Of a DNA stretch of 64,000 nucleotides, positions 1 to 64,000 are shown one piece after another. The stretch lies in NCBI GenBank assembly GCA_027449605.1, contig DAIDLH010000079.1:1-64000 (forward strand), given 5' to 3'. Position 1 is the first letter of the stretch, and every line of letters starts with the position of its first letter. The position numbers were made by a program, and so were the translations under genes. The notes beneath the pieces were generated by a model that was given only the letters and a program-made list of their open reading frames with translations, searched no databases and was not told the DNA's origin. Source of the stretch: Candidatus Muproteobacteria bacterium. GTDB lineage: Bacteria > Pseudomonadota > Gammaproteobacteria > Acidiferrobacterales > Sulfurifustaceae.

Positions 1-213
1 GCAGCGGGCCCGGGCGAGTCGCTCGCGGGCGCCGAAGCCGCGCGCGGCGCGCCGCAGGAGCTTGCGCGAGCGTTCGTAGTCGCCGAGCTGGGCCATCGCG
101 ATGCCGCGCAGCGCGAGCGCCGGCGGGTCGTCGCGCAACGCGACGCGCTTGAGCGCACCGAGCGGATCACCGGCCGCCAGCGAGCGCGCGGCCGAGGCGA
201 TGAGGGAGTCCAT
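1..213 (-). CDS. Partial N-terminal part of a protein (reads MDSLIASAARSLAAGDPLGALKRVALRDDPPALALRGIAMAQLGDYERSRKLLRRAARGFGARERLARA), resembling TPR/HTH regulator-type proteins; continues off the window
   Basis: Open reading frame on the reverse strand from ATG at 213 to the window edge; alpha-helical Ala/Leu/Arg-rich composition; family call from memory only. Confidence 0.45.
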   Translation of the reverse strand, partial: MDSLIASAARSLAAGDPLGALKRVALRDDPPALALRGIAMAQLGDYERSRKLLRRAARGFGARERLARARC

Positions 214-227
214 GAAGATCAGGGCCG

Positions 228-265
228 GATCACAGAGTCAGCTAATATTAGCCAATTCTGTGATC
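228..265. repeat. 38-bp near-perfect palindrome GATCACAGA-gtca-GCTAATATTAGC-caat-TCTGTGATC
   Basis: 9-bp outer arms (228-236/257-265) and 12-bp inner perfect palindrome (241-252) share the same centre. Confidence 0.85.
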
Positions 266-342
266 TGACCCCAATTTCACCAATTTCATGAACGGCGCCC
301 TCAGAAACGAGGGGTTTTCATTTTGTTAGGCGCTCTAAGAGG

Positions 343-828
343 TCAGTTATTTCTCGCGAACTCGGCTAACTCGCTGGTGTGATTCATGGCGTCGCGTATT
401 TCTTTCGGGCTGACATCGCGGACATGCGTGGCGATCGACCAATAATGACCGAAGGGATCTTCGATCCGGCCGTAACGGTCGCCCCAGAACATTTCGTCGA
501 CCTGCATGGTCATCTTCGCGCCCGCGGCGACGGCGCGTTTGACGGTGGCGTCCGCATCCTCGACGTAGAGGTGGATCGTCACCGGCGAGGTCTTGAGCGA
601 TTTCGGTCCCAATGAGCCTAATTCCGGGAATTCGTCCGTCAGCATGACGTGCGAATCGCCGATGCGCAGTGACGCGAACATGAGCTTGCCGTGCGATTCC
701 GGCACGCGCAGCTCCTCCACGGCATCGAACGCTTGCTTGTAGAACTCGATGGCCTCGGCGGCGCCGGCACAAACCAGCATCGGCGTCACCGTGTGCATCG
801 AATCCGGTATGGGCTTAACGTTTCGCAT
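343..828 (-). CDS. VOC family protein, PhnB-like (glyoxalase/bleomycin resistance fold)
   Basis: 161 aa; MLVCAGAAEAIEFYKQAFDA...DRYGRIEDPFGHYWSIATH typical of PhnB-like VOC proteins. Confidence 0.85.
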   Translation of the reverse strand: MRNVKPIPDSMHTVTPMLVCAGAAEAIEFYKQAFDAVEELRVPESHGKLMFASLRIGDSHVMLTDEFPELGSLGPKSLKTSPVTIHLYVEDADATVKRAVAAGAKMTMQVDEMFWGDRYGRIEDPFGHYWSIATHVRDVSPKEIRDAMNHTSELAEFARNN

Positions 829-1055
829 GATGGTTCCTCCTTGAAGAAAGAATTGCGATCATTGCGTTTCATCATTGGTGTTGAGTCATCCTTGCTCGCA
901 AGCCCCGATATTTTTTGTAAGTATTTGTGATGCGTCGGCAAACGCTTTGACCTGCCCCCGGCACGCCTGTTCCGTGAACAGGCGCAATCAATCCTTGGGA
1001 TATCCGCTAAAGCCCCGGCTTTGACGGACCGAATGTCGGGAGATGACCGAGAGAA

Positions 1056-1361
1056 CTATTTGCCACTTGGCAGCATGGAAAGGACCAGCATGATGAAGGC
1101 GACGAGGTTCAACACCGCGCCGGCGGCATGCGAGTACTCCCACTGCGCGCGGAGCGCCGTCCAGTTTTCCGGCAACGTCGTCCAGTTGCTGGTCGCCTGA
1201 TTGGCGGGAAACGTGAAAATCCAGAACAGCCCATGCGCCGCCAGCAGGCACAGGAAGGCGGCCAGCGTCAGGCCAAATACTTTTGGCTGGTGGCGGACCA
1301 TGATCGTCAGCACCAGCGCCACGAACAGCAGGCTGAAGAAACGTGCGATGTTGAGACCCAT
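1056..1361 (-). CDS. Small integral membrane protein of unknown function
   Basis: 101 aa with three or four hydrophobic segments; RBS-like sequence upstream. Confidence 0.6.
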   Translation of the reverse strand: MGLNIARFFSLLFVALVLTIMVRHQPKVFGLTLAAFLCLLAAHGLFWIFTFPANQATSNWTTLPENWTALRAQWEYSHAAGAVLNLVAFIMLVLSMLPSGK

Positions 1362-1410
1362 GGTTGCTCCTCTTCGACGCTAACGGGCAATCAGGACTTG
1401 CATCTTGCAG

Positions 1411-1427
1411 TATCTCATAATGAGATA
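1411..1427. promoter_or_regulatory. Candidate HigA operator TATCTCA-TAA-TGAGATA
   Basis: Perfect 7-bp inverted repeat, 3-nt spacer, directly upstream of the higB-like start. Confidence 0.55.
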
Positions 1428-1439
1428 TATACTGAAATA

Positions 1440-1727
1440 GTGCATGTAATAACAAGAAAGCGGTTGCGCGAGTTCGCGGCCAGGCACAGGGAAGCGGCGG
1501 AACCGCTGGATGTGTGGTACGTAATCATGTCCAGGACCGACTTTGGGTCGTTTGCTGAGCTCAAGAGGGTATTCGGATCGGTGGACAAGGTCGGCAAATT
1601 CACGGTCTTCGACATCGGCGGCAACAAGTTCAGGTTGATTGCGGCCATTCATTACAACCGCAAGAAGGTTTATATCCGGCACGTGCTGACGCACGTTGAG
1701 TATGACAGCGACAAGTGGAAGGAGTGA
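1440..1727 (+). CDS. higB: HigB-type toxin (type II TA)
   Basis: GTG start at 1440; VITRKRLREFAARH..ADDPL-type N-terminus and FDIGGNKFRLIAAIHYNRKKVYIRHVLTHVEYD are HigB hallmarks; followed by HigA-like gene. Confidence 0.85.
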   Translation: MHVITRKRLREFAARHREAAEPLDVWYVIMSRTDFGSFAELKRVFGSVDKVGKFTVFDIGGNKFRLIAAIHYNRKKVYIRHVLTHVEYDSDKWKE

Positions 1728-1729
1728 TT

Positions 1730-2140
1730 ATGCCGGCCCATCGATTTGATCAGGTTATTCGCGATTATCGCCGCCTGCGCACCTTGGTGCCGCTGGGTAC
1801 ATTGCGCACGAAGAAGGAGTATACGCGGGCTGTTGAAATGCTGGATGCGATCCTCGATGAAATCGGAGAAGACGAAAGGCATCCAATGGCAGAATTGGCT
1901 GATGCAATTAGTGTCTTCATCGAGAAGTATGAGGCCGAGCATGTACCGATCCCCGCCGCCAAGCCCGCGGCCGCGCTGAAGTTTCTGATGCGAGAGCATG
2001 ACTTGCGACAATCGGACCTTCCAGAGATCGGCAGTCAGGGCGTAGTTTCCGAAGTATTAACAGGCAAGCGCGAGCTGAATACTCGACAGATCAAACGACT
2101 CGCAAAGCGTTTCAATATCTCGCCGGCGGCGTTCGTTTAA
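1730..2140 (+). CDS. higA: HigA-type antitoxin with C-terminal XRE HTH
   Basis: LKFLMREHDLRQSDLPEIGSQGVVSEVLTGKRELNTRQIKRLAKRFNISPAAFV; immediately downstream of higB. Confidence 0.85.
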   Translation: MPAHRFDQVIRDYRRLRTLVPLGTLRTKKEYTRAVEMLDAILDEIGEDERHPMAELADAISVFIEKYEAEHVPIPAAKPAAALKFLMREHDLRQSDLPEIGSQGVVSEVLTGKRELNTRQIKRLAKRFNISPAAFV

Positions 2141-2200
2141 ATCGAGCCTGAACATTATTGTTTAGGTTGCTGTAAGAGCACAGGTGTAGCGGGTATGCCG

Positions 2201-2458
2201 TCACCCGCCGCTCAACGCCTGCACCAGGATCACCGAATCGGTCGGGCGCAGCGCGAGTGTTGTGTCGAACACCTGTTCGTTGTTGACGAAGAAGCGCATG
2301 TGCGGGCGCAGCTTGTCCTGCTCGTCGATGACGCGGAAGCGCAGGCCGGGGTATTGACGGTCGAGGTCGGCGAGCAGTTCCATGAGCGTGGCGCCGCTGG
2401 CTTCGACCTCGCGCGCATTAGTATAAGAAAGCAGCGGCGTGGGGATCAGCACTTTCAC
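2201..2458 (-). CDS. MoaD/ThiS family small ubiquitin-like protein
   Basis: 85 aa, MKVLIPTPLL...VNNEQVFDTTLALRPTDSVILVQALSGG with C-terminal GG. Confidence 0.85.
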   Translation of the reverse strand: MKVLIPTPLLSYTNAREVEASGATLMELLADLDRQYPGLRFRVIDEQDKLRPHMRFFVNNEQVFDTTLALRPTDSVILVQALSGG

Positions 2459-2461
2459 GGT

Positions 2462-3664
2462 TCAGCCGACCTCCGCGGCCTCCACCGCGTAAATTTCGGG
2501 AAGATGTTGCGCGATGCAGGTCCAGCGTTTGCCTTCGTCGCGGCTCATCCACAACGCTCCGCTGGTCGTGCCCAGATACAGCCCCACGGGATTCTGCGCG
2601 TCCGCGGTCATGGCCTGGCGTTTCACCGTCCACCACGCCTGGGTTTTGGGCAACCCCGAGTCGAGACGTTGCCAGGTCTTGCCGCCGTTGCGGGTCACGT
2701 ACGCGGCGGGTTTGCCGTCCGGGCTCGTGCGCGGCCACACGGTCGTGCCGTCCATGGGAAACACCCACGCGGTGTCGGCGTCGCGCGGATGCAGCACCAT
2801 CGGAAAGCCGATGTCGCCGACCTGCTTCGGCATTTGTTTGCCGATGCGCGTCCATTCCTTCGACGGCCGATCGATCCGATAGATGCCGCAGTGGTTCTGT
2901 TGATACAAGCGGTCCGGGTTGCTCGGGCACATCTGCACGCAATGCGGGTCGTGGAAGGCGATGTTGGCCGGGTCGAAACCTTCCACGACTTCCAGCCCTT
3001 TCACGAGCGGCGTGAAACTGCGGCCGCGGTCGAACGTTTCGTGCACGCCGCCGCCCGACATGGCGAAATAGAGATGCTTCGGGTCGCGCGGGTCGACGAT
3101 GATCGAGTGCAGTTTCGGTCCGTCCGGCGTGCCGTCCTGCACGCTGCCCATCCATGCGCGAAATTGCGGATCGTCGTTGACGATGGAGAACGGTTCCCAG
3201 GTATCGCCGCCGTCGTCGGAGCGGAACAGTCCCTGCGGCGACGTTCCGGCGTACCACGCGTTCGGTTCGTTGGCGTGGCACGGCGTGAGCCAGAACGTAT
3301 GATCGACCGCGCGGCCCTTCTGACCTTCAGGCACCTTGGCGAAGGCCGGCGGTTTGGCGGCCTCCTTCCAGTTGCGGCCGAAATCCGTGGAGCGGAACAC
3401 GGTCGGGCCGAGATGGCCGGTCTTCGCCGCCGCCAGCAGCGTGCGCCCGTCGCGCGGGTCGAGCACGAGGTGATTGACGATGTGTCCGAGAAAATGCGGG
3501 CCGTCGGCGCGCCAGCTTTTGCGTTGCTTGTCGCCGTGAAACAGCCACGCGCCCTTGCGCGTGGCCACGAGCACTACTATCCGGCGCGATGCTCGTTTGG
3601 CCGGTTTGGAACGGGCGGTGGTTCCCTGTTTCCGGGCGGGTGATTTTTTGGCAGTACGCACCAT
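2462..3664 (-). CDS. BNR/WD40-like repeat glycosidase-type (sialidase-fold) exo-repeat protein
   Basis: Repeated S.DGG..W / RSTDFGRNWKEA / RNGGKTWQRL / SRDEGKRWTC Asp-box motifs; start ATG 3664 with AGGAGG upstream. Confidence 0.8.
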   Translation of the reverse strand: MVRTAKKSPARKQGTTARSKPAKRASRRIVVLVATRKGAWLFHGDKQRKSWRADGPHFLGHIVNHLVLDPRDGRTLLAAAKTGHLGPTVFRSTDFGRNWKEAAKPPAFAKVPEGQKGRAVDHTFWLTPCHANEPNAWYAGTSPQGLFRSDDGGDTWEPFSIVNDDPQFRAWMGSVQDGTPDGPKLHSIIVDPRDPKHLYFAMSGGGVHETFDRGRSFTPLVKGLEVVEGFDPANIAFHDPHCVQMCPSNPDRLYQQNHCGIYRIDRPSKEWTRIGKQMPKQVGDIGFPMVLHPRDADTAWVFPMDGTTVWPRTSPDGKPAAYVTRNGGKTWQRLDSGLPKTQAWWTVKRQAMTADAQNPVGLYLGTTSGALWMSRDEGKRWTCIAQHLPEIYAVEAAEVG

Positions 3665-3898
3665 GGATCGATCCTCCTGTGCGACAGGGTTTACCATGAT
3701 ATCGACGAATGATGCCAGTCTGGATCAACGGCCGTGCGGCGCAAGAGGATTCCGGGCAAGCACCAAATAAAACGCACCCGGCTTTGAAATTTCCGCCGCG
3801 CCCCATCCAAGTCCGCCCGCCCGTTTTCGCAAGGCGATACACCCCCAGCCGCCGCATGGATACTCTGTTCCGGCCTTGTGTGTGTCGCGCCGGCCAAC

Positions 3899-3914
3899 TA
3901 GACTAACCAGTCTA
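3899..3914. promoter_or_regulatory. Candidate TetR-family operator TAGACT-aacc-AGTCTA
   Basis: 16-bp palindrome upstream of the TetR gene; matches the form of TetR/RND operators. Confidence 0.6.
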
Positions 3915-3939
3915 CTTTCCATCTTGCCCGTTTCCGCCC

Positions 3940-4542
3940 ATGTCCGCCGTCGTTGAAACACCCCAGGACGCCCGGCAGCGCCTGCTGGATGCCGCTTGCG
4001 AAGCCTTCCGCGAAGAGGGCTACCGCGTGAGCATCGACCGCATCGCCGCCCGCGCCCAAGTGGCGCGGCAGACGGTGTACAACCACTTCCCCAGCAAGGA
4101 GGCGCTGTTTGCCGAAGTGGTGCGCCACGCCATCCAGTCGGTGCTGGTGACGCTGGAGGGCGACGGCGACGTGCGCACGACGCTGCTGGCTTTCAGCGAA
4201 GCCTACCGGGCAAAGGTGCTGAGCCCCGACGGGATCGCCATCTTTCGCACGCTGACGGCGGAGGCGCCGCGCTTCCCGGCGCTGGCGAAACAGTTCTTTC
4301 GCCAGGGGCCGCAGACGACCCGCAAGCGCCTCGCCCAGTATCTCGCGCGCGCGATGCAGGAAGGGAATTTGAAAAAAGCCGATCCCGATTTCGCCGCCGA
4401 GATGTTCGCGGCCATGCTGACGGACTTCGATCGCCTGCGCGGCCTGATGAATCTGCAAACCGATTTGCTCAAGCCCGCGAAGTCGGCGCAGGTGGTGGAT
4501 TGTTTCCTGCGCGCCTTCGCTCCCGAAAAGGACAAACCATGA
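3940..4542 (+). CDS. TetR/AcrR family transcriptional regulator
   Basis: DAACEAFREEGYRVSIDRIAARAQVARQTVYNHFPSKEALFAEVV HTH; precedes RND operon. Confidence 0.92.
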   Translation: MSAVVETPQDARQRLLDAACEAFREEGYRVSIDRIAARAQVARQTVYNHFPSKEALFAEVVRHAIQSVLVTLEGDGDVRTTLLAFSEAYRAKVLSPDGIAIFRTLTAEAPRFPALAKQFFRQGPQTTRKRLAQYLARAMQEGNLKKADPDFAAEMFAAMLTDFDRLRGLMNLQTDLLKPAKSAQVVDCFLRAFAPEKDKP

Positions 4543-5633
4543 AACGCCTCGCCCTGTTTCTTTTTCTGTCGCTGCTCGCCGCCTGCGGTCCGGACGGCAA
4601 GAACGGCGCCGCCGCCGGCGCCGCGCCGGGCGGCATGCCGCCGCCGGAAGTGGAAGTCATTCAGGCAGGCCACGCCGCCGCGACCCTCACCCGCGAGTTG
4701 CCCGGAAGAGTGATCGCCGTGCGCACCGCGCAGGTGCGGGCGCGCGTCGAAGGCATCGTGGAAAAACGTCTGTTCGAGGAAGGCAGCGACGTGCGCGCCG
4801 GCCAGGCGCTGTTTCATCTGGATGACCGCACCTATCGCACCGCCGCGCAGGCAGCGGAAGCCGACATGGAAGTAAAGAAGCTCAACCACCAGCGCGTGCA
4901 ATCGCTGCTGTCGCTCAAGGCGGTGAGCAAACAGGAAGTGGATCAGGCCCGCGCCGCGCTCAAGCAGGCCGAGGCCGAGCTCGCGCGCGCGCGACTGGAT
5001 CTGGAAAACACCACCGTGCCTGCGCCGATCGCCGGCCGCATCGGCCGCACGCTCGTGACCGAAGGCGCGCTCGTGGGCCGGGGAGAGGCGACGTTGCTGG
5101 CCGTCATCGAGCAGCTGGAACCGGTGGACGTGCTGTTCACGCAGCCCAACGCCGACGTGCTGCGTTTCAGGAGCGCGCTCGCCGCGGGCCGGTTGAAAGC
5201 GGCGGAGAGTCCCGCGGTCGAACTTATCATGGAGAGCGGCCAGACCTATCCGCAGAAGGGCCGGCTCATTTTCAGCGACATGAGCGTGGACCCCACCACC
5301 GGCTCGGTCACGCTCAAGGCGGAATTTCCCAATCCCGATCGCCTGTTGCTTCCCGGCACGTTCGTGCGCGTGCGGTTGCCGCAGGCGGTGGCGGAGGGCG
5401 TGATCGCCGTGCCGCAGCGGGCGGTGCTTTCCGGACCCGATGGCCTATTCGTGCTGCTGGTGGGGCCGGAGAACAAGGTCATGCCGCGCCCGGTGAAAGT
5501 CGGCGCCATGGCGGGCACGGACTTCATCGTCGAAGACGGCCTCAAGAGCGGTGAAACCGTCATCGTGAGCGGCGTGCAGAAGGTCCGGCCGGGCATGGTG
5601 GTGAAGCCGGTTACGCCGCAGACGGGCAGCTGA
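4539..5633 (+). CDS. RND efflux periplasmic adaptor (MFP) lipoprotein
   Basis: Lipobox LLAAC; GRVIAVRTAQVRARVEGIVEKRLFEEGSDVRAGQALFHLD; ATGA overlap with the TetR gene. Confidence 0.93.
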   Translation: MKRLALFLFLSLLAACGPDGKNGAAAGAAPGGMPPPEVEVIQAGHAAATLTRELPGRVIAVRTAQVRARVEGIVEKRLFEEGSDVRAGQALFHLDDRTYRTAAQAAEADMEVKKLNHQRVQSLLSLKAVSKQEVDQARAALKQAEAELARARLDLENTTVPAPIAGRIGRTLVTEGALVGRGEATLLAVIEQLEPVDVLFTQPNADVLRFRSALAAGRLKAAESPAVELIMESGQTYPQKGRLIFSDMSVDPTTGSVTLKAEFPNPDRLLLPGTFVRVRLPQAVAEGVIAVPQRAVLSGPDGLFVLLVGPENKVMPRPVKVGAMAGTDFIVEDGLKSGETVIVSGVQKVRPGMVVKPVTPQTGS

Positions 5634-5634
5634 C

Positions 5635-8600
5635 ATGCCGCGTTTCTTCATCGACCGGCCCATCTTCGCGTGGGTCATCGCCATCCTGATCCTGCTCGTG
5701 GGCGTCATCGCGCTCAAGAATCTGCCCGTGGCCCAGTATCCGCAGGTGGCCCCGCCCCAGATCGCGTTCAACGTGACCTACCCCGGCGCCTCCGCGCAGG
5801 TGATCGAAGACACGGTCATCAAGCTGATCGAGCAGGAGATGAACGGCATCGAGCATCTCCTCTACATGGAGGCGTCTTCCGAACTGGGCGCGGGCACGCT
5901 GACGCTCACCTTCGAGCCGGGCACCAACATCGACATCTCCTCGGTCGAGGCGCAGAACCGGTACAAGCGCGTCGAGGCGCGGCTGCCGGAGGACGTGCGG
6001 CGGCTCGGCGTGCCGGTCACCAAGCCGCAGCGAAACTACCTGATGTTCGTCGCCATTTCTTCCAAGGACGGCACGCGCAACTTCGTCGACCTGGGCAGCT
6101 TCGCCGCCGCCACCGTGCTCGATCCGGTGCGCCGCGTGCCGGGCGTGGGCGAGGCGATACTGTTCGGCAGCGAATACTCGATGCGCATCTGGCTGAAACC
6201 CGAGCAGCTCACCGCCTACGGCATCACCCCCGCCGACGTGAAGCGCGCCTTGCAGGCGCAGAGCGTGCAGCTCGCCACCGGCGAGCTCAACCAGGCGCCG
6301 GGCGCCGCCGGCGCCCAGGTGAACGCGGTCATCGTCACCCGCGGGCGGCTTTCCACGCCCGAGGAGTTCGGCGACGTGGTGATACGCGAGCTTCCCAGCG
6401 GCGCCACGGTGAAGGTGAAGGACGTGGCGCGCGTGGAACTCGGCGGCGACAGTTACGACCGCTACGCGCGCATGAACGGCCAGCCCATCGCCGCGATCGC
6501 GATTCGCGTCGCGCCCGGCGCCAATGCGCTGGACGTGGCGAAGTCGGTCAAGGCGCGCATGACGGAACTCGCGCGTTTCTTTCCCCAGGGCGTCGACTGG
6601 GCGGTGCCCTACGACACCTCCCGGTTCGTGGAGATTTCCATCGTCGAAGTGGTGAAGACCCTGGGCGAGGCGATGGTGCTGGTGTTCATCGTGATGTTCA
6701 TCTTCCTCGGTCACTGGCGCACCACGCTGATTCCCGCGGTGGTGGTGCCGGTGTCGCTGGCCGGCGCCATGGCCGGGCTCTACGCCTTCGGCTTTTCCAT
6801 CAACGTGCTGACCTTGTTCGCCATGGTGCTCGCCATCGGCGTGCTGGTGGACGACGCCATCGTGGTGGTGGAAAACGTGGAGCGCATCATGCGCGAGGAG
6901 CGTTTGCCGCCGCTGGCCGCGACGCGCAAGGCGATGGACCAGATCCTCGGCGCGATCCTCGGCATTTCCGTGGTGCTGTCGGCGGTGTTCATGCCGATGC
7001 TGTTCTTCGGCGGCTCGGTCGGCGCCATCTACCGCCAGTTCGCGGCCACGCTCATTCTCACCATGGCGTTCTCGGTGCTGATGGCGCTGTCGCTGACGCC
7101 GGCCATGTGCGCGACCCTGCTCAAGCCGGGCGAGGCGGAAAAGGACGAAAAGCGCCGCTTCAACATTTTCTTCGCCAGGGTCGTTTCCGGTTATCGCGGG
7201 CTCACGGCGCGCATCCTCGCCCGGACCGCCCGCTGGATAGTGATCTATCTCGCCATCATCGCCGCCACCGGCTGGCTCTTTACCCTGCTGCCCGGCAGTT
7301 TCCTGCCGGACGAGGACCAGGGTTACTTCATCACGCTGGTGCAGCTGCCGAGCGGCGCCACGCAGGAACGCACGGTGCAGGTGCTGTCCCAGGTGGAACA
7401 GTTTTACCAGCAGCAGCCGGAAGTGGAGAAGGTCATCGGCGTGGTGGGTTTTTCCTTCTTCGGACGCGGGCAGAACGCGGCGCTCGTGTTCACGCGACTC
7501 AAGGACTGGGACGTGCGCGCCGGACCGGAGCACTCGGCCCAGGGCATGACCGGCCGGGCGATGGGAGCGTTCATGCGCATCAAGCAGGCGTTCATCTTCG
7601 CGGTGAATCCTCCGCCGATCCCCGAGCTGGGCGCGGTCGGCGGCTTCGATTTCCGGCTGCTGGATCGCACCGGCCAGGGCCGCGACGCGCTGATGGACGT
7701 GCGCAATACGGTGCTGGGCATGGCGTCGCAGGACAAGCGGCTCGCCGGCGTGCGCCCGGAAGGCCAGGAGCCCGGGCCGCAGGTCTCGCTGGAAATCGAT
7801 CGCGAGAAGGCGCAGGCGCTGCAAATCGACATGGCCGATCTCAACGATACGCTGACTTCCGCCATCGGCGTGGCGTACGTGAACGATTTCGTGCACGCCG
7901 GGCGCATCCTGCGGGTGCAGATGCAGGCGGACGCGGACCTGCGCAAGACGCCCGAGGATCTGCTGCAACTTCCGGTGCGGAACCGGCTGAACCAGGTGGT
8001 GCTGCTCGGCGAGATCGCGAAGCCGAAGTGGATCGTGGGCCTGCCCAAGCTGGACCGTTACAACGGCAATCCGTCGGTGAAGATCGCCGGCGGCCCCGCG
8101 CCGGGCCGCTCGACCGGCGAGGCGATGCAGGCCATGGAGCAGATCGCCGCCAAACTTCCGCCCGGCTACGGTTTCGAATGGTCCGGCACTTCTTTCGAAG
8201 AACGGCTCGCCGGCGCGCAGGCGCCGGTGCTGTTCGCGCTGTCGCTGCTGGTGGTGTTCCTGGCGCTCGCGGCGCTATATGAAAGCTGGTCGATTCCGTT
8301 CGCCGTGATCCTGGTGGTGCCGCTCGGCGTGCTCGGCGCGGTGCTGGCGGTGCACCTGCGCGGGCTGCCCAACGACGTGTTCTTCAAGGTCGGGCTCATC
8401 GCCATCATCGGCTTGTCCGCGAAGAACGCGATCCTCATCATCGAGTTCGCGCGCAAGCTGCACAACGAGGGCATGGAGCTCGTGGACGCCACGCTCGAGG
8501 CCTGCCGGTTGCGGTTGCGGCCCATCCTCATGACCAGCTTCGCCTTCATCCTGGGCGTGCTGCCGCTCGCCATCTCCACCGGCGCGGGCGCGTCCAGCCG

Positions 8601-8736
8601 TCGCGCCGTGGGCACGGGCGTGGTCGGCGGCATGATCGCGGCGACGGCGCTCGCCATTTTCCTGGTGCCGGTGTTCTTCGTGGCGGTGCGCAAGTTCTTC
8701 CCCGCCAAGCACCGGAAGGAAACGAAACATGACTGA
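5635..8736 (+). CDS. RND multidrug efflux permease, HAE1/AcrB type
   Basis: 1033 aa, MPRFFIDRPIFAWVIAILILLVGVIALKNLPVAQYPQVAPPQI...; GVLVDDAIVVVENVER motif. Confidence 0.97.
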   Translation: MPRFFIDRPIFAWVIAILILLVGVIALKNLPVAQYPQVAPPQIAFNVTYPGASAQVIEDTVIKLIEQEMNGIEHLLYMEASSELGAGTLTLTFEPGTNIDISSVEAQNRYKRVEARLPEDVRRLGVPVTKPQRNYLMFVAISSKDGTRNFVDLGSFAAATVLDPVRRVPGVGEAILFGSEYSMRIWLKPEQLTAYGITPADVKRALQAQSVQLATGELNQAPGAAGAQVNAVIVTRGRLSTPEEFGDVVIRELPSGATVKVKDVARVELGGDSYDRYARMNGQPIAAIAIRVAPGANALDVAKSVKARMTELARFFPQGVDWAVPYDTSRFVEISIVEVVKTLGEAMVLVFIVMFIFLGHWRTTLIPAVVVPVSLAGAMAGLYAFGFSINVLTLFAMVLAIGVLVDDAIVVVENVERIMREERLPPLAATRKAMDQILGAILGISVVLSAVFMPMLFFGGSVGAIYRQFAATLILTMAFSVLMALSLTPAMCATLLKPGEAEKDEKRRFNIFFARVVSGYRGLTARILARTARWIVIYLAIIAATGWLFTLLPGSFLPDEDQGYFITLVQLPSGATQERTVQVLSQVEQFYQQQPEVEKVIGVVGFSFFGRGQNAALVFTRLKDWDVRAGPEHSAQGMTGRAMGAFMRIKQAFIFAVNPPPIPELGAVGGFDFRLLDRTGQGRDALMDVRNTVLGMASQDKRLAGVRPEGQEPGPQVSLEIDREKAQALQIDMADLNDTLTSAIGVAYVNDFVHAGRILRVQMQADADLRKTPEDLLQLPVRNRLNQVVLLGEIAKPKWIVGLPKLDRYNGNPSVKIAGGPAPGRSTGEAMQAMEQIAAKLPPGYGFEWSGTSFEERLAGAQAPVLFALSLLVVFLALAALYESWSIPFAVILVVPLGVLGAVLAVHLRGLPNDVFFKVGLIAIIGLSAKNAILIIEFARKLHNEGMELVDATLEACRLRLRPILMTSFAFILGVLPLAISTGAGASSRRAVGTGVVGGMIAATALAIFLVPVFFVAVRKFFPAKHRKETKHD

Positions 8737-10141
8737 AGAAAAATTTTCTTCCACTGTCCCGACGGGAAAAAACCGGCTCGCGCTCGGAGTCATCGTCATG
8801 GCCTTGCTGGGCGGCTGTTCCATGATTCCGGCCTACCAGCGCCCGGCGGCGCCGGTCCCCGAAAGTTTTCCGGGCGTCGGCGAGGCTACCGCCAGCCCGC
8901 CGGTTTCCTGGCGCGAGTATTTTTCGGACCCGGCGCTTCACGATCTCATCGAGGCGGCGCTCAACCACAACCGCGATCTCAGGATCGCCCTCGCGCGCGT
9001 CGACGAGGCGCGCGCCCTGGCGGGCATCGCCCGCGCCGATCGCCTGCCCACGGTCGAGGCGCAGGCCTCGGCCAACCGCTCGCGCACGCCAGGAGATGTC
9101 ACGGGCACGGGCCAGCCGCTGGTCGCGCGCCGTTACGACGCGGGCCTGGGCGTGACGGCGTTCGAACTGGATTTCTGGGGCCGGGTGGCGGCGTTGAGCG
9201 AAGCGGCCCGGGCCCAGTACCTGGCGACCGACGAGGCGGCGAAAAGTTTTCGCATCGGTCTCGTCAGCGACGTCGCCACTACCTGGTTCCTGCTCACGGA
9301 ACTTTCCGAGCGCGAGCGCCTGGCCGCCGAGACTTTGCAATCCCGCGAGGAGAGTCTCGCGCTCATCCGTCGGCGGCGCGAGGTCGGACTGGCGACCGAG
9401 CTCGATGTGCTCGCCGCCGAGGGCCTCACGGAATCCGTGCGCATTCAATGGACCGAGCTGAAGCGCCAGCGGGATGAAACGGAAAACGCGCTGCGTCTGC
9501 TCACCGGCATGGGCGCCGGCATCCCGGCGCCGACCAACGTCGCCGGCCAGCCGCCGATGGCCGGGCTGGCGCCGGGATTGCCTTCGGAAGTGCTGCTGCG
9601 GCGTCCCGACGTGCGCGCCGCCGAGCAGCGGCTCATCGCCGCGAACGCCAGCGTCGGCGCGGCCCGCGCCGCGTTTTTTCCGCGCATCGCGCTCACCGCC
9701 AATCTCGGCACGGCCAGCCGCGAACTCTCCGGCCTGTTCGATGCCGGCAGCAAAGCCTGGCTGTTCAATCCCGTGCTGAAGCTGCCGCTGTTCGACGCCG
9801 GCCGCACCCGCGCCAACGTGGACGTGGCCGAAGCGCGCAAGGTCCAGGCCGTGGCCGACTACGAAAAAACCGTGCAACAGGCTTTCCGCGAAGTGGCCGA
9901 CGCCCTGGCCGCGCGGACCAACTACGGCGAACAACTGGCCGCCCAGGAAACCAACCAGCGCATCCAGCAGGCGCGCCTGAAACGGGTCAAGGCCCGCGAG
10001 CGCGCGGGCATCGCGAGTTATCTGGAAGTGCTGGATGCCAGTCGCGACGCCTTCGGCGCGGAGCAGGCGCTGGTGAGCACGCGCCGGCAACTCCTGGGCG
10101 CGCAAGTCGCGCTCTACCGGGCACTGGGCGGCGGAGAATAG
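8729..10141 (+). CDS. RND outer membrane factor lipoprotein (NodT/OprM type)
   Basis: Lipobox LLGGC; PSEVLLRRPDVRAAEQRLIAANASVGAARAAFFPRIALTANLG. Confidence 0.95.
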   Translation: MTEEKFSSTVPTGKNRLALGVIVMALLGGCSMIPAYQRPAAPVPESFPGVGEATASPPVSWREYFSDPALHDLIEAALNHNRDLRIALARVDEARALAGIARADRLPTVEAQASANRSRTPGDVTGTGQPLVARRYDAGLGVTAFELDFWGRVAALSEAARAQYLATDEAAKSFRIGLVSDVATTWFLLTELSERERLAAETLQSREESLALIRRRREVGLATELDVLAAEGLTESVRIQWTELKRQRDETENALRLLTGMGAGIPAPTNVAGQPPMAGLAPGLPSEVLLRRPDVRAAEQRLIAANASVGAARAAFFPRIALTANLGTASRELSGLFDAGSKAWLFNPVLKLPLFDAGRTRANVDVAEARKVQAVADYEKTVQQAFREVADALAARTNYGEQLAAQETNQRIQQARLKRVKARERAGIASYLEVLDASRDAFGAEQALVSTRRQLLGAQVALYRALGGGE

Positions 10142-10259
10142 CGGCGCGTCTTTTCCTGTTCCCCGGCGACGACATCGGCCGGAGCCGGTCCATGCCGGCC
10201 GCCACTCCCGGATGCGGATATAATCCGCCGTGAAAAATCCCGGAGCAGCGATCGTGAAT

Positions 10260-10514
10260 ATGGAATCCGCGAATACCGTGGGTCTTCTCGCCGGCGCACT
10301 TACGACGGTGGCCTTTATTCCCCAGGTCATCAAAATCTGGAAAACAAAACACGCGACCGACATCTCCCTGGGCATGTTCGCGATTTTCAGCGTCGGCGTG
10401 CTGCTGTGGCTGTTCTACGGCATCGAGATCGGCTCCATTCCTGTCATCGCCGCCAACGCCGTGACGCTGGGCCTGTCGCTGACCATTCTCGTTTTCAAGA
10501 TGCGGTACAAATAA
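10260..10514 (+). CDS. SemiSWEET/PQ-loop family transporter
   Basis: [50 protein letters not shown] motif. Confidence 0.85.
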
Positions 10515-10590
10515 TTCCGTCCGCTATCGTGCCTGTTGTCCGGATCGGATAAAATCGCCGTCGTTTTGTGTCACGCTTCGGAGCGAATCC

Positions 10591-11484
10591 ATGCCTGAAA
10601 CGCTGTTTCAATCGGACATCAAGAGCCTGCGCCTGCGCCACCGCGGCAAGGTGCGCGACATCTACGACATCGACGAGAGCCACATGCTCATCGTCACCAC
10701 CGACCGGCTCTCAGCCTTCGACGTGGTGCTGCCCGATCCCATCCCCGGCAAGGGCGCGGTGCTCACGGCGATGTCGAATTTCTGGTTCGGCCGCACGCGC
10801 CGGCTCATCGCCAACCAGTTGACCGACGTTCCGCTGGAGCAGGTGCTGAAGGACCCGGCCGAGCGCCAGCAGGTGGAAGGGCGCGCGATCGTGGTCCGGA
10901 AACTCAAGGCGTTGCCGGTCGAGGCGATCGTGCGCGGCTATCTCGTCGGCAGCGGCTGGAAGGAATACAAGCAGAGCGGCACCGTTTGCGGCATCAAGCT
11001 GCCCGCGGGCCTGAAGGAGGCCGACAAGCTGCCCGAGCCGATCTTCACGCCCTCGACCAAGGCTGCCGTCGGTCAGCATGACGAGAACATCAGCTTCGAG
11101 CAGGCCGTGGAAATCCTGGGCAAGGACATCGCCGAGAAGGTGAAGAACGCCACGATCGCCGTATATAAGGAATGCGCGCAGTACGCCCTCACGCGCGGCA
11201 TCATCATCGCCGACACCAAGTTCGAGTTCGGCCTCGACGAAAAGGGCGGGCTGACATTGATCGACGAAGTGCTGACGCCCGATTCCTCGCGCTTCTGGCC
11301 GGCCGATCAGTACCGGTCCGGCGCCAACCCGCCGAGCTTCGACAAGCAGTACGTGCGCGACTGGCTGGAGGCGAGCGGCTGGAACAAGAAAGCGCCGGCG
11401 CCCAAATTGCCGGCGGAGGTCATTGCCCGGACGGCGGAGAAATACCGCGAGGCGCTCACGCGCCTGACCGGCGCGGGACGCTGA
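10591..11484 (+). CDS. purC: Phosphoribosylaminoimidazole-succinocarboxamide synthase
   Basis: [40 protein letters not shown]...[10 protein letters not shown]. Confidence 0.96.
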
Positions 11485-11494
11485 CGCCGACCGC

Positions 11495-12133
11495 ATGCGC
11501 GACATCGCCGACCTGGTCGCGGGATTTCAGCGTTTCCGCGAACGTTACTTCGGCAACGAGCGCGCGCTTTTCGACAAGCTCATCCGGAAGGGCCAGGCGC
11601 CGAAGGTGATGGTCGTCGCCTGCTGCGATTCGCGCGTCGATCCCGCGATCGTCCTGGATTGCGATCCCGGCGATCTGTTCGTGGTGCGCAACGTCGCCAA
11701 TCTCGTCCCGCCGCACGAAACCAGCGGCCACTACCACGGCACCAGCGCCGCGCTGGAATTCGCCGTGACCTGCCTGCAGGTCGAGCACGTCATCGTTCTC
11801 GGGCACGCCCAGTGCGGCGGCATCCGCGCCCTGCTCGGCGACATCCGCTTCGAGGACGGCGCCGGCCAGTTCATCCAGCCGTGGATGACCATCGCGCGCG
11901 AGGCGCGGGAACGGGTGCAGGCGCAAATGCCGTCCGCGTCGCGCGAGTCGCAGGCACGCGCCTGCGAACAGGCGGCGGTCCGGGTGTCGCTGCGCAATCT
12001 CCTGAGTTTTCCGTTCGTGCAGCGGCGCGCCGGCGCGGGAAAACTGACGTTGCACGGCTGGTATTTCGATCTCGAGCAGGGAGCGCTGTTGCGTTACGAC
12101 GCCGCGACCGAACGGTTCGACGTGTTGAACTGA
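11495..12133 (+). CDS. Beta-class carbonic anhydrase
   Basis: VVACCDSRVDPAIVLDCDPGDLFVVRNVANLVPP...VLGHAQCGGIRAL. Confidence 0.95.
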   Translation: MRDIADLVAGFQRFRERYFGNERALFDKLIRKGQAPKVMVVACCDSRVDPAIVLDCDPGDLFVVRNVANLVPPHETSGHYHGTSAALEFAVTCLQVEHVIVLGHAQCGGIRALLGDIRFEDGAGQFIQPWMTIAREARERVQAQMPSASRESQARACEQAAVRVSLRNLLSFPFVQRRAGAGKLTLHGWYFDLEQGALLRYDAATERFDVLN

Positions 12134-12148
12134 ACGGGATTGGTTCTT

Positions 12149-12231
12149 GTAGGTTGGGGTGAATGTAATGAACCCCAACAAGCAATGGCGCGCTCGACGT
12201 TGGGCTTCACTATCGCTCAGCCCAACCTACA
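12149..12231. repeat. Hairpin-type intergenic repeat with TGTAGGTTGGG...CCCAACCTACA ends
   Basis: 11-bp perfect terminal inverted repeats 12149-12159/12221-12231. Confidence 0.8.
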
Positions 12232-12305
12232 TTGAATGATTTTTCGCGCCAGCACTTCGGCGACTTTCATCCCGTCCACGGTGGTGGAGATGCTGCGCGG
12301 CAGAC

Positions 12306-12701
12306 TTACCAGACAGACAGCTTGTGGTGGGCGCGTATCGTTCTGTCTTTGGTGATCAGCGGAATATCCATCGCCGCCGATTCCGCGGCAATCAGGCGGT
12401 CGAAGACGTCGCGCGTCCAGTCCATCCCGGCCGCCGCGCGGACAATCCGCTCAAGACCGACATCGGACAACCGCAGACCGATTCGGGTCGAGAGGTGCCG
12501 GATGATTTCGGCCGGTTTGACGCGGAGGCGGCCGGTCTCGTGCAGGAATTGCAGTTCGAGTTCGACCATCCACGAGACGACCAGATCGTTATCCTCGATG
12601 GCCTCAGCCGCGGCGTGACTCAGGCGATCGGTGAGCGCGTCGTAAAGCCAGACGACGACGTGCGTGTCCAGATAGACTAGAGATTCCTTCCCTTTCGCCA
12701 T
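12306..12701 (-). CDS. vapC: PIN-domain toxin (VapC family)
   Basis: VYLDTHVVVWLY..; DRLIAAESAAMDIPLITKDRTIR; overlaps upstream antitoxin. Confidence 0.85.
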   Translation of the reverse strand: MAKGKESLVYLDTHVVVWLYDALTDRLSHAAAEAIEDNDLVVSWMVELELQFLHETGRLRVKPAEIIRHLSTRIGLRLSDVGLERIVRAAAGMDWTRDVFDRLIAAESAAMDIPLITKDRTIRAHHKLSVW

Positions 12702-12910
12702 TTTCCCGCCTTGAGTTCCACCAGGTCTTCGGGGTTGCCGACGGTGGCCTTGTGCGGCGTGAGACGCGCGAGCTTGCTCGCTTTGGCCACCGGCACGATG
12801 CGCAGCTTGTGTCCGCGCCGGCTGATCTCGACCGGGACGCCGGTCTTGATGATGCGGTCAACGACCTTGAACAGTTGTTGACGCAGGGTGGTGAGGGAAA
12901 TCTGGCTCAT
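12677..12910 (-). CDS. vapB: Phd/YefM-family antitoxin (VapB partner)
   Basis: LRQQLFKVVDRIIKTGVPVEISRRGHKLRIVPV; paired with PIN toxin. Confidence 0.8.
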   Translation of the reverse strand: MSQISLTTLRQQLFKVVDRIIKTGVPVEISRRGHKLRIVPVAKASKLARLTPHKATVGNPEDLVELKAGKWRKGRNL

Positions 12911-12930
12911 TACGACTGCTCCATACAGGA

Positions 12931-12962
12931 TATGTACATACTATATGACGCGTATGTACATG
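12931..12962. promoter_or_regulatory. Candidate antitoxin operator with two TATGTACAT copies 22 bp apart
   Basis: TATGTACATA palindrome at 12931-12940 and TATGTACAT at 12953-12961, upstream of the Phd-like gene. Confidence 0.5.
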
Positions 12963-13005
12963 TCTAGGATGGGTAAGGCATGCCCTGCCTGTAAAGCCAG
13001 CCGGC

Positions 13006-13076
13006 GTAGGGCGCGTATCACGCGCCAATCATATGACTATCACAAGGCGAAGAATGGCGCGTGATACGCGCCCTAC
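13006..13076. repeat. REP-like element with perfect 22-bp inverted repeats GTAGGGCGCGTATCACGCGCCA / TGGCGCGTGATACGCGCCCTAC
   Basis: Arms 13006-13027 and 13055-13076, 27-nt loop. Confidence 0.9.
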
Positions 13077-13078
13077 AT

Positions 13079-14911
13079 TTATATAATCTTTCTCGCCACG
13101 GCCTCGGCGGCTTTCATGCCATCGACAGCCGCCGAAATAATTCCTCCGGCAAAACCCGCGCCTTCGCCGGCGGGATACAGGCCCTTCGTGTTCACACTTT
13201 CGAAATTTTCATCGCGCGCGATGCGGATCGGCGCGGAAGTGCGCGTCTCCACCGCGGTGAGCACAGCGTCGTGCATGGCGAAGCCCTTGAGCTGTTTCTC
13301 GAACGCCGGGATCGCCTCGCGGATGGCGGCGACGGCGTAGTCCGGCAGCGCCTGGCTCAGGTCGGTCCAGGTCACGCCGGGAGTATAAGAAGGGATGACC
13401 GACCCCGGTCCGGTCGAAGGCCGGCCGGCGAGGAAGTCGCCGACGAGCTGCGCCGGGGCGTTGTAATTGCCGCCGCCGAGTTCAAACGCCTTTTCTTCGA
13501 GTTGGCGCTGCAACGCAATACCCGCGAGCGGATGATCGCTCCCGAAGTCCGCGGGCGTGATGCCGACGACGATGCCGGCGTTGGCGTTGCGCTCGTTGCG
13601 CGAGTAATGGCTCATGCCGTTGGTGACCACGCGACCTTCCTCCGAGGTCGCGGCGACGACTTGTCCGCCCGGACACATGCAGAAACTGTAAACGTCACGT
13701 CCATTCTGGCAGTGATGCACGAGCTTGTAGTCGGCCGCGCCCAGCGCCGGATTCCCGGCGTGACGACCCAGCCGGCAGCGGTCGATCAGCGACTGCGGAT
13801 GCTCGATGCGAAAACCGATGGAGAACGGTTTGGGCTCGAAGCGCACGCCGCGGCGGTGCAGCATTTCGAACGCGTCGCGCGCGCTGTGGCCGACGGCGAG
13901 GATGATATGATCGGCGGCGATGAATTCGCCGTCGGTAAAACTCTGATCCGATTCCCTCCCCCTTGATGGGGGAGGGTTAGGGTGGGGGTGTGAGGGCGAA
14001 GGTTTTTGATGCCGCTCACCCCCATCCTGTTTCCTGCCCGGGGTGCTCGGAAAGCTCGCGCACCCGCTCGGCGGGAAAAGGTCCACTGGACCTTTTCCAA
14101 TTTCCGCCTCGCCCCCCGTGAAGGGGGAAGGGACGTTTTCGTCAGGTTGTTCTTTCGGAGTTTGCCCGGCAAGGACTACACCGCGTACGCAGCCGTCTTC
14201 GATCACGATATCCGTGACGCGGCTCTCGAAGCGGATCTCGCCGCCGAGCTCGATGATTTTCTTCCGCAGGTTTTCCACCACCTTGACGAGCCGCAGCGTG
14301 CCGATGTGCGGTTTGCTGATGTAGAGGATTTCTTCCGGCGCGCCGGCGTCCACGAAGTCCTGGAGAATTTTCTTTATATGATGGCCGCGGTCCTTGATGC
14401 CGGTGTGCAGCTTGCCGTCGGAAAACGTGCCGGCGCCGCCCTCGCCGAACTGCACGTTGGACTCGGGATCGAAGCGGCGCCGGCGCCAGAAGCCCCACAC
14501 GTCCTGGCTGCGTTCGCGCACGGCCTTGCCGCGTTCCAGGATCAGCGGCCGGAAGCCCATGCGCGCCAGCGACAGCCCGGCGAACAGACCGCAGGGACCG
14601 GCGCCGATGACGACGGGACGCGTCGGGAGATTCGCCGGCGCCTGAACCGGATAATGATAAGTTTCGTCCGGCGCTTGCTTGATGTGCTGGCTGTGCTTGA
14701 AGCGCGCCAGCAGCGCGGCTTCGTCCCTGACTTCGACGTCGAGGGTGTAGACGAACAGGATTTCGCCCGACTTGCGCGCGTCGTAGCCGCGCCGGTGCAC
14801 GCGGTAACCGAGCAGTTCCGCTTCGGAGATTCCGAGAGCGCGCCGGATCGCGGCCTTGAGTTCGGCCTCGCCGTGATCGAGGCCGAGCCTCACTTCGGTC
14901 AATCGCAGCAT
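13079..14911 (-). CDS. FAD-dependent dehydrogenase (COG2509-like) carrying an in-frame repeat insertion
   Basis: MLRLTEVRLGLDHGEAELKAAIRRALGI...VVIGAGPCGLFAGLSLARMGFRPLILERG; low-complexity insert GGEAEIGKGPVDLFPPSG...PHPNPPPSRGRESDQ. Confidence 0.9.
   Translation of the reverse strand: MLRLTEVRLGLDHGEAELKAAIRRALGISEAELLGYRVHRRGYDARKSGEILFVYTLDVEVRDEAALLARFKHSQHIKQAPDETYHYPVQAPANLPTRPVVIGAGPCGLFAGLSLARMGFRPLILERGKAVRERSQDVWGFWRRRRFDPESNVQFGEGGAGTFSDGKLHTGIKDRGHHIKKILQDFVDAGAPEEILYISKPHIGTLRLVKVVENLRKKIIELGGEIRFESRVTDIVIEDGCVRGVVLAGQTPKEQPDENVPSPFTGGEAEIGKGPVDLFPPSGCASFPSTPGRKQDGGERHQKPSPSHPHPNPPPSRGRESDQSFTDGEFIAADHIILAVGHSARDAFEMLHRRGVRFEPKPFSIGFRIEHPQSLIDRCRLGRHAGNPALGAADYKLVHHCQNGRDVYSFCMCPGGQVVAATSEEGRVVTNGMSHYSRNERNANAGIVVGITPADFGSDHPLAGIALQRQLEEKAFELGGGNYNAPAQLVGDFLAGRPSTGPGSVIPSYTPGVTWTDLSQALPDYAVAAIREAIPAFEKQLKGFAMHDAVLTAVETRTSAPIRIARDENFESVNTKGLYPAGEGAGFAGGIISAAVDGMKAAEAVARKII
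13953..14135. repeat. Structured palindromic repeat element, copy 1 (inside a CDS)
   Basis: CCCTCCCCC-TTGAT-GGGGGAGGG (13954-13976), core GGGGTGCTCGG..GCTCGCGCACCCGCTCGGCGG, 12-bp palindrome GGAAAAGGTCCA-c-TGGACCTTTTCC (14074-14098). Confidence 0.85.
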
Positions 14912-15094
14912 GAAACGTGGCAGGAGATTTGCGGACGGCGCCGGTTGAGCGGACAGGACTGTCTTATTATGACACGGGTCCCGAAGGGAAATGCGCGCGG
15001 TTGCAAGATGCCCACGCCGCGGAACTTTCGCGGGCGCTCCGGGTCGTCCGCGGGCGGGTTTGCCGTGAAACGGCAATCTGCTAAAGTGCCTCCC

Positions 15095-15469
15095 ATGTTC
15101 CGCATGAAACGCCTCGCCCGCGGCCTGTCGCTGCTGCTTTCGCTGGTGTTGGTTCTGGCGCCAGCGATGCCGGCCCTTGCCTTCGTCGCCAAGAGCGGCG
15201 CGGCGCACGCCGTTCAAGTTTCGCACGGCAACGATCAGCAGGCGGACGGGTCCGCCCCGGCGGCGCGCTACTCGACGACGTGCGCGCAGCATGATTCCTC
15301 CGCCGGCCACGATCGCGACTGCTGCGCGCATTGCTTCGGGCTGGTGACTCTCGTCCAGGTGGCTTATTTTTTCCCGTCGCATCCGGTGCAAACGCCGGTT
15401 CTGAACCAGCTTCATCCGGTTTTCCTGATCGCATCGCCCGACCGGCCACCGCGTTTTCTTTCCCTCTGA
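15095..15469 (+). CDS. Small secreted Cys/His-containing protein, probably copper-associated
   Basis: Signal peptide; TTCAQHDSSAGHDRDCCAHCFG; located directly upstream of copA. Confidence 0.6.
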   Translation: MFRMKRLARGLSLLLSLVLVLAPAMPALAFVAKSGAAHAVQVSHGNDQQADGSAPAARYSTTCAQHDSSAGHDRDCCAHCFGLVTLVQVAYFFPSHPVQTPVLNQLHPVFLIASPDRPPRFLSL

Positions 15470-15484
15470 TTTCCCGTTTTCGAT

Positions 15485-15519
15485 GACGCCGTAAGGCGTC
15501 GCGCCGCAGCGAGCGGCGC
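15485..15519 (+). other. Two tandem hairpins in the copA leader
   Basis: GACGCC-gtaa-GGCGTC (15485-15500) then GCGCCGC-agcga-GCGGCGC; no following T-run. Confidence 0.55.
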
Positions 15520-15555
15520 ATCCTGTATTTCAATTCATGCATTCGGAGGGACGTT

Positions 15556-17241
15556 ATGTCCGCACGTCGTCATTTTCCGGCCATGCCCCATTTGCCGCGC
15601 CGGCGGTTTCTCCAGGGTCTGGCCGCGGGCGGGATCCTGCTGGGATGGTCGCCATGGTCCAGGACGGCCTGGGCGCGGGAAGCATCCGCGACCGCCACCG
15701 GAACGGCCGCGGTGCTCAGCGGCACCGAGTTCGATCTCACGATCGCGGAAACGCCAGTCAATTTCACCGGCATGCCGCGCCTGGCCACCACCATCAACGG
15801 CTCGATCCCGGGGCCGACGCTGCGCTGGCGCGAGGGCGATACGGTGACGCTGCGGGTCACTAACCGGCTTCCCGTGGATTCTTCCATCCACTGGCACGGC
15901 ATTCTCCTGCCGTATCAGATGGACGGCGTGCCGGGCATCAGTTATCCGGGTATCGCGCCGGGTGAAACCTTCGTTTATCGCTTCAAGGTTCAGCAGACCG
16001 GCACTTACTGGTACCACTCTCATTCCGGTTTCCAGGAGCAGACCGGCATGTACGGCGCGATCGTCATCGAACCGCGCAGCGGCGATTCGATCCGCGCCGA
16101 CCGCGAGTACGTGGTGCAGTTGTCCGACTGGACCGACGAAAATCCGATGGCGGTGATGGCCAAGCTCAAGAGGCAAAGCGGCTATTACAATTTCAACCAA
16201 CCCACCGCGGTTCAATTCCTTCGCGACGCATCCCGCGACGGACTCTCGGCCGCCGTCAACAAGCGCAAGATGTGGAACCAGATGCGCATGAACCCGACCG
16301 ATCTGGCCGACGTTTCCGCTCACACCTACACCTATCTCATGAACGGCGTCACCCCGGCCGGCAACTGGACCGGGCTGTTCCGTTCCGGCGAGAAGCTGCG
16401 GCTGCGTTTCATCAACGGCTCGGCCATGACGTTTTTCGACGTGCGCATCCCGGGGCTCAAGCTGACCGTGGTCCAGGCCGACGGCCAGAACGTCGAGCCG
16501 ATCAGCGTGGACGAGATACGCATCGGCGTGGCCGAGACCTATGACGTGATCGTCACACCGAAGGACGATGCCTACACGATTTTCGCCCAGTCCATGGATC
16601 GCACCGGCTTCGCCCGCGGCACGCTGGCGACGCGCGCCGGCGTGACAGCCGCGGTTCCGGCGCCGGACAAACCCGAGCCGCTCTCCATGGGCGACATGAT
16701 GGGGGACATGATGGGCGGCAAGCGCGCACATCATGCGCGCACCGAGTACGGTCCGAGCACGGACATGCGCGTGGACACGCCGCGCACCAACCTGGACGAC
16801 CCCGGCGTCGGCCTGCGCGACAACGGACGGCGCGTATTGACCTACGCCGATCTGCGCACGATCGGCGGACCGCTCGATCGCCGCGGCGCGCAACGCGAGA
16901 TCGAGCTGCATCTCACCGGCAACATGGAGCGCTACACCTGGTCGCTCGACGGGGTCGAGTTCGGCCGGTCCACGCCGGTGCATTTCCGCCGCAACGAGCG
17001 GCTGCGCGTGATCTTCGTCAACGACACGATGATGACCCATCCGATGCACATGCACGGCATGTGGCAGGAGCTGGAAAACCCGGATGGGAAGTTTCAGGCG
17101 CGCAAGCACACCATCAACGTGCAGCCGGCGCAGCGCGTGACTTTCCTCGTCACCGCGGATGCCCTGGGCCGTTGGGCCTGGCATTGTCATCTTCTGTACC
17201 ACATGGACATGGGCATGTTCCGCGAAGTGGTGGTGGCGTGA
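15556..17241 (+). CDS. copA: Copper resistance multicopper oxidase
   Basis: Tat-like RRRFLQGLAAGGILLGW; IHWHGILLPYQMDGVPG; TYWYHSHSGFQ; MTHPMHMHGMW; WHCHLLYHMDMGM. Confidence 0.95.
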   Translation: MSARRHFPAMPHLPRRRFLQGLAAGGILLGWSPWSRTAWAREASATATGTAAVLSGTEFDLTIAETPVNFTGMPRLATTINGSIPGPTLRWREGDTVTLRVTNRLPVDSSIHWHGILLPYQMDGVPGISYPGIAPGETFVYRFKVQQTGTYWYHSHSGFQEQTGMYGAIVIEPRSGDSIRADREYVVQLSDWTDENPMAVMAKLKRQSGYYNFNQPTAVQFLRDASRDGLSAAVNKRKMWNQMRMNPTDLADVSAHTYTYLMNGVTPAGNWTGLFRSGEKLRLRFINGSAMTFFDVRIPGLKLTVVQADGQNVEPISVDEIRIGVAETYDVIVTPKDDAYTIFAQSMDRTGFARGTLATRAGVTAAVPAPDKPEPLSMGDMMGDMMGGKRAHHARTEYGPSTDMRVDTPRTNLDDPGVGLRDNGRRVLTYADLRTIGGPLDRRGAQREIELHLTGNMERYTWSLDGVEFGRSTPVHFRRNERLRVIFVNDTMMTHPMHMHGMWQELENPDGKFQARKHTINVQPAQRVTFLVTADALGRWAWHCHLLYHMDMGMFREVVVA

Positions 17242-17296
17242 GCCCTTCGACTTGGCTCAGGCCAGGCATGGCGCGATCGGATAACGGAGAAACAAC

Positions 17297-18151
17297 ATGA
17301 CGAACAGACAAATGTGCGCAATCGCCCTGGCGGCGATGGCCATCGGCGGGTCGCCGGTTTGGGCGCAGGAGTCGGCGCCGCAGGCCGGCGAAGTGGAAAC
17401 GATGCCGGCCATGGACCACGGTTCCATGCAGGGCGGCTCGCCCCCGCCCGACGCCCGCGATCCGCACGCCTATTCCGGCGGTTACGATTTCGGGCCGATC
17501 CCGCGACCACGCATGATGGACGAGCATCGTCTCGGCTCGCTCCTCGTGGATCGACTCGAAAGGGCGCGCACGCGCGACAACTCGTCCACGGAGTACGATC
17601 TGCAGGCCTGGTACGGCCGGACTTACGACCGCGCGGTGCTCAAGGCCGAGGGCGAAGGCGACGGCGGCAAGCCTCAGGATGCGCGCACCGAGTTGCTCTG
17701 GGGGCATGCGGTCGCCACCTACTGGGACACGCAACTGGGCATGCGCTACGACTCCGGCGCGGGACCGGATCGCCGCTGGCTCGCCTTCGGCATTCAGGGA
17801 CTGGCGCCCTACTGGTTCGAGGCGCAGGCCACGGCCTATGTCGGCGAGAGCGGACGCAGCGCGCTGCGGCTGGAAGCGGAATACGAGCTGCTGCTCACGC
17901 AGAAACTGATCCTGCAGCCGCGCCTCGAGGCGAACGTCTACGGCAAGCGCGACGCCGCGCGCGAACGCGGTTCCGGCCTGTCCGATCTGGCCGCGGGCGT
18001 GCGCTTGCGCTACGAAATCCGGCGCGAGTTCGCGCCCTACATCGGCATCGAGCGCGCCGGCAAGTTCGGGGCCACGGCGGACTTTGCGCGCGCGACCGGA
18101 GAGAAAACCGGGGAAACGCAGCTCGTCGCGGGTCTGCGTTTCTGGTTTTGA
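17297..18151 (+). CDS. copB: Copper resistance outer membrane protein B
   Basis: MDHGSMQGG; DEHRLGSLLVDRLERAR...GRTYDRAVLKAEGEGD; adjacent to copA. Confidence 0.95.
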   Translation: MTNRQMCAIALAAMAIGGSPVWAQESAPQAGEVETMPAMDHGSMQGGSPPPDARDPHAYSGGYDFGPIPRPRMMDEHRLGSLLVDRLERARTRDNSSTEYDLQAWYGRTYDRAVLKAEGEGDGGKPQDARTELLWGHAVATYWDTQLGMRYDSGAGPDRRWLAFGIQGLAPYWFEAQATAYVGESGRSALRLEAEYELLLTQKLILQPRLEANVYGKRDAARERGSGLSDLAAGVRLRYEIRREFAPYIGIERAGKFGATADFARATGEKTGETQLVAGLRFWF

Positions 18152-18206
18152 GCGGGACCATGCGACCCAAGAGGCCGGTAATTTTTTTGTTTCAAGGAGC
18201 CAAGCA

Positions 18207-18698
18207 ATGACACGTACGAGTGCAGGCTTTTTTTGCCGGGCGATGCTGCTGCTGTCGCTGATCGGTCTGCCGTCGGCCGTGCTTGGCGACGCCGGGCATG
18301 ACGCGAAAAAAGAACCGGCGGCGACGCAAGGGATGGATCACGGCGACGCAGCCGCCGCCCACTGGATGGCGCCGGAGGAGGCCGCCAGGCGGCCCAATCC
18401 CGTGGCGGCCGATCGTGAATCGCTCGAGCGCGGCAGTAAATTGTTCAAAACGAATTGCGCCAGTTGCCACGGACCGGGCGGACGCGGCGACGGACCGGCG
18501 GGCGCGGCGCTCGACCCCAAACCGGCCGATCTGACGGCCATGGCCGGGCAGCACCCGGACGGAGATTTCGCCTGGAAAATCGCCAATGGCCGCGGGCCGA
18601 TGCCGGCGTGGAACGGACGGTTGAGTGAAAAAAATCTCTGGGACCTGGTGAATTTCATCCAGAGCCTGGCGCGGCCGCAAGACGGCCCCCGGCATTGA
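18207..18698 (+). CDS. Class I cytochrome c (monoheme)
   Basis: Signal peptide; GSKLFKTNCASCHGPGGRGDGPAG. Confidence 0.88.
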   Translation: MTRTSAGFFCRAMLLLSLIGLPSAVLGDAGHDAKKEPAATQGMDHGDAAAAHWMAPEEAARRPNPVAADRESLERGSKLFKTNCASCHGPGGRGDGPAGAALDPKPADLTAMAGQHPDGDFAWKIANGRGPMPAWNGRLSEKNLWDLVNFIQSLARPQDGPRH

Positions 18699-18920
18699 GC
18701 GGACGCCGCGGGAGGTCTGTCAACGCCGGTGCGGGGCTGGTGTTGCCGAGTCTGTTCCGGGAGGACGAGATTTCCGATCTGATTGAACAGACAAATTCAG
18801 ATAGCCATGGGTTTCAAGAACGTTTTTTTGATATTTATCAATGATGACTGCGCCTGAAGAATCGAAAATATTGACGATAGATGCGGTCTTTCGCCTTCCG
18901 GCGAAGACTGAAGCGTAGGG

Positions 18921-19346
18921 ATGAATAATATGACGGGAACCCGGTCCGGAAAGTGGTTTACGCTCCGACGCCGCAAAGCGGTGGCGATGGCGGTATCCGG
19001 CTGGATGTTCCTGTCGCTGGTGTTGGCATTCTGGCCCTGTTGCGAGTCCGTGGCGGACGAACGTCCGCCCGTCGTCAGCGCGGAGGCCGGCGATCATGAC
19101 CATGGCAACATGCCTTCCGGTAACGAAGATCCCTGTCGCACCTGGCTCGATACCGCCGACGCGGCGCTCAACAGCTCTCCTGATATTCTGCTTCCGAATT
19201 TCGAGCTGAAGGTCGGATACGTAGTACGTACCGTTGTGTTTGATATTCCGGCAGCGGTTGTCTCCCGGCGCGGCCGGCATGCGTATCATCCTTCTCCGCC
19301 CAATTCCTTACCCCTTTATCTGCGTGTTCAACATCTGCTGATCTGA
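18921..19346 (+). CDS. Small secreted protein of unknown function with DHDHG motif
   Basis: 141 aa, TM/signal segment, AGDHDHGNMPSGNEDPC; metal-island context. Confidence 0.5.
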   Translation: MNNMTGTRSGKWFTLRRRKAVAMAVSGWMFLSLVLAFWPCCESVADERPPVVSAEAGDHDHGNMPSGNEDPCRTWLDTADAALNSSPDILLPNFELKVGYVVRTVVFDIPAAVVSRRGRHAYHPSPPNSLPLYLRVQHLLI

Positions 19347-19509
19347 GTTCTTTCCCGATCGCGGCGAGGGCAAGCTGCGTGCGGGGGAGATGAGGATTCT
19401 GGCAGTTCCCCGTTTTCTTCCGAAGTTGCTTCCCCTACGTCTCGGTCCGTGTGTGATGTTGTAATTGCGCCGTTATGCGTGGTTCACGCCAGAGAGAGGA
19501 AGAAATTTC

Positions 19510-20040
19510 ATGACGACTGCCGGCAGATTATCGGGACGAAATGGCGCCACGCCGCCATGGACGGCGTGGAAGACATCCGCATCCCTGATCTGGCGCTGGG
19601 CGGTTCTGGCTTTGGGGCTCCATCTCGTGTGGGAAATCGGGCAGTTGCCGTTCTACACGGTATGGGAAGAAGCAGGCGCCTGGCGCCTGGCGCTTTACGT
19701 GACGCATTGCACCCTGGGCGACGCGATGATCGCCACGCTGGCTTATCTGGCCGTGGCGTTGGCGTGGCGGCGGGCGGACTGGCCGCGGCAGCGTCCCTGG
19801 ACGGGCGGAATCATGCTCGTCACCCTCGGGCTTGGTTATACGGTGTTCAGCGAGTGGTACAACGTCTACCGCATCGGATCCTGGGCGTATGCCGCCGCCA
19901 TGCCGCGCATTCTCGGGATCGGGCTCACGCCGTTGTTGCAATGGCTGATCGTGCCCGGCGCGATGCTCGTGTTGATTCAGCGCACCCGAATCGGGCGAAG
20001 CTGGCGGCCATCGCCGGCCGCCCCACAGTCGTTTTTTTAA
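19510..20040 (+). CDS. Integral membrane protein of unknown function
   Basis: Several TM helices (WAVLALGLHLVWEIGQLPFY...). Confidence 0.65.
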   Translation: MTTAGRLSGRNGATPPWTAWKTSASLIWRWAVLALGLHLVWEIGQLPFYTVWEEAGAWRLALYVTHCTLGDAMIATLAYLAVALAWRRADWPRQRPWTGGIMLVTLGLGYTVFSEWYNVYRIGSWAYAAAMPRILGIGLTPLLQWLIVPGAMLVLIQRTRIGRSWRPSPAAPQSFF

Positions 20041-20062
20041 CTCACATCCAAGGAGGTCGATC

Positions 20063-20791
20063 ATGAACCGGAAACTTATCAAACAGTGGATACCGCGTGT
20101 GCTGGTTGTCGCCACGCTCGCGGCGACAGGCGTCGTTATCGCCGCCGAACCGAACGGCTCGATGATGGGCGACAGAGACATGTCGACGTACATGCAACCG
20201 GGCCAGATGGGTTACGGCGGTTATGGCATGGGCCCGGGCGGCATGGGCATGATGGGCGGCGGGATGATGGACATGATGATGGGCGGTGGTCCCGGCGGCG
20301 GCATGGGAATGGGCATGATGGGCATGGGCGGACCCGGCATGGGCATGATGGGCGGAGGCATGATGGGCGGCATGGGAATGGGCCCCGGCGGCGGCATGGG
20401 TCCGGTGTGGATGCTGGATCTCACCGACGAGCAGCGCGGCAAGATCGAGAAGATCTACGACGACGTGCGCCGCAAGAACTGGGACACCTACGGCAAGATC
20501 ATGGACGAACAATCCAGACTCCGCGACCTGTACGCGGGTGAAACCGTCGATGCGAAAAAGGCCGGCGCCGTCTACGGCAACATCGTCAAGTTGCAGCAGC
20601 AGGCGTTCGAAACCGGCGTCGAGGCGCACAACCGCGTGCAGGCCGTGCTCACCAAGGAGCAGAAGGAGCAGCTCAAACAGTGGTTCCACGGCGGCATGGG
20701 CGGACGCGGCATGATGGGCCCCGGCGGTCGCGGCCCCGGCAATATGCCGCGCGGCGGCATGGGCATGGGTCCCGGCATGATGAATCGCTGA
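20063..20791 (+). CDS. Met/Gly-rich periplasmic protein, Spy/CpxP-like (metal binding)
   Basis: MGMMGGGMMDMMMGGGPGGGMG repeats; LTDEQRGKIEKIYDDVRRKNW Spy-like helix region. Confidence 0.75.
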   Translation: MNRKLIKQWIPRVLVVATLAATGVVIAAEPNGSMMGDRDMSTYMQPGQMGYGGYGMGPGGMGMMGGGMMDMMMGGGPGGGMGMGMMGMGGPGMGMMGGGMMGGMGMGPGGGMGPVWMLDLTDEQRGKIEKIYDDVRRKNWDTYGKIMDEQSRLRDLYAGETVDAKKAGAVYGNIVKLQQQAFETGVEAHNRVQAVLTKEQKEQLKQWFHGGMGGRGMMGPGGRGPGNMPRGGMGMGPGMMNR

Positions 20792-20814
20792 TACCGCTGA
20801 TGGAACCGAACCAG

Positions 20815-20952
20815 CGCCCCTCACCCTCATTGTGTTCCCGCCGGGGTGCGCGGACTGCTCGCGCACCCGTTCGGCGGCACGGACACACGTTAAGTGTGTC
20901 CGTGGATACCCCGCCTCACCTCCCGCTATCGCGGGGGAGAGGGAGGCGAGCC
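20815..20952. repeat. Structured palindromic repeat element, copy 2 (intergenic)
   Basis: Core CCGGGGTGCGCGGACTGCTCGCGCACCCGTTCGGCGG matches the 14041-14073 core; different variable palindrome CACGGACACAC-gttaa-GTGTGTCCGTG (20878-20904). Confidence 0.82.
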
Positions 20953-20995
20953 GGGCGCGCTTGCGCGCGCGATTTTTATTCATTGGAGGTGACGT

Positions 20996-21127
20996 ATGTA
21001 TCACGATGGCTATATGAGTTGGGGCATGGGCTTCGGCTGGATGGGCATCCTGTTCTGGATCGTGCTGATCCTCGCGGTTGCCGCGCTCGCCAAGTACTTG
21101 TTCAGCAAACCGGGCGGGCGCGGGTAA
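20996..21127 (+). CDS. 43-aa single-TM microprotein MYHDGYMSWGMGFGWMGILFWIVLILAVAALAKYLFSKPGGRG
   Basis: Not in the ORF track; strong GGAGGT upstream; Trp/Met/Gly-rich N-terminus plus TM, as in SHOCT-like metal-island peptides. Confidence 0.7.
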   Translation: MYHDGYMSWGMGFGWMGILFWIVLILAVAALAKYLFSKPGGRG

Positions 21128-21150
21128 AGCCCGCCGAAGAAGGAGTCGTT

Positions 21151-21615
21151 ATGACAGACAAGGAATGGATACGGCCGGCGCTCTTCGGTGCCGCGGCATG
21201 CGCGCTGTTGCTCGGCGTGTACGCGGTCGTGCTGATGCTGGTTTCCGGCGGGGAGTTCCTGCGCACGCAATTCGCGCAGTTCTGGTATTTCGTGCTCGCT
21301 CTCGCCGTGGGGTTCGGTGTGCAGGTCGGGCTTTACACCCGGCTGCGGCAGGTTACCCGCCATGACAGCAGTTCGGGAAAGATTGTCGCCGTCTCGGGCG
21401 GAACCTCGACCGCGGCGATGATTTCGTGCTGCGCCCACTATGTCGCGAACGTGCTGCCGGTGCTGGGCGCCACGGGAGCGGTCGCGCTGGTGGCGCAGTA
21501 CCAGACCGAACTGTTCTGGGTCGGACTCGCGTTCAGCCTCGCGGGCGTCGTCTACGTCGGGCGCAAGCTCGCGGCGGCGACACGGCACATGGCGCAAATG
21601 GTACCGCACACATGA
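21151..21615 (+). CDS. Integral membrane protein of unknown function
   Basis: ATG with AGGAG; four TM segments; CC-containing MISCCAHYVANVLPVLG. Confidence 0.7.
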   Translation: MTDKEWIRPALFGAAACALLLGVYAVVLMLVSGGEFLRTQFAQFWYFVLALAVGFGVQVGLYTRLRQVTRHDSSSGKIVAVSGGTSTAAMISCCAHYVANVLPVLGATGAVALVAQYQTELFWVGLAFSLAGVVYVGRKLAAATRHMAQMVPHT

Positions 21616-22019
21616 TCGGCCTTCGCGAGATCAAGAGCGTCGTGGCGCTGATCGCGCTCGTGGTCGCGTTCGGTGTGGCAGCCGCCGAACAGCAGACGAG
21701 CAATCAGGGCGGCGTCGTGGTCCGCGTGACGCCCGGCCGGCTCACGCCCGAGGCCGTGACCTGGGATTTCGAGGTGGTGTTCGAAACGCACACCGTCCCG
21801 CTTGCCGGCGATCCGGCGCAGTTCACGGTGCTGCTCGATCCGCAGGGACGGACATCTGCAGCCCTGCGCTGGGACGGCGATCCGCCCGGCGGCCATCATC
21901 GCAAGGGCGTCCTGAGGTTCAAACCCCTCCGGCCCGCGCCCGCGACCGTCACATTGAAGATTCGCGGTATCGGCGGGGCGCCCGAGCGCGTGTTCACGTG
22001 GCCGGTGGCAGAACGCTGA
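21612..22019 (+). CDS. Secreted protein of unknown function
   Basis: Signal peptide; overlaps upstream gene by 4 nt (ATGA). Confidence 0.65.
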   Translation: MIGLREIKSVVALIALVVAFGVAAAEQQTSNQGGVVVRVTPGRLTPEAVTWDFEVVFETHTVPLAGDPAQFTVLLDPQGRTSAALRWDGDPPGGHHRKGVLRFKPLRPAPATVTLKIRGIGGAPERVFTWPVAER

Positions 22020-22125
22020 GTCAAGCTGCCGAGACGGGTTTTGACGGCGTGGCCCTGCTGCCCGTTCATCTGCATGCACCATGGCGCTTGAAGCGTATTT
22101 ATTTGGACAAAATGGAGGTGCTGTC

Positions 22126-22572
22126 ATGAAACGCGCGTTGTTAATGTTGTCGTTGATGCTGGTGTCCCTGTGGGTTGGCACTGGCGTCGCCGCGGAACAG
22201 AAGTATCCACCGATGCCGCCGACGTTCGACACCAGGACCGATCCGCAGGAGGCGCTGACCAAATATCCGCTCGGGGTGATCACCAAACAGGCGGCATTCT
22301 CGCATCATGGAAAGGAAAGCCGCACCGTTACCCTGCCGAATGGCGATGAGGGCATGGTGTATCAGGTAGGGAGCGGCATGGGTTTGCGTACGTACACGCT
22401 GGTGTTCAGCGACAAGGGCGTGGTGACCGACGTGCTCTACAACGAGAAAGGGCGGCACAACGGTTTGACGGCGATCCAGCTTCAGGCACAAGCCGCGCGC
22501 GTTCTTGGCCCGGATGCGGAGGTGCAGCCTTTCAAGAAACACGCTCCGGAGGAGTACCGCCAAGGCAAGTAA
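22126..22572 (+). CDS. Secreted protein of unknown function
   Basis: Signal peptide MKRALLMLSLMLVSLWVGTGVAA, RBS GGAGG; compositionally normal coding. Confidence 0.65.
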   Translation: MKRALLMLSLMLVSLWVGTGVAAEQKYPPMPPTFDTRTDPQEALTKYPLGVITKQAAFSHHGKESRTVTLPNGDEGMVYQVGSGMGLRTYTLVFSDKGVVTDVLYNEKGRHNGLTAIQLQAQAARVLGPDAEVQPFKKHAPEEYRQGK

Positions 22573-22743
22573 GGTGGCGTCGATTCTTGAAAGATGTCCG
22601 CGGGTTAATTGCGCGTCGGACGGCGAATGATGCCGTTCAGGCCGGACTGGAAAATGAATTGCCGATGGTGTTTTGTGAAACCGGGGACGACCGTGTACGG
22701 ATTCAATGAATACATCCGGCTGACAAAGTGAAAAGGAGGTTTT

Positions 22744-23040
22744 ATGGAAAAGCTCAATCCATGGGTCATGGGCGCGGCGCTTACCATCACCTTCGTCGCG
22801 GTCTACGCGCTTTGTGCCGCGGCGTTCGCGATCGCGCCGACCGCGACGATCGATTTTTTCAACGCCTGGTTTCATGGCCTGAACCTGGCCGGACTGCAAA
22901 CCGGCGCCAAGCCGTTCACGGTCGGCGTGTTTCTTTACGGGACGGTGGGCATCGCCGCGGTGGCATTCGTCTGCGGCTTGGTATTCGCGGTCAGCTACAA
23001 CCTGATTGCCATGCCGAAGCTGACCGGAGAACGGGAGTGA
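22744..23040 (+). CDS. DUF5676-like membrane protein
   Basis: 98 aa, two TM segments; MEKLNPWVMGAALTITFVAVYALCAAAF.. Confidence 0.7.
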   Translation: MEKLNPWVMGAALTITFVAVYALCAAAFAIAPTATIDFFNAWFHGLNLAGLQTGAKPFTVGVFLYGTVGIAAVAFVCGLVFAVSYNLIAMPKLTGERE

Positions 23041-23102
23041 TCATCGCGGGCAGATGCCGTGGCGCTGGCCGGACCGGAAGCGATCCGGCAAACGCCGCGG
23101 TG

Positions 23103-23807
23103 TCAGCCGACCGCGACGGCGACCCGCCGCCAGGTGAAATGCTCGTACACGCCGGACCAATACAGGCCGAAGGCGACGGCCCAGGCGAGCTCTTCGAGCG
23201 GCATGCCGAAAAGCATGACGCCGGAGAGTGCGGCGAGGTTCCACACCCGCTCGATATAGCCGGGCGCGGACCATTCGAGCCCGAGGAGAAAGATGACGTA
23301 GTAGGCGAGAAACAACAGTCCGCCGACCCAGGTCTTGGTCTTGAGGTCGGGGCGGCAGAGCGCCGTGGCGAGCGCGCCGATGAACATCGCGACGATACCG
23401 GGATAAATCGGATTCCAGGGAAAGAGGTAAAGGATGGGAAAGGCGATAAAGGGCGAGGCAAGGGCCTTGTAATGATGCCGATGCAACGGCTGGTGTTTCT
23501 CGTGCGCGGCCATGGGACGCGAGCCACCACCGGTAAGCGTGGTGTAGAGCACGGCGGCCATGCCGCCGATGCCGAAAGTGAAGATCAGGCTTTCGATATC
23601 GAACCCGGTGCGCTGTGCGAGATCGAACAGGCTCGGCGGATTCCAGTACGCCGGCACGAACAGCGGCTCCGTAAGTCCGAACGGCGCGGTGAACAGACCG
23701 GACCAGAGCATGGTCTGGCGTTGCCGGGGGAATGCGAGATAGAGCGCGGCCCACGGCGCAAGAAAGGCGGATGCCCACGTGAGCCACACGTATTGGTCAC
23801 TGATCAT
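23103..23807 (-). CDS. Lycopene cyclase domain-containing membrane protein
   Basis: Multiple TM; GMPLEELAWAVAFGLYWSGVYEH matches the (P/x)LEE motif of heterodimeric lycopene cyclase domains. Confidence 0.65.
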   Translation of the reverse strand: MISDQYVWLTWASAFLAPWAALYLAFPRQRQTMLWSGLFTAPFGLTEPLFVPAYWNPPSLFDLAQRTGFDIESLIFTFGIGGMAAVLYTTLTGGGSRPMAAHEKHQPLHRHHYKALASPFIAFPILYLFPWNPIYPGIVAMFIGALATALCRPDLKTKTWVGGLLFLAYYVIFLLGLEWSAPGYIERVWNLAALSGVMLFGMPLEELAWAVAFGLYWSGVYEHFTWRRVAVAVG

Positions 23808-23858
23808 GCCATGAGGTTAATACCTGAATTCTCGAAGTACAACCGCGAAGGAGCAAAG

Positions 23859-24098
23859 ATGACGAAGCATTATCAACGAGGAGACGCCGGAGTCGCCATG
23901 CTCGTTGTGATGGTGGCGTTGATGATCGGATTTTTCTGGCACGGCGGTATGGGGCATGGCGGCAATCGCGGTGGCCACATGTCTGCCGCTGATGCAGCGG
24001 CGAAATCGCCGCTCGCTGCGCTGGATGAAGCCTATACACGCGACGAGATCGGCCGTGAAGAGTATCTGCGTAAGCGCGAGGATTTGATGAGGCGCTAA
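23859..24098 (+). CDS. SHOCT-domain small membrane protein
   Basis: TM plus GHGGNRGGH then [28 protein letters not shown]. Confidence 0.8.
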
Positions 24099-24141
24099 CA
24101 GGCACGCAACCCGATGGGCAAGCGCCCGAGCGAAAGGAGCG

Positions 24142-26574
24142 ATGATGGCAACTGATCCAGTGTGTGGCATGTCCGTGGATGAAAAATCGGCCGCCGGAAA
24201 ACATGAGCATGAGGGAACGGTCTACTATTTCTGTTCCGCCGACTGCCTCGGCAAGTTTAAGGCCGATCCCGCTGCGTACGTGCAGATGGAGGCCAAGGTC
24301 ATCCCCATGAAAATGGCGGTGGGCCAGAGCCACGCCGCACAGGGACGCGCCAGTGCCGCTCAGAATAAGGGGTTGATCTTCGGGTCCAGCATGTCGGGAG
24401 AGGCCGCGGGCCACGCGCATGTCCATGCCGCGCCCGCGCCGCAGGCCAAGCCTGCCAAGGATATGGCCAAGGACCCGATCTGCGGCATGGTGGTGGAGAA
24501 GGCCAAGGCGCTCAAGACCGAGCGCGCCGGGCGCGCGTATTACTTCTGCAGCGCCGGTTGCCAGCGCACTTTCGAGTCACCGGAGCAGGAACTCAAGTCC
24601 ATGAAGACGCGCGTGACCATCGCGCTCACCGGCGTGCTGGCGCTCGCGATCCTGCGCGCCGGGGCCTTCCTGTTCCTCGCCACCGGCGCGACGATCGTCA
24701 CTTGGGCGCCGATCCCGCAGCTCCCCTGGTTCACCTGGGGTATGTGGCTGTTCCTGCTGGTCACGCCGGTGCAGTTCATCGGCGGCTGGAGCTTCTACAA
24801 GGGCTCGTGGACGGCGATCAAGACACGCTCGATCAACATGGACTTCCTGATCGCGCTCGGCACCACCGTCGCCTATGTTTACAGCGTCGCGGTGCTGTTC
24901 TTCCCCGAGGTGCTGCCGGTGAAGGTCGAGGAGCGCGATGTGTACTTCGAGGTCTCGGCGGTGATCATCGCCTTCGTGCTGCTGGGAAAATACATGGAGG
25001 AACTGATCAAGAAACGCTCGTCGGCGGCGGTGCGCAAGCTGCTGGACTTGAAGCCGGCCACGGCCAATGTCATCCGCGAGGGTCAGGAGATGGAGGTACC
25101 GGCCGAGACTGTCATGGTCGGTGACATCTGCGTCATCCGGCCGGGCCAGAAGATCCCGACCGACGGCGAGGTCATCGAGGGCCGCTCGTCGGTGGACGAA
25201 TCCATGCTGACCGGCGAGTCCATGCCGGTGGACAAGGCACCGGGCACGCCAGTGATCGGCGGAACCCTGAACCGCACGGGGCTGTTGCATTGCAAGGCTA
25301 CGCGCGTCGGGGCCGAAACGGCACTGGCGCAGATCATCAAGCTGGTGGAAGAGGCGCAGGCCAGCACCGCGCAGATCCAGCGCATCGCCGATCAGGTCAA
25401 CGCCAAGTTCGTCCCGGCGGTCGTATTGGTTGCATTCGTGGCGTTCTTCGGCTGGTGGCTCGCCGGCAATTTCCCGCAGGCGTTGCTCGCCTTCATTGCC
25501 GTGCTCATCATCTCCTGCCCGTGCGCGTTGGGCGTGGCCACGCCGGCGGCGCTCATGGTGGGTGTGGGCAAGGGTGCCACGGCCGGGATTCTGATCCGTG
25601 GCGGCGAGGTGCTGGAGCGCGCGCAGAAACTCACCACCATTGTGTTCGACAAGACCGGCACGCTCACGCGCGGCGAACCGAACGTGACCGACATGGTGTC
25701 CTTTGGCGGCGCGGCCGAAACCGAGGTATTGCGACTCGCCGCGGCGATCGAGGCGGGTTCCGAGCATCCGCTTGGCGAGGCGATCGTGCGCGCTGCGCAA
25801 CACCGTAACCTCGCATTACCCAAGGTGGCGGGTTTCGAGGCGATTCCCGGTCACGGCATCCAGGGCAACGTGGACGGCCATAAGGTGCTGCTCGGCAACC
25901 GGCGCCTGTTCGCGCGCGAGGGCATCAAGACGGATGCCGCCGAGGCGGCGATGACGCGCATGGAGGGCGAGGGCAAGACCGCCATGCTGGTCGGTGTCGA
26001 CGGTGCGCTCGCCGGCATCGTGGCGGTGGCCGACACCCTGAAACCCGAGGCCAAGGAGGCGGTCGGCGCGCTCGTCCGCGAGAAGGTCGAGGTCATCATG
26101 CTCACCGGCGACAACCAGCGCACCGCGCAGGCGATCGCCCGCGAGCTCGGCATCGAGAAGGTAATCGCCGAGGTGTTGCCGGGTGACAAGGCCAGGGTCG
26201 TGCAGGACCTGCAGAAGCAGGGCAAGTCGGTGGCCATGGTGGGCGACGGGGTGAACGACGCGCCGGCGCTGGCCGTGGCCGACATCGGCATCGCCATCGG
26301 CTCCGGCTCCGACGTCGCCAAGGAGACCGGCGGCATCATCCTCATCAAGAACGACGTGCGCGATGTGGTGCTCGCGATACGTCTGTCGCGCGCGACCATG
26401 CGCAAGATCAAACAGAACCTGTTCTGGGCGTTCATCTACAACAGCATCGGCATCCCGGTCGCGGCGCTGGGTTTCCTGAACCCGATCATCGCCGCCGCGG
26501 CGATGGCGTTGTCGTCGCTGTCGGTGATCGTTAATTCGGCGCTGCTCAAGCGTCAGCGTCTGGGTGCCGCATGA
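24142..26574 (+). CDS. P1B-type (Cu+/Ag+-like) ATPase with two N-terminal YHS domains
   Basis: [25 protein letters not shown] and [44 protein letters not shown]. Confidence 0.93.
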
Positions 26575-26807
26575 AGCCCGTCGTCTCGATCCGCTGGCGC
26601 GCTGCAATCTGTTTTATTGCGATGGCCGCAGTGGCGGGGTCTGTCCTGTGGTGGTGGGGCTTATCGCCGCTCACCGTGTTTTGGATTGCTATCGCCGTCG
26701 CATGTGCGGTTGCCATGCTTTATGCCTGGTGGTTGGCGCGCCGGGCGCTGCGGCCGCTGAGGCGCGGCGACAGCGCGTCGGATCAATCCACGAGGAGGGG
26801 ACCGTGA
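26571..26807 (+). CDS. Small membrane protein of unknown function
   Basis: Two TM segments; ATGA overlap with the ATPase gene. Confidence 0.55.
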
Positions 26808-27034
26808 ATCACGAGCATCCGCATCGGCCCGAACCCTTCTGGCGCTCGCGCACGGGACTCGCGCTGCTCGGGTTCCTGGCGATCGCCGCGTTCTTTCTGT
26901 TGAGCGAGCACCGCGCGCATCTGCTCGGCGCGCTGCCATTTCTGCTCCTGGCGCTCTGCCCGCTGCTGCATTTCTTCGGCCACGGCGGGCATGGCGGCGA
27001 CGGCCGCGCCGCTGGCGATGGGGACAAATCGTGA
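26804..27034 (+). CDS. DUF2933-like small membrane protein, His/Gly-rich tail
   Basis: SEHRAHLLGALPFLLLALCPLLHFFGHGGHGGDG; GTG start overlapping the previous stop. Confidence 0.75.
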   Translation: MNHEHPHRPEPFWRSRTGLALLGFLAIAAFFLLSEHRAHLLGALPFLLLALCPLLHFFGHGGHGGDGRAAGDGDKS

Positions 27035-27107
27035 AACCGTTCGCCACTGCGTCCGGCGGACAGGGTTGTACTCGTGAGGACGCCCAACTCGAAGGGGGAC
27101 GTGTGTC

Positions 27108-28472
27108 ATGAAAAATTGGCGGCGGGGGTGTTTCGGTGTCGTGTCCGTCGTGATAACGGCCGGCGCGCTATGGGCCGCGTCGAGTTCGCCCGCCCAGGCG
27201 GTGCCGAGCTTCAGCCGCCAGAGCGGCCAGACCTGCGCCTCGTGTCACACCGTGTTTCCGGAGCTCACGCCCTTCGGGCGGCAGTTCAAGCTGCGGGGCT
27301 ACACGCTGGGGAACGGGCTGGCCGACAAAGAGTTTCCCTATTCCCTGCCGCTGTCGGCTTCGCTGATCGTCTCGCGCACCTCGCTGGGGGACACGAAGGC
27401 GTCCGATCCGGCGGAGGACTTCCCGCGTATCAATCAGACCATCGCGCAGACGGCGGCGGTGTATTACGGCGGCAAGATCACCGACAAGTCCGGGGCGTTC
27501 GTGCAGTACAACTACGACGGCATCGAGCGCCAGTGGGCGGTCGAAATGGCCGACATCCGCTACGCCGACAGCACCATGATCGGCGACCGCGAGCTGCTGT
27601 GGGGCCTGACGCTGAACAACACCCCCACGACCCAGGACGTGTGGAACACCGTGCAGATGTGGGCCTTTCCGCATCTCGCGGATGCCGGCGTCATGCCGCC
27701 GGTCAATACCCTGCTCGACATGTTCCTGGCGCAGCAGGTCAAGGGGCTGGGGTTTTACGGGTACTGGAACAACGCGCTCTACGCCGAGTTCAGCCTCTAC
27801 CGCACGAACAAGTCGGGCTTGTTGCGCCCGCTGAGCGCCGGGGTTCCCACAACCACCGTGGTCGACAACTATGCCCCCTATTGGCACATCATGTACAACC
27901 GCGAGGCGGGAGCGCACAACTTCGCCGCCGGAATCCACGGCATGACGGCGGACATCTTCCCCGACGCCAACGACCTGAGCAGCGCCACCGACCGCTTCCG
28001 GGACCTGGCCCTGGATGCGCAATACCAGTACATCGCGGATGCCCACGTCTTCTCGACCCAGGCCAGCTGGATCCGCGAAAAGCGCGACTGGAACGCCAGC
28101 TTCCCGATGATGCTCGCTTCCAATCCTTCCGACACGGTCGACGTCTTCAAGATGAATTTTCACTACTGGTACCAGCGCCGGCTGGGCGGCGGCATCGGTT
28201 ACTTCTCCACCACGGGCGACAGCGACATGCTCGCCTATAGCGGCATGGCCATGACCGAAAGCGCCATGACCAATGCGAGCGGCCGCCCGGACACCAAGGG
28301 CTGGACCGTGGAGCTCGACTGGCTGCCGCTGACGAACGTGCAGAACCTCAAGCTCGGGGCGCGCTACACGGCCTACACCAAGTTCAACGGCGCGGGCACC
28401 GACTACAACGGCTTCGGCCGGAACGCATCCGATAACAACGCGACCTTTCTGTACGGCTGGCTCCTGTTCTGA
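27108..28472 (+). CDS. Monoheme cytochrome fused to predicted outer-membrane barrel, Cyc2-like
   Basis: Signal peptide then VPSFSRQSGQTCASCHTVFPELTPFGRQFKLRGYTLG; remaining ~390 aa with alternating aromatic barrel-like strands ending in F. Confidence 0.65.
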   Translation: MKNWRRGCFGVVSVVITAGALWAASSSPAQAVPSFSRQSGQTCASCHTVFPELTPFGRQFKLRGYTLGNGLADKEFPYSLPLSASLIVSRTSLGDTKASDPAEDFPRINQTIAQTAAVYYGGKITDKSGAFVQYNYDGIERQWAVEMADIRYADSTMIGDRELLWGLTLNNTPTTQDVWNTVQMWAFPHLADAGVMPPVNTLLDMFLAQQVKGLGFYGYWNNALYAEFSLYRTNKSGLLRPLSAGVPTTTVVDNYAPYWHIMYNREAGAHNFAAGIHGMTADIFPDANDLSSATDRFRDLALDAQYQYIADAHVFSTQASWIREKRDWNASFPMMLASNPSDTVDVFKMNFHYWYQRRLGGGIGYFSTTGDSDMLAYSGMAMTESAMTNASGRPDTKGWTVELDWLPLTNVQNLKLGARYTAYTKFNGAGTDYNGFGRNASDNNATFLYGWLLF

Positions 28473-28500
28473 GCCGGCGTTTGTTTCTATGGAGACGGAC

Positions 28501-28716
28501 ATGAATACACCGCCGACCGCTCATCACCGGAGGCCCGACAGGACCAAGTGGGTCTTCCTCGGGTTTCTCGCGATCGCCGGTTTTTTCCTGTTCACCGAGC
28601 ACCGGGCTCACGCCCTGGGCATCCTGCCGTTTGCGCTGTTGCTCCTCTGTCCGCTGCTGCACTTTTTCGGCCACGGCGGGCACGACCATGGCGCGGAAAA
28701 AGGAGACAAGCCATGA
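28501..28716 (+). CDS. DUF2933-like small membrane protein, His-rich tail
   Basis: TEHRAHALGILPFALLLLCPLLHFFGHGGHDHGAEKGDKP. Confidence 0.75.
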   Translation: MNTPPTAHHRRPDRTKWVFLGFLAIAGFFLFTEHRAHALGILPFALLLLCPLLHFFGHGGHDHGAEKGDKP

Positions 28717-29369
28717 ATCCCGTCACCTCCGCGCCCGCCTATGGCCTGTGGTCGCTCGTGGTCATCAACTCGGCGGTGTTCATCATCTTTCTCTACAGCT
28801 TCGCCAAGCCGCAGACCCAGCGCGACTGGCGCTCCTTCGGCGCCATCTCGGCGTTCCTGGTGGCGCTGTTCACCGAGATGTACGGCTACCCGCTCACCAT
28901 CTATCTGTTGTCGGGCTGGCTGCAGAGCCGCTACCCGAGCGTCAACTGGTTCTCCCACGACGCCGGGCATCTGCTCGAGATGCTGTTCGGCTGGAAGGCC
29001 AACCCGCATTTCGGGCCGTTTCATCTGCTGAGTTTCGGGTTCATCGGCGGCGGGTTCATCCTGCTGTCGAACGCCTGGCGCGTGCTGTACGCGGCGCAGA
29101 AGAATCACACGCTGGCGACGAACGGCCCGTATGCCTACATCCGCCATCCGCAGTACGTCGGCTTCGTGCTCATCATGCTGGGCTTTCTGGTGCAGTGGCC
29201 GACGATCCTGACGCTCGCCATGTTTCCGGTGCTGGTGTTCATGTACGTGCATCTTGCCCGGCGCGAAGAGCGCGAGGTGGAAGCGGAGTTCGGCGCGGAG
29301 TATCGGCGTTACGCGGCGCGCACGCCGGCGTTCATTCCGCGCTTCGGCATGACGCGCGCGCTGCCGTGA
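28713..29369 (+). CDS. Isoprenylcysteine methyltransferase (ICMT/PEMT)-like membrane protein
   Basis: NGPYAYIRHPQYVGFVLIMLGFLVQWPT...RREEREVEAEFGAEYRRYAARTPAFIPR. Confidence 0.85.
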   Translation: MNPVTSAPAYGLWSLVVINSAVFIIFLYSFAKPQTQRDWRSFGAISAFLVALFTEMYGYPLTIYLLSGWLQSRYPSVNWFSHDAGHLLEMLFGWKANPHFGPFHLLSFGFIGGGFILLSNAWRVLYAAQKNHTLATNGPYAYIRHPQYVGFVLIMLGFLVQWPTILTLAMFPVLVFMYVHLARREEREVEAEFGAEYRRYAARTPAFIPRFGMTRALP

Positions 29370-29486
29370 GCGGGCATACCGGCGCGGCGGCAACGATTTC
29401 GGAGCCGGTTGATCCGAACAAGAGCGTCCCATCGCGGGACGTCATGACAACCGGGGAGCGATCCCCACAACACAAGGAGCAAAACC

Positions 29487-29993
29487 ATGAAACAGTCAAC
29501 GTGTAACAGCTTGGGAGCCGGTCTGCTGGTGCTGGGGCTTGCGCTGACGCTGCCCGCTCATGCCCAGATGGGTGGGAGCATGGGTGGCGGCGGCACGATG
29601 GGTGAACAGAAAGGCGGCATGATGGATGGCGGCAAAGGGATGGACGCCGGCGCAAAACAGAATGGCGGCGGCAAGATGGGCGGGCAGCAGGGCATGGGCG
29701 GGCAGCAGGGCATGGGCGGGCCGGGCGCGCGCGAGATGTCCGGCACGATGCACGATATGGCCGATCAAATGACCGGGATGTCCAACTTCATGAACTACAG
29801 CAAGCTGACGGCGGCCGACCGCAAGCGCATGGCAGAGCGTATGCGCCAGATGGCGGGCATGATGGACAAAATGTCCCGCATGGCGGCCCAGGGCATGATG
29901 ATGGATGAGGGCATGCAGAAGCAGATGCAGGAGATGCGCCAGCAGATGAACGAAATGATGAAATCGCCCGTCATGAAGGAGAAACGTCCTTAA
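29487..29993 (+). CDS. Met-rich secreted protein
   Basis: Signal peptide; GGQQGMGGQQGMGG and MAERMRQMAGMMDKMSRMAAQGMMMDEGMQKQMQEMRQQMNEMM. Confidence 0.7.
   Translation: MKQSTCNSLGAGLLVLGLALTLPAHAQMGGSMGGGGTMGEQKGGMMDGGKGMDAGAKQNGGGKMGGQQGMGGQQGMGGPGAREMSGTMHDMADQMTGMSNFMNYSKLTAADRKRMAERMRQMAGMMDKMSRMAAQGMMMDEGMQKQMQEMRQQMNEMMKSPVMKEKRP
29676..29711 (+). repeat. Tandem 18-bp repeat ATGGGCGGGCAGCAGGGC x2 plus partial third copy
   Basis: Direct read; encodes MGGQQG units. Confidence 0.9.
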
Positions 29994-30041
29994 TATAGGG
30001 GCAGACACCGTTGTCGATGTCCGCACTGACGGAGGTGCAAA

Positions 30042-30500
30042 ATGAAGACGAAAGGCATATCCAGGTTTGTTGGTTTGATCGCGGCATTCCTGTTGCTGGC
30101 CGCCACGACCGCGAGGGCCGCCGGCTACCAGCAAGTCGCAGACGGTGTGGCGATCTACTTCGGCATCTTGCCGGCGGAACTGGTGCGCGGCCATCCGCCA
30201 GAACACCCCGAAGGCCAGATGCACGGGGGCGTGCCGGTCGGCGAGAACCATATTATGGTCGCGCTGTTCGAGGACAAGACCGGCAAGCGGATTACCCGCG
30301 CCGAGGTCACGGCAACGATCACGGGCCCGGGCAGCTTTAAGGCAGAAAAAAAACTCGAGCCGATGATCGTCGCCGGCGCCGCTACCTACGGCAATTACTT
30401 CAACATGCCCGGTCCGGGTCCGTATCGCATCGCATTGCGCATCCGCGTGCCGGGCGCGGGCCACGACATCCAGACGGTGTTCACCTGGGCGCGGTCGTGA
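30042..30500 (+). CDS. Secreted His/Met-motif protein of unknown function
   Basis: Signal peptide; YFGILPAELVRGHPPEHPEGQMHGGVPVGENHIMVALFEDKTGKRI. Confidence 0.65.
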   Translation: MKTKGISRFVGLIAAFLLLAATTARAAGYQQVADGVAIYFGILPAELVRGHPPEHPEGQMHGGVPVGENHIMVALFEDKTGKRITRAEVTATITGPGSFKAEKKLEPMIVAGAATYGNYFNMPGPGPYRIALRIRVPGAGHDIQTVFTWARS

Positions 30501-30552
30501 GCCGCGCGCGAAGACAAAACCAACTTGTTTTTTCTTGACGGAGGAATCGACC

Positions 30553-30810
30553 ATGAATGAACGCAGCACACTCAGCACAGGGAAGACCCCGGCATCGGGA
30601 CGTACGGCGCCGGGTTCCGCCACCAAGGCCATGCGCCACGCCGGTAGCAGCGGCGTGCGCCGCGCTCCGGTCAGCGCCGAGGAACGCGAGCGTATGATTG
30701 CCAGCGAAGCGTATTTCCGCGCCGAGCGCCGCGGTTTCGCTCCGGGCCATGAACTGGAGGACTGGTGCGAGGCCGAGGCGGATATCGACCGGCAACTCGG
30801 TCGCAGCTGA
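30553..30810 (+). CDS. DUF2934-like small protein
   Basis: ERERMIASEAYFRAERRGFAPGHELEDWCEAEADID. Confidence 0.8.
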   Translation: MNERSTLSTGKTPASGRTAPGSATKAMRHAGSSGVRRAPVSAEERERMIASEAYFRAERRGFAPGHELEDWCEAEADIDRQLGRS

Positions 30811-30878
30811 GCCGGACGAGCCCGGCGATTCCGGGCTGCTTCGAATGGGTGCGCTCGTGAGCGCGAGGAGGTTCGACC

Positions 30879-31298
30879 ATGACACGCGAATCCGAGATCG
30901 GGCTGCTCATCCTGCGCCTGGGCCTCGGCAGCTTCCTGTTGCTCTTCGGCATCGACAAGCTCGTTGCGCCGCACGTCGCGGCCGCGATCTTCGTGGACTT
31001 CTACGGCTTTGGGACCGTTTCCGCGACGCTCGTCTACAGCGCCGGGTTGCTGGAAATTGCGCTCAGCCTGGCGATCCTGGCCGGCATTTGGAAAACGCTG
31101 AGCTACGGCCTGGGGCTGGCCCTGCACGCGGTCTCCACGCTCGTGACGTACCGCGAGCTGCTCTCGCCTTTCGGTGAGAATCACATGTACCTCGCCGCCG
31201 TTCCCGTGCTCGCGGGGTTCGTGACGCTGTTTCTGCTGCGGCGCCAGGATGTCTTGTGGAGTCTCGGCGCCGGGCGCGCTGCGGGCGGGGGCGCGTAA
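30879..31298 (+). CDS. DoxX-like membrane protein
   Basis: LLILRLGLGSFLLLFGIDKLVAP..; paralogue at 49792-50202. Confidence 0.8.
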   Translation: MTRESEIGLLILRLGLGSFLLLFGIDKLVAPHVAAAIFVDFYGFGTVSATLVYSAGLLEIALSLAILAGIWKTLSYGLGLALHAVSTLVTYRELLSPFGENHMYLAAVPVLAGFVTLFLLRRQDVLWSLGAGRAAGGGA

Positions 31299-32656
31299 TG
31301 GACATCAGCTTCCTCGGCGCCACCGGCACGGTCACCGGCTCCAAGTACCTGGTGAGCGCCGGCGGCCGGAAGATACTCGTGGACTGCGGCCTGTTCCAGG
31401 GCTACAAGCAACTGCGGCTGCGCAACCGGGCGCCGCTGCCCGTCAACCCGCGCGAGATCGACGCGGTGATTCTGACTCACGCGCATCTCGATCACAGCGG
31501 CTACCTGCCGCTGCTGATCAGGAACGGTTATGCCGGCAAGGTGTATTGCACTCAGGCGACACGCGACTTGTGCGCCATCCTGCTGCCGGACAGCGGGCAC
31601 CTGCAGGAGGAAGAGGCGGAGTACGCCAACCGTCACAAGTTCTCCAAGCATGCGCCGGCGTTGCCGCTGTACACACGCGAAGACGCGGAGCATTCGCTCT
31701 CGCTCTTTGCGCCGGTCGATTTCGCGCGCGATACCGATCTCGGCGGCGGTCTCGCGCTGCATCTGCTGCCCGCCGGGCATATATTGGGCTCGTCCTTCGT
31801 GCGGCTGCGTCACGCTGGCCAGACACTGTTGTTCACCGGCGACTTGGGCCGGCCGAACGATCTTATTATGGTGGCGCCGACGGTTGTCAGCCGCGCGGAT
31901 TATCTGGTCGTCGAGTCCACCTACGGCGACCGCCGCCACGATTCTGCCGATCCGCAGCAGCGGCTCGCCGAGATAATCAACCGCACGGCGAAGCGCGGCG
32001 GCGCGGTGATCGTGCCGGCGTTCGCCGTGGGGCGCGCGCAGACGCTGATGTACCTCATCCATCTGCTCAAGGAATCGAATGCAATTCCCGACATTCCGGT
32101 GTTTCTCAACAGCCCCATGGCGGTGGATGCCACGCGCCTCTACCACAATCATCGCGGCGAGCATCGCCTCACGCCCGAGCAATGCGACGCCATGTGCGCC
32201 GCCGCGAAGGTCGTCAACAGCGTCGAGGAATCCAAGGCGCTCAACACGCGCCAGGGCCCGATGATCGTCATTTCGGCGAGCGGCATGGCCACCGGTGGGC
32301 GCGTGGTGCATCACCTCAAGGCGTTTGCGCCGGAGGCGCGCAACACGATCCTGTTCGTGGGTTTCCAGGCCGGCGGTTCGCGCGGCGCGGCCATGCTGAA
32401 CGGCGCCGACAGCATCAAGATCCACGGCGAGTATGTTCCCGTGCGGGCGGAAGTGGCGAGTATCGACAATTTCTCGGCACACGCGGACTACGCCGAGATC
32501 CTCGGTTGGCTCAAACACTTCGAATCGCCGCCGCGCCAGACCTTCGTCACGCACGGCGAGCCCAAGGCGGCCGACGCGCTGCGCCACCGCATCGAGGAAA
32601 GCCTCGGATGGCGCACTGCTGTGCCGGATTATCTCGAAACAGTGCGGTTGGAATAG
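31298..32656 (+). CDS. MBL-fold beta-CASP RNase/exonuclease-like protein (YSH1/CPSF type)
   Basis: MDISFLGATGTVTGSKYLV; ILTHAHLDHSGYLP; FTGDLGRP; GYLVVESTYGDR-type motifs; FSAHADYAEIL. Confidence 0.92.
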   Translation: MDISFLGATGTVTGSKYLVSAGGRKILVDCGLFQGYKQLRLRNRAPLPVNPREIDAVILTHAHLDHSGYLPLLIRNGYAGKVYCTQATRDLCAILLPDSGHLQEEEAEYANRHKFSKHAPALPLYTREDAEHSLSLFAPVDFARDTDLGGGLALHLLPAGHILGSSFVRLRHAGQTLLFTGDLGRPNDLIMVAPTVVSRADYLVVESTYGDRRHDSADPQQRLAEIINRTAKRGGAVIVPAFAVGRAQTLMYLIHLLKESNAIPDIPVFLNSPMAVDATRLYHNHRGEHRLTPEQCDAMCAAAKVVNSVEESKALNTRQGPMIVISASGMATGGRVVHHLKAFAPEARNTILFVGFQAGGSRGAAMLNGADSIKIHGEYVPVRAEVASIDNFSAHADYAEILGWLKHFESPPRQTFVTHGEPKAADALRHRIEESLGWRTAVPDYLETVRLE

Positions 32657-32669
32657 CGATCACGGCGCC

Positions 32670-32774
32670 ATGATCCGCGAGACGAACAAGCAGGCGCACA
32701 GTCACGACGGATTCATCGTGCGCATGCCGGATAGCGTGCCGCCGGCGCTTGCGGGCGGCAGGCGCGCGCCGTGA
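32670..32774 (+). CDS. Possible 34-aa peptide
   Basis: [37 protein letters not shown] overlapping the ackA start; weak. Confidence 0.3.
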   Translation: MIRETNKQAHSHDGFIVRMPDSVPPALAGGRRAP

Positions 32775-33931
32775 ACGTGCTCACGGTCAACGCCGGCAGT
32801 TCCTCGCTGCGCCTGGCGGTGTTTGCCGCGGCGGGCGAGGCGTTATCGCTGCTGGCAATCGGTCATTTTCCCGACGCGCGGAATAATTTCGCGAAAATCC
32901 TGCGTACTTTTCTCGAGGATCACGGCATAGAGGAGGTGGCGGTGGTCGCGCACCGGATCGTTCACGGTGGAGTGCGCCTTGTTGCATCCTGCCTGTTGGA
33001 CAGAGAGACAGAAGCCGAGATCGAGCGCCTCGTCTCGCTGGCGCCGCTGCACAATCCGCCGGCGCTCGCGGGAATACGCGCCTGCCGCGAAGTGTTCGGC
33101 ATGCGGACGGAGCAGGTAGCGGTGTTCGATACGGCGTTCTACGCCGATCTGCCGGCGGCCGCGCGCGCCTACGCGCTCCCGAGCGAGTTCGTGCACAAGC
33201 ATGGGCTGCGCCGCTACGGTTTTCACGGCATCGCGCATCGCGCGCTGTGGCGGCGCTGGCGGGCGCTGCGGCCGGAGGTGCCCGAGGGCGGACGCGCGAT
33301 CTCGCTGCAACTCGGCGCCGGCTGCTCCATGACCGCGATCGAACGCGGCGCGCCGCGTGACACCTCGATGGGTTTTTCGCCGCTGGAGGGCCTGATGATG
33401 GCCACCCGCGGCGGCGATATCGATCCGGGCGCGATCACCTATCTGCAGCGGCGCGAGGGGTTCAGTCCGGAGGTGACCGAGCGGTTGCTCTACCACGACT
33501 GCGGCCTGCAAGGCGTGGCCGGCGAGAGCGACATGCGCCGCTTGCTCGCGCGTGACGACGCCGAGGCGCGGCTGGCGGTGGAAATGTACTGCCACCGCGC
33601 GCGCAAATATCTCGGCGCCTATCTCGCGCTGCTCGGCGGCGCCGACGCGTTTCTCTTCGGCGGCGGCGTGGGCGAGAACGCGCCGTTCGTGCGCGAGAAG
33701 ATTCTCGCCAACATGGAGTGGGCCGGCATCGCGCTCGATGCGGGGGCGAATCGCGCCGCCGTGGGAATCGAGGCGCGCGTCAGCCGGCCGGAGAGCCGGA
33801 CGGAGATCTGGGTTATCCCGGTGGACGAAGCCGCGATTCTGGCCGAAGAGGCCCTGACGGTGGCGGCGGTACGAAGCGCCCCGGGTCAAGGAGGTAATCA
33901 TGAACGAGGCAGCACTGAAATCGAAGCTTGA
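32771..33931 (+). CDS. ackA: Acetate kinase family protein
   Basis: [57 protein letters not shown]. Confidence 0.94.
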
Positions 33932-36305
33932 GCAAGGCCCGCTGGATGCCGGGGAACTTCGCCGCCTGGACGCCTGGTGGCGCGCGGCGAATTATCTCTC
34001 GGTCGGCCAGATCTATCTGCTCGACAACCCGCTGCTCCGGGAGCCGCTCGCGCTGGCGCATGTGAAGCCGCGGCTGCTCGGCCACTGGGGCACGACGCCC
34101 GGACTCAATTTCCTCTACGTGCACCTGAACCGCATTATTAGTAAGTATGGACTCAATGTGCTCTACGTCGCCGGCCCCGGTCACGGCGGGCCGGCGCTGG
34201 TCGCCAACACCTGGCTCGAGGGCAGTTACAGCGAGCTCTATCCGAACGTGCCGCAGGACGCCGAGGGCATGAAACGGCTGTTCCGGCAATTTTCGTTCCC
34301 CGGCGGGATAGGCAGCCACGTCACCGCCGAGACGCCGGGCTCGATTCACGAGGGCGGCGAGCTCGGTTACGCGCTCGCGCACGCCTACGGCGCGGCCTTC
34401 GACAATCCGGACCTGATTGTCGCCTGCGTGGTGGGCGACGGCGAAGCCGAAACCGGGCCGCTGGCCGCCGCCTGGCACTCGAACAAGTTCCTGAACCCCG
34501 TCACCGACGGCGCGGTGCTGCCGATCCTGCACCTGAACGGCTACAAGATCGCCAATCCCACGGTGCTCGCGCGCATCCCGCGCACCGAGCTTGAAAGCCT
34601 GTTCATCGGCTACGGTTACAAGCCGTATTTCGTCGAGGGCGACGATCCCGAGGCCATGCACCGGTTGATGGCGGCGACGCTCGATGCGGTGATCGCCGAG
34701 ATCAAAGCAATCCAACAGCGAGCGCGCGCGAACGATGCTTCGGTGCGGGTGCGCTGGCCGATGATTATTTTCAAGACGCCCAAGGGCTGGACCGGACCGA
34801 AGGAGGTGGACGGCCGGCAGACCGAGGGCAGCTGGCGTTCGCACCAGGTGCCGTTCGGCGAGTTGACGAAACCGGAACATTTGAAGCTGCTCGAACAGTG
34901 GATGAAGAGCTACCGGCCCGAGGAGCTGTTCGACGCGCGCGGTGCGCTCCAGCCCGAGCTCGCGGCGCTCGCGCCCGGGGGAACGCGGCGCATGGGCGCG
35001 AATCCGCACGCCAACGGCGGCCTGCTGCTCCGGGAGCTGCGGCTGCCCGATTTCCGCGACTACGCCGTGGAGGTTCCGCAACCGGGCGGCACGGTTGCCG
35101 AAGCCACGCGCGTGATGGGCACGTTTCTGCGCGACGTGATGAAGCTCAACCGCGAGACGCGCAACTTCCGCGTCGTCGGTCCGGACGAAACCGCCTCCAA
35201 CCGCCTGGGCGCGTTGTTCGAGGTCACCGACCGCGCATGGCAGGCGGAGCGTCTGCCCGGGGACGATCATCTCGCGCCCGACGGACGCGTGATGGAAATA
35301 CTTTCCGAACACACCTGCCAGGGCTGGCTCGAGGGCTATCTGCTCACCGGACGGCACGGACTGTTCTCGTGCTACGAGGCGTTCATCCATATCGTGGACT
35401 CGATGTTCAACCAGCACGCCAAGTGGCTGAAGGTGAGCAAGGAGATCCCGTGGCGCCGGCCGATCGCCTCGCTCAATTATCTGCTCACCTCGCACGTCTG
35501 GCGCCAGGACCACAACGGCTTCTCGCACCAGGACCCGGGCTTCATCGACCACGTGGTGAACAAGAAGGCCCGCATCATCCGCGTGTATCTGCCGCCCGAC
35601 GCCAACACGCTGCTGTGCGTCACCGACGCCTGCCTGCGCTCGCGTCACCTTGTCAACGTCATCGTCGCCGGGAAGAACGTGGAGCCGCAGTGGCTCGACA
35701 TGGACGCCGCCATCAAGCACTGCGCGGCCGGCATCGGCATCTTCGAATGGGCCAGCAGCGACGCCGAAGGCGAGCCGGACGTGGTCATGGCGGCAGCCGG
35801 CGACGTGCCGACGATCGAGGTGCTCGCGGCGATCGCGCTGTTGCGCGAGCATCTGCCAGATCTGCGGATACGGATGGTGAACGTCGTGGACCTGATGACG
35901 CTCCAGCCGCGGGAAGAACACCCGCACGGGCTCGCGGACCGCGAGTTCGACGGGCTGTTCACCACCGACAAGCCGATCATCTTCGCCTACCACGGTTACC
36001 CGTGGCTCATTCACCGGCTTACGTATCGCCGCGCCAATCACAAGAACCTGCATGTGCGCGGCTACAAGGAAGAAGGCACGACCACGACGCCGTTCGACAT
36101 GGCGGTGCGCAACGACCTCGACCGCTTTCATCTCGTGGCCGACGTGATCGACCGTGTACCCAAGCTCGGTTACAAGGCCGCTCACTTGAAACAGCATGTG
36201 CGCGACAAGCTCATCGAGCACCGCCAGTACATCGAGCGCCACGGCCAGGACATGCCGGAGATACTCGAGTGGCAGTGGCCCGCGGCGCCGGGGAGGCCCG
36301 CGTGA
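33900..36305 (+). CDS. Phosphoketolase (xylulose-5-P/fructose-6-P)
   Basis: [71 protein letters not shown]. Confidence 0.96.
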
Positions 36306-37414
36306 ACGCGGCGCCCGGCAACCCGCTGCGCCGCCTCGTGGCGTTCGGCCAGAGCGCGTGGCTCGACTACATCCGCCGCGGGATGATCGAGAGCGGCGAG
36401 CTCGCGCGTCTGATCCGGGAGGACGGGATCAGCGGGGTCACGTCCAACCCGGCGATTTTCGAGAAGGCCATCGTCGAGCACCGCGACTACGACGCGGCCA
36501 TCGCCGACGCGGTGCACCGCGGGCTCGAAGCGCAGGCGATCTGCGAGGAGCTCGTGCTCGAGGACGTGGGGCGCGCGGCCGAGCTGTTGCGCCCGGTGCA
36601 CGAACGAAGCCGGGGTGGCGACGGCTTCGTCAGCATCGAGGTCGTGCCGCACATCGCGCATGACACCCGGCGCACCGTGGACGAGGCGCAACGGCTGTGG
36701 GGAGTGCTCGCCCGGGCGAACATCCTGATCAAGGTTCCGGCGACCCGCGCCGGGCTGCCGGCGATCCGGCGCCTGATCGCCATGGGCGTGAACGTCAACG
36801 TCACGCTGCTGTTCAGCGTCGCGCGCTATCGCGAGGTCGCCGAGGCCTACCTCGCCGGTCTCGAGGAGCGCGCCCGCGCCGGTGCACCGCTCGAAGGAGT
36901 GGCATCGGTGGCGAGCTTTTTCCTGAGCCGCATCGACACGCTGGTGGACAAGCGCCTGGACGCGCTCGGAAGCACGGCGGCGCGCCGACTGCGCGGTCAG
37001 GCGGCCATCGCCAGCGCGCGCCTGGCGTTCCAGGACTACAAGGAACTGATCGCCTCCCCGCGCTGGCGGGCGCTCGCCGCGCAGGGCGCGCGACCGCAGC
37101 GACTGCTGTGGGCCTCGACCTCCACCAAGGACCCGACGTATGGCGATGTGAAATACGTCGAGGCATTGATCGGTCCCGGCACCGTCAACACCCTGCCGCC
37201 CGAGACGCTGGCGGCGTACCGCGACCACGGCGACCCGGCGGTGCGCGTCGAAGACGATCTCGATGCGGCCCGCGCGTTGTCCGCGAGGCTTGCGGCGTTC
37301 GGCATCGAACCCGAAGCGATGGGCGACGAGCTCGAGCGTCAGGGCGTGCAGAAGTTCATCGAACCCTACGACAAGCTGCTCGCCGACATCGAGCGGCGCC
37401 GACGGGCGCGTTAG
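36302..37414 (+). CDS. tal: Transaldolase
   Basis: [80 protein letters not shown] start overlapping phosphoketolase stop. Confidence 0.94.
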
Positions 37415-37434
37415 CGCAGGACAAGGAGCGAGCC

Positions 37435-39213
37435 ATGCTGGACGAATTTCTTCACATCGAACGCATCGCCTACTTCTCGATGGAGATCGCACTGCGTAAC
37501 GAGATTCCGACCTATGCCGGCGGTCTCGGCGTGCTGGCCGGCGACACGGTGCGTTCGGCCGCCGACCTGGAGCTGCCGATGGTGGCGGTGAGCCTCGTCA
37601 GCCGTCAGGGTTACTTCCGCCAGGAGATCGACGCCCAGGGCCGGCAGGTGGAACACCCGGCGTCCTGGGAACCGGAGCGTTTCGCGCAGCCGCTCGATGC
37701 CAAGATCGCCGTGCCGATCGAGGGCCGGGCGGTGTGGATCGGCGCGTGGCTGTATGTGCTCGAAGGCCACATGGGTGGCCTCCAGCCGGTGTTGCTGCTC
37801 GATACCGACCTGGAGGAGAACCGGCGCGAGGATCGCGAGATCACGCACCATCTCTACGGCGGCGACGAAACCTACCGGCTCAAGCAGGAGATCGTGCTCG
37901 GCGTCGGCGGCATGCGCCTGTTGCAGGCGCTCGGTTTCACGATCCGCCACTACCACATGAACGAAGGCCATTCCGCGCTGCTCGGTCTCGAGCTGCTGCG
38001 CCGCTACCTCTATCCGCCCGAGGACCTGCGCCCGGGCGAGTCGCCCTACGACCTCCCGCGGGTGCGCGAGCTGTGCAGCTTCACCACCCACACGCCGGTC
38101 GAGGCCGGCCACGACCGTTTCGCCTACGATACGGTGCAGCGCGTTCTCGGCAACGTCATCAATGTCGACATCGCGCAGCGGCTGGCGAACCCCGCCGAGG
38201 CGCAGCGCAGCCGCCTCTCGTTCGACGAGGCGTTCGTCGATCTCGCGACGCTCAAACATCTCGCGGGCGAGGACAGTCTCAACATGACGCGGCTGGCGCT
38301 GAACCTGAGCGAGTACGTGAACGGCGTCGCCAAGCGCCACGCCGAGGTCTCCAAGAAAATGTTCCCCGGCTACCGGGTGCACGCGGTCACCAACGGCGTG
38401 CATCCGTTCACCTGGACCGCCGAAAGTTTCCGCCAGCTCTACGACCGTTATCTCCCGAGCTGGTGCCACGAGCCCGAGCAACTCGTGCGCGCCGACTGCT
38501 GCATCCCCGACGCCGCCGTTTGGGAGGCGCATGTCCAGGCGAAGCAGGCGCTCATCGAAAAGGTGCGCGCGCTGACCGGCGTCGCCTTGCATCCGAAGGT
38601 CCCGATTCTCGGGTTCGCGCGGCGCATGACCGCGTACAAGCGCCCCGACCTGCTGTTCTCCGATATCGAGCGCCTGAAGGCGATCGCCCAGCAGCGCTCG
38701 TTCCAGATCGTGCTCGCCGGCAAGGCGCACCCGCGCGACGAAGGCGGCAAGCGCCTCATCGAGCAGCTGCACGCCCGGGCGCGCGCGCTCGAAGGTGTCG
38801 TGCCGGTTGTCTATCTGCCTGACCACGACATGGATATCGCCCGACTGCTTGTGGCCGGCGTCGACATCTGGCTCAACACGCCGCTGCGTCCGTTCGAGGC
38901 CTCCGGCACCAGCGGCATGAAGGCGGCGTTCAACGGCGTGCCCTCGCTCTCGGTGCTCGATGGCTGGTGGGTCGAGGGCTGCATCGAGGGCGTGACCGGC
39001 TGGGCGATCGGCAACGCGGCGGGCGCGGACGACGGCGACGCGCGCGCGCTCTACGACAAGCTCGAGCAGGTGGTGTTGCCGCTTTACTACGGCTATGAGC
39101 GGGAACCCGGCGGCTGGATCCGGGTGATGAAAGGAGCGATCAGCAAGAATGCCTCGTATTTCAACAGCCACCGCATGATGCGGCGCTACGCGACCGAGGC
39201 GTACATCCGATGA
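37435..39213 (+). CDS. glgP: Alpha-glucan (glycogen/starch) phosphorylase family
   Basis: [71 protein letters not shown]. Confidence 0.93.
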
Positions 39214-39941
39214 TCCCGGGCCCCGAGGCAAGCCGGTCGCTCGCGGATCGCCCGCTCGCCGAGCGGCTGCTCTACACGGCCTTTCTGCTGCTCGTGGGGA
39301 TCGGTTACCTGATGGCGCTCAGCTACATCTATCTGAGCCACCAGGGGCATGACGGCCGGCCCGGGTTGTCGGTCGACGACCTGGTGTACAACTACTACGG
39401 CAACCGCAGCGGCACGCGCATCGAGGCCGCGATCCGCGGCCCCATGGCCGGATACATCCAGGCCGAGGACCGGCATCACGTGGTGGCGTGGCTCCGGTCG
39501 GGCGCGCCGGAGCGGGACTACGCGGCGCGCATCCAGCCGATCCTCGCCAAGACCTGCCTGCAATGCCACCGCCCGGCTTCCGGCCTCAAGGTCGTGGACC
39601 TGTCCACGTACGCGGGCGTGCGCGCCGTGGCCGAGGTGGATACCGGGGCGTCGCTGCTGTCGCTGGTGCGGCTGTCGCACATCCATCTGTTCGGCATCGG
39701 CCTGGTGCTGCTGGCGGTGGGACTGATCTTCCGGCTGGCGCAGTTGCCCGAGTGGCTGAAGGCCGCGCTCGTCGTCCTGCCGTTCGCCAGCGTGGCCACC
39801 GACATCCTCGCCTGGTTCCTGACCAAGTGGGACCCGTTCTACGCCTACACGGTCGTGGCGGCGGGCGCGGTGTTGGGGTTGGCGCTCGTGGCGCAGATCC
39901 TGATCTCGCTTTATCAAACATGGTTTCCAAAACGGAGGTGA
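39210..39941 (+). CDS. Membrane-anchored c-heme (CLQCH) protein
   Basis: IQPILAKTCLQCHRPASGLKVVDLSTY; N-terminal TM and C-terminal TM cluster; ATGA overlap with glgP. Confidence 0.75.
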   Translation: MIPGPEASRSLADRPLAERLLYTAFLLLVGIGYLMALSYIYLSHQGHDGRPGLSVDDLVYNYYGNRSGTRIEAAIRGPMAGYIQAEDRHHVVAWLRSGAPERDYAARIQPILAKTCLQCHRPASGLKVVDLSTYAGVRAVAEVDTGASLLSLVRLSHIHLFGIGLVLLAVGLIFRLAQLPEWLKAALVVLPFASVATDILAWFLTKWDPFYAYTVVAAGAVLGLALVAQILISLYQTWFPKRR

Positions 39942-39944
39942 ACC

Positions 39945-40172
39945 ATGCATTACGACGGCTGGAGTTTCTGGGGCATGCATCTCTTCTGGTGGCTGTTCTG
40001 GATCGCGCTGATCGTGGCGTTCTTCGCGCTGATCGAGCCGGTGCCGCGCGGCCGGCGACGCGAGACGCCGCTTGAGATATTGCAGCGGCGCTACGCCGCG
40101 GGCGAGATCGGCGAGAAGGAATACGAGGAGCGCAAGCGCACGCTCGAGCGCGATGCCAAACCGCGCGAGTAA
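39945..40172 (+). CDS. SHOCT-domain small membrane protein
   Basis: Trp-rich TM then LEILQRRYAAGEIGEKEYEERKRTLERD. Confidence 0.85.
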   Translation: MHYDGWSFWGMHLFWWLFWIALIVAFFALIEPVPRGRRRETPLEILQRRYAAGEIGEKEYEERKRTLERDAKPRE

Positions 40173-40213
40173 CGGCGTGAGCGTCGAAGCCAACGTGAAC
40201 GAGGAGGTGAGTC

Positions 40214-40399
40214 ATGGAATGGTTGCAGCAGAACTGGTTCTGGGTGGTGGTCTTCGTCGTGTTCTTCGGGTTGCATCTGTTCGGCCACGGCGGACATGGC
40301 GGTCACGGCGGAGGTTGCGGGGGCGGACATGGCGGGCAGCGGCCTTCGGACAAGGACGAAAAGCGGACCGAACCACCGCCGTCAGGCCATCAACACTGA
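40214..40399 (+). CDS. DUF2933-like small protein with His/Gly/Cys tail
   Basis: HLFGHGGHGGHGGGCGGGHGGQRP. Confidence 0.75.
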   Translation: MEWLQQNWFWVVVFVVFFGLHLFGHGGHGGHGGGCGGGHGGQRPSDKDEKRTEPPPSGHQH

Positions 40400-40412
40400 A
40401 AAGGAGGGCGTC

Positions 40413-40667
40413 ATGCTGAACATCAAGATCATTTCCTGGGCGCTGGGATTGTGGAGCGCCTTCACGTTCGTGGCGTGCGTGCTCTACGGGCTGATCGTGC
40501 CCGAAAGCCTGCACATGAAGGCGGCGCTCGAACAGCTCCTGCCGGCGTTCAAGTGGCTGACCTGGTGGGGCTTTCTGCTCGGGCTCGTCGAGAGTTTTCT
40601 TTACGGCGTGTACGCGGGAATCGTGTTCGTGCCGATTTACAACTTTCTCAAGCGGCGTTGGGGCTGA
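40413..40667 (+). CDS. DUF5676-like membrane protein
   Basis: Two TM; related in layout to 22744-23040; AAGGAGG RBS. Confidence 0.65.
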   Translation: MLNIKIISWALGLWSAFTFVACVLYGLIVPESLHMKAALEQLLPAFKWLTWWGFLLGLVESFLYGVYAGIVFVPIYNFLKRRWG

Positions 40668-40747
40668 CACCCGGCCGCGGGCGGTGCACTCGTCTTCGAC
40701 GGCGACCCGAACAAGGGTTTTTCTTGAACTTGAACAGGAGGTGAAAC

Positions 40748-40939
40748 ATGGCAACCGATCCGGTGTGCAAGATGCAAATCGAAGAGAAACAGGCGGCGGC
40801 GAAAGTGGAGTACGCCGGGCAGATGTATCACTTCTGCTCCGAGACTTGTCACAAGACATTTACCGCCGATCCGCAGAAGTACGCGAGCGTGCCGCCGCAC
40901 GGCAGTCACGGCGGTTCGCACCGCCACGGCCACAGCTAG
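40748..40939 (+). CDS. YHS-domain metal-binding protein
   Basis: ATDPVCKMQIEEKQAAAKVEYAGQMYHFCSETCHKTF plus His-rich tail. Confidence 0.9.
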   Translation: MATDPVCKMQIEEKQAAAKVEYAGQMYHFCSETCHKTFTADPQKYASVPPHGSHGGSHRHGHS

Positions 40940-40966
40940 CGTACACGGCCGGGAGACTGAGCCACG

Positions 40967-42098
40967 ATGAGCGTCATCGCACGCGCCGAGGTCATCGAGA
41001 TCGCCGGCGCCGGGCCGGCGGGTCTGGCGGCGGCCATCACGCTGGCGCGCGCCAGGGCGGCGCGTGGTCGTGCACGAAACGAGCCGCGAGGTCGGCTACC
41101 GCTTCCAGGGCGACCTGCAGGGGCTGGAGAACTGGACGACGGAGCGCGACGTGCTCGATGAGCTGCGCGAGATGGGGCTGACGACCGCGTTCGCGCAGCA
41201 CGCCTGCCGCGAAGGCACCGTCTTCGATGCCTGGGGACAGGCTTATCCGGTGCGCAGCCGTGCGCCGCTCTTTTATATGGTGGAGCGCGGTCCCGGTCGC
41301 GGGAGCCTGGACAGCGTGCTGCTCGAGCAGGCGCTCGCGCTCGGCGTGGAGGTGCGCTTCGGCAGCCGCCTCGAGCAACTGGAGGGCCCGGGCATCCTGG
41401 CCGCTGGGCCGAAAGCCGCCGACGCCATCGCCGTCGGATATCACTTCGATACCGACAGAGACGACGGTTTCTGGGCGATCTGCGACGAGACCCTCGCGCC
41501 CCGGGGCTACGCCTATCTGCTGATCATGAACGGGCGCGGCACGGTGAAGAGCTGCATGTATTCCGGGTTCAAGCAGGAAAGCGTTTACGTGGCGCGTACC
41601 GTCGAGGCGTTCCGCCGCTTCGCGGGACTGGAGATGCGCAACGCGCGCCCGCACGGCGGGGTCGGCAACTTCCGCATCCCCGCCTCGGTCTTGTCCGGGC
41701 GCCATCCGGTGGCGGGCGAGCAGGCGGGCTTCCAGGACACGCTGTGGGGCTTCGGCATGCGACTCGCGCTCCGCTCCGGCGTGCTCGCGGCGCGCAGCCT
41801 CGTGGACGGCGGCGACTACGAGGCGCGCTGGCGCAAGGAGCTCGGCCCCTGGCTGCGCGCCTCGGTGGTTAATCGCGCGATCTATGGCGCGCTGGGCAAT
41901 AGCGGCTACCGTTGGGCACTGCGCCAGCAGGCGGAGCGCGATGCGCGCGAATTTCTGCGCCGGCTGTACCGGCCCTCGTTCACCAAGCGCCTGCTCATGC
42001 CCTGGGCCCGGTGGCATTATCATAGCCGGCGCCGGGACACGAGCTGCAATCATGTTGACTGCGCGTGCATCTGGTGCCGCTGCGCCGTGCCGCGTTGA
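40967..42098 (+). pseudogene. FAD-dependent oxidoreductase (geranylgeranyl-reductase-like) interrupted by a 1-nt frameshift
   Basis: GAGPAGLAAAITLARA (frame of 40967) continues as RRVVVHETSREVGYRFQGDLQGLENWTTE (frame of 41064) if one A at about 41054 is removed. Confidence 0.8.
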
Positions 42099-42174
42099 GA
42101 GGAGGCAGTGAGACGAGACGGAATTCGATTCGGGTGAATCATGCACGAACTGCTGGTAACAATAAGGAGACCAC

Positions 42175-43485
42175 ATGGACTTATCCTTAGCTGACAACGC
42201 CAGCGCAAGGCGAGCGGAGCGCGTCGTGGAGCGCGTGTTCCGGGATTATTCCGGCAGCATGGCGGTGCGTTTGTGGGACGGTCGCACCCTGGCCTTCGGA
42301 CGCGGCGCGCCCGAGTTCACACTCGTTTTTCGAGACCCCCGTCCGTTCCGTGAGCTGATTCTGTATCGTGATCTGCTGCGGCTCGCCGAGGCCTACTTCC
42401 GTGGGAAGATAGGCATCGAAGGGGATTTCTACGCCGCGCTGCGACTTAAGGACCATCTGCGGTCGCTGCGCCTGTCCGTTACCGAGAAGGCCGGCTTCCT
42501 GTTCCGGGCGCTCACTCTCGGGGATTCGTCCGATGCCGACGCAGGCGCCACCGCGCCCGGCTGGCGCACATCCCTGTTCGCCCGCCTTACGGGTGCGCAT
42601 TCAAAGGCGCGCGACCGCCAGGCCGTTGCCTTCCACTACGACGTTTCCGACGACTTCTATCGGTTGTGGCTGGATGAGCAGATGGTCTATTCCTGCGCCT
42701 ATTTCGAGGACGCCGCCGATAGCCTGGACCAAGCGCAGCGCAACAAGCTCGACCACATCTGCCGCAAGCTGCGGCTCAAGCCCGGCGAACGCCTGCTCGA
42801 CATCGGCTGCGGCTGGGGCGCGCTGATCCGCTGGGCGGCGAGACATTACGGCGTGCAGGCGCATGGCGTTACCCTGAGCCGCAACCAGTACGAACACTGC
42901 CGGCGCCAGATCGCCGCGGAAGGATTGCAGAGCCGGGTCAGCGTGGAACTCAAGGATTACCGCGACGTGGAGGGCGCAGGCGTCTACGACAAGATCGTCA
43001 GCGTCGGCATGTTCGAGCACGTCGGCATCAAGAATTTCCCGGTCTACTTCGGCACGGTCCAACGCCTGCTGAAATCGGGCGGGCTGTTCCTGAACCACGG
43101 TATCACCCAGGAGACAGAAGGGTGGAACAAAAAGAGTCTCTCGACGGCATTCATCAACCGCTACGTCTTCCCCGACGGCGAATTGGATACGGTGAGCAAC
43201 GCGCAGCGCGCCATGGAGCGCTGCGCCTTCGAGATACTGGACGTGGAGGCGTTGCGGCCCCATTACGCCATGACCCTGCGGCATTGGGTGCAGCGCCTGG
43301 AAAACCGTCGGCAAGAGGCGTTGCAGCACGTCTCCGCGCCGACCTACCGGATTTGGCACTTTTACATGGCGGCCTGCGCCCAGTTATTCGAGGAGGGCGG
43401 CACCGGCGTCTATCAGATCCTCGCCGCGCGGCGGACCAAGGGCTCGAATCCAGTCCCCCTGACACGGCGGGATCTCTATCGCTAG
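42175..43485 (+). CDS. Cyclopropane-fatty-acyl-phospholipid synthase family SAM methyltransferase
   Basis: VAFHYDVSDDFYRLWLDEQMVYSCAYFEDAADSLDQAQRNKLDHICRKLRLKPGERLLDIGCGWGAL. Confidence 0.95.
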   Translation: MDLSLADNASARRAERVVERVFRDYSGSMAVRLWDGRTLAFGRGAPEFTLVFRDPRPFRELILYRDLLRLAEAYFRGKIGIEGDFYAALRLKDHLRSLRLSVTEKAGFLFRALTLGDSSDADAGATAPGWRTSLFARLTGAHSKARDRQAVAFHYDVSDDFYRLWLDEQMVYSCAYFEDAADSLDQAQRNKLDHICRKLRLKPGERLLDIGCGWGALIRWAARHYGVQAHGVTLSRNQYEHCRRQIAAEGLQSRVSVELKDYRDVEGAGVYDKIVSVGMFEHVGIKNFPVYFGTVQRLLKSGGLFLNHGITQETEGWNKKSLSTAFINRYVFPDGELDTVSNAQRAMERCAFEILDVEALRPHYAMTLRHWVQRLENRRQEALQHVSAPTYRIWHFYMAACAQLFEEGGTGVYQILAARRTKGSNPVPLTRRDLYR

Positions 43486-43568
43486 CGCGCGACGTCAATC
43501 GCGTGCAGTTCTTGGGAATGGTGGTGAGTGAAGTCATATCGACGAACATTGATTGGAGGACATGACAC

Positions 43569-43712
43569 ATGAAACAGGGCAACGCGGCGATCCTGTTCGG
43601 GGACCTCAACGACCCCGGGAGCGAGATACGCAGGCGCCTGGCGGTACGGGCATCCACGCCGCTGCGGCCGGATCTGAACCTCAACACCGGCGTACGCTAC
43701 CAGGGACTTTGA
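43569..43712 (+). pseudogene. 47-aa ORF resembling the C-terminal tail of a 4Fe-4S oxidoreductase subunit
   Basis: NAAILFGDLNDPGSEIRRRLAVRASTPLRPDLNLNTGVRYQGL resembles ...AIVFGDLNDPNS...LRPELGTRPKVYYIG tails; not in ORF track; RBS GGAGGA upstream. Confidence 0.45.
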
Positions 43713-43729
43713 CACGAACGGAGCGATCC

Positions 43730-45628
43730 ATGGAAAAGAAAGAACAGTTTTCCGTCTGGTATTTCCTGATCGCGTTCCTGCTGATCCTGGCGATGCAGAA
43801 CTTCCTGTTCGCCCCGCATCCCGAGAACCTTGCGTACAACGAGTTCAAGGCGCTGCTCAAGGCCGGCAAGCTCGATAACGTCGCGCTCGGCGAGCGCACC
43901 ATCACGGGCACGCTCAAGCCCGAGGGACTCGAGGGCCTGCTGCCGAAGGAGAAGCTTGAGGAGCTCAAGCGCGCCGGCGAAGGCAAGGAGCACCGCTTCG
44001 TGACGGTGCGCATCGACGACCCCGATCTCGTCAAGGAGCTCGGCGCGGCCAAGGTGCGCTACGCCGGCGTGATCGAGAGCAAGTGGCTGTCGACGCTGCT
44101 CTCCTGGATCGTGCCGGCGGTCATTTTTGTCGCCATCTGGGGGCTGCTCATGAAACGCATGGGCGGCGGGGCCGGCGGCTTTCTCGAGGTCGGCAAGAGC
44201 AAGGCCAAGGTGTACATGGAGAAGCAGACCGGCGTGAGCTTCGCGGACGTCGCCGGCGTCGACGAGGCGAAGGACGAGCTCAAGGAGATCGTCGAGTTCC
44301 TCAAGAACCCGAAGGCCTACGGCAAGCTCGGCGCGCGCATTCCCAAGGGCGTATTGCTTGTCGGTCCGCCCGGCACCGGCAAGACGCTGCTGGCGCGCGC
44401 GGTCGCGGGCGAGGCCGGCGTGGCGTTCTTCTCGATCAGCGGCGCGGAGTTCGTCGAGATGTTCGTCGGCGTGGGCGCGGCGCGGGTGCGCGACCTGTTC
44501 CAGCAGGCGCGCGGCAAGGCCCCGGCGATCATCTTCATCGACGAGCTCGACGCCCTCGGCCGCGCGCGCGGCGCCTATCCCCTCGCCGGCGGCCACGACG
44601 AAAAAGAACAGACGCTGAACCAGTTGCTCTCGGAGATGGACGGCTTCGACCCGAGCACCGGCCTGGTGCTGCTCGCCGCCACCAATCGCCCGGAGATCCT
44701 CGACCCGGCGCTGCTGCGCGCCGGGCGCTTCGACCGCCAGGTGCTGGTGGACCGGCCGGACCGCATCGGGCGCGTCGCGATCCTCAAGGTCCACCTGAAA
44801 AAGGTGCAGCTCGCGGTGGACGTGGACCCGGAGCAGGTCGCCGCGCTCACGCCCGGCTTCACCGGCGCCGATCTCGCCACCCTGGTGAACGAGGCGGCGC
44901 TGCTCGCCACGCGCCGCAACGCCGAGGCCGTGGGCATGGACGACTTCACGCGCGCGATCGAGCGCATCGTCGCGGGGCTCGAAAAGAAGAACCGCCTGCT
45001 CAACCCGAAGGAGCGCGAGGTGGTGGCCTACCACGAGATGGGCCATGCGCTGGTGGCGCTGTCGCTGCCCGGCACCGACCCGGTGCACAAGGTCTCGATC
45101 ATCCCGCGCGGCATCGGCGCGCTCGGCTACACCATCCAGCGCCCGACCGAGGACCGCTACCTCATGACGCGCGAAGAGCTCGAGAACAAGATGGCGGTGC
45201 TGCTCGGCGGCCGCGCCGCGGAGCAGCTCGTGTTCGCGCATTTGTCCACCGGCGCGGCCGACGACCTCGCCAAGGTGACCGACATCGCGCGCGCCATGGT
45301 CATGCGCTACGGCATGCACGCGAAGCTCGGGCACGTCGCATTGGAGTCGCAGCGACCGGCGTTTCTGGAAGTGCCCGGCGCGATGCCCGCGACGCGCGAG
45401 TACAGCGAGGAAACTGCGCGCGAGATCGACACCGCGGTGCGCGAGATTGTGGCGGCGGCGTTCGACAAGGCGCTCGGCATTCTCGGCGGGCGGCGCGACA
45501 CGCTCGTGCGCGGTGCGCGCGAGCTGCTCGCCCGCGAGACGCTGGGCGAAGAGGATCTGCGTCGCCTGCAATCGCCGCTGGCGGAGGCCATCGCCGCGGC
45601 GACACCGCTCGAAAGGAGGCCGACATGA
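43730..45628 (+). CDS. ftsH: ATP-dependent zinc metalloprotease FtsH paralogue
   Basis: [57 protein letters not shown] zinc site. Confidence 0.95.
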
Positions 45629-45662
45629 AAACGGCGATTCTTCGCGAGAGGCACGGCACCCC

Positions 45663-46154
45663 ATGAAAATCCGGTTCGCCAGGTTCGTTCATCTCACGCT
45701 CTTTGAGCGCGTCATCGAGATCGTGTTCGGCATCATGCTTTTGTTCATCACCCTCAGCATTGTCATCGGCACGGCGCACCTGTTTCAGCGTCTCGGCGAT
45801 CTGCTCCCCTGGGAGGACAATACGCGCCACTACGTGCGCATCGTCTCGGACGTGTTGACGCTGTTCATTCTCATCGAACTGGCGCGCTCACTCGCCGATT
45901 ACTTCACCGCCCACCGTCTGCGGATGACGTTCATCGTGGACGCCGGCATCGTGTTCATCCTGCGCGAGATCGTGATCAAGCTGTTCGAGGCGAAGATCGA
46001 TACCGCGGAGATCTACGCGCTCTCGGCGCTGATCGCCGTGCTCGGCGCCCTGCGCATCGGCTCGGTGCTGGTGTTCCAGCGCGAGAAGACCATGCTCGAG
46101 CAGTTGGCCAAGGGCACGGCGGAGAGGCCCGGGCGCGACTCCAAATCGCGCTAA
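45663..46154 (+). CDS. PsiE-family (phosphate-starvation-inducible-like) membrane protein
   Basis: [66 protein letters not shown]. Confidence 0.85.
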
Positions 46155-46188
46155 GAATAATTATGGAGACGGCGTTGGAGATGAAATC

Positions 46189-48597
46189 ATGAAAACCAGC
46201 GTTATAGACATCAGCGGATTGTTTTCCGTGTTGAGCGCCCGTGGCGTGGAGAAACAGCTCGCGAAGCTCCCCGGCGTGCACAAGGCCGAGGTGAACTATG
46301 TCGCTGGGAGCGCGACCGTCGAATATGATGAAACCGTCGTCGATCTCAAGACCATCAAGGCCCGGGTGCATGAGTGCGGTTATCACTGCGCCGGCGAGCT
46401 CCAGCCGAAGCATGTATGTGTTCCGGAAGATCCGCCGGCCACGGCTGTCACCATTGCGCCTGCGGCGCACGTCGGTCACGTGCACGAAGGCCACGTCGTC
46501 CATGCCAGGCACGAGATGCCCGCCGAGCACGCCGCGCCGGCGGGCAAGGCGGACGCGATGGCGCACGAGATGGGCCACGGCGCGGGCATGGACATGCATG
46601 CCATGGCGCGCGACATGCGCAACCGCTTCTGGGTCGCGCTCGCATTCACCGTGCCGGTCTTCGTCTACTCCCCGATGGGCGGCATGTTCACGCCACCGGT
46701 GCCGCCGTTCGGGCTTCCGCTCAACACTTGGCTGTTCCTGTTGGCGAGCGCCGCGGTGCTCTGGCCGGTCTGGCCGTTCGCGGTCGCCGCGTGGCGCGCG
46801 CTCAGGAACGGCGTGCTCAACATGGCAGTGCTGGTGATGCTCTCGGTCGGCACCGGCTACGTCTTCAGTGTCGGCGCGACCTTCTTCTTCGCCGGCGTGC
46901 AGTTCTACGAGGCGGTGGCGGTGCTGCTCGTCTTCATCCTGCTCGGCCACTGGCTCGAGATGCGCGCGCGGGCCGGCGCCTCCGAGGCGATCCGCGTGCT
47001 GCTCGATCTCGCCCCGCCGATGGCCACCGTGATCCGCGCCGGGCGTGAAGTCGAGCTGCCAACTGCCGAGGTGCAGGCGGGCGATGTCGTCGTGATCCGC
47101 CCCGGCAACAAGATTCCGGTGGACGGCGAGGTGCTGGAGGGCGAGTCGCAGGTGGACGAGTCCATGCTCACCGGCGAGTCCATGCCGGTCGGCAAAAAGC
47201 CCGGCGACACGGTGATCGGCGCCACTATTAATAAGAGTGGCAGCTTCCGCTACCGTGCCACCAAGGTCGGCGCCGACACCGCGCTCGCCCAGATCGTGAA
47301 ACTGGTGCAGGAGGCGCAGAACTCCAAGGCCCCGGCGCAGTTGCTCGCCGACCGCGCCTCGCAGTGGCTGGTGCTGATGGCCGTCGTGATCGGCTTGCTT
47401 ACCTTCGGCGCGTGGTTCTGGTGGCTCGGCCAGCCGCTGCTGTTCGCGCTCACACTTACTATTACGGTGTTTGTGATCGCCTGCCCGGACGCGCTCGGGC
47501 TCGCCACGCCCATGGCCGTGATGGTCGGCACCGGCCTCGGCGCCATGAACGGGATCCTGTTCAAGAACGCCGCGGCATTGGAGGACGCGACCCGGCTCGA
47601 CGTCGTCATCTTCGACAAGACCGGCACGCTCACTATCGGCCAGCCCGAGGTCGTCGAGGTCGTGGCGGCGGAGGGCGCGAGCGCGGATGCGGCGCTGGCG
47701 CTTGCCGCCGCGGTCGAGCAGGGCTCGGATCATCCGCTCGCGCAGGCGATCTTGCGCCGGTCGCAGGGGCTTGCGATCGAGAAGCCCACGGGATTTATGG
47801 TGATCGAGGGCAAGGGCGCCCGCGCCGACGTCGCGGGTCGCACGGTGTTCCTCGGCAACCGACGGCTCATGGATGAGCAGCGGATCGACCTGGCCGGTCT
47901 GGCGGAGAAGGCGACGGAACTTCAAGGTGGTGGGCGGACAGTCGTGCACGTCGCGCACGGCGGCAAGCTCGTGGGGCTCATCGCCATCGCCGATGCCGTT
48001 CGCCCGACCTCGGCCGCGACCGTCAAGGCGCTGCAGGCGCGCGGCGTGCAGGTGGCGATGCTCACCGGCGACAACCGCGGCACCGCCGAGCGCATCGCCG
48101 GCACGCTCGGCATCGACATCGTGCTGGCCGACGTGCTCCCCGGGCAGAAGGCCGACAAGGTCAAGGAATTGCAGGCCGGCGGCAAGAAGGTCGGCATGGT
48201 CGGCGACGGCATCAACGACGCCCCGGCGCTGACGCAGGCGGACGTGGGTTTCGCGATCGGCGCCGGCACCGACGTCGCCATGGAGAGCGCCGACGTGGTG
48301 CTGATGAAGAGCGACCCGTTCGACGTGGTCGGCGCGATCACGCTGTCGCGCGCCACGCTCACCAAGATGCACCAGAACCTGTGGTGGGCGGTGGCCTACA
48401 ACGTGATCGCCTTCCCGGTGGCGGCCGGCGTGTTTTACCCGTTCGTCATTAGTCCCGAGGTCGCGGCACTCGCCATGTCCGGCAGCTCGGCGCTGGTGGC
48501 GGTGAACGCCTTATTGCTCAAGCGCACGCGGCTCGAAGGCATCCGTGCGCACGGACCAGCGGCGCATGCCGGCGTGAGCGAGGTCGTCACCGCATGA
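46189..48597 (+). CDS. P1B-type heavy metal ATPase with [11 protein letters not shown] (CPD) ion-site motif and His-rich N-terminal extension
   Basis: [27 protein letters not shown]-like domain lacking Cxx[21 protein letters not shown] linker. Confidence 0.93.
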
Positions 48598-49799
48598 ATG
48601 CGCCCGCGATCACTCAGCGCGAAGCGCTCATGGGCTTGGCCCTGCCGCTGGCGGCGGTGTTCGTGGTGGCCGTGGGCTACGGTGTGGTGCTGCCGGTGTT
48701 GCCCTTCGCGCTGGCACGTGCGCTCGGCGAGTCGGCGCGCGCCGCGGTCGCCTGGCACACCGGCCTGTTGACGGGTGTGTACATGCTGGCGCTGTTCCTG
48801 TTCGCGCCGCTGTGGGGATACGTCTCGGACCGTATCGGACGCCGCGCCGTGATTTTGCTCGGGCTCGCCGGCTTCAGCGGGGCGATGCTGTGGTTCCCGT
48901 TGGCGCGCGGTCTCGGGTTCGTTTACGGCGCCCGGGTGCTCGCCGGCGTGTTCGCGGCGGCGGTGTTGCCGGTGGTGTTGGCCTGGGTGAGCGACGCGTG
49001 TTCCGCATCCTCGCGAGCAGCGGCATTCGCATGGCTGAGCGCAGCGAGTGCACTCGGTTTCCTGTTCGGCCCGGCGGTGAGCGGCTGGCTGGCCTCCATC
49101 GAGTCCGTCGCGCCGGACGCCGTTCTGGCGCTGCCGTTCTACGCGGTGGCGGTGTCGGGTGGTGGCGTCTGGCTCGCGGCCTATCGGTTTCTTCCGGAGC
49201 GCACACCGCTGCGTGCCCGCGACGACGAGCCGGAGCGGAGCGCGCCATACTTGATATGGCTGCTGGCGATGTCGCTGCTGGTGATGTTCGGTATCGGCGG
49301 TTTCGAGGTCGGCCTGGCATTGCAGGGCCAGCAGGTATTGAACCTGCGCCCGCGCGAGATCGGCTGGATGTTCGCCGAGTGCAGCCTGGTCATGATCCTG
49401 GTGCAGGTCTTCCTGCTCGTCCCGCTGATCCGGCGCATCGGCCGCGCATTGCTGGCGCCGGCGTTCCTCGCGATGGCCGCCGGCGTGGCGCTGCTGCCGT
49501 ACGCCGCGCGCTATCCGGCGATGCTGCTCGGCGTGGCGCTGGTCGCCGCGACCGCGGGCCTGCTGATCCCGGCGCTCGCCTATTGGGTGTCGCTCGCGGC
49601 CGGAGCGCGGCAGGGCGCGGTTCTCGGCCGGCAGACCGCCGCGAGCAGCCTCGGCCAGGCTGTGGGCTCGGCCGCCGCCGGCTGGCTGTTCGCCGTATTC
49701 ATCGAAGCGCCGTTCTGGGCGAGCGCCGGCCTGCTCGGCCTCGGCGCGGTAGCCGCTCTTTGTGTCTCGAACACCTTGAAGGAGGTGACTCATGAGTAA
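48594..49799 (+). CDS. MFS transporter
   Basis: 12-TM-like; [27 protein letters not shown]. Confidence 0.9.
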
Positions 49800-50202
49800 T
49801 CGTGAACTCCCGGTCGCGCTGCTTATCCTGCGTTTCGGTCTCGGCGCGTTTCTCTTGTCGTTCGGCATCGACAAGCTCATCGCGCCCGCGACTACCGTGG
49901 AGGTGATGGCGCATTTCTACGGGCTGGCCATCTCCCACGGCATGGTCCTGGCCGCCGGGGCACTGGAGATCCTCCTCGGCCTCGCGTTCCTCGCCGGTCT
50001 GTGGAAGACGCTGAGTTATGGACTCGGTCTGCTGCTGCACGCGGTCTCGACGCTCGCGACCTATCGGGAGCTGCTGTCGCCGTTCGGCGCGAATCATCTG
50101 TACCTCGCGGCGATTCCGGTACTCGCGGCGTTTGTCACGCTGTTCCTGCTGCGCCGCCACGACACGCTCACGCTGTGGAGCGCGGGCGAGGCCGCGGGTT
50201 GA
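49792..50202 (+). CDS. DoxX-like membrane protein
   Basis: Close paralogue of 30879-31298 (shared LWKTLSYGLGLLLHAVSTLATYRELLSPFG). Confidence 0.8.
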   Translation: MSNRELPVALLILRFGLGAFLLSFGIDKLIAPATTVEVMAHFYGLAISHGMVLAAGALEILLGLAFLAGLWKTLSYGLGLLLHAVSTLATYRELLSPFGANHLYLAAIPVLAAFVTLFLLRRHDTLTLWSAGEAAG

Positions 50203-50241
50203 GCACATGACCGGCGCAAGCGCCAACACCGGAGAGAAGCC

Positions 50242-51600
50242 ATGAGACAGATCTGCCTCGTGATACTGACCGTGGCGTTGTTGGCACCGGCCCGGGCTGA
50301 GGAGCCTTCTCTCACGGGCCTGACCCTGGCCGAGGCTTACCGGCTGGCGCTCGCGCACGACGCGCGTCTCGCCGCGGCGGCGGCCGCGCGCGAAGCCGGC
50401 CGCGAAAAACTGCCGCAGGGGCGGGCGCTGCTGCTGCCTTCGCTCGGGCTGGCCGCCGACAGCACCTACAACGATCTGGACGTGAGATTCCAGCAGCCGA
50501 ACCCGCTGCTCCAGAGCGGGACGCGCCGTTACAACAGCCATCAGTACGGCGTGGCGCTGCGCCAGCCGCTCTACCGCAAGCCGAACCTCGCGCAGTACCG
50601 GCAGTCGCAGGCGCTCGCCGCCCAGGCCGACACCGGTTTCGCCGTCGCGCGCCAGGACCTGATCCTGCGGGTCGCGCAGGCATATTTCGACGTGCTGCTC
50701 GCCGAGGACACGCTGCGCTATCTGGAGGCGCAGCAGGCGGTGATCGGCGCGCTGCGCGACCGCATGCAGCGCGCCTTCGACGCCGGCACCGCTGCGATCA
50801 CTGACGTGCGCGAGGCCGAGGCGCGCGCCGACCTGGTGCGCGCGCAGGAGATCGGCGCACGTAACGAGCTCGAGTTCCGGCGCGAGGCGTTCGCCAAGCT
50901 CACCGGCGAACCGCCGCGCGCGCTCGCCCCGCTGCGCGCGCCGCTCGCATTCGCGCCGCCGCAGCCGCCGGACCCGCAGCACTGGATGGACGCGGCCGAG
51001 CAATCGGGCCTCGTGGTCGCGCTCGCGCGCGAGACCGAGGAGATCGCGCGCCAGGAGTGGGAGAGCCGCCGCGGCACGCGCTACCCGACGCTCGATCTGG
51101 CCGCGAGCTACGGCGACGCCAGCCAGAACAACAGCCTGTTCGGCGTTGGCTACGACACCACCGCCCGCGGCATCGGACTGCAGTTGCAAATGCCGCTCTA
51201 CACCGGCGGGGCCTTGAGCGCGCAGGCGCGCGAGGCCGCGGCCCGCTACGAGCAGGCGCGCCAGGAACTCGCCGAGACCCAGCGCCAGGCGCGGCTCGAC
51301 GCGCGCGAGATTTACCTGCGCCTGGCGAGCGGTCTCGCCCAGGTGCCGGCCTTCGAGCAGGCGGTGGCCTCGGTCGAGACCTCGCTCGCCGCGACCGCGC
51401 GCGGGCTCGAAACCGGTACGCGCACGGCGCTCGACGTGCTGAACATCGAGCAGCAGCTCTACGGCGCGCGGCGCGATCTCGTCCAGGCCCGCCATGCGGT
51501 GATCCTCGCCGGCCTGCGACTCAAGGCGGTGGTGGGACAGCTTTCCGAGGAGGACCTGGCGACGGTCAACCAGTTGCTCGAAATTCGAACGCAATATTGA
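50242..51600 (+). CDS. TolC-family outer membrane protein
   Basis: LTLAEAYRLALAHDARLAAAAAAREAGREKLPQGRALLLPSLGLAAD. Confidence 0.93.
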   Translation: MRQICLVILTVALLAPARAEEPSLTGLTLAEAYRLALAHDARLAAAAAAREAGREKLPQGRALLLPSLGLAADSTYNDLDVRFQQPNPLLQSGTRRYNSHQYGVALRQPLYRKPNLAQYRQSQALAAQADTGFAVARQDLILRVAQAYFDVLLAEDTLRYLEAQQAVIGALRDRMQRAFDAGTAAITDVREAEARADLVRAQEIGARNELEFRREAFAKLTGEPPRALAPLRAPLAFAPPQPPDPQHWMDAAEQSGLVVALARETEEIARQEWESRRGTRYPTLDLAASYGDASQNNSLFGVGYDTTARGIGLQLQMPLYTGGALSAQAREAAARYEQARQELAETQRQARLDAREIYLRLASGLAQVPAFEQAVASVETSLAATARGLETGTRTALDVLNIEQQLYGARRDLVQARHAVILAGLRLKAVVGQLSEEDLATVNQLLEIRTQY

Positions 51601-51612
51601 GGGAGAACGGCG

Positions 51613-52572
51613 ATGCGCAAGACCTGGTTGTGGACGCTGATAGGAGTGATTGGCCTCGCGGCGGTGTCGTACGCGTTGTTTCTGTGGCTGTCGCCGCCGG
51701 CGCTGCCGGAGGGATTTCTCTACGGCAACGGGCGCATCGAGGCAACCGAGGTTATGGTGAGCGCCGAGGTGGGCGCACGGGTGCTGGAGAGCAACCTGGT
51801 CGAGGGTCGCACGGTGCAGGCGAACGACCTGCTGGTGCGGCTCGACGAAACCGATCTTAAAACGCGTCTGCGGCAGGCCGAGGCCAACGCCGCCGCCGCG
51901 CGGCGTGCCGAGACGCAGGTGTCGCGCCAGCTCGACACCGCGCGTCACCATGCGCAGACTGCGGATGCCGACCTCGCGCGCTACCGCAAGCTGCGCGAGA
52001 CCGGCGACGTGTCCGCGCAGATGCTGGATCGCGCCGAAAACCAGCAGCGCGAGGCGCGCGGCCAGGTCGAGACGCTTGCCGCCCGGCAGGCGCAGGCGGC
52101 GGCGAGCCGCGAGGCGGCGAGCCGCGAGGCCGAACTGCTGCGCTCACAAACAGGCAAGACCGTGATCCGCGCGCCGAGCGCGGGCACGATCCTCACCAAG
52201 GGCATCGAGGCCGGCGAGATCGCGTCCCCGGGCCGGACCATCGCGGTGATCGCCGACCTCGCGCGCATCGAACTCAAGATCTACGTTCCCGAGAGCGAGA
52301 TCGGCAAGATCAGGCTCAACGATCCGGCGCGCGTGCGCGTGGATGCCTTCCCGCAGCGCTATTTCGAGGCGCGCGTGGCGCGCGTGGACGCGCGCGCGCA
52401 GTTCACGCCCAAGGACGTGCATATGCCGGACGAGCGCGCGCGCCTGGTGTTCGGCGTGGTGCTCGCGGTGGACAACCCGGAGGGCTATCTCAAGCCCGGC
52501 ATGCCGGCCGACGCATGGGTGCGCTGGAAGCCCGAGGCGCCATGGCCGGAGAAGTTGTCGGTACCGCGCTGA
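51613..52572 (+). CDS. HlyD/YbhG-type periplasmic adaptor
   Basis: GNGRIEATEVMVSAEVGARVLESNLVEGRTVQANDLLVRLDETDL; long coiled-coil hairpin. Confidence 0.93.
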   Translation: MRKTWLWTLIGVIGLAAVSYALFLWLSPPALPEGFLYGNGRIEATEVMVSAEVGARVLESNLVEGRTVQANDLLVRLDETDLKTRLRQAEANAAAARRAETQVSRQLDTARHHAQTADADLARYRKLRETGDVSAQMLDRAENQQREARGQVETLAARQAQAAASREAASREAELLRSQTGKTVIRAPSAGTILTKGIEAGEIASPGRTIAVIADLARIELKIYVPESEIGKIRLNDPARVRVDAFPQRYFEARVARVDARAQFTPKDVHMPDERARLVFGVVLAVDNPEGYLKPGMPADAWVRWKPEAPWPEKLSVPR

Positions 52573-52574
52573 TC

Positions 52575-54509
52575 ATGAACACGCCTGCCGCGGACCAAGT
52601 GATCGTGGCCGAGGGTCTGGGCCGGCGCTATGGCCGGCATACGGCCGTGACCGGTCTCGACCTCAAGGTTCGCCGCGGCGAGGTGTTCGGGCTGCTCGGC
52701 TCGGACGGCGCCGGCAAGACGACGACGCTGCAGATCCTCGCGGGCATCCTCAACCCGAGCGCAGGGCGCGCGACCGTGCTCGGTTATGACTGCGTGCGCG
52801 AGGCGGCGTCGCTCACCGCGCGACTCGGCTACATGTCGCAGAGCTTCAGCCTGTACGGGCGGCTGTCGGTGGACGAGAACCTCGAGTTCTTCGCCGACCT
52901 GCACCGCGTGCCGGAGCCGCAGCGCCAGGCGCGCAAGACGCGGCTCCTCGAATTCGCGCGCCTGGCCCCGCACCGCGACCGGCCGGCGCGTTTTCTTTCC
53001 GGCGGCATGCAGAAGAAGCTCGCGCTGTGCTGCGCGCTCATCCACGAGCCCGAGCTGCTGGTGCTGGACGAGCCGACCACCGGCGTCGACCCGGTGTCGC
53101 GCCGCGAGTTCTGGAACATCCTCTACCAGGCGCTCACGCAGGGCACGACGATCGTGGTCTCGACCCCCTACATGGACGAGGCCGAGCGCTGCACGCGCGT
53201 GGCGCTGCTGCACGAGGGGCGCCTCATCGCCTGCGACGCGCCCTCGCGGCTGCGCGCGCAGATGCCCGGGCGCATGCTCGAGCTGCGCGCGCGCCCGCAG
53301 CGCCGCGCGCTCGCCGTGCTCGAGGAGGCGCTGCCGCGCTCGCGCCCCTACGTGTTCGGCGACACCCTGCACCTGCACCAGGAAGAGTCGCCGGCGCCGG
53401 CCGCCCCGCTGCCGGACCTGCTCGCCGCGCGCGGTATCGCGGTCGAGCAGATCCGCCCGGTCGCCCCGAGCCTCGAGGATGTGTTCGTGACGCGTCTGGC
53501 CGGTACCGCACCGCCCGCCGCGCCGCCCGCGACGGCGGAAGCGCCGCCGGTGCGCGAACGCACTGGTCTCGCGGTCGAGGTCGAGGACCTCACGGTGCGC
53601 TTCGGCGACTTCACCGCCGTGGACCGTGTCGGCTTCTCCGTGCGGCGCGGGGAGATCTTCGGCTTTCTCGGGCCGAACGGCTCGGGCAAGACCACGACGA
53701 TCCGCATCCTGTGCGGGCTGCTCGCCCCGAGCGCCGGCCGCGCGCGCGTCGCGGGCTACGACGTGAGGCACGAGCCGCTCGCGGTCAAGGCGCGCATCGG
53801 CTACATGTCGCAGCGCTTCTCGCTGTACGACGACCTCACGGTCGGCGAGAACCTCGAGTTCTTCGCCGGAGCCTACGGTGTGCCGCGCGCCAGGCTCGCG
53901 GCGCGGCGCAACTGGGCGCTCGCGCTCGCGGGGCTCGAGGGCGAGGAGGGGCGACCGACGCGCGGCCTCTCGGGCGGATTCAAGCAGCGCCTGGCCCTGG
54001 CGTGCGCGGTGCTGCACGAGCCGGAGGTGATCTTTCTCGACGAGCCCACGGCCGGGGTCGATCCGCTGTCGCGGCGCCGCTTCTGGGAGCTCATCTACCG
54101 CCTCTCGGACCAGGGGGTCACGGTATTCGTCACCACGCATTACATGGACGAGGCCGAGCACTGCCACACCCTGGGGCTGCTCTACAACGGGCGGCTGATC
54201 GCGCTCGGCACGCCCGAGGAATTGCGCGCCGGCATGCGCGCGGGCGAGATGCTGGAGCTGGAATGTGACCAGCCGATCGCCGCGCTCGCGCTGTTTCAGG
54301 ACGCGCCGGGCATCCGCGCCTCGTTCTTCGGCGACCGCCTGCACCTGCTGGTGGACGACGCCGAGGCGGCGCGCGCGCAGATCCTCGCGCGCCTACAGCG
54401 CGCGGGTCACCGCGTGCACCACGTCGAGCGCGTGCCGCTCGGCATCGAGGACGTGTTCATCGCCTTCATCGAGATGGAACAGGCGCGGCGCGCGGCGGAG
54501 GCGGCATGA
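52575..54509 (+). CDS. ABC transporter, two fused ATP-binding domains (YbhF-like)
   Basis: Two Walker A (SDGAGKTTT, PNGSGKTTT) and two signature motifs (FLSGGMQKKL, GLSGGFKQRL). Confidence 0.95.
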   Translation: MNTPAADQVIVAEGLGRRYGRHTAVTGLDLKVRRGEVFGLLGSDGAGKTTTLQILAGILNPSAGRATVLGYDCVREAASLTARLGYMSQSFSLYGRLSVDENLEFFADLHRVPEPQRQARKTRLLEFARLAPHRDRPARFLSGGMQKKLALCCALIHEPELLVLDEPTTGVDPVSRREFWNILYQALTQGTTIVVSTPYMDEAERCTRVALLHEGRLIACDAPSRLRAQMPGRMLELRARPQRRALAVLEEALPRSRPYVFGDTLHLHQEESPAPAAPLPDLLAARGIAVEQIRPVAPSLEDVFVTRLAGTAPPAAPPATAEAPPVRERTGLAVEVEDLTVRFGDFTAVDRVGFSVRRGEIFGFLGPNGSGKTTTIRILCGLLAPSAGRARVAGYDVRHEPLAVKARIGYMSQRFSLYDDLTVGENLEFFAGAYGVPRARLAARRNWALALAGLEGEEGRPTRGLSGGFKQRLALACAVLHEPEVIFLDEPTAGVDPLSRRRFWELIYRLSDQGVTVFVTTHYMDEAEHCHTLGLLYNGRLIALGTPEELRAGMRAGEMLELECDQPIAALALFQDAPGIRASFFGDRLHLLVDDAEAARAQILARLQRAGHRVHHVERVPLGIEDVFIAFIEMEQARRAAEAA

Positions 54510-55621
54510 GAGGGTTGATCGGAGCGGTGATCTGGAAAGAGGTGCGCGAGATCCGCCGCGACCCGGTGACGATCTGGGTCGCGGCGGTGCTGCCGCTCAT
54601 CATGCTGTATCTCTTTGGCGTCGCGCTGTCGCTCGACGTCAAGGACGCCGCGTTCGCGGTCTACGACGAAGACGGCAGCGCCGAGAGCCGCGCGCTCGCC
54701 GAGGCGTTCCCGAACTCGGGCTACTTCCGGCGCACGCACGACATCCGCGCGCAACGCGAGATCGGCGAGCGCCTCGACCGCGGCCAGGCGCGGCTGGTGC
54801 TGGTGATCCCGGAAGATTTTTCCGCGAAGCTTGCGCGCGGGGAGACCGCCGCGGTGCAGACGCTCGTGGACGGTTCGTTCTCGGCCACCGCCATGGTGAT
54901 CGCCGGCTACGCGGCGGCGATCGTGCAGGACTACAACCTCGCCCAGTTACGGCGCGGGGGCGCGCCCCCCGTGCCGGTCACGCTGGAGAGCCGCGCGTGG
55001 TTCAACGCGCCGCTCAAGAGCGTGAACTACATCGTTCCCGGATTGTTCGGCGTGATCCTGATGGCGTTCCCGCCGCTGCTCACGGCGCTCGCGGTCGTGC
55101 GCGAGAAGGAGGCCGGCTCGGTGCAGCAGATCTTCGTCTCGCCCATCCGCCCGTGGCAGTTCATCGCCGGCAAGATGGTGCCGTACGCGGCGATCGCCTT
55201 CCTCGAGATGCTGATGATCCTGGTCGCGGGCCTGTGGGGCTTCGGGATTCCGTTCCGCGGCAGCCTCGCGCTGTTTCTGCTGGCCACCACCATCTACGTC
55301 TTCTGCACCGTGGGCCTGGGATTGCTGATCTCGACCGTGACGCGCAGCCAGCTCGTGGCGATGCTGTTCGCGCTCATCCTGACGCTGATGCCATCGTTCC
55401 TGTTCTCGGGGTTCCTGTTCCCGATCTTCACCATGCCCGAGATGATGCAGTGGTACACGTACCTGTTCCCGGCGCGCTACTTCATCGATATCTCGCGCGG
55501 CATCGTGATGAAGGACGTCGGGATCGAGATTCTCTGGCCGCAATTCGCGGCGCTGCTCGCCTACACGGCGGCGGTGTTCGCCGCCGCCACGCGCTTGTTC
55601 CGCAAGAAGGTGGCGGCATGA
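54506..55621 (+). CDS. ABC-2 permease (YbhS-like)
   Basis: KEVREIRRDPVTIWVAAVLPLIMLYLFG; ATGA overlap. Confidence 0.93.
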   Translation: MRGLIGAVIWKEVREIRRDPVTIWVAAVLPLIMLYLFGVALSLDVKDAAFAVYDEDGSAESRALAEAFPNSGYFRRTHDIRAQREIGERLDRGQARLVLVIPEDFSAKLARGETAAVQTLVDGSFSATAMVIAGYAAAIVQDYNLAQLRRGGAPPVPVTLESRAWFNAPLKSVNYIVPGLFGVILMAFPPLLTALAVVREKEAGSVQQIFVSPIRPWQFIAGKMVPYAAIAFLEMLMILVAGLWGFGIPFRGSLALFLLATTIYVFCTVGLGLLISTVTRSQLVAMLFALILTLMPSFLFSGFLFPIFTMPEMMQWYTYLFPARYFIDISRGIVMKDVGIEILWPQFAALLAYTAAVFAAATRLFRKKVAA

Positions 55622-56733
55622 ACCGCGCGCGCCTCGCCGCCGTCCTGCGCAAGGAGCTGATCCAGCTCCTGCGCGACCGCATCATGCTGTTCCTGATACT
55701 GTATATCTATACGGCAGATGTCCTGATGTGCACGTTTGCCTTGTCGTTCGACGTGCGCAACCTGCCGACGGCCGTGGCCGACTTCGACCGCTCGGCCGAC
55801 AGCCAGCGGCTGATTGATGGCTTCGGCGCTTCCGGCTATTTCAGCATCGAGCACTGGACGACGCGCGAGGCCGAACTCGGCGGGCTGCTCAACCGCGGCG
55901 AGGCGTTGGCGGCGCTCGTGATCCCGCCCGGGTTCTCGCGCCGCCAGGCGGCAGGCGAGGCGGCAGCGGTGCAGCTGCTGCTCGACGGCTCGAACGCCAA
56001 CACCGCCAGCGTCGCCCAGGGTTACGCGCAGCGCATCGCGCAGGACTACGCGCTCGAGCGCGCGCAGCGCGCCGCCGGGCAGCCCGCACGGCTTGCGGTC
56101 GAGCACCGCCCGCGCATCTGGTACAACTCCGAACTCAAGTACGCCTACTTCATGTTGCTCTCGATGATCGCGGTCGCCGGGATGTTGGTGGGCGTGATCA
56201 CGGCCGCGGCCGGCATCGTGCGCGAGAAGGAGTCGGGCACGATTGAACAGATGCTGGTCACACCCGTGCGCCCGGCGGAGATGATCGCGGCCAAGATGCT
56301 GCCGACGCTGCTGGTCGGCCTGACCGCGCTGTTCCCGAGCCTGCTCATCGCCGCTTGGGTCGGCGTGCCGCTGCGCGGGAGCCTCGCGCTGTTCTTCCTG
56401 TTTTCGGCCGTGTTTCTCGTGAGCAGCATGGGCATCGGCATCCTGGTCGCGACGTTCGCCGAGACCCTGCAGCAGGCGCTGCTCATGTCGTTCTTCGCGT
56501 TATTCCCGATCCTGTTCCTCTCGGGTACGCTGGTGCCCGTGGAGAGCATGCCCTGGGTGCTGCAATATCTCGCCGAGCTGAGCCCGCTCACGCATTACAT
56601 GGAAGCGCTGCTCGGGATTTTCCTGAAGGGCGTGGGGCTCGAGGTCCTGTGGCATCCGCTGGCGATCATCGCACTCATTTCCGCGACGCTGCTCGCGCTC
56701 AGCATCTGGCGGCTGCGCCGGCGCATCGGCTAG
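55618..56733 (+). CDS. ABC-2 permease (YbhR-like)
   Basis: LRKELIQLLRDRIMLFLILYIYT...KESGTIEQMLVTPVRPAEMI; ATGA overlap. Confidence 0.93.
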   Translation: MNRARLAAVLRKELIQLLRDRIMLFLILYIYTADVLMCTFALSFDVRNLPTAVADFDRSADSQRLIDGFGASGYFSIEHWTTREAELGGLLNRGEALAALVIPPGFSRRQAAGEAAAVQLLLDGSNANTASVAQGYAQRIAQDYALERAQRAAGQPARLAVEHRPRIWYNSELKYAYFMLLSMIAVAGMLVGVITAAAGIVREKESGTIEQMLVTPVRPAEMIAAKMLPTLLVGLTALFPSLLIAAWVGVPLRGSLALFFLFSAVFLVSSMGIGILVATFAETLQQALLMSFFALFPILFLSGTLVPVESMPWVLQYLAELSPLTHYMEALLGIFLKGVGLEVLWHPLAIIALISATLLALSIWRLRRRIG

Positions 56734-56770
56734 GCAAATCAGTCGTTAACCGAAACCATGGAGGTGTGAC

Positions 56771-56947
56771 ATGGAAAAAGACCCGGTGTGCGGCATGTTG
56801 GTGGACCCGAAGGAAGCGGCGGGACAGAGGAGCCACGAGGGCCGGACGTACTACTTCTGCAGCGCCGATTGTCTGAAGAAATTCGACCAGGCGCCGCAAC
56901 GCTACGTCGTGGCCGACAAGCCCGGGGCCAAAAAAGACGGCCCCTGA
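56771..56947 (+). CDS. YHS-domain protein
   Basis: [46 protein letters not shown]; not in ORF track; GGAGGTG upstream. Confidence 0.88.
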   Translation: MEKDPVCGMLVDPKEAAGQRSHEGRTYYFCSADCLKKFDQAPQRYVVADKPGAKKDGP

Positions 56948-58612
<1,665 letters not shown>

Positions 58613-58627
58613 GGGGGTCGAGAGATT

Positions 58628-58843
58628 ATGAATATATATTTAAGTATCTTAGGGACGGCCCGCGGCCCGGCGCTGCCGGCCGGTCACCCGTTTATTGACG
58701 TGCGCGACGTGTACTGGTCATCGACGACGAGCCTCTACGAGCCCGATTGGGCCTGGTCGCTTTATCTCGACAAGGGCGCGGTAGGAGTCGGGCAGAAAGC
58801 GCAGGCGCGGTTCCATGTTTGGGCGGTGTGCGATCAGGCTTAA
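58628..58843 (+). pseudogene. DUF1566/Lcl-like domain fragment
   Basis: HPFIDVRDVYWSSTTSLYEPDWAWSLYLDKGAVGVGQKAQARFHVWAVCDQ resembles the DUF1566 YWSST...AW...F..G...VR.V pattern; lacks the rest of the domain. Confidence 0.5.
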
Positions 58844-58956
58844 GCGGCGGTGACCGCCGCGATCGCAGACGGCGTCGTGCACGGGAGCCGGAGACGATCA
58901 CGACGTCGGTTGATTCTGATTTCCCTGCCCCGCGTTTCGAATTATCATACCGCGGC

Positions 58957-59421
58957 ATGAAGCGGATCGAAGGCGTGTTGCTTGCGGCGTTGTTGCTGGT
59001 TTGCGCCTGCGAAAAGAAGGAATCCCCGCCGTCCACGAAGGAAACACCGTCCGTGTCTTCGGCCGAACAGCTTGCCGTCATGGAGCGCCTGATGCGAGGC
59101 TCGAGCCTGTATCAGCAGCACTGCGCCCAGTGCCACGGACCGGAGGCGCAGGGACATCCGGACTGGCGGAATCCCCAGGTGGTCGCCGCGCCGCCGCTGA
59201 ACGGCGGCGGCAATGTCTGGAAGCGGCGCAAGCAGGACATGATCGCGATCATCCGCAACGGCGCGACGCGTCACGGCGAACCGGTGATGCCGGCATGGAA
59301 GGGACGGCTGAGCGATCCGGACATCGAGGATGTCATTGCCTGGTTTCAGGCGCTGTGGCCGGCGGACGTCTATCAGCGCTGGCGCGAGACCGAGGTCCGG
59401 ACCGCCGCGTCCAGGGGCTGA
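58957..59421 (+). CDS. Class I cytochrome c lipoprotein
   Basis: Lipobox LLVCAC; LYQQHCAQCHGPEAQGH..MPAWKGRLSDPDIEDVIAWFQ. Confidence 0.88.
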   Translation: MKRIEGVLLAALLLVCACEKKESPPSTKETPSVSSAEQLAVMERLMRGSSLYQQHCAQCHGPEAQGHPDWRNPQVVAAPPLNGGGNVWKRRKQDMIAIIRNGATRHGEPVMPAWKGRLSDPDIEDVIAWFQALWPADVYQRWRETEVRTAASRG

Positions 59422-59471
59422 ACCGCCGCCGTCGATCGTGACCACGAACTATTTCTGAAGGAGAGCTACTA

Positions 59472-59555
59472 ATGGGTATTGCCATCTGGATCATCGTCAT
59501 TCTGATCATCGCCGCGTTGATCAAGTATCTGTTGAGCGATTCCGGAAAGAAGTGA
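59472..59555 (+). CDS. 27-aa single-TM microprotein [27 protein letters not shown]
   Basis: RBS-like AAGGAGA upstream; not in ORF track; intact TM/charged tail. Confidence 0.55.
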
Positions 59556-59577
59556 TTGCTTCGAAGGAGAGACGGAC

Positions 59578-59973
59578 ATGTACGGCTTCAACATCACATT
59601 ACAGGACAGTTTCGATAACTGCGTCAAACGCGTCATCGAGGCGCTGAAGACCGAGGGCTTCGGCGTGCTCACCGACATCGACGTGCAGGCGACGATGAAG
59701 GCCAAGCTCAACGTCGACGGCGCGCCTTATCGCATTCTCGGCGCGTGCAACCCGCCGCTCGCGCACCGGGCGATCAGCGCCGATCCGGACATCGGCCTGC
59801 TGCTGCCGTGCAACGTGGTGGTGCGCGAACAGCCGGACAAGCAGATCAACGTCGGTTTCATGGACCCGATCGCGGTGCTGAAGCTCACCGACAATCCCGC
59901 GGTCGCGACCCTGGCCGGGGAAGTGCGCGGCAAGCTCGAGCGCGTGCGCGACCGGTTGACCGGAGCCGCTTGA
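59578..59973 (+). CDS. DUF302 family protein
   Basis: [33 protein letters not shown]...[29 protein letters not shown]. Confidence 0.93.
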
Positions 59974-60130
59974 CCGCACGGCCTGTCGGATATTCTTTTT
60001 CATTGGCGGTTCCGGGTCGATTCTCAAACAGCCGGTATCCCGCTGGTTTCCGGCCGCATCGCGCCGGGCTTGCAATCGACCCCGTGCGGACCGATTGATT
60101 CATTCATCCGATTCGAATCGAGGAGAAAAA

Positions 60131-60349
60131 ATGAGCGCGACGGGCGAGAAGCATTATTCGGTGCGGGGCATGAAATGCGGCGGCTGCATCGCCAAGGCGA
60201 CCGAGGCGCTGTCGAAACTGCCCGGTTATGTCGGCGCCGAGTTCGATCTCAAAAGCGGCCGCGCCGTGGTGAAGGGCGACGTGGACGCGCAGGCCGTGGT
60301 CAGCGCCCTGACCGGGGCCGGTTATCCCGCGCAAGCGGATGAAGACTGA
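60131..60349 (+). CDS. HMA-domain copper chaperone (CopZ-like)
   Basis: YSVRGMKCGGCIAKATEALSKLPGYVGAEFDL. Confidence 0.9.
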   Translation: MSATGEKHYSVRGMKCGGCIAKATEALSKLPGYVGAEFDLKSGRAVVKGDVDAQAVVSALTGAGYPAQADED

Positions 60350-60376
60350 CGCGCGGGTTCATCGGCGGTATCGACC

Positions 60377-62626
60377 ATGACCGCGGCGATCCTGGAACAG
60401 GCCAGCACGCACCGGCTGTCCATCTCCGGCATGAGCTGCGCCGGCTGCGTGGCCACGGTCGAGAACGCGCTGAAGAACGTGCCGGGCGTGATCGAGTCGG
60501 CGGTCAACTTCGCCGAGCACACCGCGACCGTCCGCGGCAACGTCGAAGCCGCCAGGCTCATCGAAGCGGTCACCGCATCCGGTTACGGCGCCGCCGAATT
60601 GCGCGGCCTCGAGGACGAATCCGAAAAAGAAGCCGCCGAGCTCGCTCATTATCGATCGCTGCTGCGCAAGTTCATCGTCGCCGGCGCCGTCGGCCTGCCG
60701 CTGATGCTCGCCGAACCGCTCGGCCTCATGCCCATGCTCGATACGCCGTCGGGCCGGGTCTTCTGGCTCGCGGTCGGCGCGGCGACGCTGTTCGTGCTGG
60801 TCTATGCCGGCGGGCATTTCTTCCGCGGCGCGTGGAAATCGTTCCGCGCCCACAACGCCAATATGGACACGCTGATCGCGCTCGGCACCGGCGCGGCGTG
60901 GCTGTATTCGATGCTGGTGCTGGTCTTCCCCGGCATCGTGCCGAGCCTCGCGCGCCACGCCTATTTCGAAGCGGCGGCGATCATCATCTCGCTGATCAAC
61001 CTCGGCCAGGCGCTGGAAATGCGCGCTCGCGGCAAGACCTCGGAGGCGATCCGGCGTCTCATCGGCCTGCAACCCAAAACCGCGCGCGTGATCCGCGACG
61101 GCAGGGAGACGGATATTCCCATCTCCGAAGTCGGTCTGGACGAAACCATTCGTGTCCGTCCCGGAGAGAAAATTCCCGTCGACGGCGTGATCGTCGAGGG
61201 ACATTCCTCGGTGGATGAGTCCATGCTCACCGGCGAGCCGATGCCGGTGGAAAAAAAGACCGGCGATGAAGTGGTCGGCGCCACGCTCAACAAGTCCGGC
61301 ACGTTTCTGTTTCAGGCCAAGCGCATCGGCGCCGACACCGCGCTGGCGCGCATCATCGAAATGGTGCGCCGCGCGCAGAGTTCCAAGCCCGCGATCGGCC
61401 GGCTCGCTGACCGGATCTCGGCCGTGTTCGTGCCGTCGGTTTTGATTATTGCGGTGATCACTTTCCTCGCCTGGCACAACTTCGGCCCCGAGCCGAAGCT
61501 GTCCTATTCCCTGGTCGCCACCATGACCGTTCTCATCATCGCCTGTCCGTGTGCGCTCGGACTGGCGACGCCGATTTCGATCATGGTCGGCGTCGGCAAG
61601 GCGGCGGAGTACGGCATACTCATCCGCAACGGCGAGGCGCTGCAGCAGGCGGGCAAGCTCACCACCATCGTGCTCGACAAGACCGGTACCGTCACCGAAG
61701 GCCGGCCGAACGTGACCGCGCTGCTGCCCGCGCCGGGATGGGACGAGCAAAGACTGCTGGCCATGGCGGCGAGCATCGAGACAGGATCGGAGCATCCGCT
61801 GGCCGAGGCGATCGTGGCGGCGGCGAAAGTCAAAGGCATCGGGCTTTCCGCCGCCAGCGGTTTCGAGGCCATCGCGGGACACGGCGTTACGGCGACGGTC
61901 GACGGCCGAAAAGTCCTGTTCGGCAACGCGCGCCTGATGGCGCAGCATCATGTCGATCTCGGCGATTTTCCGGCGCGCGCCGGGGAACTGTCGGCGCGGG
62001 CGCAGACGCCGATGTATCTCGCCGTCGACGGCGCCGTGGCCGGGATCGTGGCCGTGGCCGATCCGGTCAAGCCGGACTCGAAAGCCGCGATTGCGCGGCT
62101 GCACGCGACCGGTCTCAAGGTGGTGATGATCACCGGCGACAACCGCGCCACCGCCGAGGCCGTGGCGCGCGAGGTCGGCGTGGACGAGGCGATGGCCGAG
62201 GTGCTGCCGGGCGACAAGGCGGCGAAAGTGTCCGAACTCCAGGCGCGCGGCGAGATCGTGGGCATGGTCGGCGACGGCATCAACGACGCGCCGGCGCTGG
62301 CCCAGGCCGACGTGGGTTACGCCATCGGCACCGGCACCGACGTGGCGATCGAGTCTGCCGACGTGACGCTGATGCGCGGTTCGCTGCACGGCGTCGCCGA
62401 CGCCATCGCCATCTCGCGCGTCACGGTGCGCAACATCAAGCAGAATCTTTTCGGCGCGTTCATTTACAACGTGCTCGGCATTCCCGTCGCCGCCGGCGCG
62501 CTGTATCCGTTCACCGGTCTGCTGCTCAATCCGATCATCGCCGGCGCGGCGATGGCGATGTCGTCGGTGACGGTGGTGAGCAACGCCAATCGGCTGAGAT
62601 GGTTCGAATCCGGACGGCGCGGCTGA
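60377..62626 (+). CDS. Copper-translocating P1B-1 ATPase with N-terminal HMA domain
   Basis: [62 protein letters not shown]. Confidence 0.95.
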
Positions 62627-62716
62627 TCCGGTTCAGGGATTGCCCGGGCGCCGGCGCGGCGTGACGGTGCGTGAAGTCGTTTCATCGTTCCACCTCCACG
62701 GCATCCCGGCCGCCGG

Positions 62717-64000
62717 TTAGCGCGGCGGCAGGGCGGCGATCTGCGGCGTGTAGCCGCCGAAGAACCCGATCGCCACGAGCAGCAACAGCGTCAAGCCGCA
62801 CGCGATCAGGACGATGCCCAGTATCTTGGACCCGAGGGTCATGGGTTGCGATGGGGCGTCCACCAGGTATTTCTCCAACTGTCCGGTTTCAACCAGGCGC
62901 TGGTACTGCGCCGCGTGATCGCGCCGGAACTCTTCCAGCGACTGGACGCCGGTGAACATCACGATGTCCGGGGGCGGCATTTTGTCGGGCCGGAAGTGGT
63001 TGTTGAAGAAGTGCACCGTGAACAGGAACACCGCGGCGAGGAACGCTTCTTCTCCGTGCACCAGCGTGGCCACGTTGAACACCCAGCCCGGGAAGATCGA
63101 CGCGACCACGTGCGGGAACGCCAGCATCATGCCGCTGCCGCCGATGATGGCCATGCCCCAGAACACCGCCCAGTAGTCGAATTTCTCCCAGTAGGTCCAG
63201 CGGTCGAACACCGGCCGCGGGCCTCGGCCTACGAACCACACGAACATGCCCCAGGCGTCCTTGAAGTCCTTCCAATTCGGTATCAGCGAATCCGGCCCGA
63301 ACCAGCGGAAGGTCTTGCGGTGGCGGTAAATGTTGACGGCGACCCCGATCAGATGCAGGAAGAAGATGCCGAGCATGATCGCGGCGCTGGTGCGGTGGAT
63401 GATCCCCGCCACGCGCGGACCGCCGAGCGCGTTGATGACGACCGGGGCCCAGTTAGTATACGAATAGAACACCGCCATGCCGGTCAGGATCAGCGTCATG
63501 ACGCTCAGGGCGAAGACGAGGTGTGCGATGCGCCAGACGAGCCCGAACCGCCGGACCTGCTTCGATTCCCCCGGCGGCAACTCGTCGATGCGAACGTGCG
63601 ACCGCGCCTTGCGATCCTTGCGGTCGCGGTATTCGCGATGCCACCACAGCAGCGAGTGCGCCCAGAAGTAGGCGAACACGAACAGCAGCAGCCAGTTCAT
63701 GAATTTCGAGGCGATCCACATCTGCGGATAACGTTCGAAGTCGTGGGTGTTCGCGTGCGGCCCGAAGGTCACGAATCCCGGCGTCGCCAGCGGCAGCTTC
63801 TTGCCGTCGTGACACTTCTGGCAGGTCTTCAGGCGCTTGTCGGGGTGCACTTTCGATTTCGGATCCTTCACCTTCATGATCCCGTGGCTGTCGTGGCAGT
63901 CGTAGCACTTGGCCGTGTAGGTGTAGCCCAGCTTGGTGACCTGGCCGTGATAGGTATCGCGGTAGGTGACGTAATTCTCCAGATGGCAGCCGCCGCAATT
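62717..64000 (-). CDS. Multiheme c - cytochrome b561-type fusion, N-terminus beyond the window
   Basis: Frame is open to 64000: NCGGCHLENYVTYRDTYHGQ...AKCYDCHDSHGIMKVKDPKSKVHPDKRLKTCQKCH followed by several TM helices with paired His. Confidence 0.85.
   Translation of the reverse strand, partial: NCGGCHLENYVTYRDTYHGQVTKLGYTYTAKCYDCHDSHGIMKVKDPKSKVHPDKRLKTCQKCHDGKKLPLATPGFVTFGPHANTHDFERYPQMWIASKFMNWLLLFVFAYFWAHSLLWWHREYRDRKDRKARSHVRIDELPPGESKQVRRFGLVWRIAHLVFALSVMTLILTGMAVFYSYTNWAPVVINALGGPRVAGIIHRTSAAIMLGIFFLHLIGVAVNIYRHRKTFRWFGPDSLIPNWKDFKDAWGMFVWFVGRGPRPVFDRWTYWEKFDYWAVFWGMAIIGGSGMMLAFPHVVASIFPGWVFNVATLVHGEEAFLAAVFLFTVHFFNNHFRPDKMPPPDIVMFTGVQSLEEFRRDHAAQYQRLVETGQLEKYLVDAPSQPMTLGSKILGIVLIACGLTLLLLVAIGFFGGYTPQIAALPPR

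Follow-up and report, generated by a model that had tools for sequence, protein, structure and literature searches.

Cyc2 serves as a marker gene of microbial iron oxidation. No activity other than Fe(II) oxidation has been demonstrated for characterised Cyc2 proteins, and the function outside the characterised clades is openly uncertain (PMC8406198). The consensus before the haem site is AXPXFAR[Q/K][T/Y], which was required for the tree of that work, and the potential of Cyc2 PV-1 lies near +208 mV (PMC8406198). Taxa of the Rhodanobacter, Burkholderiales, Crenobacter and Acidiphilium type form the network around Acidithiobacillus Cyc2 (PMC10654088). The porin-cytochrome complexes MtrCAB and MtoAB are similar to the protein considered here in that electrons cross the outer membrane through a barrel, but they have 26 strands and separate multihaem cytochromes (PMC8406198). 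On the side of copper, PcoAB has been discussed as a possible porin-oxidase pair in a work that is not about Cyc2 (PMC5566968). In the literature searched, no Cyc2 branch linked to copper, efflux, silver or resistance is described.

We analysed a stretch of DNA of 64,000 nt from Candidatus Muproteobacteria bacterium (hereafter, the window), for which an earlier note, made from the letters alone, had proposed a Cyc2-like gene inside a copper/silver island. The ORF, located at 27108-28472 on the + strand, encodes a Cyc2-like fused monohaem cytochrome-porin of 454 aa, starts with ATG, ends with a C-terminal F (...FLYGWLLF) and has a coding-like codon-position GC profile; its position, signal-peptide-like start, single CXXCH and terminal F were all confirmed. 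Residues 1-31 (27108-27200, +) are signal-peptide-like, since by eye an MKNWRR n-region and a hydrophobic stretch lead to SPAQA followed by VPSF, with the cut predicted after ...SPAQA, and this stretch is followed by AVPSFSRQSGQTCASCHTVFPELTPFGRQFKLRGYTLG. The only CXXCH of the protein is the haem-binding CASCH at residues 43-47 (C43-H47; 27234-27248, +), with AVPSFSRQSG before it and PEL after it, so that a PXL is present four residues past it (CASCHTVFPEL). By sequence, the protein had no match to a curated family or a solved structure in Pfam, NCBIfam, PADLOC and PDB, and for this reason its homology was sought through genome searches. These gave full-length relatives with 30-65% identity in at least 569 stretches of one genome collection and a same-genus copy, 68-69% identical, in the same island, hence the ORF is not a chance one.

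The AlphaFold2 model of the protein, built on 50 homologues, had a mean pLDDT of 87 and a pTM of 0.84. Its 16 strands span residues 82-453, in line with the barrel previously supposed, and it has an N-terminal helical domain, with haem-region helices at residues 35-39, 43-46 and 55-62 and a helix at residues 2-25 followed by a low-confidence linker. The Foldseek matches of the model were 16-strand general porins (OmpF, OmpC and OmpK36, with E about 1e-8), and long and short loops alternate in it in a porin-like pattern. On the basis of the DSSP string and of general knowledge of porins, the 40-residue beta5-beta6 loop would be the positional counterpart of the constriction loop L3. A fused 16-strand barrel in a protein of at least 365 aa is a criterion for Cyc2 (PMC8406198), and the model shows such a barrel within the 454 aa of the window protein.

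The relatives of the protein include Rhodanobacter, Burkholderiales and Crenobacter, and nine plasmid records carry them, Acidiphilium among these. Genomes with a rus operon were located by a rusticyanin search, and as reference rus-operon Cyc2 we considered that of stretch L165. Its order, read from the ORFs, is cyc2-...-coxBACD-ctaA-ctaB-rus, with rusticyanin recognised in the same stretch by NCBIfam, and it is similar to that of the Acidihalobacter rus operon (PMC10654088), with no obvious cyc1 in L165. This Cyc2 matched the window protein along its full length (profile E 1e-119, 31% identity), and in a tree from which A. ferrooxidans Cyc2 is absent the two group together, apart from the Zetaproteobacteria-like cluster 1 and the FARKYG-type sequences. 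The window protein resembles rus-operon Cyc2 ('Cluster 2', Acidithiobacillus/Acidihalobacter type) in the full-length homology, the single N-terminal haem, the 16-strand barrel and a similar length, whereas its gene lies outside a rus/cox operon and within a copper island, its strict motif is incomplete and its Met/His residues are branch-specific. With Cyc2 PV-1 (Cluster 1, neutrophilic Fe oxidisers) it has in common the haem-domain motif and the fused-porin layout, and presumed cluster-1 sequences match it at the N-terminus (E from 1e-8 to 1e-14), but the barrels are too diverged to align. Many Zetaproteobacteria-like Cyc2 match it over the haem domain only and form a deep separate branch in the tree.

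By homology and fold, the window protein belongs to a broadly defined Cyc2 family, and the placement suggested in the earlier note agrees with a tree and a full-length homology that put it in the family containing rus-operon Cyc2. As regards the Cyc2 layout claimed there, the single N-terminal haem motif and the fused barrel stood, while the strict consensus is incomplete: the protein has AVPSFSRQS, matching 5 of the 7 specified positions of AXPXFAR[Q/K][T/Y] (with A->S and T/Y->S), and we therefore classed it as a Cyc2-like variant. The core PXFAR[Q/K][T/Y] fails in 7/10 Met-rich sequences and in 44/118 other homologues, so that screens requiring the motif would lose most of the branch described below.

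Two genes about 9-10 kb upstream strengthen the proposal of a copper island, namely those for a PcoA/CopA-type multicopper oxidase (15556-17241, +; Cu-oxidase, Cu-oxidase_2 and Cu-oxidase_3 domains) and for a PcoB/CopB outer-membrane copper resistance protein (17297-18151, +; PF05275, E=3e-88). Next to them are a periplasmic monohaem cytochrome c, a possible electron partner (18207-18698, +; PF13442/PF00034), an LTXXQ/Spy-like Met-rich metal-resistance protein (20063-20791, +; PF07813, PF13801), a DUF5676 2TM protein (22744-23040, +; PF18926) and a lycopene-cyclase-like membrane protein (23103-23807, -; PF18916), the last being kept in the same-genus island with 84% identity in L163. The closer neighbours agree with those listed previously, as assessed with Pfam and NCBIfam: a copper-type P1B heavy-metal ATPase with two N-terminal YHS domains (24142-26574, +; PF00122, PF04945), DUF2933 proteins on both sides (26855-27034, +, PF11666 E=1.4e-22; 28489-28716, +, PF11666 E=1.1e-21) and an ICMT/PEMT-like membrane methyltransferase (28713-29369, +; PF04140, PF04191). 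The ATPase scored 604.6 bits with the copper-translocating model TIGR01511 of NCBIfam, against a cut-off of 397, and together with the Pco genes this model points to copper as the probable metal of the window. In the same-genus genome G760 the flanking island genes are mostly 79-89% identical and the cytochrome-porin only 68%, the latter being at a different island position, beside the lycopene-cyclase-like gene.

Two more P-type-ATPase-like genes of the window, with N-terminal HMA-like stretches (by eye, and with BLAST similarity to CopA), are at 60377-62626 and 46189-48597, and a partial multihaem cytochrome with at least three CXXCH is at the window edge (62717-64000, -). Phosphoketolase (Xfp) genes repeatedly adjoin Cyc2-like and P1B ATPase genes, in MAGs of Aminicenantes and Deltaproteobacteria (L040:13453-15844; L042:1-1058 and 16204-16422) as in the window (31256-36305), where AckA and an MBL-fold protein accompany them.

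Since islands gather unrelated genes, the protein could simply be a Cyc2 of the ordinary kind, oxidising Fe(II) and lying by chance inside a mobile metal-resistance island, as its homology to rus-operon Cyc2 and the fact that Fe(II) oxidation is the sole activity of characterised Cyc2 (PMC8406198) would also allow. We considered this unlikely, though deserving of some weight: no rusticyanin or cox operon adjoins the window gene, rusticyanin had no scoring match in the window's genome, and against a chance position there are also the recurrence of the metal linkage in differing gene arrangements and the Met/His residues of the barrel, which are specific to the branch and not found in the rest of the family.

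As to the recurrence, the branch that held the window protein in the first tree also comprised L156 (same genus), L038 (Aromatoleum), L039, L041 and L047, and every member had copper or heavy-metal efflux genes nearby (Fisher test of branch against metal linkage, 2.7e-5, for a branch noticed after looking at the data; here and below, the Fisher tests treat the sequences ignoring their relatedness). A later genome search, made only after the copper-branch idea was formed, gave three further close relatives (L194, L195 and L196), all of which joined the branch and all with metal-efflux genes; a fourth relative with comparable identity, L197 (48%), fell outside the branch, without metal genes and without extra Met. 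The final branch consists of eight sequences from diverse proteobacteria, with an SH-aLRT of 99 that is unchanged at 99 when the Met columns are removed. P1B, HME-RND or Pco genes were within 9 kb in 8/8 branch members, compared with 13/92 other homologues (Fisher p 1.1e-6). With one sequence per genus the p value was 2.6e-5, and the contrast was also seen at cut-offs of 2, 3, 5 and 7 kb; the link to metal detoxification proposed in the earlier note is thus statistically supported for the clade.

The arrangement of the neighbours varies. The genes of L194 and L195 come at most 0.2 kb after CusCBA, that of L039 is ahead of a CusCBA set, that of L041 is after CusCBA and DUF411, and the window gene, L156 and L038 are found with CopA, DUF2933 and ICMT, which indicates that it is not one frozen block. 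The Aromatoleum toluolicum copy (L038:9911-11275) has one in-frame stop codon, either because it is a pseudogene or owing to a sequencing error. Genes of the P1B and HME-RND types may also act on metals other than copper, and the neighbour labels do not settle which metal is concerned in every genome. Of the two metals, Cu and Fe, to which the gene had previously been tied, the evidence favours copper (or silver), with iron less favoured.

Met accounts for 2.8-7.0% of the barrel in the six sequences of the first branch vs 1.3% in the family, and is the most shifted of the 20 residues in the branch (z 3.2, the next largest being 1.7 in size). We rejected GC content as the source of this enrichment, as the comparison indicated that it does not explain it. 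Total Met content was also rejected as a marker of the branch: L196, a branch member, breaks the rule, its overall Met being ordinary (1.4%), yet it keeps M147, M196 and M205, and specific positions hold better. Precisely, 11 columns are nearly fixed in the eight sequences of the branch and rare elsewhere, three of them Met and two His (H189 and H352), and M196, M205, M387, H189 and H352 are present in 7-8 of the 8 branch members and in at most 1% of the sequences elsewhere. Among the Met-rich sequences, M147 (codon 27546-27548, +; beta-strand 4) is Met in 10/10 and in 6% of the others, which usually have N; M205 is found in 10/10 and in 0/109 others, which usually have G; M196 in 9/10 and 1% of the others; M380 in 8/10 and 1%; and M387 (codon 28266-28268, +) in 8/10 and 0%. 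At positions 196 and 352 the consensus of the family is T and S, respectively. Codons 196-205 (27693-27722, +) fall in the long beta5-beta6 loop, the putative L3 equivalent, which in the model holds M184, H189, M196 and M205, and the beta13-beta14 loop holds M380 and M387. On strand 4, M147 alternates with D149 and R151, both invariant, and is therefore probably lumen-facing, and the strand and loop positions suggest that the Met/His residues may cluster in space. Met-rich barrels (4.3-7.0%) also occur in four Zetaproteobacteria-like Cyc2 of the FARKYG-type (L120, L123, L125 and L137).

Both the Met/His enrichment and the linkage could be by-products of common ancestry and of copper islands moving laterally, the cytochrome-porin having no functional tie to copper. 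Few independent contrasts are available, and much of the same island is common to the window, L156, L038 and L195; the Met trait and the metal linkage agree in 4/5 contrasts (p 0.125), five being too few for significance. L047, which was inside the branch in the first tree, is together with L198 a separate lineage in the two later trees (a joint clade was not rejected, AU p 0.19), and both have M147, M196 and M205 in common with the branch, L047 lying 0.3 kb from pcoA-pcoB. These two sequences argue against common descent as the whole explanation, to which we attach only a small probability.

The recurrent copper-export neighbours and the extra Met/His residues suggest a Cyc2-type protein adapted to handle copper. 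We put at about even chances the proposal that the branch is a part of the Cyc2 homology family specialised for copper, or for the chemically similar silver, in which the haem takes an electron from Cu(I) in the pore and hands it to a periplasmic cytochrome. For the metal, the redox direction, the electron partner and the cellular role we infer the following scheme. After export, the protein would form a 16-strand barrel in the outer membrane, its single-haem domain lying at the periplasmic mouth. Cu(I) in the pore, whether of external origin or set free by the linked CopA/Cus/Pco export systems, would be held by the branch-specific Met/His residues on strand 4, in the L3-like loop, on strand 12 and in the beta13-14 loop, and the haem would turn it into the less toxic Cu(II). 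The electron would then go to a periplasmic cytochrome c, for example the product of 18207-18698, and on to respiration. A potential like that of Cyc2 PV-1, near +208 mV, would be compatible with the oxidation of aqueous Cu(I). Sites rich in Met, however, favour copper as Cu(I) and can shift its potential upwards, so that Cu(I) oxidation could be disfavoured. More tentatively, and with somewhat less than an even chance in our estimate, the branch may have exchanged Fe(II) for Cu(I) or Ag(I) as its substrate. It would then be a cuprous oxidase of the outer membrane, based on haem, acting together with CopA, Cus and Pco and giving electrons to respiration, and published motif screens would mostly fail to detect it. 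PcoA-PcoB (a periplasmic multicopper oxidase and an outer-membrane protein), present in the same island, would serve the same proposed end, an outer-membrane-coupled oxidation of Cu(I), but with copper centres instead of haem, in separate proteins and without homology to the cytochrome-porin.

Pores rich in Met carry Cu(I) elsewhere, as in CusA-type proteins, and PcoB and CusC are precedents for outer-membrane copper proteins. The haem could accordingly act reductively on surface Cu(II) or Ag(I), or gate a Met-lined copper pore as a metal valve with no net redox catalysis, and the adjacent cytochromes are in fact few, as a CXXCH-bearing neighbour within 3 kb was found in 4/10 Met-rich sequences vs 59/98 others, a count that also weighs against the Cu(I)-oxidising scheme above. 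We considered this reading improbable, since every branch member has retained the CXXCH of the haem site, which a pure channel could do without, and the characterised family members are oxidases.

If the copper-linked branch is real, some cyc2-like matches would not report iron oxidation, and a haem-based route of copper detoxification would exist alongside the multicopper oxidases. Residues M147, H189, M196, M205, H352 and M387 make the copper idea directly testable.

Some further Cyc2-like genes were observed in the comparison. Genome G710 has three Cyc2-like paralogues (L196, L197 and L198) that differ in Met content and in context. L040, L044 and L045 form a second, separate Cyc2-like clade, with a P1B ATPase 0.3-4.5 kb away and with M147 also present. 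The Cyc2-like gene of A. multivorum is split, and two plasmids filed under Acidithiobacillus ferrooxidans YQ-N3 (L034) and Acidiphilium (L036) have a Cyc2-like gene and its neighbours in common, either by transfer or by mis-assignment. The sole relative in the viral collection was a partial Cyc2-like gene, with 31% identity, on a contig of 41.8 kb (L118).
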